From Nitrososphaerota archaeon (GTDB lineage Archaea > Thermoproteota > Nitrososphaeria > Nitrososphaerales > Gagatemarchaeaceae): a DNA stretch of 46,705 nucleotides. Both the position numbers and the translations under genes were made by a program. Under the pieces are notes generated by a model. That model was given only the letters and a program-made list of their open reading frames with translations, was not told where the DNA came from and searched no databases. This document shows positions 1 to 46,705 of the stretch, one piece after another; within the stretch, counting starts at the first letter, position 1; every line of letters begins with the position of its first letter. The DNA is taken from positions 1 to 46,705 of the forward strand of contig JAPCJO010000010.1 in assembly GCA_027886905.1 (NCBI GenBank), read 5' to 3'.

Positions 1-938
1 GCGTCGTGCGCCCGCTCGACTCGGTGGGGTGCTACATCCCCGGAGGGAGGGCGTCATATGCGAGCACGGTGCTGATGACGGCAGGGGTCGCGAAGCTCGC
101 AGGGGTGAGGAGGGTCGTGCTCTGCTCGCCCCCCTCGGGAGGGAAGGTCAGCGACGCCATCCTCGCGGCAGCCAAGCTGTGCGGCGTGGACGAGGTCTAC
201 AGGATAGGGGGAGCGCAGTCCATCGCGGCGCTCGCGTACGGCACGGAGAGCATCCCCAAGGTCTCGAAGATAGTGGGGCCCGGGGGCCTCTACGTCTCGG
301 CCGCGAAGAAGGTGGTGTCGACCGACGTCCCGATAGACTTTCTCGCGGGGCCGACGGAGATGGTCGTGGTCGGTGACAAGGGGGCGGACGCCCGGCTGGT
401 CGCGTGGGACCTCATGGCTCAGGCCGAGCATGGCCAGGAGAGCATCTGCGGCCTGGTGACCTGGGACGAGCGGCTCGCGCGGGACGTCAAGAAGGAGGTC
501 GAGAGAGTGTCGCCGACGCTGCAGAGGAAGGACTACGTCCAGGGATGCCTTAGGCGCGGGTTCGCCGCCCTCTGCAAGGACAGGGACACGGCGTTGGAGC
601 TGGTCAACTCGCTGGCGCCTGAGCACATCGAGCTGATGGTCGACGACGCCGCGGAGATGGCCGGCTCGATCTCAAACGCTGGCCTGATCCTGACCGGGCC
701 CTACGCCCCGGGGGCGGCGAGCGACTACGTCATCGGGACAGACCACGTCCTCCCCACCGAGGGATTGGCGCGGCTCCGCGCCGGGCTGACGGCCTTAGAC
801 TTTGTGAAGGTGAACTGGGTCGTGGAGGGGACGAAGGCGGGCCTGAAGGCAATGCTTCCGTCCCTCAAGGAGCTCGCGACGGCAGAGGGCCTGCCGAACC
901 ACTTCCTTTCGGCACAGGCGAGGTTCCAGAAGCGATGA
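1..938 (+). CDS. hisD: Histidinol dehydrogenase, 5' end cut by window
   Basis: This enzyme makes L-histidine from L-histidinol by two NAD-dependent oxidations, the last step of the pathway. About 310 residues of a roughly 430-residue protein are present and the reading frame is open to the window edge, so the GTG at position 6 is probably not the real start. Seen: RPLDSVGCYIPGGRA near the start of the visible part, the zinc-ligand region AQAEHGQES, the catalytic pair in APEHIEL, the SDYVIGTDHVLPT segment, and a terminal EGLPNH that would carry the last zinc ligand. The stop overlaps the start of the next gene in ATGA, which indicates translational coupling within a his operon. Family assignment is secure. 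Confidence 0.96.
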   Translation, partial: VVRPLDSVGCYIPGGRASYASTVLMTAGVAKLAGVRRVVLCSPPSGGKVSDAILAAAKLCGVDEVYRIGGAQSIAALAYGTESIPKVSKIVGPGGLYVSAAKKVVSTDVPIDFLAGPTEMVVVGDKGADARLVAWDLMAQAEHGQESICGLVTWDERLARDVKKEVERVSPTLQRKDYVQGCLRRGFAALCKDRDTALELVNSLAPEHIELMVDDAAEMAGSISNAGLILTGPYAPGAASDYVIGTDHVLPTEGLARLRAGLTALDFVKVNWVVEGTKAGLKAMLPSLKELATAEGLPNHFLSAQARFQKR

Positions 939-2059
939 CCCAGAGCAGTGGCGCCCTCGAGGCGCGCTATCTCCGCGTCCCTTCACCAAGAGGAGGGGCC
1001 CTCTCGGTAAACAGGTCGTCGAAGGACCTGCTCGGGAAGGTGGACGCGGTAGCCTTCGACTGCGACGGGGTGCTCATCGACGCCAGGAGGTCCTACGACG
1101 CGACCATCCTGGTGGTCGTCGAGACGATGGTCGAGGAGACGGCTGGGGTGAGGCTCCGCCTCGCGGGCGCGATGCCGAGGCTCATCTCGACGATGAGAAG
1201 GACCGGGGGGTTCAACAGCGACTGGGACACCAGCTACGCCCTGACGCTTTTCTCGCTCGTCGCCCTGGAGCAGCGGAAGGACGGACGGGGAGCGAGGATT
1301 GCTGGGGCCACAGAGGCGCTGAAGGAAATAACCGCGGCGTTCGGCTCCGCCCCCAGAGGGAGTGGGCAGGCCGCGGTGGACGACTTCCTCGATTCGGAGT
1401 TCCCCTCGCTCAAGGACGGCATCGACAAGGGGAGGGAGCGCATGGGATACCCGAGGACTCCTCCTGAGGGGAGGCTCACGACCGTCTTCGACGAGGTGTA
1501 CTTCGGAGCCTCGCTCTTCGAGAAGATCCACGGCGTCAGGTCGAGCAGCCCACGCACCAAGGGACTCATCGAGCTCGAGCGGATACTCGTCGACAGGAGG
1601 ACCCTCGACTCGCTCGAGGAGAGGCTGGGCGGCGCCCGGCTGGCGATGATCACCGGGAGGCCCTCCATCGGGACGGCGCACTCGCTGGGAAAGCTCATGC
1701 GCTACTTCGACAAGGAAGCGTCCATATTCATCGGAGACGCGGACATAGACCTGCGCCTCCGGACGGAATACGACGGGCTGAGGAAGCCGAGCCCCGGCGC
1801 CCTCATCCGTGCGCGCGAGAAGCTCTCCTCGGAGGCCCTCCTCTACGTGGGGGACTCGGCCGAGGACCTCATGATGGTCCAGAACGCGAGGCGGCTGGGG
1901 GTCGGGGGCCTCCTGTTCGCGGGGATCTACCAGACGTCGCCGGTCCGGGCGGACCAAGCGTCGTTCTTCGAGAGGGAGGGGTCCGACGTCGTCGCCGAGA
2001 CCGTGAACCAAATCCCGTCAGGGTTATTGCTCGCCCCGAAGGGCGAGGGTGGCCGATAG
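935..2059 (+). CDS. HAD-superfamily hydrolase, candidate histidinol-phosphate phosphatase
   Basis: This is a 374-residue HAD phosphatase. Motif I is DCDGVLID (about residue 42), motif II is MITGRPS (about residue 238), the motif III lysine lies in RKPSPGAL, and motif IV is VGDSAEDLMM. A long cap lies between motifs I and II. It starts in the ATGA overlap with hisD and ends two bases before hisB. The hisB gene here encodes only the dehydratase domain, so the pathway needs a separate histidinol-phosphate phosphatase. HAD-type enzymes fill that role in some archaea, so this gene is the natural candidate. The substrate is inferred from position, and another small phosphate ester is possible. The first 30 or so residues precede the HAD fold and could reflect a later true start. 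Confidence 0.85.
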   Translation: MTQSSGALEARYLRVPSPRGGALSVNRSSKDLLGKVDAVAFDCDGVLIDARRSYDATILVVVETMVEETAGVRLRLAGAMPRLISTMRRTGGFNSDWDTSYALTLFSLVALEQRKDGRGARIAGATEALKEITAAFGSAPRGSGQAAVDDFLDSEFPSLKDGIDKGRERMGYPRTPPEGRLTTVFDEVYFGASLFEKIHGVRSSSPRTKGLIELERILVDRRTLDSLEERLGGARLAMITGRPSIGTAHSLGKLMRYFDKEASIFIGDADIDLRLRTEYDGLRKPSPGALIRAREKLSSEALLYVGDSAEDLMMVQNARRLGVGGLLFAGIYQTSPVRADQASFFEREGSDVVAETVNQIPSGLLLAPKGEGGR

Positions 2060-2061
2060 CG

Positions 2062-2649
2062 ATGAAGAGAAGCGCACTAGTCACGAGGAAGACCAAGGAG
2101 ACAGACATCACGGTCCGCGTCAGCCTGGACGGGACCGGCCGGGCGGAGGCGAGGACGGGGGTCGCCTTCCTCGACCACATGCTGCACTCGCTCGCCACGC
2201 ACAGCCTGATCGACGTGACCGTGACGGCGAAGGGGGACCTCATGCACCACACCGTGGAAGACGTCGCGATCACCCTGGGCAAGGCCATCAGCCAGGCGCT
2301 CGGGGACAGGGTGGGGATACGCAGGTTCGGCGACGCGGTAGTCCCCATGGACGACGCCCTCGCCCTTGCGTCGGTCGACCTCGTGAAGCGCCCCTACTCG
2401 GTCCTGGACCTGAAGCTGGAGAGGGTGATGCTGGAGGACGCCCCGAAGGAGGACCTCGAGCACTTCTTCGGGTCCATAGCGCAGGCCCTCGAGGCCACGG
2501 TCCACGTCAAGGTCCTCGAGGGGAGCAACGACCACCACAAGTTCGAGGCCGCCGTCAAGGCCTTCGCGCTCGCCCTCAGGGAGGCGGCCGCGCCCGACCC
2601 GAGGCGGGCCAAGATGAAGGCGCCTCCTTCGTCGAAGGGGTCCATGTGA
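2062..2649 (+). CDS. hisB: Imidazoleglycerol-phosphate dehydratase
   Basis: It dehydrates imidazoleglycerol phosphate to imidazole acetol phosphate, a mid-pathway step of histidine synthesis. The 195-residue length is that of a stand-alone dehydratase with no phosphatase domain. The two manganese-binding histidine clusters of the family are visible: DHMLHSLATHSLIDVT (residues about 38-53) with HHTVEDVAITLG (about 66-77) in the first half, and EHFFGSIAQA with GSNDHHKFEAAVKAFALAL in the second half. The ATG at 2062 follows the HAD gene by two bases, and hisH begins 7 bases after the stop. A longer frame shifted from this one is a shadow. Confidence 0.96.
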   Translation: MKRSALVTRKTKETDITVRVSLDGTGRAEARTGVAFLDHMLHSLATHSLIDVTVTAKGDLMHHTVEDVAITLGKAISQALGDRVGIRRFGDAVVPMDDALALASVDLVKRPYSVLDLKLERVMLEDAPKEDLEHFFGSIAQALEATVHVKVLEGSNDHHKFEAAVKAFALALREAAAPDPRRAKMKAPPSSKGSM

Positions 2650-2656
2650 GCGGAGC

Positions 2657-3253
2657 ATGCGCATAGAGATATTCAACTACGGCGCCGGCAACCTCTTCAG
2701 CATCCAGGCCGCCTTCAGGAAGGAGGGCGCGAAGACCGCTCTCACTAAGGACGGCAGGGGCCTGAAGCAAGCGGACGCGATAGTCCTCCCAGGGGTGGGG
2801 AGCTTCAACCAGGCCGCGAAGATGCTTCCGATGGAGAAGATTCGCGACGCCGTCCGCTCGGGCAAGCCCCTCCTCGGGGTCTGTCTGGGCCTCCAGCTCT
2901 TCTTCTCGAAGAGCGAGGAGGGGCGGGGACGAGGGCTTTCGCTGTTCCCGGGCGAGGTGAAGAAGTTCCGCGCCTCCGGCGTGAAGGTCCCCCAGATAGG
3001 GTGGAACACGCTCGTTGTCACGAGGGAGTCGGCGCTGACGGAAGGCCTCGAGGGGGAGTCGTGGGTGTATTACGTCAACTCATACTACCCCGCGACCAAG
3101 GGGAAGTGGGTAGTGGCGACCACCGACTACGGGGTCGAGTTCCCCGCGCTCGTGAGCGAGAAGAACGTCCACGGCACGCAGTTCCACCCCGAGAAGTCGG
3201 GCGAGGCGGGGAGGAAGATCCTCCAGAACTTCCTGAGAACGGTGAAGAGGTAG
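2657..3253 (+). CDS. hisH: Imidazole glycerol phosphate synthase, glutaminase subunit
   Basis: This glutamine amidotransferase subunit hydrolyses glutamine and channels ammonia to HisF, forming imidazoleglycerol phosphate and AICAR. It has 198 residues, normal for the family. The class I GATase triad is visible: Cys76 in GVCLGLQLF, and His and Glu in TQFHPEKSG near residue 177. The N-terminus MRIEIFNYGAGN and the PGVGSF loop are typical of HisH. It lies between hisB and hisA in the operon, with its partner HisF two genes on. The ATG at 2657 is the only sensible start. Confidence 0.96.
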   Translation: MRIEIFNYGAGNLFSIQAAFRKEGAKTALTKDGRGLKQADAIVLPGVGSFNQAAKMLPMEKIRDAVRSGKPLLGVCLGLQLFFSKSEEGRGRGLSLFPGEVKKFRASGVKVPQIGWNTLVVTRESALTEGLEGESWVYYVNSYYPATKGKWVVATTDYGVEFPALVSEKNVHGTQFHPEKSGEAGRKILQNFLRTVKR

Positions 3254-3258
3254 CAGCG

Positions 3259-3990
3259 ATGCTGGAGCTCTGGGCGGCGATCGACCTCCTCTCCGGGTCG
3301 GTGGTCACTCTGAAGCAGGGTAAGGAGGAGATGAAAACGACATGGGAGGAAGGGGCCCTCGAGGTCGCGGCGAGGTGGGAGAGCGAGGGCGCCGACGGGC
3401 TCCACATCATCGACCTTGACGCCGCGTTCGGGAAGGGGTCAAACGGCAAGACGATTTCCATGATACTCGAGAGAGCCAAGATCCCCGTCGAGGTCGGAGG
3501 AGGGGTGAGGTCGCGCGCCGCGGCGGAGTCGTGGCTGGGGTCCGGCGCCGCCAGGGTGATCCTTGGGACGCTCGCGTACAAAGAGCCGGAGACGCTTTTG
3601 GAGCTCCTGAGGCTGCAGGGACCGGAGAAGATCGTGGTGGCCTCGGACTACTCTGACGGCAAGGTCGTGACGAGCGGCTGGACCGCGACCCAGGGCGTGG
3701 GAGTCCTAGAGGCCGCCAGGAGGTTCGAGGAGGCGGGGGTCGTCAACCTGCTGACCACCGCGGTCGGGAGGGACGGGATGGCAGCCGGGCCCGACTTGGA
3801 CACGCTCAAGGTGCTTTGCGCCCTGAGCAAGAAGCTGAAGATCTTGGCGTCCGGGGGCATCAGGAGCCTGCACGACCTCATCGAGATAGAGAGGAGGGGA
3901 GCGGCGGGGGCCGTCATCGGAAGGGCCCTCTACGACGGGACCATCGAGCTGGGCGACGCGAAGGCGGCCATAGGAGGCACGCTGAGATGA
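3259..3990 (+). CDS. hisA: Phosphoribosylformimino-AICAR-phosphate isomerase
   Basis: It isomerises ProFAR to PRFAR by an Amadori rearrangement, the step before HisHF. The product has 243 residues and is a half-barrel-duplicated TIM barrel. Seen: the first catalytic Asp in AAIDLLSG, the phosphate-binding VEVGGGVRS, the second Asp region [11 protein letters not shown], and ILASGGIRS with GAVIGRALY at the C-terminal phosphate site. The frame stays open far upstream, but the ATG at 3259, five bases after the hisH stop, gives the normal length. Its stop overlaps the hisF start in ATGA. Confidence 0.95.
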
Positions 3991-4745
3991 CCCTCGCGAA
4001 GCGGATCGTCCCCTGCCTGGACGTCAAAGCGGGAAGGGTCGTCAAGGGAGTGAAGTTCGAGGGCCTGAGGGACGCTGGCGACCCGGTGGAGCTCTCGACG
4101 CGCTACAGGGACGAGGGGGCCGACGAGGTGGTCTTCCTGGACATCACGGCCAGCCTGGAGAAGAGGGCGACGATTCGCTCCCTCGTCAGGAGCGTCGCCG
4201 CGAGCCTCGACATCCCCTTCACGGTCGGTGGAGGGATAAGGAGCATGGCAGACGCGAGGCTGGCCCTGGCGAGCGGAGCGGACAAGGTCGCGGTGAACAC
4301 GGCGGCCCTCCAGAGGCCCGGGCTGATCGCGAAGCTGGCAGACGTGTTCGGTTCGCAGTGCGTCGTCGTGGCGATCGACGCGAAGAGGACGAAAGAGGGA
4401 TACAGGGTCTTCAGCCACTCCGCGACCAGGGCCGCCGAGGTCGACGCCGTCGGGTGGGCGCAGAGGGCCGCGGAGCTGGGGGCGGGCGAGCTGCTCGTCA
4501 CGTCCATAGACCGCGACGGCACCAGGATCGGTTACGACATCGAGCTCCTCAGAGCGATAACGCAGAGGGTGAGCGTCCCCGTCATCGCCAGCGGAGGCGC
4601 CGGGACCCTCGAGCACTTCTTGGAGGCGCTCACCGAAGGAGGGTGCGACGCAGCCCTAGCCGCGTCGCTATTCCACTACCGCGAGCTCACCGTCAAGCAG
4701 GTGAAAGATTATCTGGCGGCGAATGGGGTCGTGGTCAGGCCTTGA
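3987..4745 (+). CDS. hisF: Imidazole glycerol phosphate synthase, cyclase subunit
   Basis: It is the TIM-barrel cyclase partner of HisH, using channelled ammonia and PRFAR. The product has 252 residues. Seen: the N-terminal [21 protein letters not shown] with the catalytic Asp at about residue 12, [19 protein letters not shown] with the second catalytic Asp, [16 protein letters not shown], and [12 protein letters not shown]. The start ATG overlaps the hisA stop; the upstream open extension overlaps hisA and is not real. The last codons overlap the TTG start of hisI. Confidence 0.96.
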
Positions 4746-5071
4746 AAGCGTCGAAGCTAGACGAGATAGACTTTGCAAAGGGCAACGGGCTTGTCCCGGT
4801 CGTGACCCAGGAGGCGAAGACCGGCAAAGTCCTGATGCTGGCCTACGCGAACCGCGAAGCGGTGGAGGCCACGATGAAGACGAAGCTCGCGACCTACTGG
4901 AGCAGGAGCAGGAACGAGCTTTGGAAGAAGGGGGACACCTCTGGGCACATCCAGAAGGTGAGGCGGGTGCTCGTGGACTGCGACAGCGATACGCTCCTCT
5001 ACGTCGTCGACCAGACGGGCCCCGCGTGCCACACAGGAAAGCACTCCTGCTTCTTCAGCAAGCTAGAGTAG
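4742..5071 (+). CDS. hisI: Phosphoribosyl-AMP cyclohydrolase
   Basis: It opens the purine ring of phosphoribosyl-AMP, the third step of histidine synthesis. The product has 109 residues and only the cyclohydrolase domain; no HisE pyrophosphatase is fused or follows, so hisE must lie elsewhere. Seen: [15 protein letters not shown], the [13 protein letters not shown] substrate segment, and the metal-binding region [13 protein letters not shown] followed by [12 protein letters not shown] chose the TTG at 4742, which overlaps the hisF stop, because no ATG or GTG in frame gives the conserved N-terminus. It is the last gene of the operon here. Confidence 0.93.
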
Positions 5072-5124
5072 ATTGAGTGCCTTCGGGACGAAGGCGACTA
5101 AATACCGTAGCAGAGTCTCACCCC

Positions 5125-5999
5125 ATGGAGGGTCTACCTCCAACTCGATCTGACGCCAAATCTACCGATAAGGATGCTGAGAAAGGTCGAAGGCGTCCAG
5201 CCCTCGACACTAGAATACTTCTCCACGAGAAAGTATTGACACCCAGGAAGAACTCGCAGACCTTTCAACAGATAATCGACAAGATAGAACAAGAGCATGG
5301 CGTCAGGTTCACCAAGAGGACCATCTCAAATTGGACAACAGGTAAATCGAGTCCCCTTCGAGCTGGGCACGCCTTCATCCCAAAACCAACGCCTGACCTA
5401 GCATACGTCATAGGAGCGGAAACTGGAGACGCTTTCCTCAATGTGAAGCTACAGAGCTACCAGTACCGGATTCGACTCAGGGCCGTAGACCGCGAGTTTG
5501 TGGAAGCGTTCAATAAAGCCGTATCAAAAGTCCTGGGATGTCCCCTCATCGCTTATGGAAGGGATCAACCGAGAAGGAATTCCACGTCGAGTTTGGAAGC
5601 TATCTCCTGCACAGATTCTTGCTCCAAAAACCGCAAGACCTCAAGAGGTTCATCGAGCACAACGCGGAATGCGCAGCCGCATTCATAAGAGGATTCTTTG
5701 ATTCGGAGGGAAGCGTTGATGAGGTAGGTCATCTAACTGCTTCTAACACCGATTTTGAATTATTGAGCTATGTAAAGGACCTGCTCCACAGATATTTTGA
5801 CATTCAGGCAACTGGACCTCATCTGGGGAAGAGGAAAGGTACGATCTTGACTAGGCGCGGGAAGTCATACGTACGGAATTCGGATTGCTATTACATCTAC
5901 GTGAAGACCGCAGGTTTGGCCACATTCGACAAAGAAATTGGGCTGTCAATAAAGAGGAAAAGGCTTCGATTGGGAAGGAGACTCCAGACCGCGGCATGA
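5125..5999 (+). pseudogene. LAGLIDADG homing endonuclease, frameshifted
   Basis: Two frames together make one free-standing homing endonuclease of about 290 residues. The first frame (ATG at 5125, or GTG at 5077) carries an N-terminal basic region and the first LAGLIDADG-type helix AYVIGAETGDAF. The second frame carries RGFFDSEGSVDE, the second acidic helix, and a C-terminal half ending at 5999. The reading must shift by -1 (or +2) at about 5540-5565, just after KVLGC. Lower GC than the his genes beside it supports recent acquisition. It sits between hisI and a tRNA-Ser gene rather than inside an intron. It could be a dead gene, a sequencing error or, less likely, programmed frameshifting. 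Confidence 0.8.
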
Positions 6000-6019
6000 A
6001 TCGTAGTGAGAGCGGGAAG

Positions 6020-6131
6020 CGCGGGGGGTGGGATTCGAACCCACGAGTCCTTGCGAACAAAGGATTAGCACTAAGGAGTTCAGGTCTTGCCCAAACTTAT
6101 CCTTCGCCATGCCAGGCTTGGCTACCCCCGC
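6020..6131 (-). tRNA. tRNA-Ser(GCU) with a 28-nt intron
   Basis: Read on the minus strand, the acceptor arms GCGGGGG and CCCCCGC pair perfectly, and the T arm is GTGGG-TTCGAAT-CCCAC. There is a long variable arm (GTTC-GCAA-GGAC), and the discriminator is G, as expected for serine rather than leucine. The 3' half reads TGCTAATCCTT, giving anticodon GCT. The 5' anticodon stem AAGGA is separated from it by about 28 extra bases (roughly 6060-6087) that fold as GTTTGGG/CCTGAAC plus TCCTT pairing with AAGGA. The splice point therefore appears to be at or next to positions 31-33, not the usual 37/38. The mature length would be 84 nt, and no CCA is encoded. Isotype is firm; exact intron ends are uncertain. 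Confidence 0.88.
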
Positions 6132-6154
6132 CCGAGCACGACCCGTTTCTCGCC

Positions 6155-6166
6155 GATATAAAAAAC
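6155..6166 (-). promoter_or_regulatory. TATA box of tRNA-Ser
   Basis: Minus-strand TTTTTTATATC lies about 28 nt upstream of the tRNA-Ser 5' end, the normal archaeal TATA spacing. Confidence 0.7.
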
Positions 6167-6290
6167 GGTGGCAGGGCAGCGACCTTTGCCGACGCTGCGG
6201 GAGGAGGCGCCTTGGCCTCTGACGCGTTTCCCCTAAATTTGTGCAAGGACTGATGAAATATCCATGTTTGTGCTCAAGCCCGTTTGGAAC

Positions 6291-6299
6291 GTTTTTATA
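6291..6299 (+). promoter_or_regulatory. TATA box of the peptide ABC operon
   Basis: GTTTTTATA lies about 45 nt ahead of the ATG at 6341. Transcription would begin near 6320, which excludes the upstream TTG at 6284 as start. Confidence 0.6.
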
Positions 6300-6340
6300 G
6301 GAACTTGGTCGTAAACGGGACTTGGACGTTCTGGTTCAAA

Positions 6341-8521
6341 ATGCAAATGAACCGCAAGAGGCATGCAATTTCTAGAAATGTGACGATAGGCGTAGTCCTG
6401 GTAATCCTAGTCGTCGCTGTAGTGGCCGGAATTGCGCTCAGCTCGAAGAGTTCGAGCTCCAGCACAACGTCGAGCTCGACGGGCACGGGCGGCAGCTCGA
6501 CCTCCTCGACGTCCTCGGGACCGGCGGCGGTGCCCAGCACGCTCACCTATGAGTCGGCCGAGACGATCCAGTACCTCGACCCGGCGGTGTCCTACTACTC
6601 TTATGACTACAACATCATGCAGAACGTCTACGAGCCCATCCTCTGGTACAACCAGGGCAACGCCACAGACGTGATTCCGTGGCTCGCCCAGAGCTACACG
6701 GCCAACCCGGCGGGCACCCAGTACCAGTTCACGCTGAGAAGCGGGATAAAGTTCGCAGACGGCGAGGCGCTGAACTCCTCGGCGGTCTGGTTCTCGATCA
6801 ACAGGGCGCTGATTAACGACGGGAGCTCACCTACAGGGCACGGAACCCAGTCGGGCTGGCTCATACAGCAGCTCTCCAACCAGTCCTTGAGCTCGTTCTT
6901 CAACGGAGCGCAGAACTACGGTAGCAGCTATGTTGCCTCTTGGCTTGCCGCCAACTTCATCCAAGTCACAGGGACGCTGACCTTCAACGTCAACGTGCAG
7001 AACCCGAACGTGGCGTTCCCATACCTTTTCGCCAACCCGATCGTCGACCCTGTGGCACCTGGCTATGTGATGCAGCACGACCTCGCCTTGTGGACGGCTT
7101 CCGGCGCGGGGTACACGCTCCCTTACACGACGCTGAGCGGCAACTTCACGCAAAAGTCGATCGAGTACTTCGACGACTTTTCGGCCACCTGCAACGCAGG
7201 CTCGACGCCCTCCGGATGCGGGACCACCTATCTTGACACCGCGGCCACGGGCTCCATGGCAGGGACAGGTCCATACACGCTGACCACCGACGACACCTCG
7301 ACGAACGCGATCACTCTGCAGGCCAATCCCAACTACTGGGGCGGGCCCTACCAGTCCATGACGCCAGCCGGCTCGAAGATAGACGCCCAGATCAAGACGG
7401 TCATCTTCAAGTTCGTGCCCGACCAGACGACCCGAGAGATCGACGTCCAGAACGCGGCCAAGTCCGGACAGGCGATGGCGATAGACGTCGAGAGCACGAA
7501 CCTCTTCGACGTCGCCCAGAAGAGCAGCTGGCTCACCTCGAACACGCTCAACTCCACGATACCAGGGGTCTCCCTCTACGGGCCGTACCCGTTCCTGGGA
7601 GTGACCTTCGACCCGTTCTCGACGAACGTGACGAGCGCTCTCACGGGTGCCTACTACTCTTTCCAGCCCTTCGCTGACCAGAGGCTGCGCCTGGCCTTCG
7701 CCGACGCGGTCAACATGACCTCGGAGTGGGTCAGCAACGCAGACAAGCTAGGCCAAGTGGCGCCGAACGTGGTCCCTCCTGGACTGCCGCCCGCGGGAGT
7801 CTACAACTCGAGCATCGCGCCGACCTACAGCTACAACCCTGACCAGTCCGCCAACCTTCTGCTGCTCGCGATGCAGAACCCGATAAGGACCTTCCACTTT
7901 ACCAACGGGACGGTGGCGCCCACAGGTCTGTTCAACAACACATTCGGCTGCACGACGCTCACCAACGGCAGGTGCGCCAACCCCGTGCCACAGACCATCC
8001 AGATCACCTACGCGACGGGTGACACTAGCGACGAGGCCATCATGAACGACATCGCGGGGACGATCAACAACGTCAGCACGACCTACAACATGGGGCTGAC
8101 CGTCTCTGTCCAGCCGCTGCCTGCGGGGCAGGAGCTCACCGAGGCCTTCTCGGTGCCCAACCACCTTTACTTCTACGCCTTCGGGTGGATTGACGACTAC
8201 CCATGGGTGCTGGACTTCACGGGCAACATGCTGGCATACCCAGGGACGTACCCAGGCGCTGACGGGATGAACTTCGGCGCCATCAACAACCTCTACAAGG
8301 AGAGTCTCAGCGCGAGCTCGTCGGGGAATCTGCCGGCCCTGATCTCCTACAGTGACCAGATGAACACGCTGGCCAACCAGGAGGTCATGTACCTGTGGAC
8401 CTTCGACAACGTCAACTTCGTGACGATGACGTCAAACGTCCAGGGCATGTACTGGAACTCGAACTTGGGAAGCGCGGCGGCGAACGGCGTAGGACCGGAG
8501 TATTTCGCCACCCTCTACTGA
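6341..8521 (+). CDS. Oligopeptide-type ABC transporter substrate-binding protein (family 5)
   Basis: It is an extracellular solute-binding protein of the peptide/nickel (SBP_bac_5) family that hands substrate to the two permeases encoded next. It has about 726 residues. After a short basic start comes one membrane-spanning anchor (VVLVILVVAVVAGIAL), then a Ser/Thr-rich linker of about 40 residues, then the binding domain. Family features seen are LTYESAETIQYLDPAVSYYS, YEPILWYN, YQFTLRSGIKFADGEALNSSAVWFSI and the later FADAVNM segment. The ATG at 6341 (or the one at 6347) fits the TATA box; an upstream TTG does not. It heads a five-gene operon. The substrate cannot be told from sequence. Confidence 0.93.
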   Translation: MQMNRKRHAISRNVTIGVVLVILVVAVVAGIALSSKSSSSSTTSSSTGTGGSSTSSTSSGPAAVPSTLTYESAETIQYLDPAVSYYSYDYNIMQNVYEPILWYNQGNATDVIPWLAQSYTANPAGTQYQFTLRSGIKFADGEALNSSAVWFSINRALINDGSSPTGHGTQSGWLIQQLSNQSLSSFFNGAQNYGSSYVASWLAANFIQVTGTLTFNVNVQNPNVAFPYLFANPIVDPVAPGYVMQHDLALWTASGAGYTLPYTTLSGNFTQKSIEYFDDFSATCNAGSTPSGCGTTYLDTAATGSMAGTGPYTLTTDDTSTNAITLQANPNYWGGPYQSMTPAGSKIDAQIKTVIFKFVPDQTTREIDVQNAAKSGQAMAIDVESTNLFDVAQKSSWLTSNTLNSTIPGVSLYGPYPFLGVTFDPFSTNVTSALTGAYYSFQPFADQRLRLAFADAVNMTSEWVSNADKLGQVAPNVVPPGLPPAGVYNSSIAPTYSYNPDQSANLLLLAMQNPIRTFHFTNGTVAPTGLFNNTFGCTTLTNGRCANPVPQTIQITYATGDTSDEAIMNDIAGTINNVSTTYNMGLTVSVQPLPAGQELTEAFSVPNHLYFYAFGWIDDYPWVLDFTGNMLAYPGTYPGADGMNFGAINNLYKESLSASSSGNLPALISYSDQMNTLANQEVMYLWTFDNVNFVTMTSNVQGMYWNSNLGSAAANGVGPEYFATLY

Positions 8522-8545
8522 GAAGGGTAGAGGGCCGCTTCCTAG

Positions 8546-9664
8546 TTGAAGCTCTACGAGTATGCCATAAGGAGAATACTCCTGATGGGGCTAGTCCTGT
8601 TTGGACTAAGCCTCTTCATGTTTTACCTGACTAGGGGGTTCCTTCCCCCAAGCTTCGCGCTCGCGCCCTACATCACTCCTCGGATGAACGACGCGCAGAA
8701 GCTCGCGCTCGCGCAGTCCCTGGGGGTCGCGACCAAGTCCTGCGCTTCCTTCCAGGCCTTCTCGGCCTTCCAGCAGAGCTGCCTTGTGCCGGTGTGGGCC
8801 CAGTACACGCAATGGCTGGGCAACGTCCTCTCCGGGAACTGGGGTTACACGCTTCTTCCCACCGCCGGCCCCGCTGCGAAGACAACCACCATATTCTTCA
8901 GCAGGTTCCCCTTCACGGCCCAGCTCGCGGTGATGGGGGCGATACTCACCATCCTAATCGGCATCCCCCTGGGGATAGTCTCTGCCACCCACAACAACAA
9001 GTTGCCCGACCACATCTCGCGCATAGTCTCGCTCGGCGGCTACTCGATCCCCCAGTTCTGGTTCGGCTACGTCCTCCTGATCATCTTCGTGCTCTACGCG
9101 CGCATAGGCGGCCTGGGCCTTCTGCCGGGCAGCGGCTCGCTCGCCACGAACTGCGCCATCTGCTTCGCCAACGTGGTCACGCCCAAGGCGGTGACCGGAG
9201 CGCCCATCTTGGACGGCATCATCTCTGGAAACTTGCACTTCGCGTGGGACTCTTTCGTGGCGATGATCCTCCCGGCAGTCACCCTCTCCATAACGTCGAT
9301 AGGGGCGCTCACGCGCATAGTCCGGTCGAGCATGCTCGAGGTCCTGAGGCAGGACTACATCCTGTTGGCCAAGTCCAAGGGGCTTCAGGAGCGAGTCGTA
9401 ATCTACAGGCACGCGCTCAGGAACGCCCTCCTCCCGGCCGTCACGGTCGCCGGCCTCCTCACGGCCTTTCTGTTCGGCGGGGTGGTCGTCATCGAGATAG
9501 TCTTCGACCTCCCGGGGGTGGGGTACACGTCCCTTCAGGCGGTCAACGTCTTTGACATCAACTTCGTCGAGCTCTACGTCCTGGTGACCGCTCTGATCAT
9601 CGTGGTCACGAACCTCGCGGTCGACATAATCTACGCGAAGCTGGACCCGCGGATCCGCTACTGA
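8546..9664 (+). CDS. Peptide-type ABC transporter permease (DppB-like)
   Basis: It is the first integral membrane subunit of the importer. It has 372 residues with about six membrane segments. The N-terminus YEYAIRRILLMGLVLFGLSL is typical of the DppB/OppB family. The coupling motif is in LLAKSKGLQERVVIYRHALR, followed by GVVVIEIVFDLPGVG, also family-typical. A longer than usual periplasmic-side loop (about residues 30-105) contains two Cys (KSCASFQ and QSCLVP). The TTG at 8546 is the start; it lies 24 bases after the binding-protein stop. Confidence 0.93.
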   Translation: MKLYEYAIRRILLMGLVLFGLSLFMFYLTRGFLPPSFALAPYITPRMNDAQKLALAQSLGVATKSCASFQAFSAFQQSCLVPVWAQYTQWLGNVLSGNWGYTLLPTAGPAAKTTTIFFSRFPFTAQLAVMGAILTILIGIPLGIVSATHNNKLPDHISRIVSLGGYSIPQFWFGYVLLIIFVLYARIGGLGLLPGSGSLATNCAICFANVVTPKAVTGAPILDGIISGNLHFAWDSFVAMILPAVTLSITSIGALTRIVRSSMLEVLRQDYILLAKSKGLQERVVIYRHALRNALLPAVTVAGLLTAFLFGGVVVIEIVFDLPGVGYTSLQAVNVFDINFVELYVLVTALIIVVTNLAVDIIYAKLDPRIRY

Positions 9665-9675
9665 GTCGAGAGCCA

Positions 9676-10599
9676 ATGAGCGAGACAGAACCCCAAATCG
9701 AGGCGAGGCGGTCCGCCGACCTCCGGCTCGCGCTCCACCTCTTCAGGAAGAACCCGCTTGTGCTCGTCGGCCTCGTCCTCTCCGTCGGCAGCATCGTGCT
9801 AGCCCTGCTATCGCCCTTCCTCGTCAACTCGACGAGCTGGCAGATCACGCACCCGCTCCTCAAGAACTGCTGGAACAACCCGCTCTTCGGCTGGGGGAAC
9901 TCCAACATCGCGCACGACTGCTCATCCTCCTATGTCTTGGGGACGGACTCCTACGGGAGGAACCTCCTGACGATGATCGTCCTGGCAATCCCGGTCGACC
10001 TCCAGATCGCGCTCGAGGTCGTCCTCTCCGCGGTCGCGATAGGCATCGTCTTCGGGGCCACCGCGTCCTATGCCGGCGGGATAGTGGACGAGGTGATACT
10101 CCGTGTCACTGACATCTTCCTCGCGGTGCCCGGAATCCTCCTGGCGATAGTCTTCATGGTGGTGTTCGGGAGGACGCTCACCGTGCTCACCGGCGCGGTG
10201 CTGCTCATCTGGTGGCCGACCTACGTGAGGCTCGTCAGGTCGCAGGTGCTCAGCGAGAAGGAGAGACCCTACGTCGAGAGCCTTAGGTCGATAGGCGCGG
10301 GGAGGTTCAGGATCCTGTTCAGGCACATCGTCCCCAACTCCATCTACCCGCTCCTTGTGCAGGCGACGCTGGACATCGGGAGCGTGATCCTGACGGTCTC
10401 CGCGCTGACCTTCATAGGGCTGAGCCCGAGTCCTTTGCTCCCGGAGCTGGGCAACCTCGCGAGCCTCGGGAGCCAGTACTTCTTCACCGCGCCCTGGCTC
10501 ATCATCTTCCCCGGCCTGACGATACTACTCATCTCGCTCGGCTTCAACCTCCTCGGGGACGGGCTGAGGGACATACTCGACCCGAGGCTGAGGAGGTAA
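9676..10599 (+). CDS. Peptide-type ABC transporter permease (DppC-like)
   Basis: It is the second membrane subunit, 307 residues with about six helices. The N-terminal LHLFRKNPLVLVGLVLS is typical of DppC/OppC. Seen: LGTDSYGRNLLTMIV in the first loop, the EAA-type coupling region VESLRSIGAGRFRILFRHIVPNS, and a C-terminal LLGDGLRDILDPRLRR that is diagnostic of the family. It begins with ATG 11 bases after the dppB-like stop, and the next ATPase gene starts 5 bases after its own stop. Confidence 0.94.
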   Translation: MSETEPQIEARRSADLRLALHLFRKNPLVLVGLVLSVGSIVLALLSPFLVNSTSWQITHPLLKNCWNNPLFGWGNSNIAHDCSSSYVLGTDSYGRNLLTMIVLAIPVDLQIALEVVLSAVAIGIVFGATASYAGGIVDEVILRVTDIFLAVPGILLAIVFMVVFGRTLTVLTGAVLLIWWPTYVRLVRSQVLSEKERPYVESLRSIGAGRFRILFRHIVPNSIYPLLVQATLDIGSVILTVSALTFIGLSPSPLLPELGNLASLGSQYFFTAPWLIIFPGLTILLISLGFNLLGDGLRDILDPRLRR

Positions 10600-10604
10600 G
10601 GGGC

Positions 10605-11720
10605 ATGGATGGGAGCACCCAGGACATCCTCACCGTCAAGAAGCTCCAGGTCAACTTCCACACCTTCGCGGGTCAGGTGAAGGCGCTCGACGGGGTGGAC
10701 CTCTCGGTGAAAAGGGGCGAGGTCCTTGGCCTCGTGGGTGAGTCGGGCTCGGGCAAGTCGGTCACCGCCCTCTCGATAGAGGGGCTGCTCCCCCAGAACG
10801 CGGAGGTGGTCGGCGGCCAGATAATCCTGAACGGGAAGGACCTTCTCACCGAGAAGCAGGGGGAGATCAGGACGGCCCGTCTCAGGGAGATGGCCATGGT
10901 CTTCCAAGACCCCCTGACCTACCTCAACCCGGTCCTCACGGTCGGGTCGCAAATCCTCGAGATCCTGGAGACCGACAGGAGGGTCTTCACCCCTGTGGTC
11001 GTGGCCGCGCGCCTGGAGGACCTCAACAAGGCGGCGAGGGAGGGGACGCTGACGGAGAAGGAGACACGAGAGAAGGCGAGCCTCGAGGCCCTACTCGCGG
11101 AGCAGACCCTGGGAAGGAGGGAGTTCAAGAGGCTGGCGAAGGCATACGCCGTCGCGATCCTGGGAAGGGTCAGGCTGCCCGAGCCGGAGAGGATGTTCAA
11201 GATGTATCCCTTCGAGCTGTCAGGGGGTATGCGCCAGAGGACGATGATAGCGATGGCGCTGGTGAGGAGGCCGGCCCTCCTCATCGCGGACGAGATAACG
11301 ACCGCGCTCGACGTGACCGTCCAGGCCCAGATCCTGAAGCTATTGAGGGAGCTCAAGGACCAGATCGACGCTTCGATCCTCCTCATCACCCACGACCTCG
11401 CGGTCGTCGCGGAGATATGCGACAGGGTGGCAGTGATGTACGCGGGGAACATCGTCGAAGTAGCGGAGGTGGGCGAGCTGTTCAAGAATCCCCTCCACCC
11501 GTACACGCAGGGCCTCCTCGCGGCAATCCCCCGCCCCGACGCCGTGCGCGGCGAGCTCACCTCCATCAAGGGCTCGGTGCCCAACCTCATCTACCCGCCC
11601 AGCGGATGCCGCTTCCACCCTCGCTGCCCGTCCGCCTTCGAGAAGTGCCCCCTAAGCAAGCCGCCTCTCGTCGAGGCGCGGGCGGGCCACTACGTCGAGT
11701 GCTTCCTCTACGGGGGTTGA
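10605..11720 (+). CDS. Peptide-type ABC transporter ATPase (DppD-like)
   Basis: It is a cytoplasmic ATPase of the importer, 371 residues. Walker A is GESGSGKS (45-52), the Q loop is FQDPLTYLNP, the signature is LSGGMRQR (about 205), Walker B is ALLIADE (about 224-230), and the switch histidine is in LITHDL. The C-terminal oligopeptide domain has the Cys-containing SGCRFHPRCPSAFEKCP, typical of OppD/F proteins. It is unusual in carrying about 45 extra, charged, probably helical residues (125-172) between the Q loop and the signature. The ATG at 10605 is close to the previous stop, as in the rest of the operon. Confidence 0.93.
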   Translation: MDGSTQDILTVKKLQVNFHTFAGQVKALDGVDLSVKRGEVLGLVGESGSGKSVTALSIEGLLPQNAEVVGGQIILNGKDLLTEKQGEIRTARLREMAMVFQDPLTYLNPVLTVGSQILEILETDRRVFTPVVVAARLEDLNKAAREGTLTEKETREKASLEALLAEQTLGRREFKRLAKAYAVAILGRVRLPEPERMFKMYPFELSGGMRQRTMIAMALVRRPALLIADEITTALDVTVQAQILKLLRELKDQIDASILLITHDLAVVAEICDRVAVMYAGNIVEVAEVGELFKNPLHPYTQGLLAAIPRPDAVRGELTSIKGSVPNLIYPPSGCRFHPRCPSAFEKCPLSKPPLVEARAGHYVECFLYGG

Positions 11721-11725
11721 GTGGC

Positions 11726-12748
11726 GTGCAGAGCTCGGAGCTTCTGAGGATGGAGGACGTCTTCACCTGGTTCCCCATAAAAGGAGGGATACTGGGGAGG
11801 ACGCAGGCTTACGTCAAGGCCGTGGACGGCGTCACCCTGTCCGTGAGGAGGGGCGAGACCCTGGGGATAGTGGGGGAGTCGGGCTGCGGCAAGACGACGC
11901 TGGCCAGGACGGTCGTCAGGCTGGCCGAGCCGATAAAGGGGAGGCTCCTCTTCGACGGGACGGACATCCTCAAGCTGAAGGGCGGGAGGCTGAAGCCCTT
12001 TCGCCGCAAGATGCAGATGGTCTTCCAGGACCCCTACGCCTCGCTGGACCCGCGGCAGAACGTGAGGTCAGCGCTCACGGAGCCCATGCACATCCACGGC
12101 ATCGTCTCAGGGAAGAACGAGGCGGACAAGAGGGCGGCGGAGCTCATCCGCATCGTCGGGCTGAACCCCGACCACCTTTCAAGGTTCCCGCACGAGTTCT
12201 CGGGGGGTCAGAGGCAGAGGATCGCCGTGGCAAGGGCGCTCGCGGTCAACCCCGAGTTCCTCGTCCTGGACGAGCCGACGTCGTCGCTCGACGTGTCAGT
12301 CCAGGCGCAGATCCTCAACCTCCTCAGGGACCTGCAGAAGGAGCTCGGCCTCACCTACCTCTTCATCTCGCACAACCTCGCGGTGGTGAGGCAGATGTGC
12401 TCCCGGACGGGCGTCATGTACCTGGGGCGGGTGGTCGAGATTGGGCCGACGGAGTCGCTCTTCGAGCGCCCGCGGCATCCATACACCGAGGCGCTTCTCT
12501 CCTCTGTGCCCCTCCCCGACCCGACGAAGCGGAGGCTGCTTGCCCCGCTAGAGGGGGACGTCCCCAGCCCAATCACGATCCCGTCGGGGTGCAGGTTCAG
12601 GACGAGGTGCGGTTACGCCACGGACAAGTGCGCGGAGGTCTTCCCTCCCGCGACTGAGGTGGCGCCGGACCAGTTCGCGGAGTGCCTCTACGACATCGAC
12701 TTTGCCAAGAAGACGAAGCGGGAGCTGCCGGTCTCCTCAGTGCAGTAG
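11726..12748 (+). CDS. Peptide-type ABC transporter ATPase (DppF-like)
   Basis: It is the second ATPase, about 340 residues, which pairs with the DppD-like subunit. Walker A is GESGCGKTT, the Q loop is FQDPYASLDP, the signature is FSGGQRQR, Walker B is FLVLDEPTS, and the switch histidine is in FISHNL. The C-terminal SGCRFRTRCGYATDKC matches the OppF-type cysteine-rich tail. The frame is open far upstream over the previous gene, but homology begins near 11726 (GTG); a TTG overlapping the previous stop at 11717 and an ATG at 11750 are alternatives. It is the last gene of the transporter operon. Confidence 0.93.
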   Translation: MQSSELLRMEDVFTWFPIKGGILGRTQAYVKAVDGVTLSVRRGETLGIVGESGCGKTTLARTVVRLAEPIKGRLLFDGTDILKLKGGRLKPFRRKMQMVFQDPYASLDPRQNVRSALTEPMHIHGIVSGKNEADKRAAELIRIVGLNPDHLSRFPHEFSGGQRQRIAVARALAVNPEFLVLDEPTSSLDVSVQAQILNLLRDLQKELGLTYLFISHNLAVVRQMCSRTGVMYLGRVVEIGPTESLFERPRHPYTEALLSSVPLPDPTKRRLLAPLEGDVPSPITIPSGCRFRTRCGYATDKCAEVFPPATEVAPDQFAECLYDIDFAKKTKRELPVSSVQ

Positions 12749-12901
12749 CCTCAGGACAGCCAGGGCGCCGAGGATGATGAGGATGAGGACGACCAAAGGC
12801 AGGCCTACGGTCTGGAGGAGCGCGATGAAGAGAGCGACATAGTCCTTCCAGCCAAGGCTCTTCCCGTCGTCTTCGGCGACGCCTCCTGTCGCTCCCCGCA
12901 T
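12737..12901 (-). CDS. Small single-span membrane protein, 54 aa
   Basis: The ATG at 12901 opens a 54-residue frame that begins MRGATGGVAEDDGKSLGWKD and continues with a strongly hydrophobic stretch of about 30 residues (VALFIALLQTVGLPLVVLIL onward), then ends RLLH. It has a short acidic soluble head and one or two membrane helices. It is convergent with, and overlaps by 12 bases, the end of the ATPase gene. SRP RNA lies 54 bases upstream on the same strand. No family is recognised. Codon use is like the neighbours, and the hydrophobic pattern argues against chance, but expression is unproven. Confidence 0.5.
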   Translation of the reverse strand: MRGATGGVAEDDGKSLGWKDYVALFIALLQTVGLPLVVLILIILGALAVLRLLH

Positions 12902-12954
12902 CGAGACCGAAGGTCGGCGTGCGGCTAATTAGCCTTAGCCGGTCGGAAGAAGAT

Positions 12955-13269
12955 GGTGGCAGACCCGCCGGCGTTCACCAGCCCGACCTCTCCCAATCGC
13001 GCGCACCGAACGGTCCCGCACGTAGACGGAGCAACGTGGCCGTGTCGCCTTATGGTTGCCCCCTCCCGGATCTCACCAGGTTCGACGATCAAGAGTCAGA
13101 ACCCCTCCTTCGAGGGGCCCGCGCCTCGCGACCGCCTGCTCCGGCGTGTTATCATCCCGCCCGGACGCGTAGGAAAGAGGAGAGCTGGCTTTACCCGACG
13201 GTTACTGGCACTCCATGTAGCCGGTTTGAGTGAAGGAGACGGCTAACCTCCCAGGCCCTACCCGCCACC
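12955..13269 (-). ncRNA. Signal recognition particle RNA (archaeal 7S/SRP RNA)
   Basis: On the minus strand the conserved helix 8 core is present at 13054-13077: GGTGAGATCC, GGGAGG and GGCAACC in order, with flanking GAACC and TAAGG. This is the SRP54/SRP19-binding domain. The 5' domain carries the CAGTAACCG segment (near 13200) expected of the archaeal Alu-type fold. The ends pair over 10 base pairs (GGTGGCGGGT with GTCTGCCACC, counting G-U pairs), giving helix 5 and a length of about 315 nt, normal for archaea. A TATA box lies 26 nt upstream. It targets secretory and membrane proteins to the membrane. The ends are set from pairing, so they may be off by a few bases. Confidence 0.88.
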
Positions 13270-13280
13270 AAGGGCGAGGG

Positions 13281-14282
13281 CTACTTGCCAGTATATTTAG
13301 TGTGCTGCCACACCATCTCGGTCATCCTGCAGACCCCGCACACCCCCTTCGAGGAGGGCTTCCCGCACTTCGCGCAGGGCACGGTCGCCTTGGCTCCGGC
13401 CTGGCCGCCGCCCCGGGCCTCCTTCGATAGCCTTGAGGTGACGTCGAGCGCCGAGGCCAGGAGGACGTTCTTCATCCCCGGGTGGCTCGACTCGAGCTCG
13501 TTGAGGTAGTCGCGCACCTCGCTCCTCAGGGCCTCGTGCATGTAGGGGCAGCTGGCGCTCTGGAAGGGGATCTTCGAGAGGTAGGCGTAGAGGGCGACCT
13601 CCTCCTCGTAGACCTCGGTGAGGGGCTTGACCCTTCGCACGGGAAAGGCGTCGTCGTATGTGGAGGGGTCGAGCCAGCCCAGCCGTTCGACGTCGCCGTG
13701 CAGGAGGTTCATCATGAAGGTCTGGACGTAGTCGTCCAGGTTGTGCGCTGTCGCGACGACGTCGACCTTCGCCTTCACCGCCGCCTCGTCGATTGCCCTC
13801 CTTCGGAAGACCCCGCACATGCTGCAGGAGGAGACCTCGCGCTCGTCCTTCCAGTCGAGGGCCTGGTCGAGGCTGAACCCGAAGAGCTCGCTGTAGGAGA
13901 CGAGAACCAGCTCCACGCCCAGCTCGCTGCAGAGGGCATGGGCGTGCTCTATGGCCTCGTCGCGGTACCCCTTGACCCCCTCGTCCACGGTGAGCGCGAC
14001 CAGCTCCGACCTCCCGCCGTGGCCAAGGCCCGAGTTGAGCTCGTGGAGGATCTTGAGGAGCGAGAGGCTGTCCTTCCCCCCAGAGACGGCCACGCCCACC
14101 CGCTCCCCCCTGCGCAGCATGCCGTACTTCGAGATGGTCCGCCTTACCTTCTCCACGGTGGTCTCCTGGAAGCAGGAGGCGCAGAGGCTCTCGCCGGAGT
14201 ATCTCCTGGTGTAGTATGACGGCGCCTCGCGGCACCTCGAGCAGTCCCCCAAGGTATCCCAGACGGGGTCGAAGCGGGTCAA
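13281..14282 (-). CDS. tRNA 2-thiolation enzyme, TtuA/Ncs6 family
   Basis: It is a 333-residue PP-loop ATPase that adenylates a tRNA uridine before sulfur insertion. Seen: an N-terminal zinc site CSRC...CASC, the PP-loop VAVSGGKDSLSLLK (about residues 66-79), the internal cysteines CSMCG and CPYM typical of TtuA-type catalytic/Fe-S cysteines, and a C-terminal zinc site CAKC...CGVC. This order fits the TtuA/Ncs6 group, acting on tRNA position 54 or 34; sequence alone does not decide which. The start is a TTG at 14282. Divergent from the site-2 protease gene, it shares a short AT-rich spacer with it. The SRP RNA promoter lies in its 3' end. Confidence 0.9.
   Translation of the reverse strand: MTRFDPVWDTLGDCSRCREAPSYYTRRYSGESLCASCFQETTVEKVRRTISKYGMLRRGERVGVAVSGGKDSLSLLKILHELNSGLGHGGRSELVALTVDEGVKGYRDEAIEHAHALCSELGVELVLVSYSELFGFSLDQALDWKDEREVSSCSMCGVFRRRAIDEAAVKAKVDVVATAHNLDDYVQTFMMNLLHGDVERLGWLDPSTYDDAFPVRRVKPLTEVYEEEVALYAYLSKIPFQSASCPYMHEALRSEVRDYLNELESSHPGMKNVLLASALDVTSRLSKEARGGGQAGAKATVPCAKCGKPSSKGVCGVCRMTEMVWQHTKYTGK
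13289..13299 (-). promoter_or_regulatory. TATA box of SRP RNA
   Basis: Minus-strand CTAAATATAC is centred about 26 nt upstream of the SRP RNA 5' end. It lies inside the last codons of the thiolase gene. Confidence 0.7.
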
Positions 14283-14326
14283 ACCTTAAAGGGTTCTCGT
14301 CGAGGACGGCGAAAGAGCGACCTCGC

Positions 14327-15631
14327 ATGTCCGAGTCACCCGAAGGCGACGCCCAGCCATACAAGGCCATCACGCGCTGGTTCGTCATCTTCATGGTGAG
14401 GACGCGCAAGGGGCTCGGCCTGCTGGACAAGCTGGGAAAGTGGAGGGTGAGCAAGCCCCTCGGGTGGCTTATGCTCGCCCTAATGCCCATCGCCGGCCTG
14501 GTGGCGCTCTACCTGGTCGCCTTCCTGGTCTCGGTCCTTTACTTCTCTCCGCAGAGCGCGACCATCGTCTCTAACGTCCGCACGATCTCGCCCCTCGCGA
14601 ACTTCCTCCTGCCTGGCATCAACCCATACCTCCCCCTGAGCGTGTGGCTCGCCATCGTGGTGGCCGTGTTCATCCACGAGGCCTCCCACGGGATAGTCGC
14701 GCGCAACGTCGGGATGAAGGTCAAGGCGGCGGGCGTCGTCCTCCTCGCCTTCCTGCCCATCGGGGCGTTCGTGGAGGTGGACGACAAGGAGCTCAAGCAG
14801 TCCAGGAGCAGGGACTCTCTGAGGGTCCTTGCGGCGGGCTCGGGGATAAACTTCGTCGTGGGCATCGCGTGCATACTCCTCCTGATCCTCACGGTCTCCA
14901 GCATGACCCCGGCGGCGAAGGGAGCGGGCATCTACGGGGTGGTCCCGGACTCGCCTACCCTGCACTCGCCCGCGTACCTCGCGGGGATTCAGCCCGGGGA
15001 CTTTGTCCTCGCGATCAACAACTCGCCGGTCACCGACTTGGGCGTTCTGCACTCCGGGACTTACTACATCGGCGAGAAGGTCAACGTGACCGTGTGGCAT
15101 AATGGGAATACCAGGGTCGTCCCCATAACCCTCGCGAACTACACCGTGACGACGGTGAACGAGACGAGCGGGCAGAGCACCTCGGTGAGCTACCCCTTCT
15201 TGGGGGTCGACCAGGTGAGCTACGCCTCGTTGCAGGGGATTTCGAGCGGATATGCGACGCTCTACAAGGATTCTCCGCTGGCGTACATCTCATACATCCC
15301 CACGTTCCAGCGCGTCGAGCAATCGATTCCGTTCTCCAGCGACCTCTCCGGGTTCTACACGTCCCCCCTGGGGGCCCTGACCCCTGCTGTGACCAACACC
15401 CTGTTCTGGCTCTTCTTTGTGAACTTCAACCTGGCCATCTTCAATAGCCTCCCCATCTACCTCATGGACGGAGGGCAGGCCTTCGAGATCTTCCTGAGGG
15501 GCGCCGGAAAGGGGAGGATCAGCGAAGACCTCGCCAGAAGGCTGACGACGGGCACGACGCTCGCGCTGGTCTTCGCTCTCTTCATCCTGATAGCCGGGCC
15601 CTACATCACGGGCGCCTTCGCGCCGACCTGA
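14327..15631 (+). CDS. Site-2 intramembrane metalloprotease with PDZ domain
   Basis: It is a zinc protease that cuts membrane-embedded substrates, usually in regulated signalling. It has 434 residues. The catalytic HEASH is at 117-121 in a membrane helix. A PDZ-like domain follows (GVVPDSPTLHSPAYLAGIQP, then GDFVLAINNSPV). The third zinc ligand is in the C-terminal NSLPIYLMDGGQAFE. At least five membrane segments are present. The ATG at 14327 is preferred to open frame upstream because that extension overlaps the divergent thiolase gene. An AACCTTAAAGG element about 40 bases upstream is the likely promoter. No obvious substrate (for example an anti-sigma-like factor) is encoded next to it. 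Confidence 0.92.
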   Translation: MSESPEGDAQPYKAITRWFVIFMVRTRKGLGLLDKLGKWRVSKPLGWLMLALMPIAGLVALYLVAFLVSVLYFSPQSATIVSNVRTISPLANFLLPGINPYLPLSVWLAIVVAVFIHEASHGIVARNVGMKVKAAGVVLLAFLPIGAFVEVDDKELKQSRSRDSLRVLAAGSGINFVVGIACILLLILTVSSMTPAAKGAGIYGVVPDSPTLHSPAYLAGIQPGDFVLAINNSPVTDLGVLHSGTYYIGEKVNVTVWHNGNTRVVPITLANYTVTTVNETSGQSTSVSYPFLGVDQVSYASLQGISSGYATLYKDSPLAYISYIPTFQRVEQSIPFSSDLSGFYTSPLGALTPAVTNTLFWLFFVNFNLAIFNSLPIYLMDGGQAFEIFLRGAGKGRISEDLARRLTTGTTLALVFALFILIAGPYITGAFAPT

Positions 15632-15640
15632 GCGCGTGGA

Positions 15641-15650
15641 CGATTAAATA
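15641..15650 (+). promoter_or_regulatory. TATA box of the 109-aa membrane protein gene
   Basis: GATTAAATA lies about 27 nt before the ATG at 15672, giving a leaderless transcript. Confidence 0.6.
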
Positions 15651-15671
15651 GCGGAAAGAGCTATTCGGGGG

Positions 15672-16001
15672 ATGACCTCCTCGCTGCTCCTGCTGGCCCC
15701 CGCGGTGGCCTCCGCGATAGGGCTCCCCGTCCTCGACGCGCCCCAGCCCCCCGACCTCGGCGCCTCAATCCAGCAGTTCGCGAGCCAGTTCGCCACCGAG
15801 ACGGCCGCCGTGCTCACAGCCATCAATGCGGCAGTGATCGACATCGCCCGCGTCGCGTACATCACGTGCCTCCTCGTAGGCATCCTCCTCTATTACACGC
15901 ACCTCGGGAAGAGGCTGGGCAAGGACCTCATCTTCGGGGGCGTGGCCCTCGTAGTCCTCACCGAGTACGTGGTGCCAGCGGTCACCGCTTTGGCGAAATA
16001 G
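15672..16001 (+). CDS. Small two-helix membrane protein with signal-like N-terminus, VirB2/CedA1-like topology
   Basis: The product has 109 residues. A signal-like start (SSLLLLAPAVASA) is followed by a soluble, Gln/Ala-rich stretch and then two hydrophobic helices (VAYITCLLVGILLYY and LIFGGVALVVLTEYVV) joined by a short basic loop, HLGKRLGKD. This layout is that of VirB2/TrbC-type pilins and of the archaeal DNA-import pilins CedA1/TedC, but I see no diagnostic sequence motif, and no secretion ATPase or VirB6-like gene is nearby. A TATA box 27 nt upstream gives a leaderless transcript. It is convergent with pelA, overlapping its last 20 bases. A plain membrane protein of unknown role is equally possible. 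Confidence 0.8.
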   Translation: MTSSLLLLAPAVASAIGLPVLDAPQPPDLGASIQQFASQFATETAAVLTAINAAVIDIARVAYITCLLVGILLYYTHLGKRLGKDLIFGGVALVVLTEYVVPAVTALAK

Positions 16002-17079
16002 CGGTCGGGGCGCCGCCCGAGAGGTCGTAGCGGAGGAGGGCGACCATCCCCCCGAGCGCGGAGACCTGCTTGCCGGTCTCCAGCGACGAGTCGCAGAGGA
16101 AGACTTTCCCTCCCTTCTCCTCGATCAAGTTGAGCGTCTCGACCAGCGCGTTCTCGTCGACGTTGCTGGCGAAGACGTCGTCCGAGACGATGCACTTCTC
16201 CACGGCGCCCGCTTTTGCCGCTTCCGATACCCGGGGGAGCGTGTAGGCTATCCTCCTCTCGCCCCGCGAGATCCTCCGTATGGCCTCCTCGACCGCCTCC
16301 TGGACCTCGACGAGGACGCTGTCGCTCGCCACCTTCCTGAACCCGTCGGACTTCACGAGCGCCCTCACCCCGTCCGAGCCGGAGAGGTCGAAGCCCTCGA
16401 CGAGGACCTCGTTCTTCCTTAGGTCGGGGTCCTTCCTGAGGAGGTTCTCCATCGTGAGCTTGGTGTTCCCGGGCCCCGCGACCACGACGACGTCCCCTTC
16501 GCGCCAGGTGGCCTTGAGCAGCTCGAGGACCTTCCGGAAGTAGGGGGCCATGTCGACCTCCTTCTGGCCCGAGCCTCCCTTCCCGGAGGCGCCAGACTCC
16601 ACCGTGGAGACTATCGTGAGGTGAGAGCCCGTGAGGAGGCCGATGCCGGTGTCCCGCCGGTCGACGGCCACGAGGAGGAACCTCCGCTCGGAGACGGTGG
16701 AGGAGTTGAGGATCCGCGTGTCGGAGGGCCGCCAGTCGTCCTTCCTGATTGTGAGCTCCTGCCCGGGCGAGACGAGCAGCGAGTGAGAGCCGGCCTTGGT
16801 GACGCTGTCGTCGCTCGCCTCGACTATCTTCCCCCGGACCCTGAGCCTCCCGACGCTGCTGTCCAGGGAGATGCCCTCGACCTTGAGGGCTATGGTGACC
16901 TTGATGCGCTCCCCCTTGTCCGGCCGCGCGTAGTCTCCCTCCCGCTTCGAGACCCTCGAGCTCTTGGTGACGACGACGTCCCCGGGTGAGAGGAGCCTGC
17001 GGAGGGTCCAGAGGTCGTCCGGGGACTCGACGGTGAGCCTGCAGACGCCCTGCTTTGGGATGAACTCGCTTACTATCAA
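15982..17079 (-). CDS. pelA: Pelota / aPelota ribosome rescue factor
   Basis: It is the archaeal Dom34/Pelota protein, which enters stalled ribosomes with aEF1A/ABCE1 and splits them. It has 365 residues, normal length. Seen: an N-terminal Sm-like domain (DLWTLRRLLSPGDVVVTKSS), the central eRF1-like domain with VVVAGPGNTKLTMENLL but no GGQ motif, and the C-terminal domain with LVETLNLIEEKGGKVFLCDS. The TTG at 17079 lies 10 bases after the dnaG stop, so the two are co-transcribed. It converges on the small membrane protein gene. Confidence 0.95.
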   Translation of the reverse strand: MIVSEFIPKQGVCRLTVESPDDLWTLRRLLSPGDVVVTKSSRVSKREGDYARPDKGERIKVTIALKVEGISLDSSVGRLRVRGKIVEASDDSVTKAGSHSLLVSPGQELTIRKDDWRPSDTRILNSSTVSERRFLLVAVDRRDTGIGLLTGSHLTIVSTVESGASGKGGSGQKEVDMAPYFRKVLELLKATWREGDVVVVAGPGNTKLTMENLLRKDPDLRKNEVLVEGFDLSGSDGVRALVKSDGFRKVASDSVLVEVQEAVEEAIRRISRGERRIAYTLPRVSEAAKAGAVEKCIVSDDVFASNVDENALVETLNLIEEKGGKVFLCDSSLETGKQVSALGGMVALLRYDLSGGAPTAISPKR

Positions 17080-17089
17080 CCTTGGGGGC

Positions 17090-18352
17090 CTACTCGAGCT
17101 GTAGGTCTCTGAAAGTGCCTACGCTCAAGCCGTCGGGCATGTTCTTGACCTCGCCGACCCTGTGCCCGATTATCCCCTTCACGCTGGCCTTACCGGCCGC
17201 GTCGATGAGCCTCTGCGTCACTATGCCGTCGAAGACCAGGTAGGTCGCGCCCGAGCCGTCGAGCTTCGCCACGAGCTCGCTTATCGGCATGCGGCCCTTC
17301 TCTGCAAGGTTCTCGTCGAGCAGCATGGCTTCGAGGGTGCCGTTGATCGAGGGGAAGACCTCCTTGATCTTGTCGACCACCGGTGCCGGGACTGCTGGCG
17401 CAGCGGGCGCGGCCGGCTCGGCCCTGGGTGCCCTCTCGTATCTCTCATAGCGGGGTGCCCTCTCTGGTCTCTCCCGCCTCTCGTAGCGCTCGGACCTCTC
17501 TGGTCTCTCCCGCCTCTCAGAGCGCTCTGGCCTCCCTTCCCTCGGGTTGCGCCCGGGGAGCTCCCCCCTGAGCATCTGGTGGACCTCGATCGGGGTGAGG
17601 TCCTCGACTTCCTTCCCGTCGGGTGCCCTGATTACCTTCTCTACCTTCATGACCTGCGCGAGCTCCTTCTCGATGAGGTCGCCTCCTCTGTCCCCGTCCA
17701 AGACCGCGATTATCCTCTTCTTCCTGCTGAGGTCGATCACCGCCTGCGGGATGCTGGTGCCCTCCACGGCGACGACGTTCTCGATGCCCGCCCTGAGGAA
17801 CAGGACGACGTCCGCCCTCCCCTCCACGACGTAGACCCCGTCCGCGGTGTAGACCCCCGGCCCCGCTGGGAGGTTCTCAACCCCGAAGTTCACGACGCGC
17901 GCCCTCTTGGTGGACTCTTGCACGTCCTTGAGGACGTTCTCGCCCTCGCTCAGGGTGCGGGAGCTCCACTCCTTCATGATGTCCTTCGCGCGCTCCGCGA
18001 TCTGAGCCCTCTTGGAGGCCCTGACGTCCTCTATCCCCTCGAGGATGACCCTCGCGGAGCAAGGCCCGACCTTGTCGACGCTCTCGACAGCGGCAGCGAT
18101 GAGTGCCGCCGTGCTGACGTCGGTCGACATCGGAATCAGGATCGCTCCCCAGGTCTTGTCGTTCTTGGACTCTAGATTGATCTCTATTCGTCCGACCTTC
18201 CACGTCTTCTGGAGCTCGTTTAGATTCATCTCAGGGCCGAACAGCCCCTCGGTCTGGCCGAAAATCGCGCCGATCAAGTCCGCCTTCTCGACCACACCGT
18301 CTACGTCGAACCTCAGTTTGACGAGGTACTTTACTACCGCCGAATCAGGCAA
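17090..18352 (-). CDS. dnaG: Archaeal DnaG-type primase / exosome subunit
   Basis: It is the archaeal bacterial-like DnaG, known both for primase activity and as a component of the RNA exosome. It has 420 residues. The Toprim domain is visible as VYVVEGRADVVLFLRAGI, AVEGTSIPQAVIDLS and IAVLDGDRGGDL. The N-terminal DnaG-specific region (KYLVKLRFDVDGVVEKADLI) and a C-terminal domain are also present. Between them is a low-complexity linker of about 55 residues (17400-17550) made of repeated Arg-Pro-Glu-Arg/Ser-Glu-Arg units followed by Ala/Pro. The TTG at 18352 is the start, since the ATG nearby is out of frame. It is co-transcribed with pelA. Confidence 0.95.
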   Translation of the reverse strand: MPDSAVVKYLVKLRFDVDGVVEKADLIGAIFGQTEGLFGPEMNLNELQKTWKVGRIEINLESKNDKTWGAILIPMSTDVSTAALIAAAVESVDKVGPCSARVILEGIEDVRASKRAQIAERAKDIMKEWSSRTLSEGENVLKDVQESTKRARVVNFGVENLPAGPGVYTADGVYVVEGRADVVLFLRAGIENVVAVEGTSIPQAVIDLSRKKRIIAVLDGDRGGDLIEKELAQVMKVEKVIRAPDGKEVEDLTPIEVHQMLRGELPGRNPREGRPERSERRERPERSERYERRERPERAPRYERYERAPRAEPAAPAAPAVPAPVVDKIKEVFPSINGTLEAMLLDENLAEKGRMPISELVAKLDGSGATYLVFDGIVTQRLIDAAGKASVKGIIGHRVGEVKNMPDGLSVGTFRDLQLE

Positions 18353-18428
18353 CTGCTTTCATTCAACTCGTGTGTTAGCTGTTAACGTTACTTAGCTTAA
18401 CTTGAGGCGAGCGCCAGTTGGCCTTTAT

Positions 18429-18887
18429 TTAAACCCTATCCAACTCGGGCAAAGGCCCATGGTCGGGGGCGAACCTCCCCAGGTTCTCTATGTGAAGGAA
18501 GATCCCTCGAGACGCCTCGGAGAGCCGCTTCCTCTGGGCCAGGGAGGGCTTCACCCCCTGCCTGGCGAGGAACTTGACGTACCTGGAGGCGAGCCGGCGG
18601 CCCTCCACGTCCAGGTCGGTGAGTATCACCATCTGCCGGACGTCCTCCCTCAGCCTCTCCCTCGCGGCAAGGCTCGACGTGAGTATCGCGATCGTGAAGA
18701 GAGGACCGGCGTATCCCAGGTCGGTGAGCGCCCTGGCGTCCCTCTTCCCCTCGACGAGGACGGCCGCCCCCTCCCCCGAGAGGTCGTTGAGCTCCTTGAC
18801 GAGGTCGCGGAGGAACTCCGAGAACTGGGAGAGCCTCCTCTCCCTCTGCAGCGCGGCCAGCGGATGCATCGTGCGCTTCGGGGACAC
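18429..18887 (-). CDS. Small Toprim-domain protein
   Basis: It is a 152-residue protein with a Toprim fold: the acidic glycine motif AAVLVEGKRDARALTDLG (about residues 41-58) and the DxD motif VILTDLDVEGRRL (about 86-98). The family is that of small archaeal Toprim proteins related to RNase M5-like nucleases and primases; a nuclease or RNA-processing role is inferred only. The GTG at 18887 is chosen because a clear TATA box lies about 28 nt upstream. It lies 76 bases downstream of the dnaG start on the same strand, so it precedes dnaG in transcription and may be co-expressed with it. Confidence 0.85.
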   Translation of the reverse strand: MSPKRTMHPLAALQRERRLSQFSEFLRDLVKELNDLSGEGAAVLVEGKRDARALTDLGYAGPLFTIAILTSSLAARERLREDVRQMVILTDLDVEGRRLASRYVKFLARQGVKPSLAQRKRLSEASRGIFLHIENLGRFAPDHGPLPELDRV

Positions 18888-18910
18888 CAGGGCCCAGCGG
18901 CGGGCCTGCT

Positions 18911-18920
18911 AATTATTATT
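18911..18920 (-). promoter_or_regulatory. TATA box of the Toprim gene
   Basis: Minus-strand AATAATAATT lies about 28 nt upstream of the GTG at 18887. Confidence 0.65.
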
Positions 18921-19020
18921 GTGGCCCGCCTCTGACGGTCCGACTCATCCTGCGGCTCTCGCCGCCGTTGCCGAGCCTCTTAATGCGGGCCGAGCCCGGA
19001 CGCCTCGGCCGCCCCTAAAT

Positions 19021-19122
19021 GGCTTCCGTCTGTAGCACGACTGGGTAAACCATCCGTTCATCACAGCAACTTTTGGTCGCCTTCGCGGGTGGCCGTTTGT
19101 TGCGTGCAGTACGACGGAAGCC
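19021..19122 (-). ncRNA. Candidate structured RNA, about 102 nt, three-way junction
   Basis: The ends of this stretch are perfect complements over 10 bases (minus strand GGCTTCCGTC at the 5' end, GACGGAAGCC at the 3' end). Pairing continues inward with GTA/TAC and GCACG/CGTGC around small bulges. Inside are two further helices: CAAC/GTTG capping a region with GCC/GGC, and a hairpin around TGG/CCA. A TATA box (GGATATAAG) sits 26 nt upstream of the 5' end, as for a stable archaeal RNA gene. It contains GTGATGA but no CTGA, so it is not a clear C/D RNA; it is not 5S or tRNA. An H/ACA-type guide is possible. Identity unknown. Confidence 0.5.
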
Positions 19123-19143
19123 GTCGCTCGGGCTCCGGCGGCG

Positions 19144-19153
19144 GCTTATATCC
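19144..19153 (-). promoter_or_regulatory. TATA box ahead of the candidate RNA
   Basis: Minus-strand GGATATAAGC is centred 26 nt upstream of the 19122 end of the terminal stem. It touches the stop of pheT. Confidence 0.55.
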
Positions 19154-20790
19154 TATCCTTGGGGCTTGCTTCTCTTCGAGAGGTCGAGCTCGAACCCGCA
19201 GACGGGCACGTCCAGCCCGAAAGCGGCCAGAGCGCTCGGCTTGACCTCGCCCAGGTATCCCAGGGGGGTGCCCCTGATGAGGGCCTCAGCACACCTCCCC
19301 TCGGCGAACGCCCAGTGAGACGCTGGCCTGGTGTCGGCGAGCTCCCCCAAGTGCTTCTTGACGAGCGCCTCGAGGTACATCTTGGCCTCGGTGAAGGAGG
19401 ACGAGGAGTGAGCGGAGAGCGCCGCGATCGAGACGCCTTCCGTGACGCCCGACCCGCCCCTCGCGAAGACCTTGCCCGCCTCGAAGACGCGCTGCGGGTA
19501 CTCGTTCTTGGTGTTGCGGCCCAACACCGCCATCAGGGACGGGAGGAGCGAGTCCCGGAGGAGGCTGTGCTCCGCCGTCCGGGGGTTGTCCACTTCGAGT
19601 CGCGAGTCGGAGCTCCTCCTGAAGTTGCCGTAGAGGGAAGCGCCGTCGACTAGGTCGAAGCTCATTGTCTCGTCGAAGCCTGCCTCGGCCATCGTGAGGC
19701 ACAGGCCCTCCAAAAATGAGGCGTGCGGATCGAACTTGCCGGCGTCGCCGCTGGGCGGGTATGTCGCCGTCATCTTGTCCAGCCCGTATCCGATGACCAC
19801 CTCCTCCGCGAGGTCCACCTGGTGGAGGATGTCCACCCTATAGCTCGGAATCACCGCGAACCCCTTTGGGTCGAGGTCGAGCCGGCTCCGCCTCAGGGCG
19901 TCCCTGGTCTCCTTCTTGGTCAGGGAGAGGCCGGTGACGGCCTGGGCGAGCTCGCCGTCGAACTTCATCCTCGAGGGCTCGAGCTGCGGGGTGACGACCT
20001 TCTTCTTTCCGTAGCTGACCGTGACCGTCTCGAGCGCCCCGCCCGCGTCGGCGAGAGCGGAGCAGACAATGGCGAGCGCCTCGTCCCCGAGCCTCGCGTC
20101 CGTTGAGGTGATGTCGACGAAGAGGTCGCGCGTGCTGGTCTCGACCTTCGTCTTCAGGCCGTTGATGATGGGCGGGAAGGAGAGGACGACCCCCTTCGAG
20201 TCGTAGAGCATAGGGTATGCCCTGGTGTCGGCGAGGATGTGCCCGTAGGCCTGCCCCGTCTCCGTCGTCTGGAGTATCTCCTCGATGGTCATCTGCTCCT
20301 CCGAGCCCAGCGGGGTGAAGGCGAACTTCGCGTCCTTCGCGCTGTAGTAGACCGGGAAGGTGATGGGCAGGAGGTCGTGGAGCCCGATGGCGACCTTCCT
20401 CCTCTTCCTCCCTATCCCGTTGTGGAGGTCCTCCTGCATGGAGATGAGCTGCCTGATGGTCTCCTCGTCGAGCGTGAGCTTCCTCGCCACGGCGCACGCG
20501 ATGAACGGCCTTACCTTCGCGAGGCTCTTGTCCGCGAGGACCTGCTCCTTCCCCGCGGCCGCGTGGTATTGCTTGACCCCGAGCTCCGTCCCGACGAGCC
20601 CCCTCATCGCCCTCGCGATCCCATAGTCCGTGGAGTAGTCCGGCCTGTTGGGGTTGTACTCTATCCTGACCGACTCCTTGTCCGTCCCCTCGATGTCGAG
20701 GCCGAGGTAGGGGAGCCGGTCGAGTATCTTGTCCTTCGGGAGGCCCGTGAGCCTCTCCATTCGGCTAAAGTATATCTTGAGTACCGGCAA
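19153..20790 (-). CDS. pheT: Phenylalanyl-tRNA synthetase beta subunit
   Basis: It is the non-catalytic, tRNA-binding and editing-related subunit of archaeal PheRS. It has 545 residues, the short archaeal/eukaryal form without the bacterial N-terminal EMAP-like domain. Seen: the N-terminal MERLTGLPKDKILDRLPYLG, RIEYNPNRPDYSTDYGIARA, LHNGIGRKRRKVAIGLHDL in the B3/B4 domain, a B5 domain (GLSLTKKETRDALRRSRLD, then VIGYGLDKM), and a catalytic-like core with DNPRTAEHSLLRDSLLPSLM. The TTG at 20790 overlaps the end of pheS by 26 bases, so the subunits are translationally coupled. Confidence 0.95.
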   Translation of the reverse strand: MPVLKIYFSRMERLTGLPKDKILDRLPYLGLDIEGTDKESVRIEYNPNRPDYSTDYGIARAMRGLVGTELGVKQYHAAAGKEQVLADKSLAKVRPFIACAVARKLTLDEETIRQLISMQEDLHNGIGRKRRKVAIGLHDLLPITFPVYYSAKDAKFAFTPLGSEEQMTIEEILQTTETGQAYGHILADTRAYPMLYDSKGVVLSFPPIINGLKTKVETSTRDLFVDITSTDARLGDEALAIVCSALADAGGALETVTVSYGKKKVVTPQLEPSRMKFDGELAQAVTGLSLTKKETRDALRRSRLDLDPKGFAVIPSYRVDILHQVDLAEEVVIGYGLDKMTATYPPSGDAGKFDPHASFLEGLCLTMAEAGFDETMSFDLVDGASLYGNFRRSSDSRLEVDNPRTAEHSLLRDSLLPSLMAVLGRNTKNEYPQRVFEAGKVFARGGSGVTEGVSIAALSAHSSSSFTEAKMYLEALVKKHLGELADTRPASHWAFAEGRCAEALIRGTPLGYLGEVKPSALAAFGLDVPVCGFELDLSKRSKPQG

Positions 20791-22264
20791 TCTCCTTTCT
20801 CTCCCTGAGCCACCCGAGGTCGTTGTCGTAGAGCTCCCTGATGTCCTCCATCCCCAGCCTGAGCATGAGCAGGCGCTCGAGGCCGCAACCCCACGCGATG
20901 ACAGGCTTCCTCACCCCGAGGGGCCAGGTGACCTCCGGCCTGAAGACCCCGGACCCGCCCATCTCCAGCCACTTCCCGACCTTGTCGTAGTAGACCATCA
21001 CCTGCATGGAGGGCTCCGTATAGGGGAAGTACGAAGGCCAGAGTTTGACCCCGCTCATCCCCAGCCTCCCGTAGAACTTGGTGAGCACGCCCATGAGGTG
21101 GCGGAGGTTGAGGCCGTCGCCGACGACGATCCCCTCCATCTGGTGAAGCTCGGCGAGGTGCTTGTAGTCCAGGCTCTCGTTCCTGTAGACCCGCGCGACG
21201 CTGAACACCCTGGTCTCCGCGCCCCCGGAGTCTCGGGTCGCCTGGACCGTGACCGCGGTGTTGTGGGTCCTCAGGACGAGACGTCGCGCCTCCTCCACGT
21301 TCCACCTGTAGCGCCACCCCTTGCTCCCGGTCTGCCACCCGGCCTCGTGCGCCGCGGCGACGTTCGCGACCACCCCCGACCTGGAGAGCCTCTCATCGCG
21401 CACGCCCTTGACGTAGAAGGTGTCCTGCAGGTCGCGCGCTGGGTGGTCCTGCGGCGTGAAGAGCGCGTCGAAGTTCCAGAAGGCGGGCTGGACCGCGTCG
21501 CCGGTTATCTCCGAGAACCCCATTGAGAGGTAGACCTCCCTCACCTCCGCGATCAGCTCCTTGACCGGGTGCCTCCTGCCGGGGTGGAACGCCGGGGCGC
21601 TCGCGCTCACGTCTATGGGCCTGAGCTTCACGTCCAGCCCTGTCGCCCTGACCGAGGAAAGTATCTCTGGCGTGAGCTTCTCGAAGCCCTGGTCCTCCGC
21701 GGACTTTAGGGCCTCCGCGCCCTCAGGGGTTATCGTGACGCTGACCGTCTTGGTCTCCTTCCTCTCCACCAGGCCCCTCTTGACAAGGTCTGCGAGAGTG
21801 CCCCTCTGGGCCTCCGGGACGCCGGCCTCGCCAACGCCCTTCTTGAGGAGGACGACCAGGCCCTCCAGGTCCTTGCCCGCCTCCTGGTCCTTCAGGAGTA
21901 CTATCTGGCCCATCATCCCCTCTTTCACCTCCACCCACTTCGCGGAGATGGCGCGCCCCATGGCGGCGCCGAACCCCCTATCCTCGCCTAGGGCGTTCCT
22001 GAGGCGGGCGACCGACGACTCACCCCCTCCCTCCCTGAGGCTCTGGAGGAAGACCAGCTCCGGGGGCGAGGCAACCAGCTTGAGCTCCACGCTGGTGACC
22101 TCCGTCGTCGTGACGAGCGCCTTGGAGGAGAGCCAGGAGATCGAGCGCCTGACCTGGTCTGGGAGGAGGCCCGACGACGAGACGAGCCGCTCGAAGACAT
22201 TGGGGCCGTCCGCCAAGGACGCGAGGACCTTGCGCTCGATAGGGTGAAGGGGGGTCTTCTCCAT
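20765..22264 (-). CDS. pheS: Phenylalanyl-tRNA synthetase alpha subunit
   Basis: It is the catalytic subunit of archaeal PheRS, 499 residues. The N-terminal half has winged-helix DNA/tRNA-binding repeats (PNVFERLVSSSGLLPDQVRR). The class II core shows FWNFDALFTPQDHPARDLQDTFYV, motif 2-type RVYRNESLDYKHLAELHQMEG, and motif 3 GCGLERLLMLRLGMEDIREL. The ATG at 22264 follows the trpS stop by 5 bases, so trpS, pheS and pheT form one operon. Confidence 0.96.
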   Translation of the reverse strand: MEKTPLHPIERKVLASLADGPNVFERLVSSSGLLPDQVRRSISWLSSKALVTTTEVTSVELKLVASPPELVFLQSLREGGGESSVARLRNALGEDRGFGAAMGRAISAKWVEVKEGMMGQIVLLKDQEAGKDLEGLVVLLKKGVGEAGVPEAQRGTLADLVKRGLVERKETKTVSVTITPEGAEALKSAEDQGFEKLTPEILSSVRATGLDVKLRPIDVSASAPAFHPGRRHPVKELIAEVREVYLSMGFSEITGDAVQPAFWNFDALFTPQDHPARDLQDTFYVKGVRDERLSRSGVVANVAAAHEAGWQTGSKGWRYRWNVEEARRLVLRTHNTAVTVQATRDSGGAETRVFSVARVYRNESLDYKHLAELHQMEGIVVGDGLNLRHLMGVLTKFYGRLGMSGVKLWPSYFPYTEPSMQVMVYYDKVGKWLEMGGSGVFRPEVTWPLGVRKPVIAWGCGLERLLMLRLGMEDIRELYDNDLGWLRERKEIAGTQDIL

Positions 22265-22269
22265 CGTGA

Positions 22270-23400
22270 CTAACTCGCTAGGGTGGCCAGCCTCTTCCTG
22301 CTGCTCTTCAAAAGCTCCTCAGCGTCATTCATCAGGGAGTCGCGCTTTCGCCGGTGCTCCTCTAGATAACGCTTGACGATGGCGGCGAGCTCCTGCTTGC
22401 ACTCGCCGCACATCCTGACCCCCTTGTAGCACTCGTCGTAGACCCTCTTCGCGTACTCGTCCTCCATCGCGAAGTGGGTCAGGTAGAGGTCGTAGACAGG
22501 GCACTTGTCCGCCTCGCCGCCGAGCTTCCGCTGCTCCTCGACGCTCGCCCTGCCCCCGGTGAACCCGGACATCACCTTCTTCGCCGCGGACGCGGGCTGC
22601 TCGTCGAGGGTGAAGGACGAGGCGGCGCTCCTCTTCGACATCTTCGTGCTCCCGTCGAGGCTCTTGAGGAGCTTGTGATATATCGACGAGGGCGGGATGA
22701 ACCCAAAGTCCTGGTGGTAGGCGTTTGCGATGTCGCGCGTGAGCCTCAGGTGCGGGTCCTGGTCGGCCCCCACTGGGACCAGGACGGGCTTGGGCCCGCC
22801 GAACTCCTTGAGCTGGGGCATGAGGATGTCCCCCACCTGGATGAGAGCGGACATGTAGAGCCCTATCTGCCTCTCGCCGTAGATCGCCCTGAGCATGTTG
22901 TTGGTGACGCTGCTGGAGAATATCGCCGAGAGCCTCATCACCCTCACCTCCTCGCTCTGCTTGTAGACCACCGCCCTCTCGGGGTCTAGGCCTAGCGCTA
23001 GGATGTCGGCCACGTTCTGGACCGCAATCTTCGAGCTCTCCGCGAAGGAGAGCCCGTTGTCGTTGTAGGCCTCGACGTCGGCTATGCAGTAGAAGACCGT
23101 CGCCCTCTTCGAGAGCGACTGGAAGTAGACCATGTCGTCCGCCGTCATCTTCGTCCCGAGGTGGAAGTTCCCGGTGGGCTTGATCCCGCTCATCACGGCG
23201 TAGGGCTTGTCGTTGTCCACGGCGTCGAGGACCCTTCCGAGGTCCCGGTGCCCAAAGTCTATGCCCCGCCGGATGTGCAGGCTCGGCTCCTTGAGCCTGG
23301 GGAGGACTGAGTCCATCCGCTCGATTCCGAACTCCTTGTGGAGGCGCTCGTAGTTCCCGATGAACGTCTCGCCCCAGGGGTCGAGTCTGTCTTTCTCCAC
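22270..23400 (-). CDS. trpS: Tryptophanyl-tRNA synthetase
   Basis: It is a class I synthetase, archaeal/eukaryal type, 376 residues. The HIGH-equivalent is GNFHLGTKM, preceded by AVMSGIKPT, and the KMSKS-equivalent is STKMSKR. Also seen is VPVGADQDPHLRLTRDIA. The GTG at 23400 is the start, with TATA (ATTTATAAT) about 28 nt upstream, so the transcript is leaderless. It is the first gene of a trpS-pheS-pheT operon. The cognate tRNA-Trp gene is in this same window at 41497. Confidence 0.95.
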   Translation of the reverse strand: MEKDRLDPWGETFIGNYERLHKEFGIERMDSVLPRLKEPSLHIRRGIDFGHRDLGRVLDAVDNDKPYAVMSGIKPTGNFHLGTKMTADDMVYFQSLSKRATVFYCIADVEAYNDNGLSFAESSKIAVQNVADILALGLDPERAVVYKQSEEVRVMRLSAIFSSSVTNNMLRAIYGERQIGLYMSALIQVGDILMPQLKEFGGPKPVLVPVGADQDPHLRLTRDIANAYHQDFGFIPPSSIYHKLLKSLDGSTKMSKRSAASSFTLDEQPASAAKKVMSGFTGGRASVEEQRKLGGEADKCPVYDLYLTHFAMEDEYAKRVYDECYKGVRMCGECKQELAAIVKRYLEEHRRKRDSLMNDAEELLKSSRKRLATLAS

Positions 23401-23423
23401 ACTGGGAGCGACTCGCCGGGTCG

Positions 23424-23433
23424 GATTATAAAT
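23424..23433 (-). promoter_or_regulatory. TATA box of the trpS-pheS-pheT operon
   Basis: Minus-strand TTTATAATCC lies about 28 nt upstream of the GTG at 23400. Confidence 0.65.
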
Positions 23434-23475
23434 TCCACTCTCGTGCGTCGCGGACGCCGCGTGCCCGGCAGGCCG

Positions 23476-23676
23476 TCAGGGGATGCCGATCAGGAGCAGG
23501 AGCGCGGTCAGCCCGAGCGTCGCCGCGATGTAGACCGGGAGCCTCACCTTCCCGAAGAAGCGGGCGCAGAGCCCCACCATCACGAACACCCCGACCGCGT
23601 AGGGGACGAAGAAACCGCCGTGCACGAGGGCCTCCGTCACGAAGATTGCGGCGAGGAGTCCCCCGCCGAGGCCCAT
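23476..23676 (-). CDS. Small hydrophobic membrane protein, 66 aa or slightly longer
   Basis: From the ATG at 23676 the frame gives 66 residues in two or three membrane helices (GGLLAAIFVTEALVHGG, PYAVGVFVMVGLCARF, PVYIAATLGLTALLLL). The same frame continues upstream with REELSLYVIQVS, which also looks like real protein, but there is no ATG, GTG or TTG there before the coaD gene; an unusual start is possible. It follows coaD on the same strand and is probably co-transcribed. No family is recognised. A much longer open frame across coaD is a shadow. Confidence 0.6.
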   Translation of the reverse strand: MGLGGGLLAAIFVTEALVHGGFFVPYAVGVFVMVGLCARFFGKVRLPVYIAATLGLTALLLLIGIP

Positions 23677-23714
23677 GGAGACCTGGATGACGTAGAGGGA
23701 CAGCTCCTCGCGGC

Positions 23715-24203
23715 CTATCGTCCCGCTCTCCCCCCGACGAGCCTCCCCTCCTCGTCTATCTCGCCCTTCCTTATCCTCGTCGAGGAGATGGGCCCCCCGT
23801 CCTCGGCCTCGACCCAGTCGATGACGGCTAGCTCGAGCGGGGGGAACCCGCGCTCGGCCCGCAGGTCGTTCGCCAGCCCCACCCTCTTCCCTGTCTCCGG
23901 GCTCGCGACGAGGGCCTTGACGTCCCTGCTCGCTATCCCCGGACCGAAGTAGTCGTCGAGCTTCGCGATGGTAAAGCGCCTGCCGGGGAACCTGCCCTCG
24001 ATGAAGGCTTCGAGCTCCGCTTCCCTCTCCGGGTAGGGGCGCCGTGTGACCTTGCCCTCCTTCCTCGCGAACTCGTCGGAGGTGAGGCCGATGACGACCT
24101 CCTCCCCGAGCTCGAAGCTCCTCTCGAGGAGCCGCCGGTGCCCCGCGTGGATCCCGTCGAAGGTCCCTCCAGTAGCGACCTTCGAGTACTTCTTTTCGGA
24201 CAT
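23715..24203 (-). CDS. coaD: Archaeal phosphopantetheine adenylyltransferase
   Basis: It adenylates 4'-phosphopantetheine to dephospho-CoA, the penultimate CoA step. It has 162 residues. The nucleotidyltransferase motif TGGTFDGIHAGHRRLLERSF (about residues 12-31) holds the HxGH signature, and the second signature is ISSTRIRKGE (about 139-148). RRPYPEREAELEAFI and LVASPETGKR match the archaeal form. The ATG at 24203 is divergent from map, with a shared AT-rich element midway. Confidence 0.92.
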   Translation of the reverse strand: MSEKKYSKVATGGTFDGIHAGHRRLLERSFELGEEVVIGLTSDEFARKEGKVTRRPYPEREAELEAFIEGRFPGRRFTIAKLDDYFGPGIASRDVKALVASPETGKRVGLANDLRAERGFPPLELAVIDWVEAEDGGPISSTRIRKGEIDEEGRLVGGRAGR

Positions 24204-24234
24204 CGCCCGGCTTCGGGCCTCGGGACGGGTCGGA

Positions 24235-24246
24235 GATAATAATCGC
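24235..24246. promoter_or_regulatory. Shared divergent TATA region, coaD / map
   Basis: GATAATAATCG is nearly equidistant (about 37 nt) from the coaD start at 24203 and the map start at 24279. It reads as a TATA-like element on both strands, so one element may serve both genes. Confidence 0.5.
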
Positions 24247-24278
24247 TCCGGTCGGGGCTAGGTGGAGGACCCATCCAG

Positions 24279-25178
24279 ATGCGCGTGCCGGAGCAGTACG
24301 TGAGGGCGGGGAAGCTGGCGCGGGAGATGCGCGAGTGGATCCTCGAGAACGTCTCCGTCCCCCAGACCTGCCTGGAGATCGCCACCAGCATAGAGGCCGA
24401 GATAGCAAGGAGGGGTGGCCAGCCCGCGTTCCCAACCGGGATAGGTATCAACGGGGTGACGGCGCACTACGCCCCGCAGGAGGACGACCAGACCAAGATA
24501 GGCGCCGGAGACCTTGTGAAGATAGACTACGGCGTGCACTTCGACGGCTACATCGCCGACACCGCGGTGACCATGACAGAGAACGACGAGTATCAGCAGC
24601 TTATGGAGACTACCAAGAGGGCCCTGGAAGCAGCAATCAGTGTGGTCAAGAGGGACCCTAGGACAGGGGAGATCGGGAAGGCCATCGAGGCGACCGCCCG
24701 CCAGGCGGGCTTCAAGACGATAAACAACCTGAGCGGCCACACACTGGAGCAGTACACAGTCCACGCAGGGAAGAGCATCCCCAACGTCTACGCCCCGAAC
24801 CAGCCCATGCTCAAGCGCGACGACGTCTTCGCCATCGAGCCGTTCCTGACCCTAGGGACGGCGGCGGGGTACGTGGTCGACGCCCCGCCCAGCTCGGCGG
24901 TCACGATATACTCGCTCATCATGCGGAAGAGGACAGCGGTCAAGGAGCTCGACGCCCTCGTCGACCACGTCTGGAACGCGAGGAAGAGCCTGCCCTTCAC
25001 GCCGAGGTGGTTCTCGAAGGAGTTCGGGCGCGAGAGGCTCCAGAAGCTGCTGTCGGAGCTAGAGAGGCGGAGGATAGTGCGGGGCTACCCGACCCTCGTG
25101 GAGGCGTCGAACGCACCCGTGGCTCAGTTCGAGCACACGATGAAGCTGGAAGGAAACTCGCTGGTTATCCTTACTTAG
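24279..25178 (+). CDS. map: Methionine aminopeptidase, type II
   Basis: It removes the initiator methionine from nascent proteins. It has 299 residues. The dinuclear metal ligands are visible: DYGVHFDGYIADTAVTMT (two Asp), GHTLEQYTVHAG (His), FAIEPFLTLG (Glu) and the C-terminal Glu in VAQFEHTMKLEGN. The type II insertion region before the third ligand is present (PFTPRWFSKEFGRERLQKLL). The ATG at 24279 fits the family start. It is convergent with a zinc-ribbon gene, overlapping it by 8 bases. Confidence 0.95.
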   Translation: MRVPEQYVRAGKLAREMREWILENVSVPQTCLEIATSIEAEIARRGGQPAFPTGIGINGVTAHYAPQEDDQTKIGAGDLVKIDYGVHFDGYIADTAVTMTENDEYQQLMETTKRALEAAISVVKRDPRTGEIGKAIEATARQAGFKTINNLSGHTLEQYTVHAGKSIPNVYAPNQPMLKRDDVFAIEPFLTLGTAAGYVVDAPPSSAVTIYSLIMRKRTAVKELDALVDHVWNARKSLPFTPRWFSKEFGRERLQKLLSELERRRIVRGYPTLVEASNAPVAQFEHTMKLEGNSLVILT

Positions 25179-25395
25179 ACTTGACCACGGGCTCGGCGTA
25201 GATCAGGGTGATCTTGGTGACGTTGCCGCACTTGGAGCAGTTCGCTCCGTCCTTCGTGATGTAGTCGCCCACCTGGAACGAGCGCTTGGTCTTTTGGCCG
25301 CAGGCGGGACACTCCTCGATCGTGTAGACGTTGAACTTCGCCTTGCCCTGCTGCGTTTGCTGCTGCGGCGGTTGTGGCGCTGGCGCGGTGCTCAT
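25171..25395 (-). CDS. Small zinc-ribbon protein
   Basis: It is a 74-residue protein. A Pro/Gln-rich N-terminal 20 residues (APAPQPPQQQTQQ) precede a zinc ribbon with two Cys pairs, CPACG (about residue 30) and CSKCG (about 54). The C-terminus is basic. The ATG at 25395 is 2 bases after the stop of the DUF1512 gene, so the two are surely co-transcribed. The role is unknown; a regulatory or adaptor partner of the DUF1512 protein is an inference from coupling only. Confidence 0.85.
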   Translation of the reverse strand: MSTAPAPQPPQQQTQQGKAKFNVYTIEECPACGQKTKRSFQVGDYITKDGANCSKCGNVTKITLIYAEPVVKSK

Positions 25396-25397
25396 GC

Positions 25398-26516
25398 TTA
25401 CTGCCCGACTCCGAGTGAGTTCCCGATGCCGGCGAGGAGGACCTTGTCGCCTTCCTTCGTCTTCTCCTCGATGAGGTTCGCGATGAGGGTGTGCACCCTG
25501 TCGCTCGCGTCCGTGATGTCCTTCCTCATGACCGTAATCGCCTCGAGGATGCTCTGCTTGACCAGGATGGCGTAGACGGGGACCTTGTGCTTGGCCGAGA
25601 CCTCCTCGATGCGGAACTTGTCCGTCCCAATCCCCCCTATCGCGGCGCCGATGCCCTCCGCGACGTCTCCCGTCTTCTCGCCCTCAAGCTTGAGGGCCGC
25701 GTCTACCATGATGATGGCGTTGAGCGGCACGTTCATCTCTTCGATGACCCTCTGGATCGCCAGGCCGGGCTCTCCCACGTACCCCATCGGGCCTTCGGCC
25801 TTTAGGACGTAGAGAGTCCTTCCCTTGTACTCGGTGACGGACATCACCGTGTCCTTGGCCACGACCTGCTTGGGGAGGTTGACCATGTACTTGGACGCGA
25901 TTATCGGCCCTATGCCGTCGCCGACGGGCTGCCCGAGCTTGAAGGTGTCCACCGCGTTGATGAGCGCGTCGGCCTCCATGAGGACCTGGGGCATTATCAT
26001 CTGGAGCTGCACTAGCAGGATGTAGGAGTTGGTCTTCTTGCCGAGCAGGTAATAGTGCCTGACGATCTTGTGGATCATGTTGAGGGAGCTCGCAATTTCC
26101 AGGATGTTCTCGGCCACGGAGACCTTGATCGGCTCAGCGTTCGGGAGCATCTTCTTCACCTCGCTCCTCACCCTGTCGTCCCTCGTCTCGGTGATGTGCT
26201 CTATCTTGCCGACGATCCCCTGGGGGTCGAGGTCCACCGGCATTATCGTGACGTACTCGAGGAACTCGTCAATCTTCACGGCGGGGTCCGCGCTCGTCTT
26301 CCCCGTGCTCAGGAAGTAGTCGACCGCCTCCTTTCTCGACTTGTCCTTCATGAGCTTCAGCCTGTTGAGAGCCCTGGAAATGTCGTTTCCAACGATGTAA
26401 ACCTGGATGCGCTGCCCGTACACGATGAATACGAAGAAGGAAAGCAGCCAGACTATGTTGAGGAGGCTGCTCACGTCGCTCCCAAATTGGAGGCTCATAT
26501 TCGCCAGTGTGGGCAT
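25398..26516 (-). CDS. DUF1512 family membrane-anchored protein
   Basis: It is a 372-residue archaeal protein of the DUF1512 family, function unknown. One N-terminal membrane helix (LLNIVWLLSFFVFIVYG) anchors a large cytoplasmic domain. Conserved stretches seen are DEFLEYVTIMPVDLDPQGIV, VGDGIGPIIASKYM, AEGPMGYVGEPGLAIQRVIE and DVAEGIGAAIGGIGTDKFRI, glycine-rich segments that suggest a ligand-binding fold. It is followed 2 bases later by the small zinc-ribbon gene. The ATG at 26516 is preceded by an AT-rich AAATGTTTAAG element about 38 nt upstream. Confidence 0.88.
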   Translation of the reverse strand: MPTLANMSLQFGSDVSSLLNIVWLLSFFVFIVYGQRIQVYIVGNDISRALNRLKLMKDKSRKEAVDYFLSTGKTSADPAVKIDEFLEYVTIMPVDLDPQGIVGKIEHITETRDDRVRSEVKKMLPNAEPIKVSVAENILEIASSLNMIHKIVRHYYLLGKKTNSYILLVQLQMIMPQVLMEADALINAVDTFKLGQPVGDGIGPIIASKYMVNLPKQVVAKDTVMSVTEYKGRTLYVLKAEGPMGYVGEPGLAIQRVIEEMNVPLNAIIMVDAALKLEGEKTGDVAEGIGAAIGGIGTDKFRIEEVSAKHKVPVYAILVKQSILEAITVMRKDITDASDRVHTLIANLIEEKTKEGDKVLLAGIGNSLGVGQ

Positions 26517-26894
26517 GGAGATTATCCCACACGCCCCCGGGGGGTGGACTTAAACATTTTACCGAATCTGACTTCGACGGGAATCAAAAGAGCAAAGTCG
26601 CTGTTGGGATAGATAGGCGCCGACATCGCCACTTCACGAGAGCTTTCGCACCTCACTAACATGGCGACGACATGTGGTTTGACTTCTGGGATCGGACGAG
26701 TCCAGGTCGGACCCACACGCTATGGCCGGCTGAGTCTTGCTCCCCCCGAGAGGGAATTTAACCCTTTTGATGTGTCGCCGTCGCGACCCTTGCATCGCGT
26801 AGCCGATCGCTTTCAACCCCGCAAACCAGTGTACGTCTTCGGCGCATTCGGAACGGTTAAGTGCAACAACCGAATCGACGAGGAGGTCAGATTG
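26517..26894. other. Intergenic stretch, no gene seen
   Basis: These 378 bases divide the divergent DUF1512 and cupredoxin-like genes. I see promoter-like AT-rich spots (near 26549-26560 for the minus gene; GGGAATTTAACCC near 26752 and CGGTTAAGTG near 26857 for the plus gene). An open frame through it lacks a start context and has no recognisable product. A Shine-Dalgarno GAGGAGGT at 26880-26887 belongs to the downstream gene. Confidence 0.5.
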
Positions 26895-27848
26895 GTGTCT
26901 CCAAGGGTAGACCGCCCGGCCATCAGCACGACGGCGTTTGCGGTCTTGCTCATCGTCGTCTTGGTCGTCGGGGGCGCGATCGGGGTCTTCTACCCTAGAC
27001 CTGGCCAGAAGGCCTCTTCGTCGAGCACCATGTCGACGTCGAGCACTACATCGAGGTCGAGTACCACCACTGCTCAGAGCACCTCCGCGTATTCGAGCAC
27101 AACCGCATCCTCGAGCATCGCCGAGACCTCCTCGACCACGTCAAGCTCGGTCAGCTCGAACGCGACTGCGATTCCGCCGGCGCCGCCACTCTTCAATTTC
27201 ACTCTCAACAGCGCTCCGAGCACGATATTGATTTCACCAGGCACCACCATAATCTACCCCAACGTCGTCGTCACTCCGCTTCCTAGCGCATACTTAGGTC
27301 AGGCTGCGGGGCTGAACTACGGGGCTGGCGACGAGCTCGTCGTCCTGAACACCGTAGAGGCAAGCGGCCTTTCTATCCAATTTTTTGGGAGCGCCCTTAC
27401 AAATACAATCTATGAGGAGGTCAACGCGGGTTTGCCGAACGAGCTGGAACTGCAGGTGGTCGCGGCGCCGAGCATTGCGCCCGGCAACTACCCGGTCACA
27501 GTCGAGGCGTCGTCGGGCACGCTATCGGTGAACTACACGTTCACGATTCAGGTGGTCCAGTACTTGGTCGCAGTCAACCGCGGCCTCTTCGACCCGGGCG
27601 TTCTCAACGTCACGGCAGGGTCGACGGTATTTTGGATGAACGTCTCCACCGATCCAAACGGGTACTCCAACGTGGCCTTCAGCACCATCCATGTGACGTC
27701 GCCCGGGCTTTTTCCTTGTGTGATCAACACGTATGGGCCAACTGCCTGCACCGTGTGGAGCTATACATTCACGACTCCAGGCGCCTTCCCCTACGTCTGC
27801 AACGCCGTACCAGCTTGCGGTGAGGGAACGGTAAACGTCACGGGATGA
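26895..27848 (+). CDS. Exported cupredoxin-like protein with degenerate copper site
   Basis: It is about 317 residues from GTG 26895 (TTG 26892 is an alternative), with Shine-Dalgarno GAGGAGGT just upstream, uncommon in this mostly leaderless window. It has one membrane helix (FAVLLIVVLVVGGAIGVF), a Ser/Thr-rich linker of about 60 residues, an Ig-like beta domain, and a C-terminal cupredoxin-like domain: LNVTAGSTVFWMNVS, STIHVTSPG, and WSYTFTTPGAFPYVCNAVPA then CGEGTVNV. The usual C-x-x-H and Met ligands near the end are not there: the His position is Val and a second Cys is near the Met position. Copper binding is therefore doubtful or unusual. It stands alone and is anchored outside the cell. 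Confidence 0.8.
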   Translation: MSPRVDRPAISTTAFAVLLIVVLVVGGAIGVFYPRPGQKASSSSTMSTSSTTSRSSTTTAQSTSAYSSTTASSSIAETSSTTSSSVSSNATAIPPAPPLFNFTLNSAPSTILISPGTTIIYPNVVVTPLPSAYLGQAAGLNYGAGDELVVLNTVEASGLSIQFFGSALTNTIYEEVNAGLPNELELQVVAAPSIAPGNYPVTVEASSGTLSVNYTFTIQVVQYLVAVNRGLFDPGVLNVTAGSTVFWMNVSTDPNGYSNVAFSTIHVTSPGLFPCVINTYGPTACTVWSYTFTTPGAFPYVCNAVPACGEGTVNVTG

Positions 27849-27930
27849 GGTGGAAGTCATTCGATTCCAAAAGTTAAGTATGGTTGAGGGCGAAAGGCCG
27901 AGCATGGGTCGTCCCGGGGGATTTTGAGCC

Positions 27931-29187
27931 GTGCGCCGCTCGAGAACCGGGATTTCGACGACCGTCGCCGCCGTCGTGATCGTCATCGTGTTCATTGTCG
28001 CCGGGGTTGGCGGGTACTTCATAGTGGGTGGTGGGTCGGGGAGCTCGAGCTCCACCACGAGCAGCAGCGCGGCGACATCGAGCGCCGTCACCAGCAGTAG
28101 CTTCTCGACTTCGAGCACCCTCTCGAGCACCTCATCCGCCTCGAGCATCTCGTCCACCTCGTCAGGGCCGAATCAGACGGCTGTCATGGCGGGCCTTGCT
28201 TCTGCCGCGCAGACGGAGTGCGCCGCAGCAGGGCAGACGTGCCTCACAATCTACACCACGCAGGACGCGGGCAACTGGGCCGAGTACTACGGACCGCTCT
28301 TCGACCAGCAGTATCCGTGGGCCGCGGGCAAGGTCGACTACGTCAGTCTCTCCGCATCCGACGAGACCACGACCGTCTTGTCCGACTACAAGGCGCACAA
28401 CCCGATAGCTGATCTTGTGACGGGCACCCTCGCTCCGCTGATCCCTGACTACCAGGCCGGTGCTTTCCTGAACTACACGAGCCCCGAGGTGCAGTTCATG
28501 AACTACACGGCCAACGCAGTGGGTCCCGCCTGGGTCGACACCGACCTGGCCATCGTCTTCATGATCTACAACCCGAGCCTGCTTCCGGCAAACGAAGTCC
28601 CCACGAGCTGGGCGTCCTTGGCGAACCCCATCTACAAGGGAGGGATAGAATTCCAGAGCGCCGCCTCGCTATCGATAACGGCGGCCGAGTTCTACTACCT
28701 CTACGAGACCATGGGCAACTCCTCGGGCCAGTGGACCAGCCTCATGCGGGGCATCGCGGCGAACCACCCCCTGCTCCCCAGCACAGCCGGACAAGCGGAG
28801 TCGGCCGTCCTGAACGGGCAGGCGAAGATAGGCATCGACACCCTTGACAGCTTCGTGACGGCCATCAAGGGCGACCCCAACGCGCCGCTCAAGATAGTTG
28901 ACCTCGAGCCGCTGGTCTACACCCCGGGCGTCGTGGCGATAACGTCCGATGCGCCGCACCCAGCCATGGCGAAGCTCGTCGAGGCGTGGTTGATCTCTGC
29001 CCAGGGGCAGCTGGCCACGTACCAGACCAACCACCTCCCGTACCAGACCGCGGTCGGGACGCCCCTGCTGTCATTCCTCCCGGCCGACTACAAGCTTGTA
29101 GACGCGTACTCCACGTATTCGAACACCGCACTCTTCCAGAACCCCGGTTCCTGGAGCGACACGTTTGAGAACATCTTCGGCGGGTGA
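27931..29187 (+). CDS. Iron-type ABC transporter substrate-binding protein
   Basis: It is a family 1 / Fe(III)-type extracellular binding protein, 418 residues. There is an N-terminal membrane anchor (AAVVIVIVFIVAGVGGYFIV), a Ser/Thr linker of about 45 residues, then the binding domain: TIYTTQDAGNWAEYYGPLFD, IADLVTGTLAPLIPDYQAG, TDLAIVFMIYNPSLLPANEV, LVYTPGVVAITSDAPHPAMA. The start is GTG 27931. The permease follows 99 bases later on the same strand. Iron is the likeliest substrate by family; other anions such as thiamine or phosphonate cannot be ruled out. Confidence 0.87.
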   Translation: MRRSRTGISTTVAAVVIVIVFIVAGVGGYFIVGGGSGSSSSTTSSSAATSSAVTSSSFSTSSTLSSTSSASSISSTSSGPNQTAVMAGLASAAQTECAAAGQTCLTIYTTQDAGNWAEYYGPLFDQQYPWAAGKVDYVSLSASDETTTVLSDYKAHNPIADLVTGTLAPLIPDYQAGAFLNYTSPEVQFMNYTANAVGPAWVDTDLAIVFMIYNPSLLPANEVPTSWASLANPIYKGGIEFQSAASLSITAAEFYYLYETMGNSSGQWTSLMRGIAANHPLLPSTAGQAESAVLNGQAKIGIDTLDSFVTAIKGDPNAPLKIVDLEPLVYTPGVVAITSDAPHPAMAKLVEAWLISAQGQLATYQTNHLPYQTAVGTPLLSFLPADYKLVDAYSTYSNTALFQNPGSWSDTFENIFGG

Positions 29188-29286
29188 CCGCTCCACTTGG
29201 CGTGGGTGCGAGGGACCCTGCGCCTCGGCGAGCTCCTTGCCGCGCTCCCTGGCCGCCAAGGGGCCTGCGACCTAGCCTAGAACCGG

Positions 29287-30975
29287 GTGGACGGCGTGTA
29301 CGGGACCAGGATCCTGCTCGCAGTCTCACTGGTCGTCTTCATCCTCCTCCTCGTCCCCGTGCTAGCGCTCGTCGTCGGGCTCTCCTTCTTCCCCTCTCTG
29401 GGCACCTCTACCTTCACCTTCTGGCGCTTCATCAGCCTCCCGAGCACGCTCAGCGAGATCCAGGACACGCTGGAGTTCAGCATCGTCAGCGCCATCTTCA
29501 CGACAGTCTTCGCGACGACCTACGCCTGGATCGTCGCGAGGACCGACGTCCCGGGCAAGCGCGTCCTGGAGCTTCTCCCAATCCTGGGGTTGAGCGTCCC
29601 GCTCCTCTTCAAGGCCTTCTCGTGGGAGTTCATGCTCAACCCCAACTCGGGGATAATCAACTCCATGTTGAAATTCCTCCTCGGCGCCGGGGCGCCGGTC
29701 CTCAACATAGACACCATGGGCGGTCTGATATTCGTCCAGTCGTTCGCGAACGTCCCGATAGTCTACCTCATCACGCTGGCGGCGATGAAGTCCCTCGACT
29801 CCTCGCTGGAAGAGGCTTCGAGGGTCTCGGGAAGAGGCGTCCTCAGCACTTTCGGGAGGGTCACTGTCCCGCTCGTCAGGCCCGCGGTGCTTTCCGCCTT
29901 CCTGCTCGCGATAATAGGAGGGGTCGGGGCCTTCGAGTTCCCCTTCGTCCTCGGCCAGCCTGGGGGCCTGCACTTCCTGGCGACCGAGGTCTACTACTAC
30001 GCGCAGGAGAGGGTCCCTCCCGCCTACGGAAGCGCGGGCGACGTAAGCATCCTCTACGCGGCGATAACCATCGCGTGCGTGAGCGCCTACATCTGGTCGA
30101 CCAGGAGGTCCTTCAAGTTCCAAGTGGTCACAGGTAGGTCCGCTGCGGCGCGCCTGCAGCTGCTCGGCTCCTACAGGTACCTGGCGTGCGCGGTCTGCCT
30201 GGCCATCCTGTTCTTCGAGTTCATCCTCCCGTTCTCCGGCCTGGTGCTCATGTCCTCGGCGACGATATTCGCCTCCAACCTCAACAGCGTGCAGTTCAAC
30301 TTCCCGACCTTCTACCTCGACGCGCTGAAGATACCGCTCCTCTTCGACTCCCTGCGGACGACGCTCTTCTTCGGCCTCATGGCCGCGGTGCTGGCGACCG
30401 TGATCGGAGCGCTGCTCTCTTACACCGCCCTCAAGAGCAAGGCCCGGGGAGCGAGGCTCGCGGACTTTATTTCCGCGGTCCCTCTGGCGTTCCCGGGCGT
30501 GGTCTACGGGGTCGCCCTCTTCTGGACGTTCCTCCTCATCCCGGGCATGAGCTGGCTCTTCGGGACGATCTGGCCACTCGTGATAGCCCTGGTCTTCATC
30601 CGCCTGCCGTTCTCGACCCGCATCGTGTCGGGGAACATGGTGCAGATATCCAACGACCTGGAGGACGCGTCACAGGTCGCCGGCGCGGGGTTCACGCGGA
30701 CATTCACCAGGGTCTTGATGCCGCTAATCAAGGAGGGGCTCTTCAACAGCTTCGTCTACACGCTGATTGATTCCATGCGCGAGCTGGGCGGGGTCGTCAT
30801 CCTCGCGACCGCGGCGGCCCCGACGTTCACGACGCTGCTCCTCCAATACTACAACGAGAGCACCTCGCAGATCGGGACCGTGGCCGCCGCCTCAGTGATA
30901 TTCACGGGGATGATCATGCTGCTCCTGGTGGCCGCATCCGTGGTGCGCCACTACTGGGGGCGGACCGGTCGCTAG
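29287..30975 (+). CDS. Iron-type ABC transporter permease, double-length
   Basis: It is a 562-residue permease of the AfuB/FbpB type in which two permease halves are joined. Each half carries an EAA coupling loop: LEEASRVSGRGVLSTFGRVT (about residue 177) and LEDASQVAGAGFTRTFTRVL (about 458). About 12 membrane helices are present. The start is GTG 29287. It would import the ligand captured by the upstream binding protein. No ATPase subunit lies next to it, so it must use one from elsewhere. Confidence 0.92.
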   Translation: MDGVYGTRILLAVSLVVFILLLVPVLALVVGLSFFPSLGTSTFTFWRFISLPSTLSEIQDTLEFSIVSAIFTTVFATTYAWIVARTDVPGKRVLELLPILGLSVPLLFKAFSWEFMLNPNSGIINSMLKFLLGAGAPVLNIDTMGGLIFVQSFANVPIVYLITLAAMKSLDSSLEEASRVSGRGVLSTFGRVTVPLVRPAVLSAFLLAIIGGVGAFEFPFVLGQPGGLHFLATEVYYYAQERVPPAYGSAGDVSILYAAITIACVSAYIWSTRRSFKFQVVTGRSAAARLQLLGSYRYLACAVCLAILFFEFILPFSGLVLMSSATIFASNLNSVQFNFPTFYLDALKIPLLFDSLRTTLFFGLMAAVLATVIGALLSYTALKSKARGARLADFISAVPLAFPGVVYGVALFWTFLLIPGMSWLFGTIWPLVIALVFIRLPFSTRIVSGNMVQISNDLEDASQVAGAGFTRTFTRVLMPLIKEGLFNSFVYTLIDSMRELGGVVILATAAAPTFTTLLLQYYNESTSQIGTVAAASVIFTGMIMLLLVAASVVRHYWGRTGR

Positions 30976-30988
30976 CCCTTCCGGTCAA

Positions 30989-30996
30989 CCATATAT
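30989..30996 (+). promoter_or_regulatory. TATA box of the O-methyltransferase gene
   Basis: CATATATG lies about 28 nt before the ATG at 31020; leaderless transcript expected. Confidence 0.65.
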
Positions 30997-31019
30997 GACG
31001 CGGGAGCCCCTCTCGGGGC

Positions 31020-31697
31020 ATGGGAAAGAGGCTGTGGACCGAGGTCGAGCGGTATTTCGACGGGCTGCTCCTTCCCGCCGACCCCGTGATGGACGAGGTG
31101 CTCAAGGCGAGTTCCTCGGCCGGCCTCTCACCGATCAACGTCACGCCTAGCCAGGGCAGGCTGCTCTGGATACTCGCTCGGGTGCAGTCGAGTCGAAGAA
31201 TCCTTGAGATAGGCACGCTGGGCGGATACAGCGCGATATGGCTGGCGAGGGCGCTCCCGGCTGGCGGCCGTCTCATCACGCTGGAGGCCGACCCGAAGGC
31301 CGCGAAGGTCGCGCGCGCCAACGTCAAGCTCGCAGGCCTCGCCCACGTCGTCGAAGTCCGGCTCGGGGCCGCGCTGGACACGCTGCCGAAGCTGGAGGCC
31401 GGGGGCGAGAGGCCCTTCGACCTGACGTTCATCGACGCTGACAAGCCGAACAACCCGGAATACTTCGAGTGGGCACTCAAGCTCTCGCGCCCCGGCGGCC
31501 TGATAGTCGTCGACAACGTCGTGAGAGAGGGAGAGGTCGTCGACCGCGCGAGCCGCGACCCCAGCGTCCTTGGGGTGCGACGCCTCGCCGAGCTCCTCCA
31601 CGAGGAGGGGCGCGTGAGCGCCACGACGATCCAGACGGTAGGCAGCAAGGGCTACGACGGGTTCACCATCGCTCTGGTCGCGGGCGACGGAACCTAG
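31020..31697 (+). CDS. SAM-dependent O-methyltransferase, family 3
   Basis: It is a 225-residue methyltransferase of the caffeoyl-CoA/catechol O-methyltransferase-like family. SAM-binding motifs: ILEIGTLGGYSAIWLARALP (about residues 60-79) and GGRLITLEADPKAAKVARAN. The metal/catalytic Asp region is LTFIDADKPNNPEYFEWAL, followed by GGLIVVDNVVREGEVVD. Substrate unknown; in archaea such enzymes act on small catechol-like or other hydroxylated molecules. It stands alone with its own TATA box and a 3' neighbour (Trm112-like) that has a separate promoter. Confidence 0.9.
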   Translation: MGKRLWTEVERYFDGLLLPADPVMDEVLKASSSAGLSPINVTPSQGRLLWILARVQSSRRILEIGTLGGYSAIWLARALPAGGRLITLEADPKAAKVARANVKLAGLAHVVEVRLGAALDTLPKLEAGGERPFDLTFIDADKPNNPEYFEWALKLSRPGGLIVVDNVVREGEVVDRASRDPSVLGVRRLAELLHEEGRVSATTIQTVGSKGYDGFTIALVAGDGT

Positions 31698-31712
31698 GCC
31701 CCTCCCGGCAAT

Positions 31713-31720
31713 TGTTATAT
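31713..31720 (+). promoter_or_regulatory. TATA box of the Trm112-like gene
   Basis: TGTTATAT lies about 30 nt before the ATG at 31747. Confidence 0.6.
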
Positions 31721-31746
31721 CGAGCCAATGGCCCGGTGAGTCTAGA

Positions 31747-32022
31747 ATGCGTCGGAAGCTCCTCGACATCCTTGCCTGTCCCATGGACAAGCACTACCCC
31801 CTCCGGCTGCTGGAGTTCTCCACGAAGGAGCCGGACGTCATAGTGGACGGGGTCTTGCTGTGCGACGCCTGCAACAGGTTCTACCCCATCATCGACGAGA
31901 TACCCGTGATGCTCCCCGACGACCTCCGGAGCACGAGGGAGGACACGGAGTTCCTCACCAAGTGGAAGGACCGCCTGCCGAAGGAGACGCTGGCTTCGGG
32001 GAAGCCGGTGCACCTTTCCTAA
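31747..32022 (+). CDS. Trm112-like zinc-binding protein
   Basis: It is a 91-residue protein with the Trm112 fold signature: LLDILACPMDKHYPLRLLE near the start, then LLCDACNRFYPIIDEIPVML. The Cys pattern (one Cys in ACP and C..C in CDAC) partly keeps the zinc site. Trm112 proteins activate methyltransferases that modify tRNA, rRNA and release factor. It follows a methyltransferase gene, but that enzyme is of a different family, so partnership is only a guess. Confidence 0.85.
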   Translation: MRRKLLDILACPMDKHYPLRLLEFSTKEPDVIVDGVLLCDACNRFYPIIDEIPVMLPDDLRSTREDTEFLTKWKDRLPKETLASGKPVHLS

Positions 32023-32038
32023 ACTCCGCTTCAGAAAA

Positions 32039-32048
32039 TTCATATATG
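32039..32048 (+). promoter_or_regulatory. TATA box of the HTH-CBS gene
   Basis: TTCATATATG lies about 26 nt before the GTG at 32069. Confidence 0.6.
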
Positions 32049-32068
32049 AATATCAAGACGGGTCACTT

Positions 32069-32638
32069 GTGTCCGTCTCCACAATCGACCCGAAACAGCT
32101 CAAGAAGATAAGGGTCCAGCTCGGGATAACCCAGTCGGAGCTGGCGAAGGCGGCCGGCGTGAGCCAGTCCCTCATAGCCAAGCTCGAGTCCGGCCTCGTC
32201 GACCCGTCCTTCAGCACCATGAAGTCAATCTCCGAGGCCCTCAGGTCCCACATACGGATGGAGGGCAAGAAGGCATCGGACGTGATGTCGTCGCCAGTCG
32301 TCTCCGTCCAGTCGGCGGTGTCAATCTCGGAGAGCATCAACCTGATGAGGAAGAGCAACATCTCGCAGATACCGGTCTACTCCGGGAGCAAGCTCGTGGG
32401 CTCGATAACGGAGAACCAGATAGTCGCTCTTCTCAGCAGCCTGGAGGACCCGCGGACGATACTCGCCAAGCCCATATCCAGCGTGATGCAGCAGACCTTC
32501 CCCATCGTGAGCACGGACACGCCCATCGAGGCGCTCTTCTCGCTCTTCAAGTTCGTCCCGGCGGTACTCGTTGCCACCGGCGACAAGGTGGAGGGCATCG
32601 TGACGAAGATAGACATGCTCTCGGCCGAAGTCCACTAG
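32069..32638 (+). CDS. HTH (XRE-type) regulator with two CBS domains
   Basis: It is a 189-residue protein of a widespread archaeal type. The helix-turn-helix spans about residues 8-58 (IRVQLGITQSELAKAAGVSQ then SLIAKLESGLVDPSF). Two CBS domains follow: VMSSPVVSVQSAVSISESIN to ENQIVALL (about 71-125), and VMQQTFPIVSTDTPIEALFS to the end. CBS pairs usually bind adenine nucleotides, so this is likely a ligand-sensing transcription regulator. The GTG at 32069 fits the TATA box. Its target is not shown by context. Confidence 0.9.
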   Translation: MSVSTIDPKQLKKIRVQLGITQSELAKAAGVSQSLIAKLESGLVDPSFSTMKSISEALRSHIRMEGKKASDVMSSPVVSVQSAVSISESINLMRKSNISQIPVYSGSKLVGSITENQIVALLSSLEDPRTILAKPISSVMQQTFPIVSTDTPIEALFSLFKFVPAVLVATGDKVEGIVTKIDMLSAEVH

Positions 32639-32742
32639 CTGAGCGCGGGCGTCATCCGACGGGGCCTAGCCGCGCGGAGCTAGAAGCCGGAAATCATGAC
32701 GCTTAGATATTGGATTGACCTTGTCAGTCAAGGGCTTCCAGC

Positions 32743-33033
32743 ATGAAGGGGACAATCAGGTCCGACAGGACGACCAAGATAATTGTCGTTTCAGCGATAT
32801 TGGCCGCAATCGTGTCCGTTGTGGTGATAACGAACCTCACGAATAGGGTCGTATGTGTGATGGTTTCGCCGGGTAGTGGCGAGTTAGTTGGGAATTTCCC
32901 AAACGGGACGGAAATTGTCCATATAGCAACAGATACAGCTAGACAAACAACGACGACAAATGCTAACTTCGCGGGTTACGCGACCACCGAAACGCAAAGC
33001 TCTACGACCACGACCTGCCGATGGACAAAATAA
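32743..33033 (+). CDS. Small anchored exported protein, unknown
   Basis: It is a 96-residue frame from ATG 32743. A basic start (KGTIRSDRTTK) precedes one membrane helix (IIVVSAILAAIVSVVVI), then a short outer part that is Thr-rich near the end (TARQTTTTNAN, TETQSSTTTT). The composition matches the anchored surface proteins of this window in miniature. A GCTTAGATATTGG element about 35 nt upstream may be the promoter. No family is recognised. Confidence 0.55.
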   Translation: MKGTIRSDRTTKIIVVSAILAAIVSVVVITNLTNRVVCVMVSPGSGELVGNFPNGTEIVHIATDTARQTTTTNANFAGYATTETQSSTTTTCRWTK

Positions 33034-33078
33034 GACGACCGTCTGCGCAGACAAGTTAACAGAATCAGCCGAGAGAAA

Positions 33079-33276
33079 GCGTTTCATCCGCGAGACGCCT
33101 ACCCAAACGCTCATGGGGATGGTCAACCTCCCCGCGGGGTGCGCGGGGTGCCACAAGCTAGGCGCGGCCGCAGTCGTGCGGGGAGTGCGGATTGCACTCT
33201 TGTTCTGGATGCACGGCCGAGTTCGGGGGAGCCTGCCCGAATTACGGCCCAAGGTCTGTCTGATTCACCAGGACGG
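33079..33276 (+). pseudogene. Decayed copy of the zinc-ribbon gene at 37562
   Basis: This stretch aligns with about 37636-37825. The core around 33113-33160 (ATGGGGATGGTCAACCTCCC onward) is almost identical over about 48 bases. The rest has indels and substitutions that break the frame and change several zinc cysteines. It is best read as a dead duplicate of the intact CxxC-rich gene 4.5 kb downstream. Confidence 0.75.
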
Positions 33277-33374
33277 GGGCGGAGCGGCAGCTGATGGAGC
33301 GCTTCAATCTTGTCCCATTCCGACGCAAGATGCAATACCCTTATAGGCCCCGACGTTGGAAATCTTGAAAGTCC

Positions 33375-33599
33375 ATGTCGCACCATGACAAAGGCGAAAA
33401 AGGTGGAAAGAATCTGGGCGAGAACCTGGATGACGTGAAGCGCCAGCTGTTGGTCTATGAGAACCAAATCAAAGACTACCTCGACAATATCGAGGCGCAC
33501 GTGGAAGGATACAAGTTCTCAATCGAGAAACAGGAAGACGCCCTCGTGATCGACATCGCGCTCAAGGCAAAGATTCAACTCGAAAGCTCGAAAAGGTAG
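33375..33599 (+). CDS. Small charged protein, unknown
   Basis: It is a 74-residue frame from ATG 33375. A Lys/Gly-rich start (SHHDKGEKGGKNLGENLD) leads into a probable coiled-coil helix (DVKRQLLVYENQIKDYLDNI), and a short beta-like end (ALVIDIALKAKIQLES). A TATA-like CCCTTATAG lies about 33 nt upstream. No family is recognised. The C-terminal half resembles small archaeal proteins of about this size seen beside other orphan genes, but no function can be given. Confidence 0.6.
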   Translation: MSHHDKGEKGGKNLGENLDDVKRQLLVYENQIKDYLDNIEAHVEGYKFSIEKQEDALVIDIALKAKIQLESSKR

Positions 33600-33786
33600 G
33601 GAATAGAATTGCCGGGGTCGACTTACGATTTCAGCCGAGGGTGTTGGCGATTCCCGTCCGATTGGAGCGAATAGTCTCTATTCCCTGTTGTATCGTCTGT
33701 TTGAGTTATTCGACCTGGATTGATTGCATGAATCCGGCCCGTTCTGCATCCGCGGCATATGCGTTCGCAACAACGGACGATGAATC

Positions 33787-34140
33787 TTGAAACTGGATAA
33801 TTCTGACGCGAGAGAGATTCGGAGGCTCTCGTCTTCTCCCTCCTTTTTGAGGTTGGCCGACTCGATTCTCGCAAACATGGACCGTGACACGCTCGCCGAA
33901 CTCCTGGCCGGTTACGCCTATTTCCGGTCGGGAACGAGGTCGAATCTAGACCTCGCCCTATACTTCGCGACCAGGAGGTTTGGCAAGACGCTCACGATGG
34001 GAATCAACATCATCGCCGCACTAGTTCCCGGACTCCTTTTCGACAAGAAGTTCAGGTCAATCATCTTCGGAGCAGCCTCGAAATCCTTCGGAAGCAAGAG
34101 TGATTCCAAGAAGTCCGTCTCGTTGAGCGATAACGACTGA
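33787..34140 (+). CDS. Hypothetical protein with one hydrophobic segment
   Basis: It is a 117-residue frame from TTG 33787, with GCATATGC about 28 nt upstream as a possible TATA element. The N-terminal half is helical and charged (LADSILANMDRDTLAELLAG), the middle has one membrane-like stretch (MGINIIAALVPGLLF), and the C-terminus is Ser/Lys-rich. No family is recognised. GC is lower than in the housekeeping genes. Confidence 0.5.
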   Translation: MKLDNSDAREIRRLSSSPSFLRLADSILANMDRDTLAELLAGYAYFRSGTRSNLDLALYFATRRFGKTLTMGINIIAALVPGLLFDKKFRSIIFGAASKSFGSKSDSKKSVSLSDND

Positions 34141-34279
34141 TTCCGGACAAGCCAGCTCCTTTGGGCTAGCTCGGTTCCAGGGATTCGAGTGAGAGCGTCC
34201 CCACCGTCGCAGAACGGGCAATCTTCGGGTCGGATTGGCGTCAATCGAGAGCCCCTATGATCCGAAGAGGGACAGACCG

Positions 34280-35938
34280 TCACCTGGTTCGGTGTGCTTT
34301 CCAGACGTACTTGATAGAGATGAAGTACACGGCCGGGTACGTCACCACCGCTCCAATGACCGTGCCCAAGAGCGGCGAAAGCTCGAGGGTCGCCAAGAGG
34401 ACGAGCTGGACAACTACGATGCCCACGTTCCCAATCCCGCTCACGGCTTGAAACTTCAAAAATCTCTTGAACCTATTCGCCTTCTCACCGCTCACAGTCT
34501 TCGGCACATGAACTGTAATTCGTTCGTTGACGAGGAAAGAAGCCGTGACGCCGACTACCAACGAGAGAGCGTCCAACCCGAGTAGCGCTGGGGAGGAGAA
34601 ACTCTGATGCGGGATGCTTAGCTTTCCGTAGAAGAAGAGGAGGCCGACAGTCAGGATGGCCTCTGTGACCCCGAAGCCGATTGCGCCCGCAATCGCGAAC
34701 CTGAATGTGTTCATGATGCGGTACCGGGGCCGCAGCTTCATGATTTCCTTCTCGACTTGGGCCGCAGTCAAACCCGGAGACCCATTCACTCCTGCGTTCG
34801 AATCAGTCTTCTGAGGCGTCGCATTGGAAGCTCTGGTGGCTTGGCGGATGAAGAAGATGAAGACTATGCCGGTTATCGCCAAGAGGACTTGGTACGAGGC
34901 GATTCGCCACAGCACGATGGGCGCCCACGAAGAAAAGCCGTACACGGCGGTGAGGTAGGACTTCATTGTGAGCTCGGTAATCCCCGCGCCGCCTATCGTC
35001 ACCGGAATCTGGGCGATGGCGGCCGCGCCCTCGGCCGCCAGCGTCGAGGAGACCAGGTCGATCTTAAGGCCTGAGGCGTTCAGGACAATCCAGAGGGACG
35101 CCCCGCTCAATAAGTCCTCGATGATGGTCAGGGCGACGGCCTTGATTACGATGGGCACGTTGCTCTTGCTGACTATCGCCCTGGCCGAGAGTGAGAAATT
35201 TAGCGAGCCGACGACGGCTCGGAGGTAGAGGTCGTTCGCTCGCGGCCCTCCTATCAGATAGCTTGAAAACGTGAATACGAAATGTGGGACTTTGATGCCT
35301 TTTAGAGCCGGTACTATGAAGACAATAGTGTACCCGACTATTAGGACAGTCGCGACCGCGATGATCGACGACCCGATGACCAGTGCTCCCTTCGTCAGTG
35401 CGTAGACCGCGGCGATTAGGGCGAGACCGGCGCCGACGTAGACCTCGATCAGCACCTCGAAATAGCTGATAGAGAGAGCCTTTCCCCCGTCTATTCCCTT
35501 TCCCTTTAACCAGGCGGTGCGTATGAAGACGCCCACCTCTCCAGGTGTAGAGATAGAAACGAACTCACTTGCAACTCTGGTGATTGCCAAGCCCCGAAGA
35601 TTGGGTTTGGGGTCCCCCGCAAGACCGAGGGTAACCATCCGGAACCGCACTATCTGGACCAGCAATCTGGAAGCCGCAAATCCAGCGGATAGAGCGAACG
35701 TCAGATAGCCGAGCTTTGTAAGGTCTGAAAACTTCACGCCCGAGAGAATGGAGATCGCAATAACGACGCCGGAACTGAGGAGCAGCCCCAGAGCGACCCA
35801 TTTCATCACGGACTTTGGGAGCTGATATTCACTTGACGTTTTCTCGGCTTCCAAAAATCGAAGCAATTCATGAAGAGCGCGAGATAAAGGTATGCGGGAG
35901 GTAACGCATCTCTTCTGATTGGATAGATGCTGACACAA
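34280..35938 (-). CDS. Flippase-like (UPF0104/LPG synthase TM) protein fused to a GtrA domain
   Basis: It is up to 552 residues with about 11-12 membrane helices. The N-terminal two thirds match the lysylphosphatidylglycerol synthase-type membrane domain: ISTPGEVGVFIRTAWLKGKG, LSISYFEVLIEVYVG, IPVTIGGAGITELTMKSYLT. The C-terminal 150 residues are a GtrA-like four-helix domain: RFAIAGAIGFGVTEAILTVG, GVTASFLVNERITVHV, VIGAVVTYPAVYFISIKYVW. Both kinds are linked to lipid-linked sugar or lipid export. A TATA-like element (GTAAGTATAAG) abuts the TTG at 35938, so the true start is probably internal, for example the ATG at 35806 just before the first helix. A broken GtrA-domain copy lies at 44103. 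Confidence 0.85.
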   Translation of the reverse strand: MCQHLSNQKRCVTSRIPLSRALHELLRFLEAEKTSSEYQLPKSVMKWVALGLLLSSGVVIAISILSGVKFSDLTKLGYLTFALSAGFAASRLLVQIVRFRMVTLGLAGDPKPNLRGLAITRVASEFVSISTPGEVGVFIRTAWLKGKGIDGGKALSISYFEVLIEVYVGAGLALIAAVYALTKGALVIGSSIIAVATVLIVGYTIVFIVPALKGIKVPHFVFTFSSYLIGGPRANDLYLRAVVGSLNFSLSARAIVSKSNVPIVIKAVALTIIEDLLSGASLWIVLNASGLKIDLVSSTLAAEGAAAIAQIPVTIGGAGITELTMKSYLTAVYGFSSWAPIVLWRIASYQVLLAITGIVFIFFIRQATRASNATPQKTDSNAGVNGSPGLTAAQVEKEIMKLRPRYRIMNTFRFAIAGAIGFGVTEAILTVGLLFFYGKLSIPHQSFSSPALLGLDALSLVVGVTASFLVNERITVHVPKTVSGEKANRFKRFLKFQAVSGIGNVGIVVVQLVLLATLELSPLLGTVIGAVVTYPAVYFISIKYVWKAHRTR

Positions 35939-35975
35939 GTCTTATACTTACAAGGAAATCAAATATCTCGCCCAT

Positions 35976-36224
35976 ATGGAAGACCAAGAGCTGCTCAAGC
36001 AACTTGCAGAGCTAGAGAACAAGCAGTGGGCCGATAAAGCGTTGGCGCAGATAAGAAGCCAGACGAACGATTATGAGTATCAAATCATATTCAAGACCGA
36101 AGAAGCGGGTTTTTTCAGCGCGATAGCTGAGTTCACGTCAACGGGTTATGCCATCATTCCGGATACGACCTTGTTCCAAAATGAGGTCTTTGTAGTGCTG
36201 ATGAAGAGAGACAAGGCGAAATAG
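35976..36224 (+). CDS. Small soluble protein, unknown
   Basis: It is an 82-residue frame from ATG 35976. A helical charged N-terminus (DQELLKQLAELENKQWADKA) is followed by an alpha/beta part (YEYQIIFKTEEAGFFSAIAE) and a hydrophobic strand (NEVFVVLMKR). CTTATACTTAC about 33 nt upstream is a TATA candidate, shared with the divergent flippase gene. No family is recognised. Confidence 0.6.
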   Translation: MEDQELLKQLAELENKQWADKALAQIRSQTNDYEYQIIFKTEEAGFFSAIAEFTSTGYAIIPDTTLFQNEVFVVLMKRDKAK

Positions 36225-36268
36225 GCGGAGAACCCTCCTGTGATGCAATCGAGCATCCTGCGCAGGCA

Positions 36269-36283
36269 CGGGTGCTAGCACCC
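36269..36283. repeat. Perfect palindrome in an intergenic gap
   Basis: GGGTGCTAGCACCC is a perfect 14-base palindrome between two orphan genes. It could be a regulator site or part of a terminator for the 82-aa gene upstream; no T-run follows it. Confidence 0.4.
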
Positions 36284-36385
36284 CGCAAAGGGCGGGCCAC
36301 CTCTTGATAGACAGGAGAAAAGAAGACATGGTTTATTACCGAGTTCCAGCTTTTTCCTGGAACGTTGAGTTCGGAGGAGGAACTA

Positions 36386-37510
36386 ATGCAACGCGAGAGC
36401 AAGCGGAACCTGAAGCACGCCTTCTCCAGCCTTATCGACACCATGAGAGACGCACAGCGCATGCGAGAAAGCGAGGAGAAAATCCGGGAAATCGAGAAGA
36501 CGAACAAACGTCAAAACGATTCCCTAGGCAAGCTGAAGGAGGAGTTCACACAAGTCGTTCTGTCCCACCAGGAAACGTTGGGCAAAGAGTTGGCCGAAAG
36601 TCTGGAGAAGCAAGTCTCAGGCGTAATTGTTGTGGCTGTGGATCTGGCAGGGAAAAAGGTTGGTGGGAAATACTCGACTGAGCTGAAGGATAGTCAGCTC
36701 GTGTTGGAGTCTGAAAGCAAGAAGACCTTCAAGAGCCTGGAGGCCTTCCTCGCGACGGTGCCTTTCTCCTTGCTGGACAAGTCCATGAGTCTCAAGCTAT
36801 TGAGTGGAGCATACTCAGCTAACGTGAGATACAACTGCGAAGACAATATCCAGTTCGAATTTTCCCTTGACTGCAAGAGAAGTGCGGTCTTCAACAAGGG
36901 ATTCAAGCTCACCTCGCCTGAGGGGGAAGTCAAGATCCCTCTTTCTCTGGGAAAGAGCTGGCATAAGAAAGAGCCGTCTCCAGATTATGAAGGGCTGGAT
37001 CGTTACGTCCTGTCCTTCGCCGAGGTGACACAACCGCATCTGGTTTCGACATACGAATACCCCGAAAAGTCAAGCGCAATCAACATGACCAGTTCCAAGC
37101 GGGACTCCCATGCGTCACTGACCGTGGAATATCAGTCACCCGACGCGAAGATAAACGTCACTTCCGAACCTGCCTTGAACAAATTTCTGAACTCCGAACA
37201 GATAGACAAATCCTTGGAGGCGCTCAGACAATCAATCCTGGAACTCGAGAACTATAAAGTCAATCTTGTGAAACTCATCTCGGACGGGGCTGTAGTCTTT
37301 GAGGAGGGTAAGCTCGACGTGACACTTTTCCTTGAAAAGGCATGGGGGATAATTGAACCACAGGTCGAAGCGGCCCTGAAGGAAGGAGGAGTTGAAGGCA
37401 ATGCGGCCTCATATCGCGAGCAATCCATAGACCAGACGTTTGTCAGGCAGAAGATTGTTTCTCTCGGCGAAATTGGAAATGCGCTACTCGTCTCCCTAAA
37501 ACTGAGCTAG
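36386..37510 (+). CDS. Hypothetical coiled-coil protein, 374 aa
   Basis: The ATG at 36386 is preceded by a strong Shine-Dalgarno GGAGGAGG at 36373-36380 with about 5 bases of spacing, so it is preferred to TTG 36365. The first 80 residues are a probable coiled coil (MRESEEKIREIEKTNKRQND). The rest is beta-rich with charged loops and no membrane helix (VIVVAVDLAGKKVGGKYSTE, YSANVRYNCEDNIQFEF), ending in a helical part. No motif or family is recognised. Lower GC than the core genes suggests accessory DNA. Nothing nearby gives its role. Confidence 0.75.
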   Translation: MQRESKRNLKHAFSSLIDTMRDAQRMRESEEKIREIEKTNKRQNDSLGKLKEEFTQVVLSHQETLGKELAESLEKQVSGVIVVAVDLAGKKVGGKYSTELKDSQLVLESESKKTFKSLEAFLATVPFSLLDKSMSLKLLSGAYSANVRYNCEDNIQFEFSLDCKRSAVFNKGFKLTSPEGEVKIPLSLGKSWHKKEPSPDYEGLDRYVLSFAEVTQPHLVSTYEYPEKSSAINMTSSKRDSHASLTVEYQSPDAKINVTSEPALNKFLNSEQIDKSLEALRQSILELENYKVNLVKLISDGAVVFEEGKLDVTLFLEKAWGIIEPQVEAALKEGGVEGNAASYREQSIDQTFVRQKIVSLGEIGNALLVSLKLS

Positions 37511-37561
37511 CAGGCTGATTATCTGGGCGGTCGGGCGTGCCGGCTCCCGAACAGCCACGGC

Positions 37562-37819
37562 GTGGGTCGCCGCGGCAGGCGAGGTATCGATGTCCCCTCG
37601 GCGCAAGTCCACTGGGAGGCAGCCAAGACAGAAACCGTTTTCATCTGCGGAACGCCTACCCACGCCATGGGGATGGTCAACCTCCCCGCGGGGTGCGCGG
37701 GGTGCCACAAGCTGGGCATCGACAACAACACGTGCAAGGGGTGCGGGCTGCGCTATTGCCAAGGGTGCACGGCCGGCTTTGGGGGAGCCTGCCCGAACTG
37801 CGGCGCGAGGCTGGTCTGA
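37562..37819 (+). CDS. Cysteine-rich double zinc-ribbon protein
   Basis: It is 85 residues from GTG 37562; an ATG at 37668 would give a shorter form. Seen: VFICGTPTHAMGMVNLPAG, then four Cys pairs in quick order, CAGCHK, CKGCGL, CQGC and CPNCG, a double zinc-ribbon arrangement. A decayed copy is at 33079-33276, where similarity extends upstream of the ATG at 37668, which favours the longer form. No enzyme motif is present; a protein- or nucleic-acid-binding role is the usual one for such ribbons. Confidence 0.7.
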   Translation: MGRRGRRGIDVPSAQVHWEAAKTETVFICGTPTHAMGMVNLPAGCAGCHKLGIDNNTCKGCGLRYCQGCTAGFGGACPNCGARLV

Positions 37820-37871
37820 ACCGGCGGATTGACGGAATAGGTTCATAAGTTCAGGAGGGGGAGAGGTCCTC

Positions 37872-38369
37872 GTGGCCACACTAAACACCGTCCTTCTTTT
37901 CCTCCACATATTCAGCGGAGCGAGCTGGTTCGGAGGCGTCCTGCTCTTCGGGATGGTCGTGGGCCCCACGATCGGCGACCTCACTCCCGCGACCAGCGGC
38001 GAAGTCGTGATCAAGATGCTGCCAAAGATACTCCGATACCTGATGATATTCGTCGGCTTGACACCCATCCTGGGGTTGCTCGTCGTGTTCTCCGCCCCGG
38101 GGGGGATGAGCGCGCTCGCCCCCACCACGACCTACGGGAGGTTCATCTCTGCGGGGGCCTTTCTCTCGCTCGTGACTTGGGGGATCTTCTTCGGCGTAGC
38201 GTATCCCACTGGAAGAAAGATCATCGCAATCACCGAGGAGTTCGTGAAGGACCAGAAGCCTCCGCCGCCCGGTCTGCCGAAGCTCGCGATGAGGCTGAAG
38301 ATATCGGCCGGGATAGGGCTGGTCCTGCTCATAGCCATCCTGGTGTGCATGGTTGCCGCAACTTCCTGA
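37872..38369 (+). CDS. Four-helix membrane protein (CopD/DUF2269-like)
   Basis: It is 165 residues from GTG 37872, which follows a purine-rich GGAGGGGGAG stretch. Four membrane helices are seen: VLLFLHIFSGASWFGGVLLF, YLMIFVGLTPILGLLVVF, FISAGAFLSLVTWGIFFGVA and ISAGIGLVLLIAILVCMVA. The helix 1 pattern LHIFSGASWFGG is like that of CopD/DUF2269-type proteins, in which the His can bind haem or copper. The family link is tentative. Confidence 0.75.
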   Translation: MATLNTVLLFLHIFSGASWFGGVLLFGMVVGPTIGDLTPATSGEVVIKMLPKILRYLMIFVGLTPILGLLVVFSAPGGMSALAPTTTYGRFISAGAFLSLVTWGIFFGVAYPTGRKIIAITEEFVKDQKPPPPGLPKLAMRLKISAGIGLVLLIAILVCMVAATS

Positions 38370-38442
38370 CGAAAGTCGTGCTCGGTATGCCGTTCCCGGG
38401 TCAGGTTGAATAATCCCCGCGCCGCCTGACTCGTTGGGAGTC

Positions 38443-39636
38443 ATGAGGAGAGAAGGCGTCGCGGTGATTCTCGTGGTCTTGGTCGTGGCGAGCCTGGGTG
38501 CCGGCTATTTCGCCGGGAGCAGTGGCCAGCAGACGGAGACGACGACCTTAATCTCGACCTCGACCCTGGTCAGCGCGTCCACCGTGACTTCCCAGCAGAC
38601 CGTCACCTCCAGCACCACGGTCGAGTCGACCGTCACTTCCGTCCTGACCTCCACCGTTTTCGGGGGGCAGCCCATCAACGGCACGGACGTGGAGATTGCA
38701 AACACCACCACCGTGGGCGGCATCGCGATTGCCGTCAACGCAGCCGCGGGCGTGGTGTACGTCTTGGGCACCTCGTCTCTGACGGTCGTCAACGCGTCGT
38801 CGCACTCCGTCATCGCCAACGTCGCGCTCCTCGGGAACAACACCGGCGGCATCATCCACGCCGGCCTGGCTGTCGACCTCGGCACTGGCACGGTCTATGC
38901 CTCAGCCCAGGGGGACGTCGTCGAGGTGAACGGCTCCACCAACACAGTCACGGGAGAGATTCCGCTGAACCTCGGCACCTTGGCCTTCGACTATGCCACG
39001 CACGTGCTCTGGGGGACCGATATCCAGGCCGGAAGTCTGGTGGGCGTCGACGTCAAGACCGGCTCCGTCGTCGCAAACGTCTCTCTCGGATTCTCGCCGG
39101 AAGGTGTCGCTCTCAATCCGTGGACCGACATGGTTTACGCCGACGGCTGCACGAGCAGCTTCGTCTGCGGGTCCGAGGTGGCTATCGTGAACGGGACGAG
39201 TGGGACCATTGCGACCACGGTCGATCTGCGGTGGGGTTCCTACCCGATGATGACCATGAACCCAAACACGAACGTCCTCTACGTCGCCGGATCGGCGCAG
39301 CTCATCGCCCTCAACGGGACCGACGGGCAGGTGGTCTTCAGCTCGAATCCTCAGACGTGTAGTCCGTTCCTGGACATGGCAATCATCCCTTCGTCGAACC
39401 AGGTGCTCATGGTCCCGCAGAACTACAACTTTCTGCTGGTCTACAACGGCACTACAGGAGCACTGGTGAACATGTACTCAATCTCCGGGGGCGCCGACGG
39501 GGTGGCCTACAGTCCCAAGACCGACGAGCTCTACCTCACAGGCAACGGGGGCCTGCTTTCCCTACACGACGTGCTGGCAACCGGGAATGTGAACGTCACC
39601 GTAATTGGCGCGGGGCAAGGTTGCTTGCCGCCCTAG
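38443..39636 (+). CDS. Anchored surface beta-propeller protein (YVTN/NHL-like)
   Basis: It is about 397 residues from ATG 38443 (an in-frame TTG is three codons upstream). It has one N-terminal anchor (VAVILVVLVVASLGAGYFAG), a Thr/Ser-rich stalk of about 45 residues, then repeated blades of the YVTN kind: AAGVVYVLGTSSLTVVNASS, TGTVYASAQGDVVEVNGSTN, TNVLYVAGSAQLIALNG and TDELYLTGNGG. Many N-x-S/T sites suit an N-glycosylated outer protein. It probably serves in surface binding; substrate unknown. Confidence 0.85.
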   Translation: MRREGVAVILVVLVVASLGAGYFAGSSGQQTETTTLISTSTLVSASTVTSQQTVTSSTTVESTVTSVLTSTVFGGQPINGTDVEIANTTTVGGIAIAVNAAAGVVYVLGTSSLTVVNASSHSVIANVALLGNNTGGIIHAGLAVDLGTGTVYASAQGDVVEVNGSTNTVTGEIPLNLGTLAFDYATHVLWGTDIQAGSLVGVDVKTGSVVANVSLGFSPEGVALNPWTDMVYADGCTSSFVCGSEVAIVNGTSGTIATTVDLRWGSYPMMTMNPNTNVLYVAGSAQLIALNGTDGQVVFSSNPQTCSPFLDMAIIPSSNQVLMVPQNYNFLLVYNGTTGALVNMYSISGGADGVAYSPKTDELYLTGNGGLLSLHDVLATGNVNVTVIGAGQGCLPP

Positions 39637-39766
39637 TCGCGCAAGCAAGCGCGGTGGCGCGAGGAAGCGTCACCCCTCGGGGGGCCACTAAGGCAATCGA
39701 CTCCCCGGCGGGCTTCGCATTCCAAAGCATTTTTCCAACAATAGACAGATGATTCAGAACCCCTAA

Positions 39767-40560
39767 ATGAACGCGGGCCGTCGCAATCTCCCGACCCGCA
39801 TGAAAGTGGCGGCCAACAATCCACCTGCTCTGCTGCTGATAGTCATGCTCGGTGCCATTCTACTCTCTACGAACCTCGCACCGAGTGCATCAGACTCGCC
39901 ACCGTTGCAAGGTCCCCGCAGTTGTCGATGGTCGGCTCCGTCCTTTGCCTAGTGCAGTGCGTCGACCTCTCGAGCGTCCCTTCCATCGCGGTCACTTACA
40001 ACGACACCGAAGGCGACATCCCGCTCGCTGTGGTGCACGGGGTAATCAGTGGGACGGCTTCCACCAACGTAACGGGAGCGGTGACCTTCTCCGCGGGAGA
40101 GTCCGACACGTTCCCAATCTACGTGGGCGGGCTCCCGGCGGGAGCATACACCCTTTCGACCTTTGTCACCTTGACCAACGGCTCCGCCCTTTCCGCGACG
40201 TCCTTGGTGGTATTCGAAGTTCTGCCCAACAGCTCGGTCACGCTAGTGGGAGGGACGACCGGCTTCAACCTGGTCGAGCCCCCCACCCCATCAGCCCAGG
40301 GATACTTCGGCATGCAAGCGACGTACAAGAACAACCTCGACTCAAGAATAACAGGCTTCGTGACCATGGTGGTCCACAACAGCGCGGGGTAAACTGTCGA
40401 CATCGACACCGCCGAAATAACTCCCGCTGGCGGTGGGAACGCGACAACTTTCAACGTCGTCATCGGCCTAGCCGGCGGCACGTATAGCGCGACCATGTTC
40501 GTGATGTCTCAAAGCTCGGTGGCCCTTTCGAACTCCACCGCGTTCAGCTTCACGTCCTGA
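39767..40560 (+). pseudogene. Broken secreted protein gene (frameshift plus stop)
   Basis: The frame starting at ATG 39767 gives an N-terminal basic region and a membrane or signal helix (PPALLLIVMLGAILLS), then must shift at about 39900 into the frame that continues VARSPQLSMVGSVLC and a beta-rich outer domain (PSIAVTYNDTEGDIPLAVVH, YVGGLPAGAYTLSTFV). That frame has an in-frame TAA at 40390, where a CAA codon would fit, and then goes on with TVDIDTAEITPAGGGNATTF to a second stop at 40560. Two independent lesions mark it as a pseudogene of an anchored beta-sandwich protein. Confidence 0.7.
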
Positions 40561-40621
40561 GCAAGGACGCAGAGCGGATTCGCTCCAACAAGTATTTACC
40601 AAACTTGGCCATCCGTCGTCG

Positions 40622-41410
40622 ATGTCCGGTGGCGTGGTGTTGCAAAGTGGAAAAAGGAGGCTCGCATACGTCGCCGCAGCGATACTGATTGCGGGAGTCC
40701 TCGTATCTGCTGCCCTCCTCATTGCTTCTGCCTCGGGCCTTGCGAAAACCATTACGAGCACTTCCACGACCGCGCTGACGGTGACTTCCTCAGGATACAT
40801 GATTGCCGACGCCTCAGGCAATCCCATCTTCCTCGCCGACTGCGCGTCGCCGCAGGTCGGCGTCGATCGATTGAGGACTTTGGTGGCCGGGATCTTTTCT
40901 CCAATAGTGATATGCGTCCGACTCTACGAGTTCAACTCGAGCTCGCCGATTCTTCTGAACCTCACAAACCTTCTCTACGTACAGGGTTCAGAATCTGAAC
41001 AAAATCCGTTCAACGTGTCATCCGGAAACGGTAACTTCACCATCGTGGCCAGCCAGGACCAGCTTCTCATTGGAGGCCCCTCCAACGCTAATGAGGGCAT
41101 CGTGGTAGGCTATTCAATAACGGCCAAGCCTGGCGTGAACGGAACCTACGGAGTGGGGCTTCCTGGCTGGTTAGTCGGGAGCGATGGAGGGCCAGTCTTC
41201 GGAAGCGGATGCACGGATGGCGAGCTGGTTGCGGGGAGCGGACGTCCTGACTATTTTCCGGGTACTAGCTGCTTCGGTTGTTTGACAACCTCGTCAGGCT
41301 CATCTACGCAAAGCACTTCCTCGCAGTCCTTCACGATTCCGGGAGCAGCTTGTGTTGGATACAATACCCTCATGTGGGGGGTAATCAAAGTGGTGAACTC
41401 GACGCAATGA
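40622..41410 (+). CDS. Anchored exported protein, unknown
   Basis: It is 262 residues from ATG 40622, with TATA-like GTATTTAC about 27 nt upstream. It has an N-terminal membrane helix (LAYVAAAILIAGVLVSAALL), a short Ser/Thr stalk, and an outer domain with several N-x-S/T sites and five or more Cys (DCASPQ, SGCTDG, TSCFGCLT, AACVGY), which suggests disulfides. No family is recognised. It resembles the other anchored proteins of this region in layout. Confidence 0.7.
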   Translation: MSGGVVLQSGKRRLAYVAAAILIAGVLVSAALLIASASGLAKTITSTSTTALTVTSSGYMIADASGNPIFLADCASPQVGVDRLRTLVAGIFSPIVICVRLYEFNSSSPILLNLTNLLYVQGSESEQNPFNVSSGNGNFTIVASQDQLLIGGPSNANEGIVVGYSITAKPGVNGTYGVGLPGWLVGSDGGPVFGSGCTDGELVAGSGRPDYFPGTSCFGCLTTSSGSSTQSTSSQSFTIPGAACVGYNTLMWGVIKVVNSTQ

Positions 41411-41459
41411 GCACGACTCCATCGACATTGGAGCAATTGCAATTGCTCCATTGCGCTGA

Positions 41460-41469
41460 GCTTTTAATC
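41460..41469 (+). promoter_or_regulatory. TATA box of tRNA-Trp
   Basis: CTTTTAATC lies about 32 nt before the tRNA 5' end at 41497. Confidence 0.6.
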
Positions 41470-41496
41470 CCCGCTCTGTGTCGGCGGTCTCGATGG

Positions 41497-41633
41497 GGGG
41501 ACGTAGCCTAGACAGGCATGGCAACAGGCTCCAGTGGTCAAACGACAAAAAGTTTGATGACACGCTTGCGTGGATGATTTCCCATCGGAGCGGCGATACC
41601 TGTGATCCGTCGGTTCAAGTCCGGCCGTCCCCA
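41497..41633 (+). tRNA. tRNA-Trp(CCA) with a 63-nt intron
   Basis: The acceptor GGGGACG pairs with CGTCCCC. The D arm is GCCTAGACAGGCATGGC, the anticodon stem is ACAGG/CCTGT, the loop is CTCCAGA with anticodon CCA, the variable loop has 5 bases, and the T arm is GTCGG-TTCAAGT-CCGGC. The discriminator is A and CCA is encoded at 41634-41636. Exons are 41497-41534 and 41598-41633, with the intron at the canonical 37/38 position. The mature length is 74 nt. The intron folds into hairpins (TCAAAC/GTTTGA, CACGC/GCGTG, GATG/CATC), and its end GGAGC pairs with exon GCTCC, as a splice structure needs. Confidence 0.93.
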
Positions 41634-41638
41634 CCATC
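41624..41638 (+). repeat. Direct repeat, copy 1, at the tRNA-Trp 3' end
   Basis: GCCGTCCCCACCATC covers the last bases of tRNA-Trp, the CCA and two bases beyond. It recurs exactly at 43278-43292. Such tRNA-end repeats are what integrase-mediated insertion leaves behind. Confidence 0.6.
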
Positions 41639-41692
41639 TTTTACACTGATAGATAGCCGAAGGATGCTAACTTCATGATCCGATGTCCTTCG

Positions 41693-43204
41693 TCATGGAT
41701 TGCCGACGGCGAGCGGAGGCCATTGGCCCAGCCCGTTCCAGATTGACAGAATGAAGTATCCGCCGTAACCCGCGTCGGGAGAGCTGTATAGCTTGTTGTC
41801 CAAGAGCACGATATAGGTCCCCTCGGCCGCCGTGGGAGAGACCGAAATGAGCATTGTGTCGTTGACCGTCGCGCCCATCTTCAGGGAGATGACGGGATCG
41901 GAGAAGCTTACCGAGACCCCGGGATGGAAGGGCCCTATCGAAGGCGCCACCTGAAATTGGGAAGACGGGCAATATGACGTCGAGCAGCTCATTCCTTCTC
42001 CCGTCACGTTCAACCCTATGCTCCCGGACGACCCAGGGGCCATCACAATCACGTGTGGAATTTCCACCGAAAAGTTGCCGCTCAGCCCGAACGAGCTCCC
42101 GTTGACCTCCAAGAACTCGGAGGGAACACGAAGGCCGCTGGTCTGGTCGTAGTAGGGGGTGAGGAAGACGTTTGTTAGGTACTCTGTTGTCGTCGTGGTT
42201 CCGCAGTTCGGGGCGCCTCCGCAGGGGAGGGTGGACTCGCCCTCCGCCTCCACGACCTGACCTGTTTCCGCGTCGACCACAAAGTAGCCGACGTAGTTGG
42301 GCGCGTTCGTCGTGATTATCCACAGGAGCCGAAGCTGCTCCGCCGAGGTCGAGTCGTTCACCGGCTGGATGGAAGGATAGGAGCCCTGGTAGACCTGCCA
42401 GACCGTGCCGAGCCTCAAATCTATAGAGCTCAAGGTGCCGTTCGCGACGAGCGACGGGCCTTCGTCCATCTTCGTCGTGTGCCTGACGTTTTCCAACGCC
42501 TGCGTGGAGTTGAAGTTGAGCGTGAAGTTCCGAGGGGCCGAGCGGAGAATGAAGCTGTTCTCGGCGAGGTCGTTGACGCTCCCCTTGACGGGGTTGACGG
42601 TGGCGGTAGCCGAAAAATAGTAGCCGTCCATTCCGCCGTCAATCCAGTACCCCTGGTAGACCTGCGCGAAGAAGAAAGTCCAGGTAGGGTCGCCAGCGCC
42701 ACCACCCGGGTAGGCCTCCCCGTCGTTCAGGATCACCTTGGCAAGCGTGTAGTTCGCGGAGTCGATGCCGAGGGACGAGATCGCCTTGGAGAGGGCCTGG
42801 CAGAAGCTTATCATCGGGAGCACCAAGTCGCCAATAGCAATCCCATCACCGGCAGGGTAGACTAGATAGAATGTCCCAGGGCTCAGTGGACCGGTGGGAC
42901 TATGGCTATTGCCTACAACTATGGGATAGCCCAGCTGCGAGTAGATCCCCCCTTCGTTGATGAAGGCTTCTTCCGGCCCCGTGCAGTTGAGAAGCGCGGC
43001 CTTCTCTTTAGTCGCCGCATTTGGCAGGGTTTGAGCGCCCACGACCGGCACCGCCTCCCCGCTCGTACTTGGGGATGGGGTGGCTTCAGGGCCTGGCCTT
43101 TCCAAGGCGTAGTAGGTCAGGGAGACCGCGAGGAGGACGATCACCACTATCGACGCCACGATTGACAGGCTTTTCCGGTTCGCGTCGCTCGGGTGAGCAC
43201 TCAA
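41693..43204 (-). CDS. Large anchored exported protein, unknown
   Basis: It is 503 residues from TTG 43204. It has an N-terminal anchor (LSIVASIVVIVLLAVSLTYY), a short Pro/Ser/Thr stalk, then a long outer part with many N-x-S/T sites. One piece (YVGYFVVDAETGQVVEAEGE) resembles a PepSY-like strand pattern, and the last 120 residues look like an immunoglobulin-like domain (VEIPHVIVMAPGSSGSIGLN, AAEGTYIVLLDNKLYSS). It lies wholly between the two copies of the tRNA-Trp direct repeat and on the opposite strand to the tRNA, so it may be cargo of an old insertion. No family is firmly recognised. Confidence 0.78.
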   Translation of the reverse strand: MSAHPSDANRKSLSIVASIVVIVLLAVSLTYYALERPGPEATPSPSTSGEAVPVVGAQTLPNAATKEKAALLNCTGPEEAFINEGGIYSQLGYPIVVGNSHSPTGPLSPGTFYLVYPAGDGIAIGDLVLPMISFCQALSKAISSLGIDSANYTLAKVILNDGEAYPGGGAGDPTWTFFFAQVYQGYWIDGGMDGYYFSATATVNPVKGSVNDLAENSFILRSAPRNFTLNFNSTQALENVRHTTKMDEGPSLVANGTLSSIDLRLGTVWQVYQGSYPSIQPVNDSTSAEQLRLLWIITTNAPNYVGYFVVDAETGQVVEAEGESTLPCGGAPNCGTTTTTEYLTNVFLTPYYDQTSGLRVPSEFLEVNGSSFGLSGNFSVEIPHVIVMAPGSSGSIGLNVTGEGMSCSTSYCPSSQFQVAPSIGPFHPGVSVSFSDPVISLKMGATVNDTMLISVSPTAAEGTYIVLLDNKLYSSPDAGYGGYFILSIWNGLGQWPPLAVGNP

Positions 43205-43277
43205 CGGGGACTACACTTTAACGCTGGACGCGAGGGCTGACCAATGTAATATCGTTTGCGAATGATCCTGAATCTAG

Positions 43278-43292
43278 CCGTCCCCACCATCC
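43278..43292 (+). repeat. Direct repeat, copy 2, of the tRNA-Trp 3' end
   Basis: This is an exact second copy of the 15-base GCCGTCCCCACCATC, 1,654 bases after copy 1, with no tRNA around it. It is the expected distal attachment remnant. Confidence 0.6.
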
Positions 43293-43380
43293 TTCATTTC
43301 CAGCTTCTCCGAGTGATTAGAGGCTGAGTTGCTGTCGACTAATTCTCGATGCAACCAGTCTCATTGTCAACTCCGAAGCC

Positions 43381-43406
43381 TCAACAACATCCTCGATTGT
43401 TGTTGT
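43381..43406 (-). terminator. Possible hairpin terminator
   Basis: CAACAAC and GTTGTTG pair around a 10-base loop just beyond the stop of the zinc-ribbon membrane gene. This could be a terminator, though no long T-run follows. Confidence 0.35.
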
Positions 43407-43415
43407 CACTGACAC

Positions 43416-43778
43416 TCAGAATGTGTCGGCGCCTATGTTAATCGCGTTTGCCGTGTTGTAGGAGTCGTAGGCGCCGTATATGATGAGCATGATGTAGAGG
43501 GCATCCGCAAGTTCGGAGGCGATGTTGCGGTATGCGACGGCCACATACAGCATGAAGAGCGCGACCACTATGAGCACGACGCCTTTGCGAGTCTCCTCGA
43601 CGTAGATTTGGCCGAGGCCAGGGAGGACTGAAGCCACCGCGGCTATCATCGGGTTCTTCTTCTGGACGTTGGTCTGCGGCGCTGTGACCATCTTGAAACC
43701 GCACCTCTGACAAATCTCGGCCGCTGCGTCCATCTGCGCTCCGCAGTTAGGACAGGGCTTCGTCGCCGGAGAGGTCAA
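43416..43778 (-). CDS. Zinc ribbon plus two-helix membrane protein (TM2-like)
   Basis: It is 120 residues from TTG 43778, with a strong TATA (TTATATATC) about 28 nt upstream. A zinc ribbon opens the protein (CPNCGAQMDAAAEICQRCG, residues about 9-27). A Gln/Lys linker follows, then NPMIAAVASVLPGLGQIYVE, the TM2-domain type start, and two membrane segments (VLIVVALFMLYVAVAY and LYIMLIIYGAYDSYNTANAI). The layout is common in archaea and bacteria; function unknown. Confidence 0.85.
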   Translation of the reverse strand: MTSPATKPCPNCGAQMDAAAEICQRCGFKMVTAPQTNVQKKNPMIAAVASVLPGLGQIYVEETRKGVVLIVVALFMLYVAVAYRNIASELADALYIMLIIYGAYDSYNTANAINIGADTF

Positions 43779-44102
43779 CTTCTTGTGTGGTAAATCCCCG
43801 TTTTGATATATAAGTGTGGCCTGAGCCGCCGTGGTCGCAGCGTCTCCTAGGCTCCGCTGAAGAGTCGAACCGACGCGCGGGGCTCAGCCCGAGAGCGAAA
43901 GCCGCTCGAGCCCGTCGGCGGGGGGGGTTCGCGGTGGCCGGGGCGGACCGCGTGGGAGGTCACCATCCCAAGGGAGAATATCCCGGCGACGAAGAACACA
44001 AAGACGGCCACCGGTGTAGCCTTTCGTCCTGCGCATCCTAGGCCCTCGGGAAGGCCTGCGACCGTAAGAGTTTATGCGCCGCGGGTTCCAGGACACGCAC
44101 CA
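43779..44102. other. Intergenic stretch, no gene seen
   Basis: This stretch of about 320 bases holds the TATA of the minus gene near 43804-43812 and an AGAGTTTATG element near 44066 that may serve the GtrA remnant. Open frames in it lack coding character. Confidence 0.5.
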
Positions 44103-44588
44103 GTGCAAAAAGACGAGGAGCCGGCGAAGACTGGTAGTCCGGGCGGGAGGCGCGCGATCCTCCGGGTCGTCAAGTTCGCGCTCGCCAGCGGCGCGGGCTT
44201 CCTCATCGCCGAGGCCATCCCGTTGGTGGGTGTCATCGCCCTCTACCACACGACCAAGGTCCCGGGAATCACTAGCTCTTCGCTCGCCATCCTGGGCCTG
44301 GACGCGGTGGCGTTCGGAGAGGGGTGACCGCGGCGTTCGTCATCAATGAGCGGGTGACCGTGAGGGGCTAGGGAAGGGGGGCGCCAGCTGGTTGGGGAGG
44401 TAGAGCAGGTATCAACTGTCCTCCCTCTCTTGGGGAACGTCCTCATCGTCGCGGTCCAGCTCACCCTCCTAGCGACCATCTCGCTTTCGCCGGTCTTTGG
44501 GAGCGTAGTGGGGGCCGTCGTTTCCTATCCGGTGACCTACGCAGTCTCGATGCATTTCGTGTGGGGAATCCACCCGCTCCGCGAGTAG
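44103..44588 (+). pseudogene. GtrA-family membrane protein, frameshifted
   Basis: Three pieces in different frames together match the GtrA domain of the intact fusion at 34280-35938. The first (GTG 44103) reads VVKFALASGAGFLIAEAIPL then ILGLDAVAFGEG. The next frame reads VTAAFVINERVTVRG and stops. The last reads VLPLLGNVLIVAVQLTLLAT, SPVFGSVVGAVVSYPVTYAV and MHFVWGIHPLRE, to TAG at 44588. The counterparts in the intact gene are TASFLVNERITV and GTVIGAVVTYPAVYFISIKY. At least two lesions are needed, so it is a decayed stand-alone GtrA gene. Confidence 0.8.
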
Positions 44589-44683
44589 CCTGAGAGGATT
44601 GCCTCTTGACCTGGCCTGTGATTTTTGTCATTAAATAGAAGGAATGCTAAAATTTTAGCGAGGAACGCCGTACTAGACATTAG

Positions 44684-44692
44684 AACTATATT
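44684..44692 (+). promoter_or_regulatory. TATA box of the 202-aa exported protein
   Basis: AACTATATT lies about 29 nt before the TTG at 44717. Confidence 0.55.
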
Positions 44693-44716
44693 CCCCCAAA
44701 GCCAAGTTACGCCGAC

Positions 44717-45325
44717 TTGACCAAGGGGAATCTCGCCCGGGCAAAGTCGGCGGCAGGAAACGGGCGGTCCGCGCTCAGTTACAAGGCGGCTCGAAGGACG
44801 GCCATTGGATCTGTGTCAATTGCCATATCCGCCGTCGTGATCGCCTTGGTGGTAATACTGATGGTCACCACGATATCGCCCCAGTCAGCCACCACATCCG
44901 CGAGTATGAGCACGAGCACGAACGGGGGCGGCCCGGCGTCGTCCACCTCGAGCGGCGCGAGGAACTCGAGCAACGCGAGTAGCGCAACCTCCTCGAGTTC
45001 GGCCACGTCATATGCCTATCTCTCGGCCGGGGGAGGATGCTCGGCGGACGGAAAGGCGGCGCCCTGCTGGGGCGGCGCCGCGTACGTCTTCAACTGCCTG
45101 AGCGCGGCCGGGACCCAACAGGGGTGCACCCAATTGGTAAGCACGACGACGCCCGACTGGAACTTTACCGTGAACATCAGGTATCCCTTCAACCAGACGA
45201 TGCCGTCGTGGGCCAACTGCCAGTGGGATGTCGTGGGAGAGATTCCCGGACAGGGGTATGGGTACTGCAGCGCCGTCAACTCGACCTCGTTCATCATCGG
45301 TCAACCTTCCGCTCCGCCTCAGTGA
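44717..45325 (+). CDS. Anchored exported protein with Cys-rich outer domain
   Basis: It is 202 residues from TTG 44717. A long basic cytoplasmic start of about 28 residues precedes one membrane helix (SVSIAISAVVIALVVILMV), a Ser/Thr/Gly/Asn stalk of about 45 residues, and a small outer domain with six Cys (GGGCSADGKAAPCWGG, FNCLSA, QGCTQL, ANCQWD, GYCSAV) and a TPDWNFTVNIRYPFNQ strand. Disulfides are likely. No family is recognised. Confidence 0.72.
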   Translation: MTKGNLARAKSAAGNGRSALSYKAARRTAIGSVSIAISAVVIALVVILMVTTISPQSATTSASMSTSTNGGGPASSTSSGARNSSNASSATSSSSATSYAYLSAGGGCSADGKAAPCWGGAAYVFNCLSAAGTQQGCTQLVSTTTPDWNFTVNIRYPFNQTMPSWANCQWDVVGEIPGQGYGYCSAVNSTSFIIGQPSAPPQ

Positions 45326-45407
45326 GAGCTCGTCCTAATCAAAAAACGAGGCCCTGAGTGAGCCGAAGGTCTAGGCGACGAGATGTTTGGGCGGAGCGGA
45401 TCCGGCC

Positions 45408-46705
45408 TCAGGGCGGATTGGTAGCGCCGACGAAAGTTGCGCCCGTGATGTTGGTCCCCTGCGTGTTAGAGCCGGCAAAGTTGGCGTAGTTGAAGTTGCT
45501 GGAGGACATGTTGCTGTCCATGAGGTTCGCGCCCTGGAACACGACGTAGCTGAAGTTGCCGCCGGAGAGGTTCGTGCTCATCATGTTCGCTCCCTGGAAG
45601 TTCGAGCTCATGAAATCCCCGCCTTGGAGGCTGTCGCCCATCAGGTTGGAACCCTGGAACTGCGTGCTCACCGCGAGGTCGCCCATGAGGTTCGCCCCCA
45701 AGAGGTTGGTCCCTTGGAAGTTGTCGCCCGACAACAGGTCCCCGTACACGGTCAGCATGGACGTGCCGCTGCGCAAGACTCCGTCAGCCGTGCCTGTAGC
45801 TGTCAGCGTGAATGTCCCGAGAGGGACGGACGCGGAGATGTCCACGCCCTTCATGTTGGCTCCCTGGAAGTCGGTGCCCGAAGTGTAAGCGCTTGCAAGG
45901 TTGGCGTTCGCCAGGTTAGCTCCGACGAGGTTGGCGTTCTGGAGGTCGGCGCCCTGGAGATTGGCGTTCATGAGATTGTCACCTGAGAGGTTGTAGCCCG
46001 AGAGGTTGCAACTCTGGAGGTCTGCCCCCTTAAGGTTCTGCCCACCCTTGCTCGACACCTGGGGGCAGCTCACGTAGCTCCCGACCGTGGACGTCTGGAC
46101 TGTGAATGCCTGGCTGCTCCCGATGCTCAGGGACGACGGGAATCCCGTCTCGGTGACCCCGCTCGGCAGGCCTGTGAGCTTGAGGGAGACGCTTGGAAGC
46201 CCTACCATGGACGAGCCAGGCACAAGGCCCACGCTCACCGTCATCGTGGCGGACGTCCCCTGGGAGAGGGTCGCGGCCGGGGGCGACAGGGAGACGGTGT
46301 AGTCGAAGATGTGCAGGTTGGCGGAGCCGGAGCGCGAGCCGCCGCTCGGGTTGGGGTCGGTGCCGGTGACGTGGAAGGTGTAGTCGCCCAGCGAGCCGGT
46401 GGGAGGGCCGGCTGTCGTCACGGTGATCGTCTGACAGACCGTGCAGCCGCCGAAGGTCGGCGTGATGCTGCCTGCGCTGAAGCTCGAGGTCGCGTCAGGA
46501 GGCAGTCCGGAGACCCCCAGGACGACCGACGGGATCCCGGTCGACGTGGACCCGGGGACTAGCGTCAGGGAGAGCGAGTACACAGCAGACCGCCCCCTGA
46601 CTACCGTCTGGTCAGACGGCGAAACGCCCACAGTGAAGTCGTAGATGTGAAGGTTGGCACCGCCCGAGCGCGAGCCGCCGCTCGGGTCGGGATCCGTGCC
46701 GGTGA
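45408..46705 (-). CDS. Surface protein with Ig-like repeats and pentapeptide repeats, 5' end cut by window
   Basis: The minus-strand frame is open to the window edge, so the ATG-less start at 46631 is internal. About 430 residues are present. The N-terminal part has tandem Ig-like repeats of about 112 residues (SGGSRSGSANLHIFDYTVSL and the related SGGSRSGGANLHIYDFTV one period earlier). From about 46060 a pentapeptide block begins: NLKGADLQSCNLSGYNLSGD, LMNANLQGADLQNANLVGAN. It pauses for a strand pair (PLGTFTLTATGTADGVLRSG) that matches the end of the Ig-like repeat, then resumes (NFQGTNLLGANLMGD, NFQGANMMSTNLSGGNF) to the end. It is probably exported and surface-exposed. Confidence 0.85.
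   Translation of the reverse strand, partial: TGTDPDPSGGSRSGGANLHIYDFTVGVSPSDQTVVRGRSAVYSLSLTLVPGSTSTGIPSVVLGVSGLPPDATSSFSAGSITPTFGGCTVCQTITVTTAGPPTGSLGDYTFHVTGTDPNPSGGSRSGSANLHIFDYTVSLSPPAATLSQGTSATMTVSVGLVPGSSMVGLPSVSLKLTGLPSGVTETGFPSSLSIGSSQAFTVQTSTVGSYVSCPQVSSKGGQNLKGADLQSCNLSGYNLSGDNLMNANLQGADLQNANLVGANLANANLASAYTSGTDFQGANMKGVDISASVPLGTFTLTATGTADGVLRSGTSMLTVYGDLLSGDNFQGTNLLGANLMGDLAVSTQFQGSNLMGDSLQGGDFMSSNFQGANMMSTNLSGGNFSYVVFQGANLMDSNMSSSNFNYANFAGSNTQGTNITGATFVGATNPP
46316..46705 (-). repeat. Tandem 336-bp repeat within the surface gene
   Basis: The DNA near 46316-46376 recurs near 46652-46705 with high identity (shared GCGCGAGCCGCCGCTCGGGT), a period of 336 bases or 112 codons. It encodes successive Ig-like units and runs off the window. 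Confidence 0.75.

Follow-up and report, generated by a model that had tools for sequence, protein, structure and literature searches.

The 102-nt RNA encoded beside pheT in a Nitrososphaerota archaeon is, as judged from its sequence and predicted fold, a widespread variant of the archaeal box H/ACA guide RNA that is missing from Rfam. It occupies the gap between pheT and the next gene in the window, by which we mean the whole stretch of 46,705 nucleotides analysed here. That this minus-strand RNA belongs to the archaeal box H/ACA class appears very likely. The overall best explanation is a single-hairpin H/ACA guide with its own TATA promoter, a target in the peptidyl-transferase centre (PTC) of 23S rRNA and modification at U2586, and we regard this combination as probable.

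On the minus strand, from 19122 to 19021, the 5' part of the RNA reads, in order, GGCUUCCGUC GUACU GCACG CAACAAACGG CCACCCGC GA AGGCGACCAAAAGUUGCU, and the sequence continues to the 3' end as GUGAUGA ACGGAUGG UUUACCCAGU CGUGC U ACA GACGGAAGCC. The features are the following.

19146..19151, minus strand: TATA box ATATAA, upstream of the RNA
19021..19122, minus strand: whole predicted RNA gene, 102 nt when the ends of the outer stem are taken as its limits; the conserved unit
19113..19122, minus strand: outer stem P0, 5' half GGCUUCCGUC
19103..19107, minus strand: lower stem, 5' half GCACG; covariation
19093..19096, minus strand: left (5') guide element ACGG, GACGG in other families; complements CCGU(C) of 23S rRNA
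19085..19092, minus strand: upper (GA) stem, 5' half CCACCCGC; all 8 helix pairs changed on both sides
19083..19084, minus strand: GA of the K-turn, 5' strand; G.A/A.G pairs opposite 19058-19059 complete the 10-step GA stem
19065..19081, minus strand: apical stem-loop past the K-turn; stem-forming in family f1 and in few other families, a K-loop elsewhere
19058..19063, minus strand: K-turn strand UGAUGA, invariant in f1; K-loop GAnnnUGA in other families
19050..19057, minus strand: upper (GA) stem, 3' half ACGGAUGG; covariation
19041..19046, minus strand: right (3') guide element ACCCAG; complements CUGGGU of 23S rRNA
19035..19039, minus strand: lower stem, 3' half CGUGC; covariation
19031..19033, minus strand: ACA box, between the lower and outer stems
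19021..19030, minus strand: outer stem P0, 3' half GACGGAAGCC, starting immediately after ACA

The fold energy is -41.4 kcal/mol (z -4.3) for the minus strand and -49.0 kcal/mol (z -5.7) for the plus strand of the 102 nt, and in both cases none of 200 shuffled sequences folds as well. The lower energy of the plus strand speaks for an RNA encoded there with a three-way junction, the structure that the first-pass annotation had described. However, when the paired columns in the alignment of copies are read on the minus strand, they contain 162 G-U wobbles against 20 A-C mismatches, while the reverse would be expected for a plus-strand RNA; these counts are evidence for the minus strand as the RNA strand. 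The TATA box, the K-turn and the ACA box are also all minus-strand features. We rejected the plus-strand RNA on the basis of the G-U and A-C counts and consider it extremely unlikely. Minimum-energy folding gives the three-way junction for the plus strand only; on the minus strand, the outer stem encloses one long hairpin with interruptions.

The RNA contains four helices, namely the outer stem P0, the lower stem, the upper (GA) stem and the apical stem. Both the boundaries 19021-19122 and the perfect 10-bp terminal stem (GGCUUCCGUC/GACGGAAGCC) given in the first-pass annotation proved correct, and the loss of the stems in relatives, which it had named as the outcome that would speak against a structured RNA, was not what we found: the stems are kept with compensatory changes, strongly in favour of the RNA. 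In particular, the core helices contain 28 double-changed cells in the first set of copies (7.5 in shuffles) and 229 in the wider set (71.5 in shuffles), and in each set none of 500 shuffles reaches the observed value. The hairpin of lower stem, internal pocket and upper stem is thus maintained by compensatory change. For P0, 98% of the cells pair in 29 distinct rows, and 44 cells are changed on both sides compared with 7.7 in shuffles (0/2000). Its sequence is wholly different among families (for example, GGCUUUCGUC/GACGAAAGCC, UGCGAUC/GAUUGCA, AUGCCCGC/GCGGGCAU and CCCGCCG/CGGCGGG), and its length is 7-11 bp across copies, with 10 bp in the window; a scripted stem search found a short P0 or none in several f10 copies. 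In most copies, the upper stem is interrupted at a similar height, either by a bulge (outside f1; A4 column 43) or by a C.A or G.G mismatch (f1; A3 columns 35/71).

Archaeal H/ACA RNAs follow rules of geometry, in which the GA stem counts 10 steps and the ACA box lies 14-16 nt from the pocket (PMC4652768; PMC7991803). By hand count in f1, f2, f7, f13 and f16, the GA stem measures 10 from the pocket-closing pair to the second G.A pair, so that the predicted K-turn or K-loop is located 10 steps above the pocket. Exchange between K-turn and K-loop is typical among archaeal H/ACA RNAs (PMC4652768). The ACA box is found as ACA in 46 of the 47 parsed copies and as AUA in the other, and it lies 16 nt below the pocket-closing pair (15 in G060), within the published distance. 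Two points count against the guide reading here: the distance is 16 nt compared with 14-15 nt in the productive Pyrococcus guides (PMC4652768), and 3' of the ACA there is a stem rather than a free end, since in the gene the ACA precedes the conserved outer stem. The outer 10-bp stem probably either protects or defines the ends of the RNA or is a precursor stem; such a clamp could act in precursor processing or end protection, or could be part of the mature RNA.

The first-pass annotation had left the choice between an H/ACA guide and a new archaeal RNA, and the K-turn or K-loop, the 10-step GA stem, the pocket, the lower stem and the ACA box support the former. In addition to what it had noted, the ACA immediately precedes the outer stem's 3' half, the GUGAUGA serves as the K-turn strand, and an rRNA target can be proposed. 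Its observation that GTGATGA is present and CTGA absent also holds in the RNA (GUGAUGA, no CUGA). A box C/D guide was rejected on this absence of box D and on the reversed order of the K-turn strands, the UGAUGA strand being placed on the 3' side of the upper stem in the sequence and fold. By its structure the RNA falls under the definition of archaeal box H/ACA guides, and we file it as a variant of that kind in which two features of the class may be lacking, namely an ACA at a free 3' end and a target gap of 2 nt. It is unusual in the position of its ACA, which a conserved outer stem follows, and in a predicted target gap of 5 nt where 2 nt is the rule.

RNA scans of the window confirmed that the stretch is not a tRNA, 5S or SRP RNA. 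The Rfam scan proposed with the first-pass annotation gave no family: with the Rfam covariance models, the 102-nt RNA has no meaningful match at E values up to 10 and none at the gathering score, and the archaeal H/ACA entries of Rfam are likewise without a match. A limited literature search found no paper on thaumarchaeal H/ACA RNAs. Among the other RNAs of the window, the archaeal SRP RNA (12957-13267, minus strand) scores 82.7 bits, below the Rfam gathering score of 96.5, and is hence missed by the default scan, and a 137-nt tRNA with a long intron (41497-41633, plus strand) is found by Rfam and missed by ARAGORN.

The covariance search of related genomes, also suggested at the outset, recovered the RNA widely in the order and the phylum. 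When 101 relatives were searched at the DNA level, 40 of 46 same-family genomes had the stretch, at 75-100% identity, and the pieces detected in other families proved to be copies of this RNA. A first covariance model, built from 12 copies, was searched in 400 genomes of the order and found the RNA in 238 of them, covering 51 of 66 genera. With a second model, built from 61 copies, the RNA was detected in 115 of 398 genomes from the phylum, and at least 14 of the families concerned lie outside the order. In the six near-complete genomes of family f8 (G052, G066, G075, G083, G090 and G096), neither the covariance model nor the pocket pattern found a copy above chance, and we count this absence against the guide reading. 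Family f8 keeps the 23S target site described below (read in G090 and G096) and Nop10, and it forms a natural comparison group.

In the order, the RNA usually lies within about 150 nt behind pheT and in the same direction, and nearly all same-family copies are directly downstream of that gene. This arrangement, seen in most families, is what would be expected if the RNA were a cis element, that is, a structured 3' UTR or terminator of pheT. However, in some f13 genomes (G057 and G099) structured copies are located 1.9-8.7 kb away from pheT, and therefore the RNA is not merely a 3' UTR. The cis reading is also opposed by the conservation of the pocket residues while the stem sequences change, and by the presence of a TATA box that belongs to the RNA itself; we consider this reading very unlikely. 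The minus-strand TATA element of the first-pass annotation is ATATAA at 19151-19146, 24-29 nt upstream, and it is conserved in relatives: 35 distinct upstream regions share an AT-rich block at -32 to -26 with 86-100% A/T in GC-rich surroundings. Note that the TATA block and the pheT stop overlap in genus g7, for example at locus L019 (CUAAAAUAG; CTAAAATAG encodes Leu-Lys-stop), so that the conservation of the block there may partly reflect coding constraint; in the window, the block sits behind the stop.

The pocket strands are the target-specific part of ordinary H/ACA RNAs, and here they are the most conserved part of the molecule. While the stems vary freely, ACGG and ACCCA are present in all 47 parsed copies, which represent 25 families, and ACCCA is found at a constant 13 nt before the ACA box. 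This conservation is partly ascertained, since the search models include the pocket motif and strongly diverged pockets may be missed; a match in f51 may be such a diverged-pocket copy.

For the target scan, we used the 23S regions of eight carriers or relatives. In these regions, a single site has UGGGU and CCGU at a distance of 2-8 nt, namely CUGGGU-UUAGA-CCGUC in the peptidyl-transferase centre. We take CUGGGU to be at about 2579-2584 and CCGU(C) at about 2590-2594 of E. coli, flanking U2585-U2586, partly after PMC2584109. We looked for target changes that would match changes in the guide, but the site is identical in all sequences where it is readable. A CTGGGT/CCGTC pair occurs by chance in 27 of 2000 shuffled rRNAs (1.4%) and with 9 of 1200 permuted guides (0.75%), and a chance of about 1% for some target match is not negligible. 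As a side observation, the 23S rRNA genes of L119 (G010), L116 (G001) and L108 (G051) are 6.7, 4.0 and 3.8 kb long, respectively, and L108 and L116 have a different sequence immediately ahead of CTTAAGGTAGC, which fits rRNA introns near helix 69/70.

The guide strands complement both flanks of this site, with a gap of 5 unpaired target nucleotides between them where 2 are usual, and even a third such residue is reported to be unfavourable and to lower activity (PMC4652768). At guide position 15, 45 of 47 copies have U or C, and one may speculate that its pairing with G2588 would shorten the gap. A different 23S site, GGGUAAG-UU-CCG in the helix 71 region (E. coli ~1950), offers the canonical 2-nt gap; it is present in the 23S rRNAs checked and is the best canonical match for f1, f7, f9 and f13. 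However, the guide residues that it requires at positions 14-16 vary among families (UUC, UCC, GCU, CCU, GCA and UCU), which is why we rejected it. Moreover, the pairing is broken even in f2 and f10, whose own 23S rRNA keeps GGGUAAG, and the site accounts neither for the A of ACGG nor for the last A of ACCCA, which is invariant. Guidance to this site is thus highly improbable. The pocket was, in our reading of its sequence, quite probably made for the peptidyl-transferase strand. As to the product, the canonical 14-nt register presents U2586, and in Haloarcula the equivalent of E. coli 2586 is a pseudouridine ascribed to Cbf5 and an sRNA (PMC2584109). For pseudouridine 2586 as the predicted product, we consider the chances about even.

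In the mechanism that we propose, a single-hairpin RNA would be transcribed from its own TATA promoter right behind pheT. L7Ae would bind the K-turn, and Cbf5 with Nop10 and Gar1 would sit on the lower stem, the pocket and the ACA box. The pocket would then pair with the PTC strand of 23S rRNA (ACCCAG with CUGGGU, and (G)ACGG with CCGU(C)), and this pairing would present U2585/U2586 to Cbf5, with pseudouridine at U2586 as the likeliest product. The sequences themselves show the structure, the strand, the position of the promoter, the conservation of the RNA and of its pocket, and the complementarity to 23S rRNA; from them we infer transcription, RNP assembly, modification, the exact position modified and what the clamp does. 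As for the machinery, the Cbf5 gene was found in the genome of the window; Nop10 was not found in this genome, which is 77% complete, a point that we count against the guide reading, and is present in all eight relatives tested.

An alternative is that the H/ACA RNA binds the PTC strand without modifying it and has a role in 50S assembly, as a chaperone or a processing factor, in a way comparable to eukaryotic snR30/U17. The enlarged pocket, the 5-nt target gap and the low-lying right duplex, with ACCCAG beside the lower stem, differ from productive guides in this direction, the clamp stem is conserved, and snR30, whose pairing is likewise at the base of its pocket, does not guide a modification (PMC7991803). 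On the other hand, the 14-nt register places U2586 at the modification position, the A found at position 14 in f6, f15 and f24 is also able to pair with U2585, and the equivalent position is the pseudouridine of Haloarcula; we consider a purely non-modifying role unlikely. Similarly doubtful is the broader idea of a clamped RNP with an enlarged pocket that would grip the flanks of U2585/U2586 as a snR30-like checkpoint or chaperone of PTC assembly, whether modifying or not.

The modifying guide that we prefer can be compared with several known systems. Experimental validation of archaeal H/ACA guides has covered a small number of Euryarchaea and Crenarchaea (PMC4652768). The RNA resembles the sRNAs Pab21 and Pab91 of Pyrococcus and Afu46 of Archaeoglobus in having a K-turn or K-loop with GA and UGAUGA, a GA stem of 10, a pocket, a lower stem and an ACA. 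Unlike these single-hairpin sRNAs, it has its ACA before a conserved outer stem of 7-11 bp, an ACA-to-pocket distance of 16 nt, a 5-nt target gap and no Rfam match. HP1, an H/ACA hairpin of Haloferax and Haloarcula, is predicted to direct the formation of Haloarcula pseudouridine 2621 (E. coli 2586) and is reported as a homologue of Pf7 stem II (PMC2584109); the same uridine is proposed for both RNAs. Our RNA is regarded only provisionally as distinct from haloarchaeal HP1 and from Pab91 (pseudouridine 2685). As far as they are described in PMC4652768, the H/ACA-like sRNAs of Pyrobaculum (Bernick 2012) share an atypical archaeal H/ACA architecture; they are without a lower stem, while the RNA here has both a lower stem and an extra outer stem. 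Eukaryotic snR30/U17 is likewise an H/ACA RNA with unconventional rRNA pairing, but it has two hairpins and a role in 18S rRNA processing (PMC7991803), and we claim no homology.

The RNA is spread through the order of this Thaumarchaeota-type genome and through many other families of the phylum, and yet it is not in Rfam; the covariance model can be used for its annotation. The guide reading makes a concrete prediction, namely a pseudouridine at U2586 of 23S rRNA in the catalytic centre of the ribosome. It would also make this RNA an exception to two design rules of the class, by which the ACA box stands at a free end and 2 target nucleotides stay unpaired, and this is testable in a cultivable carrier.
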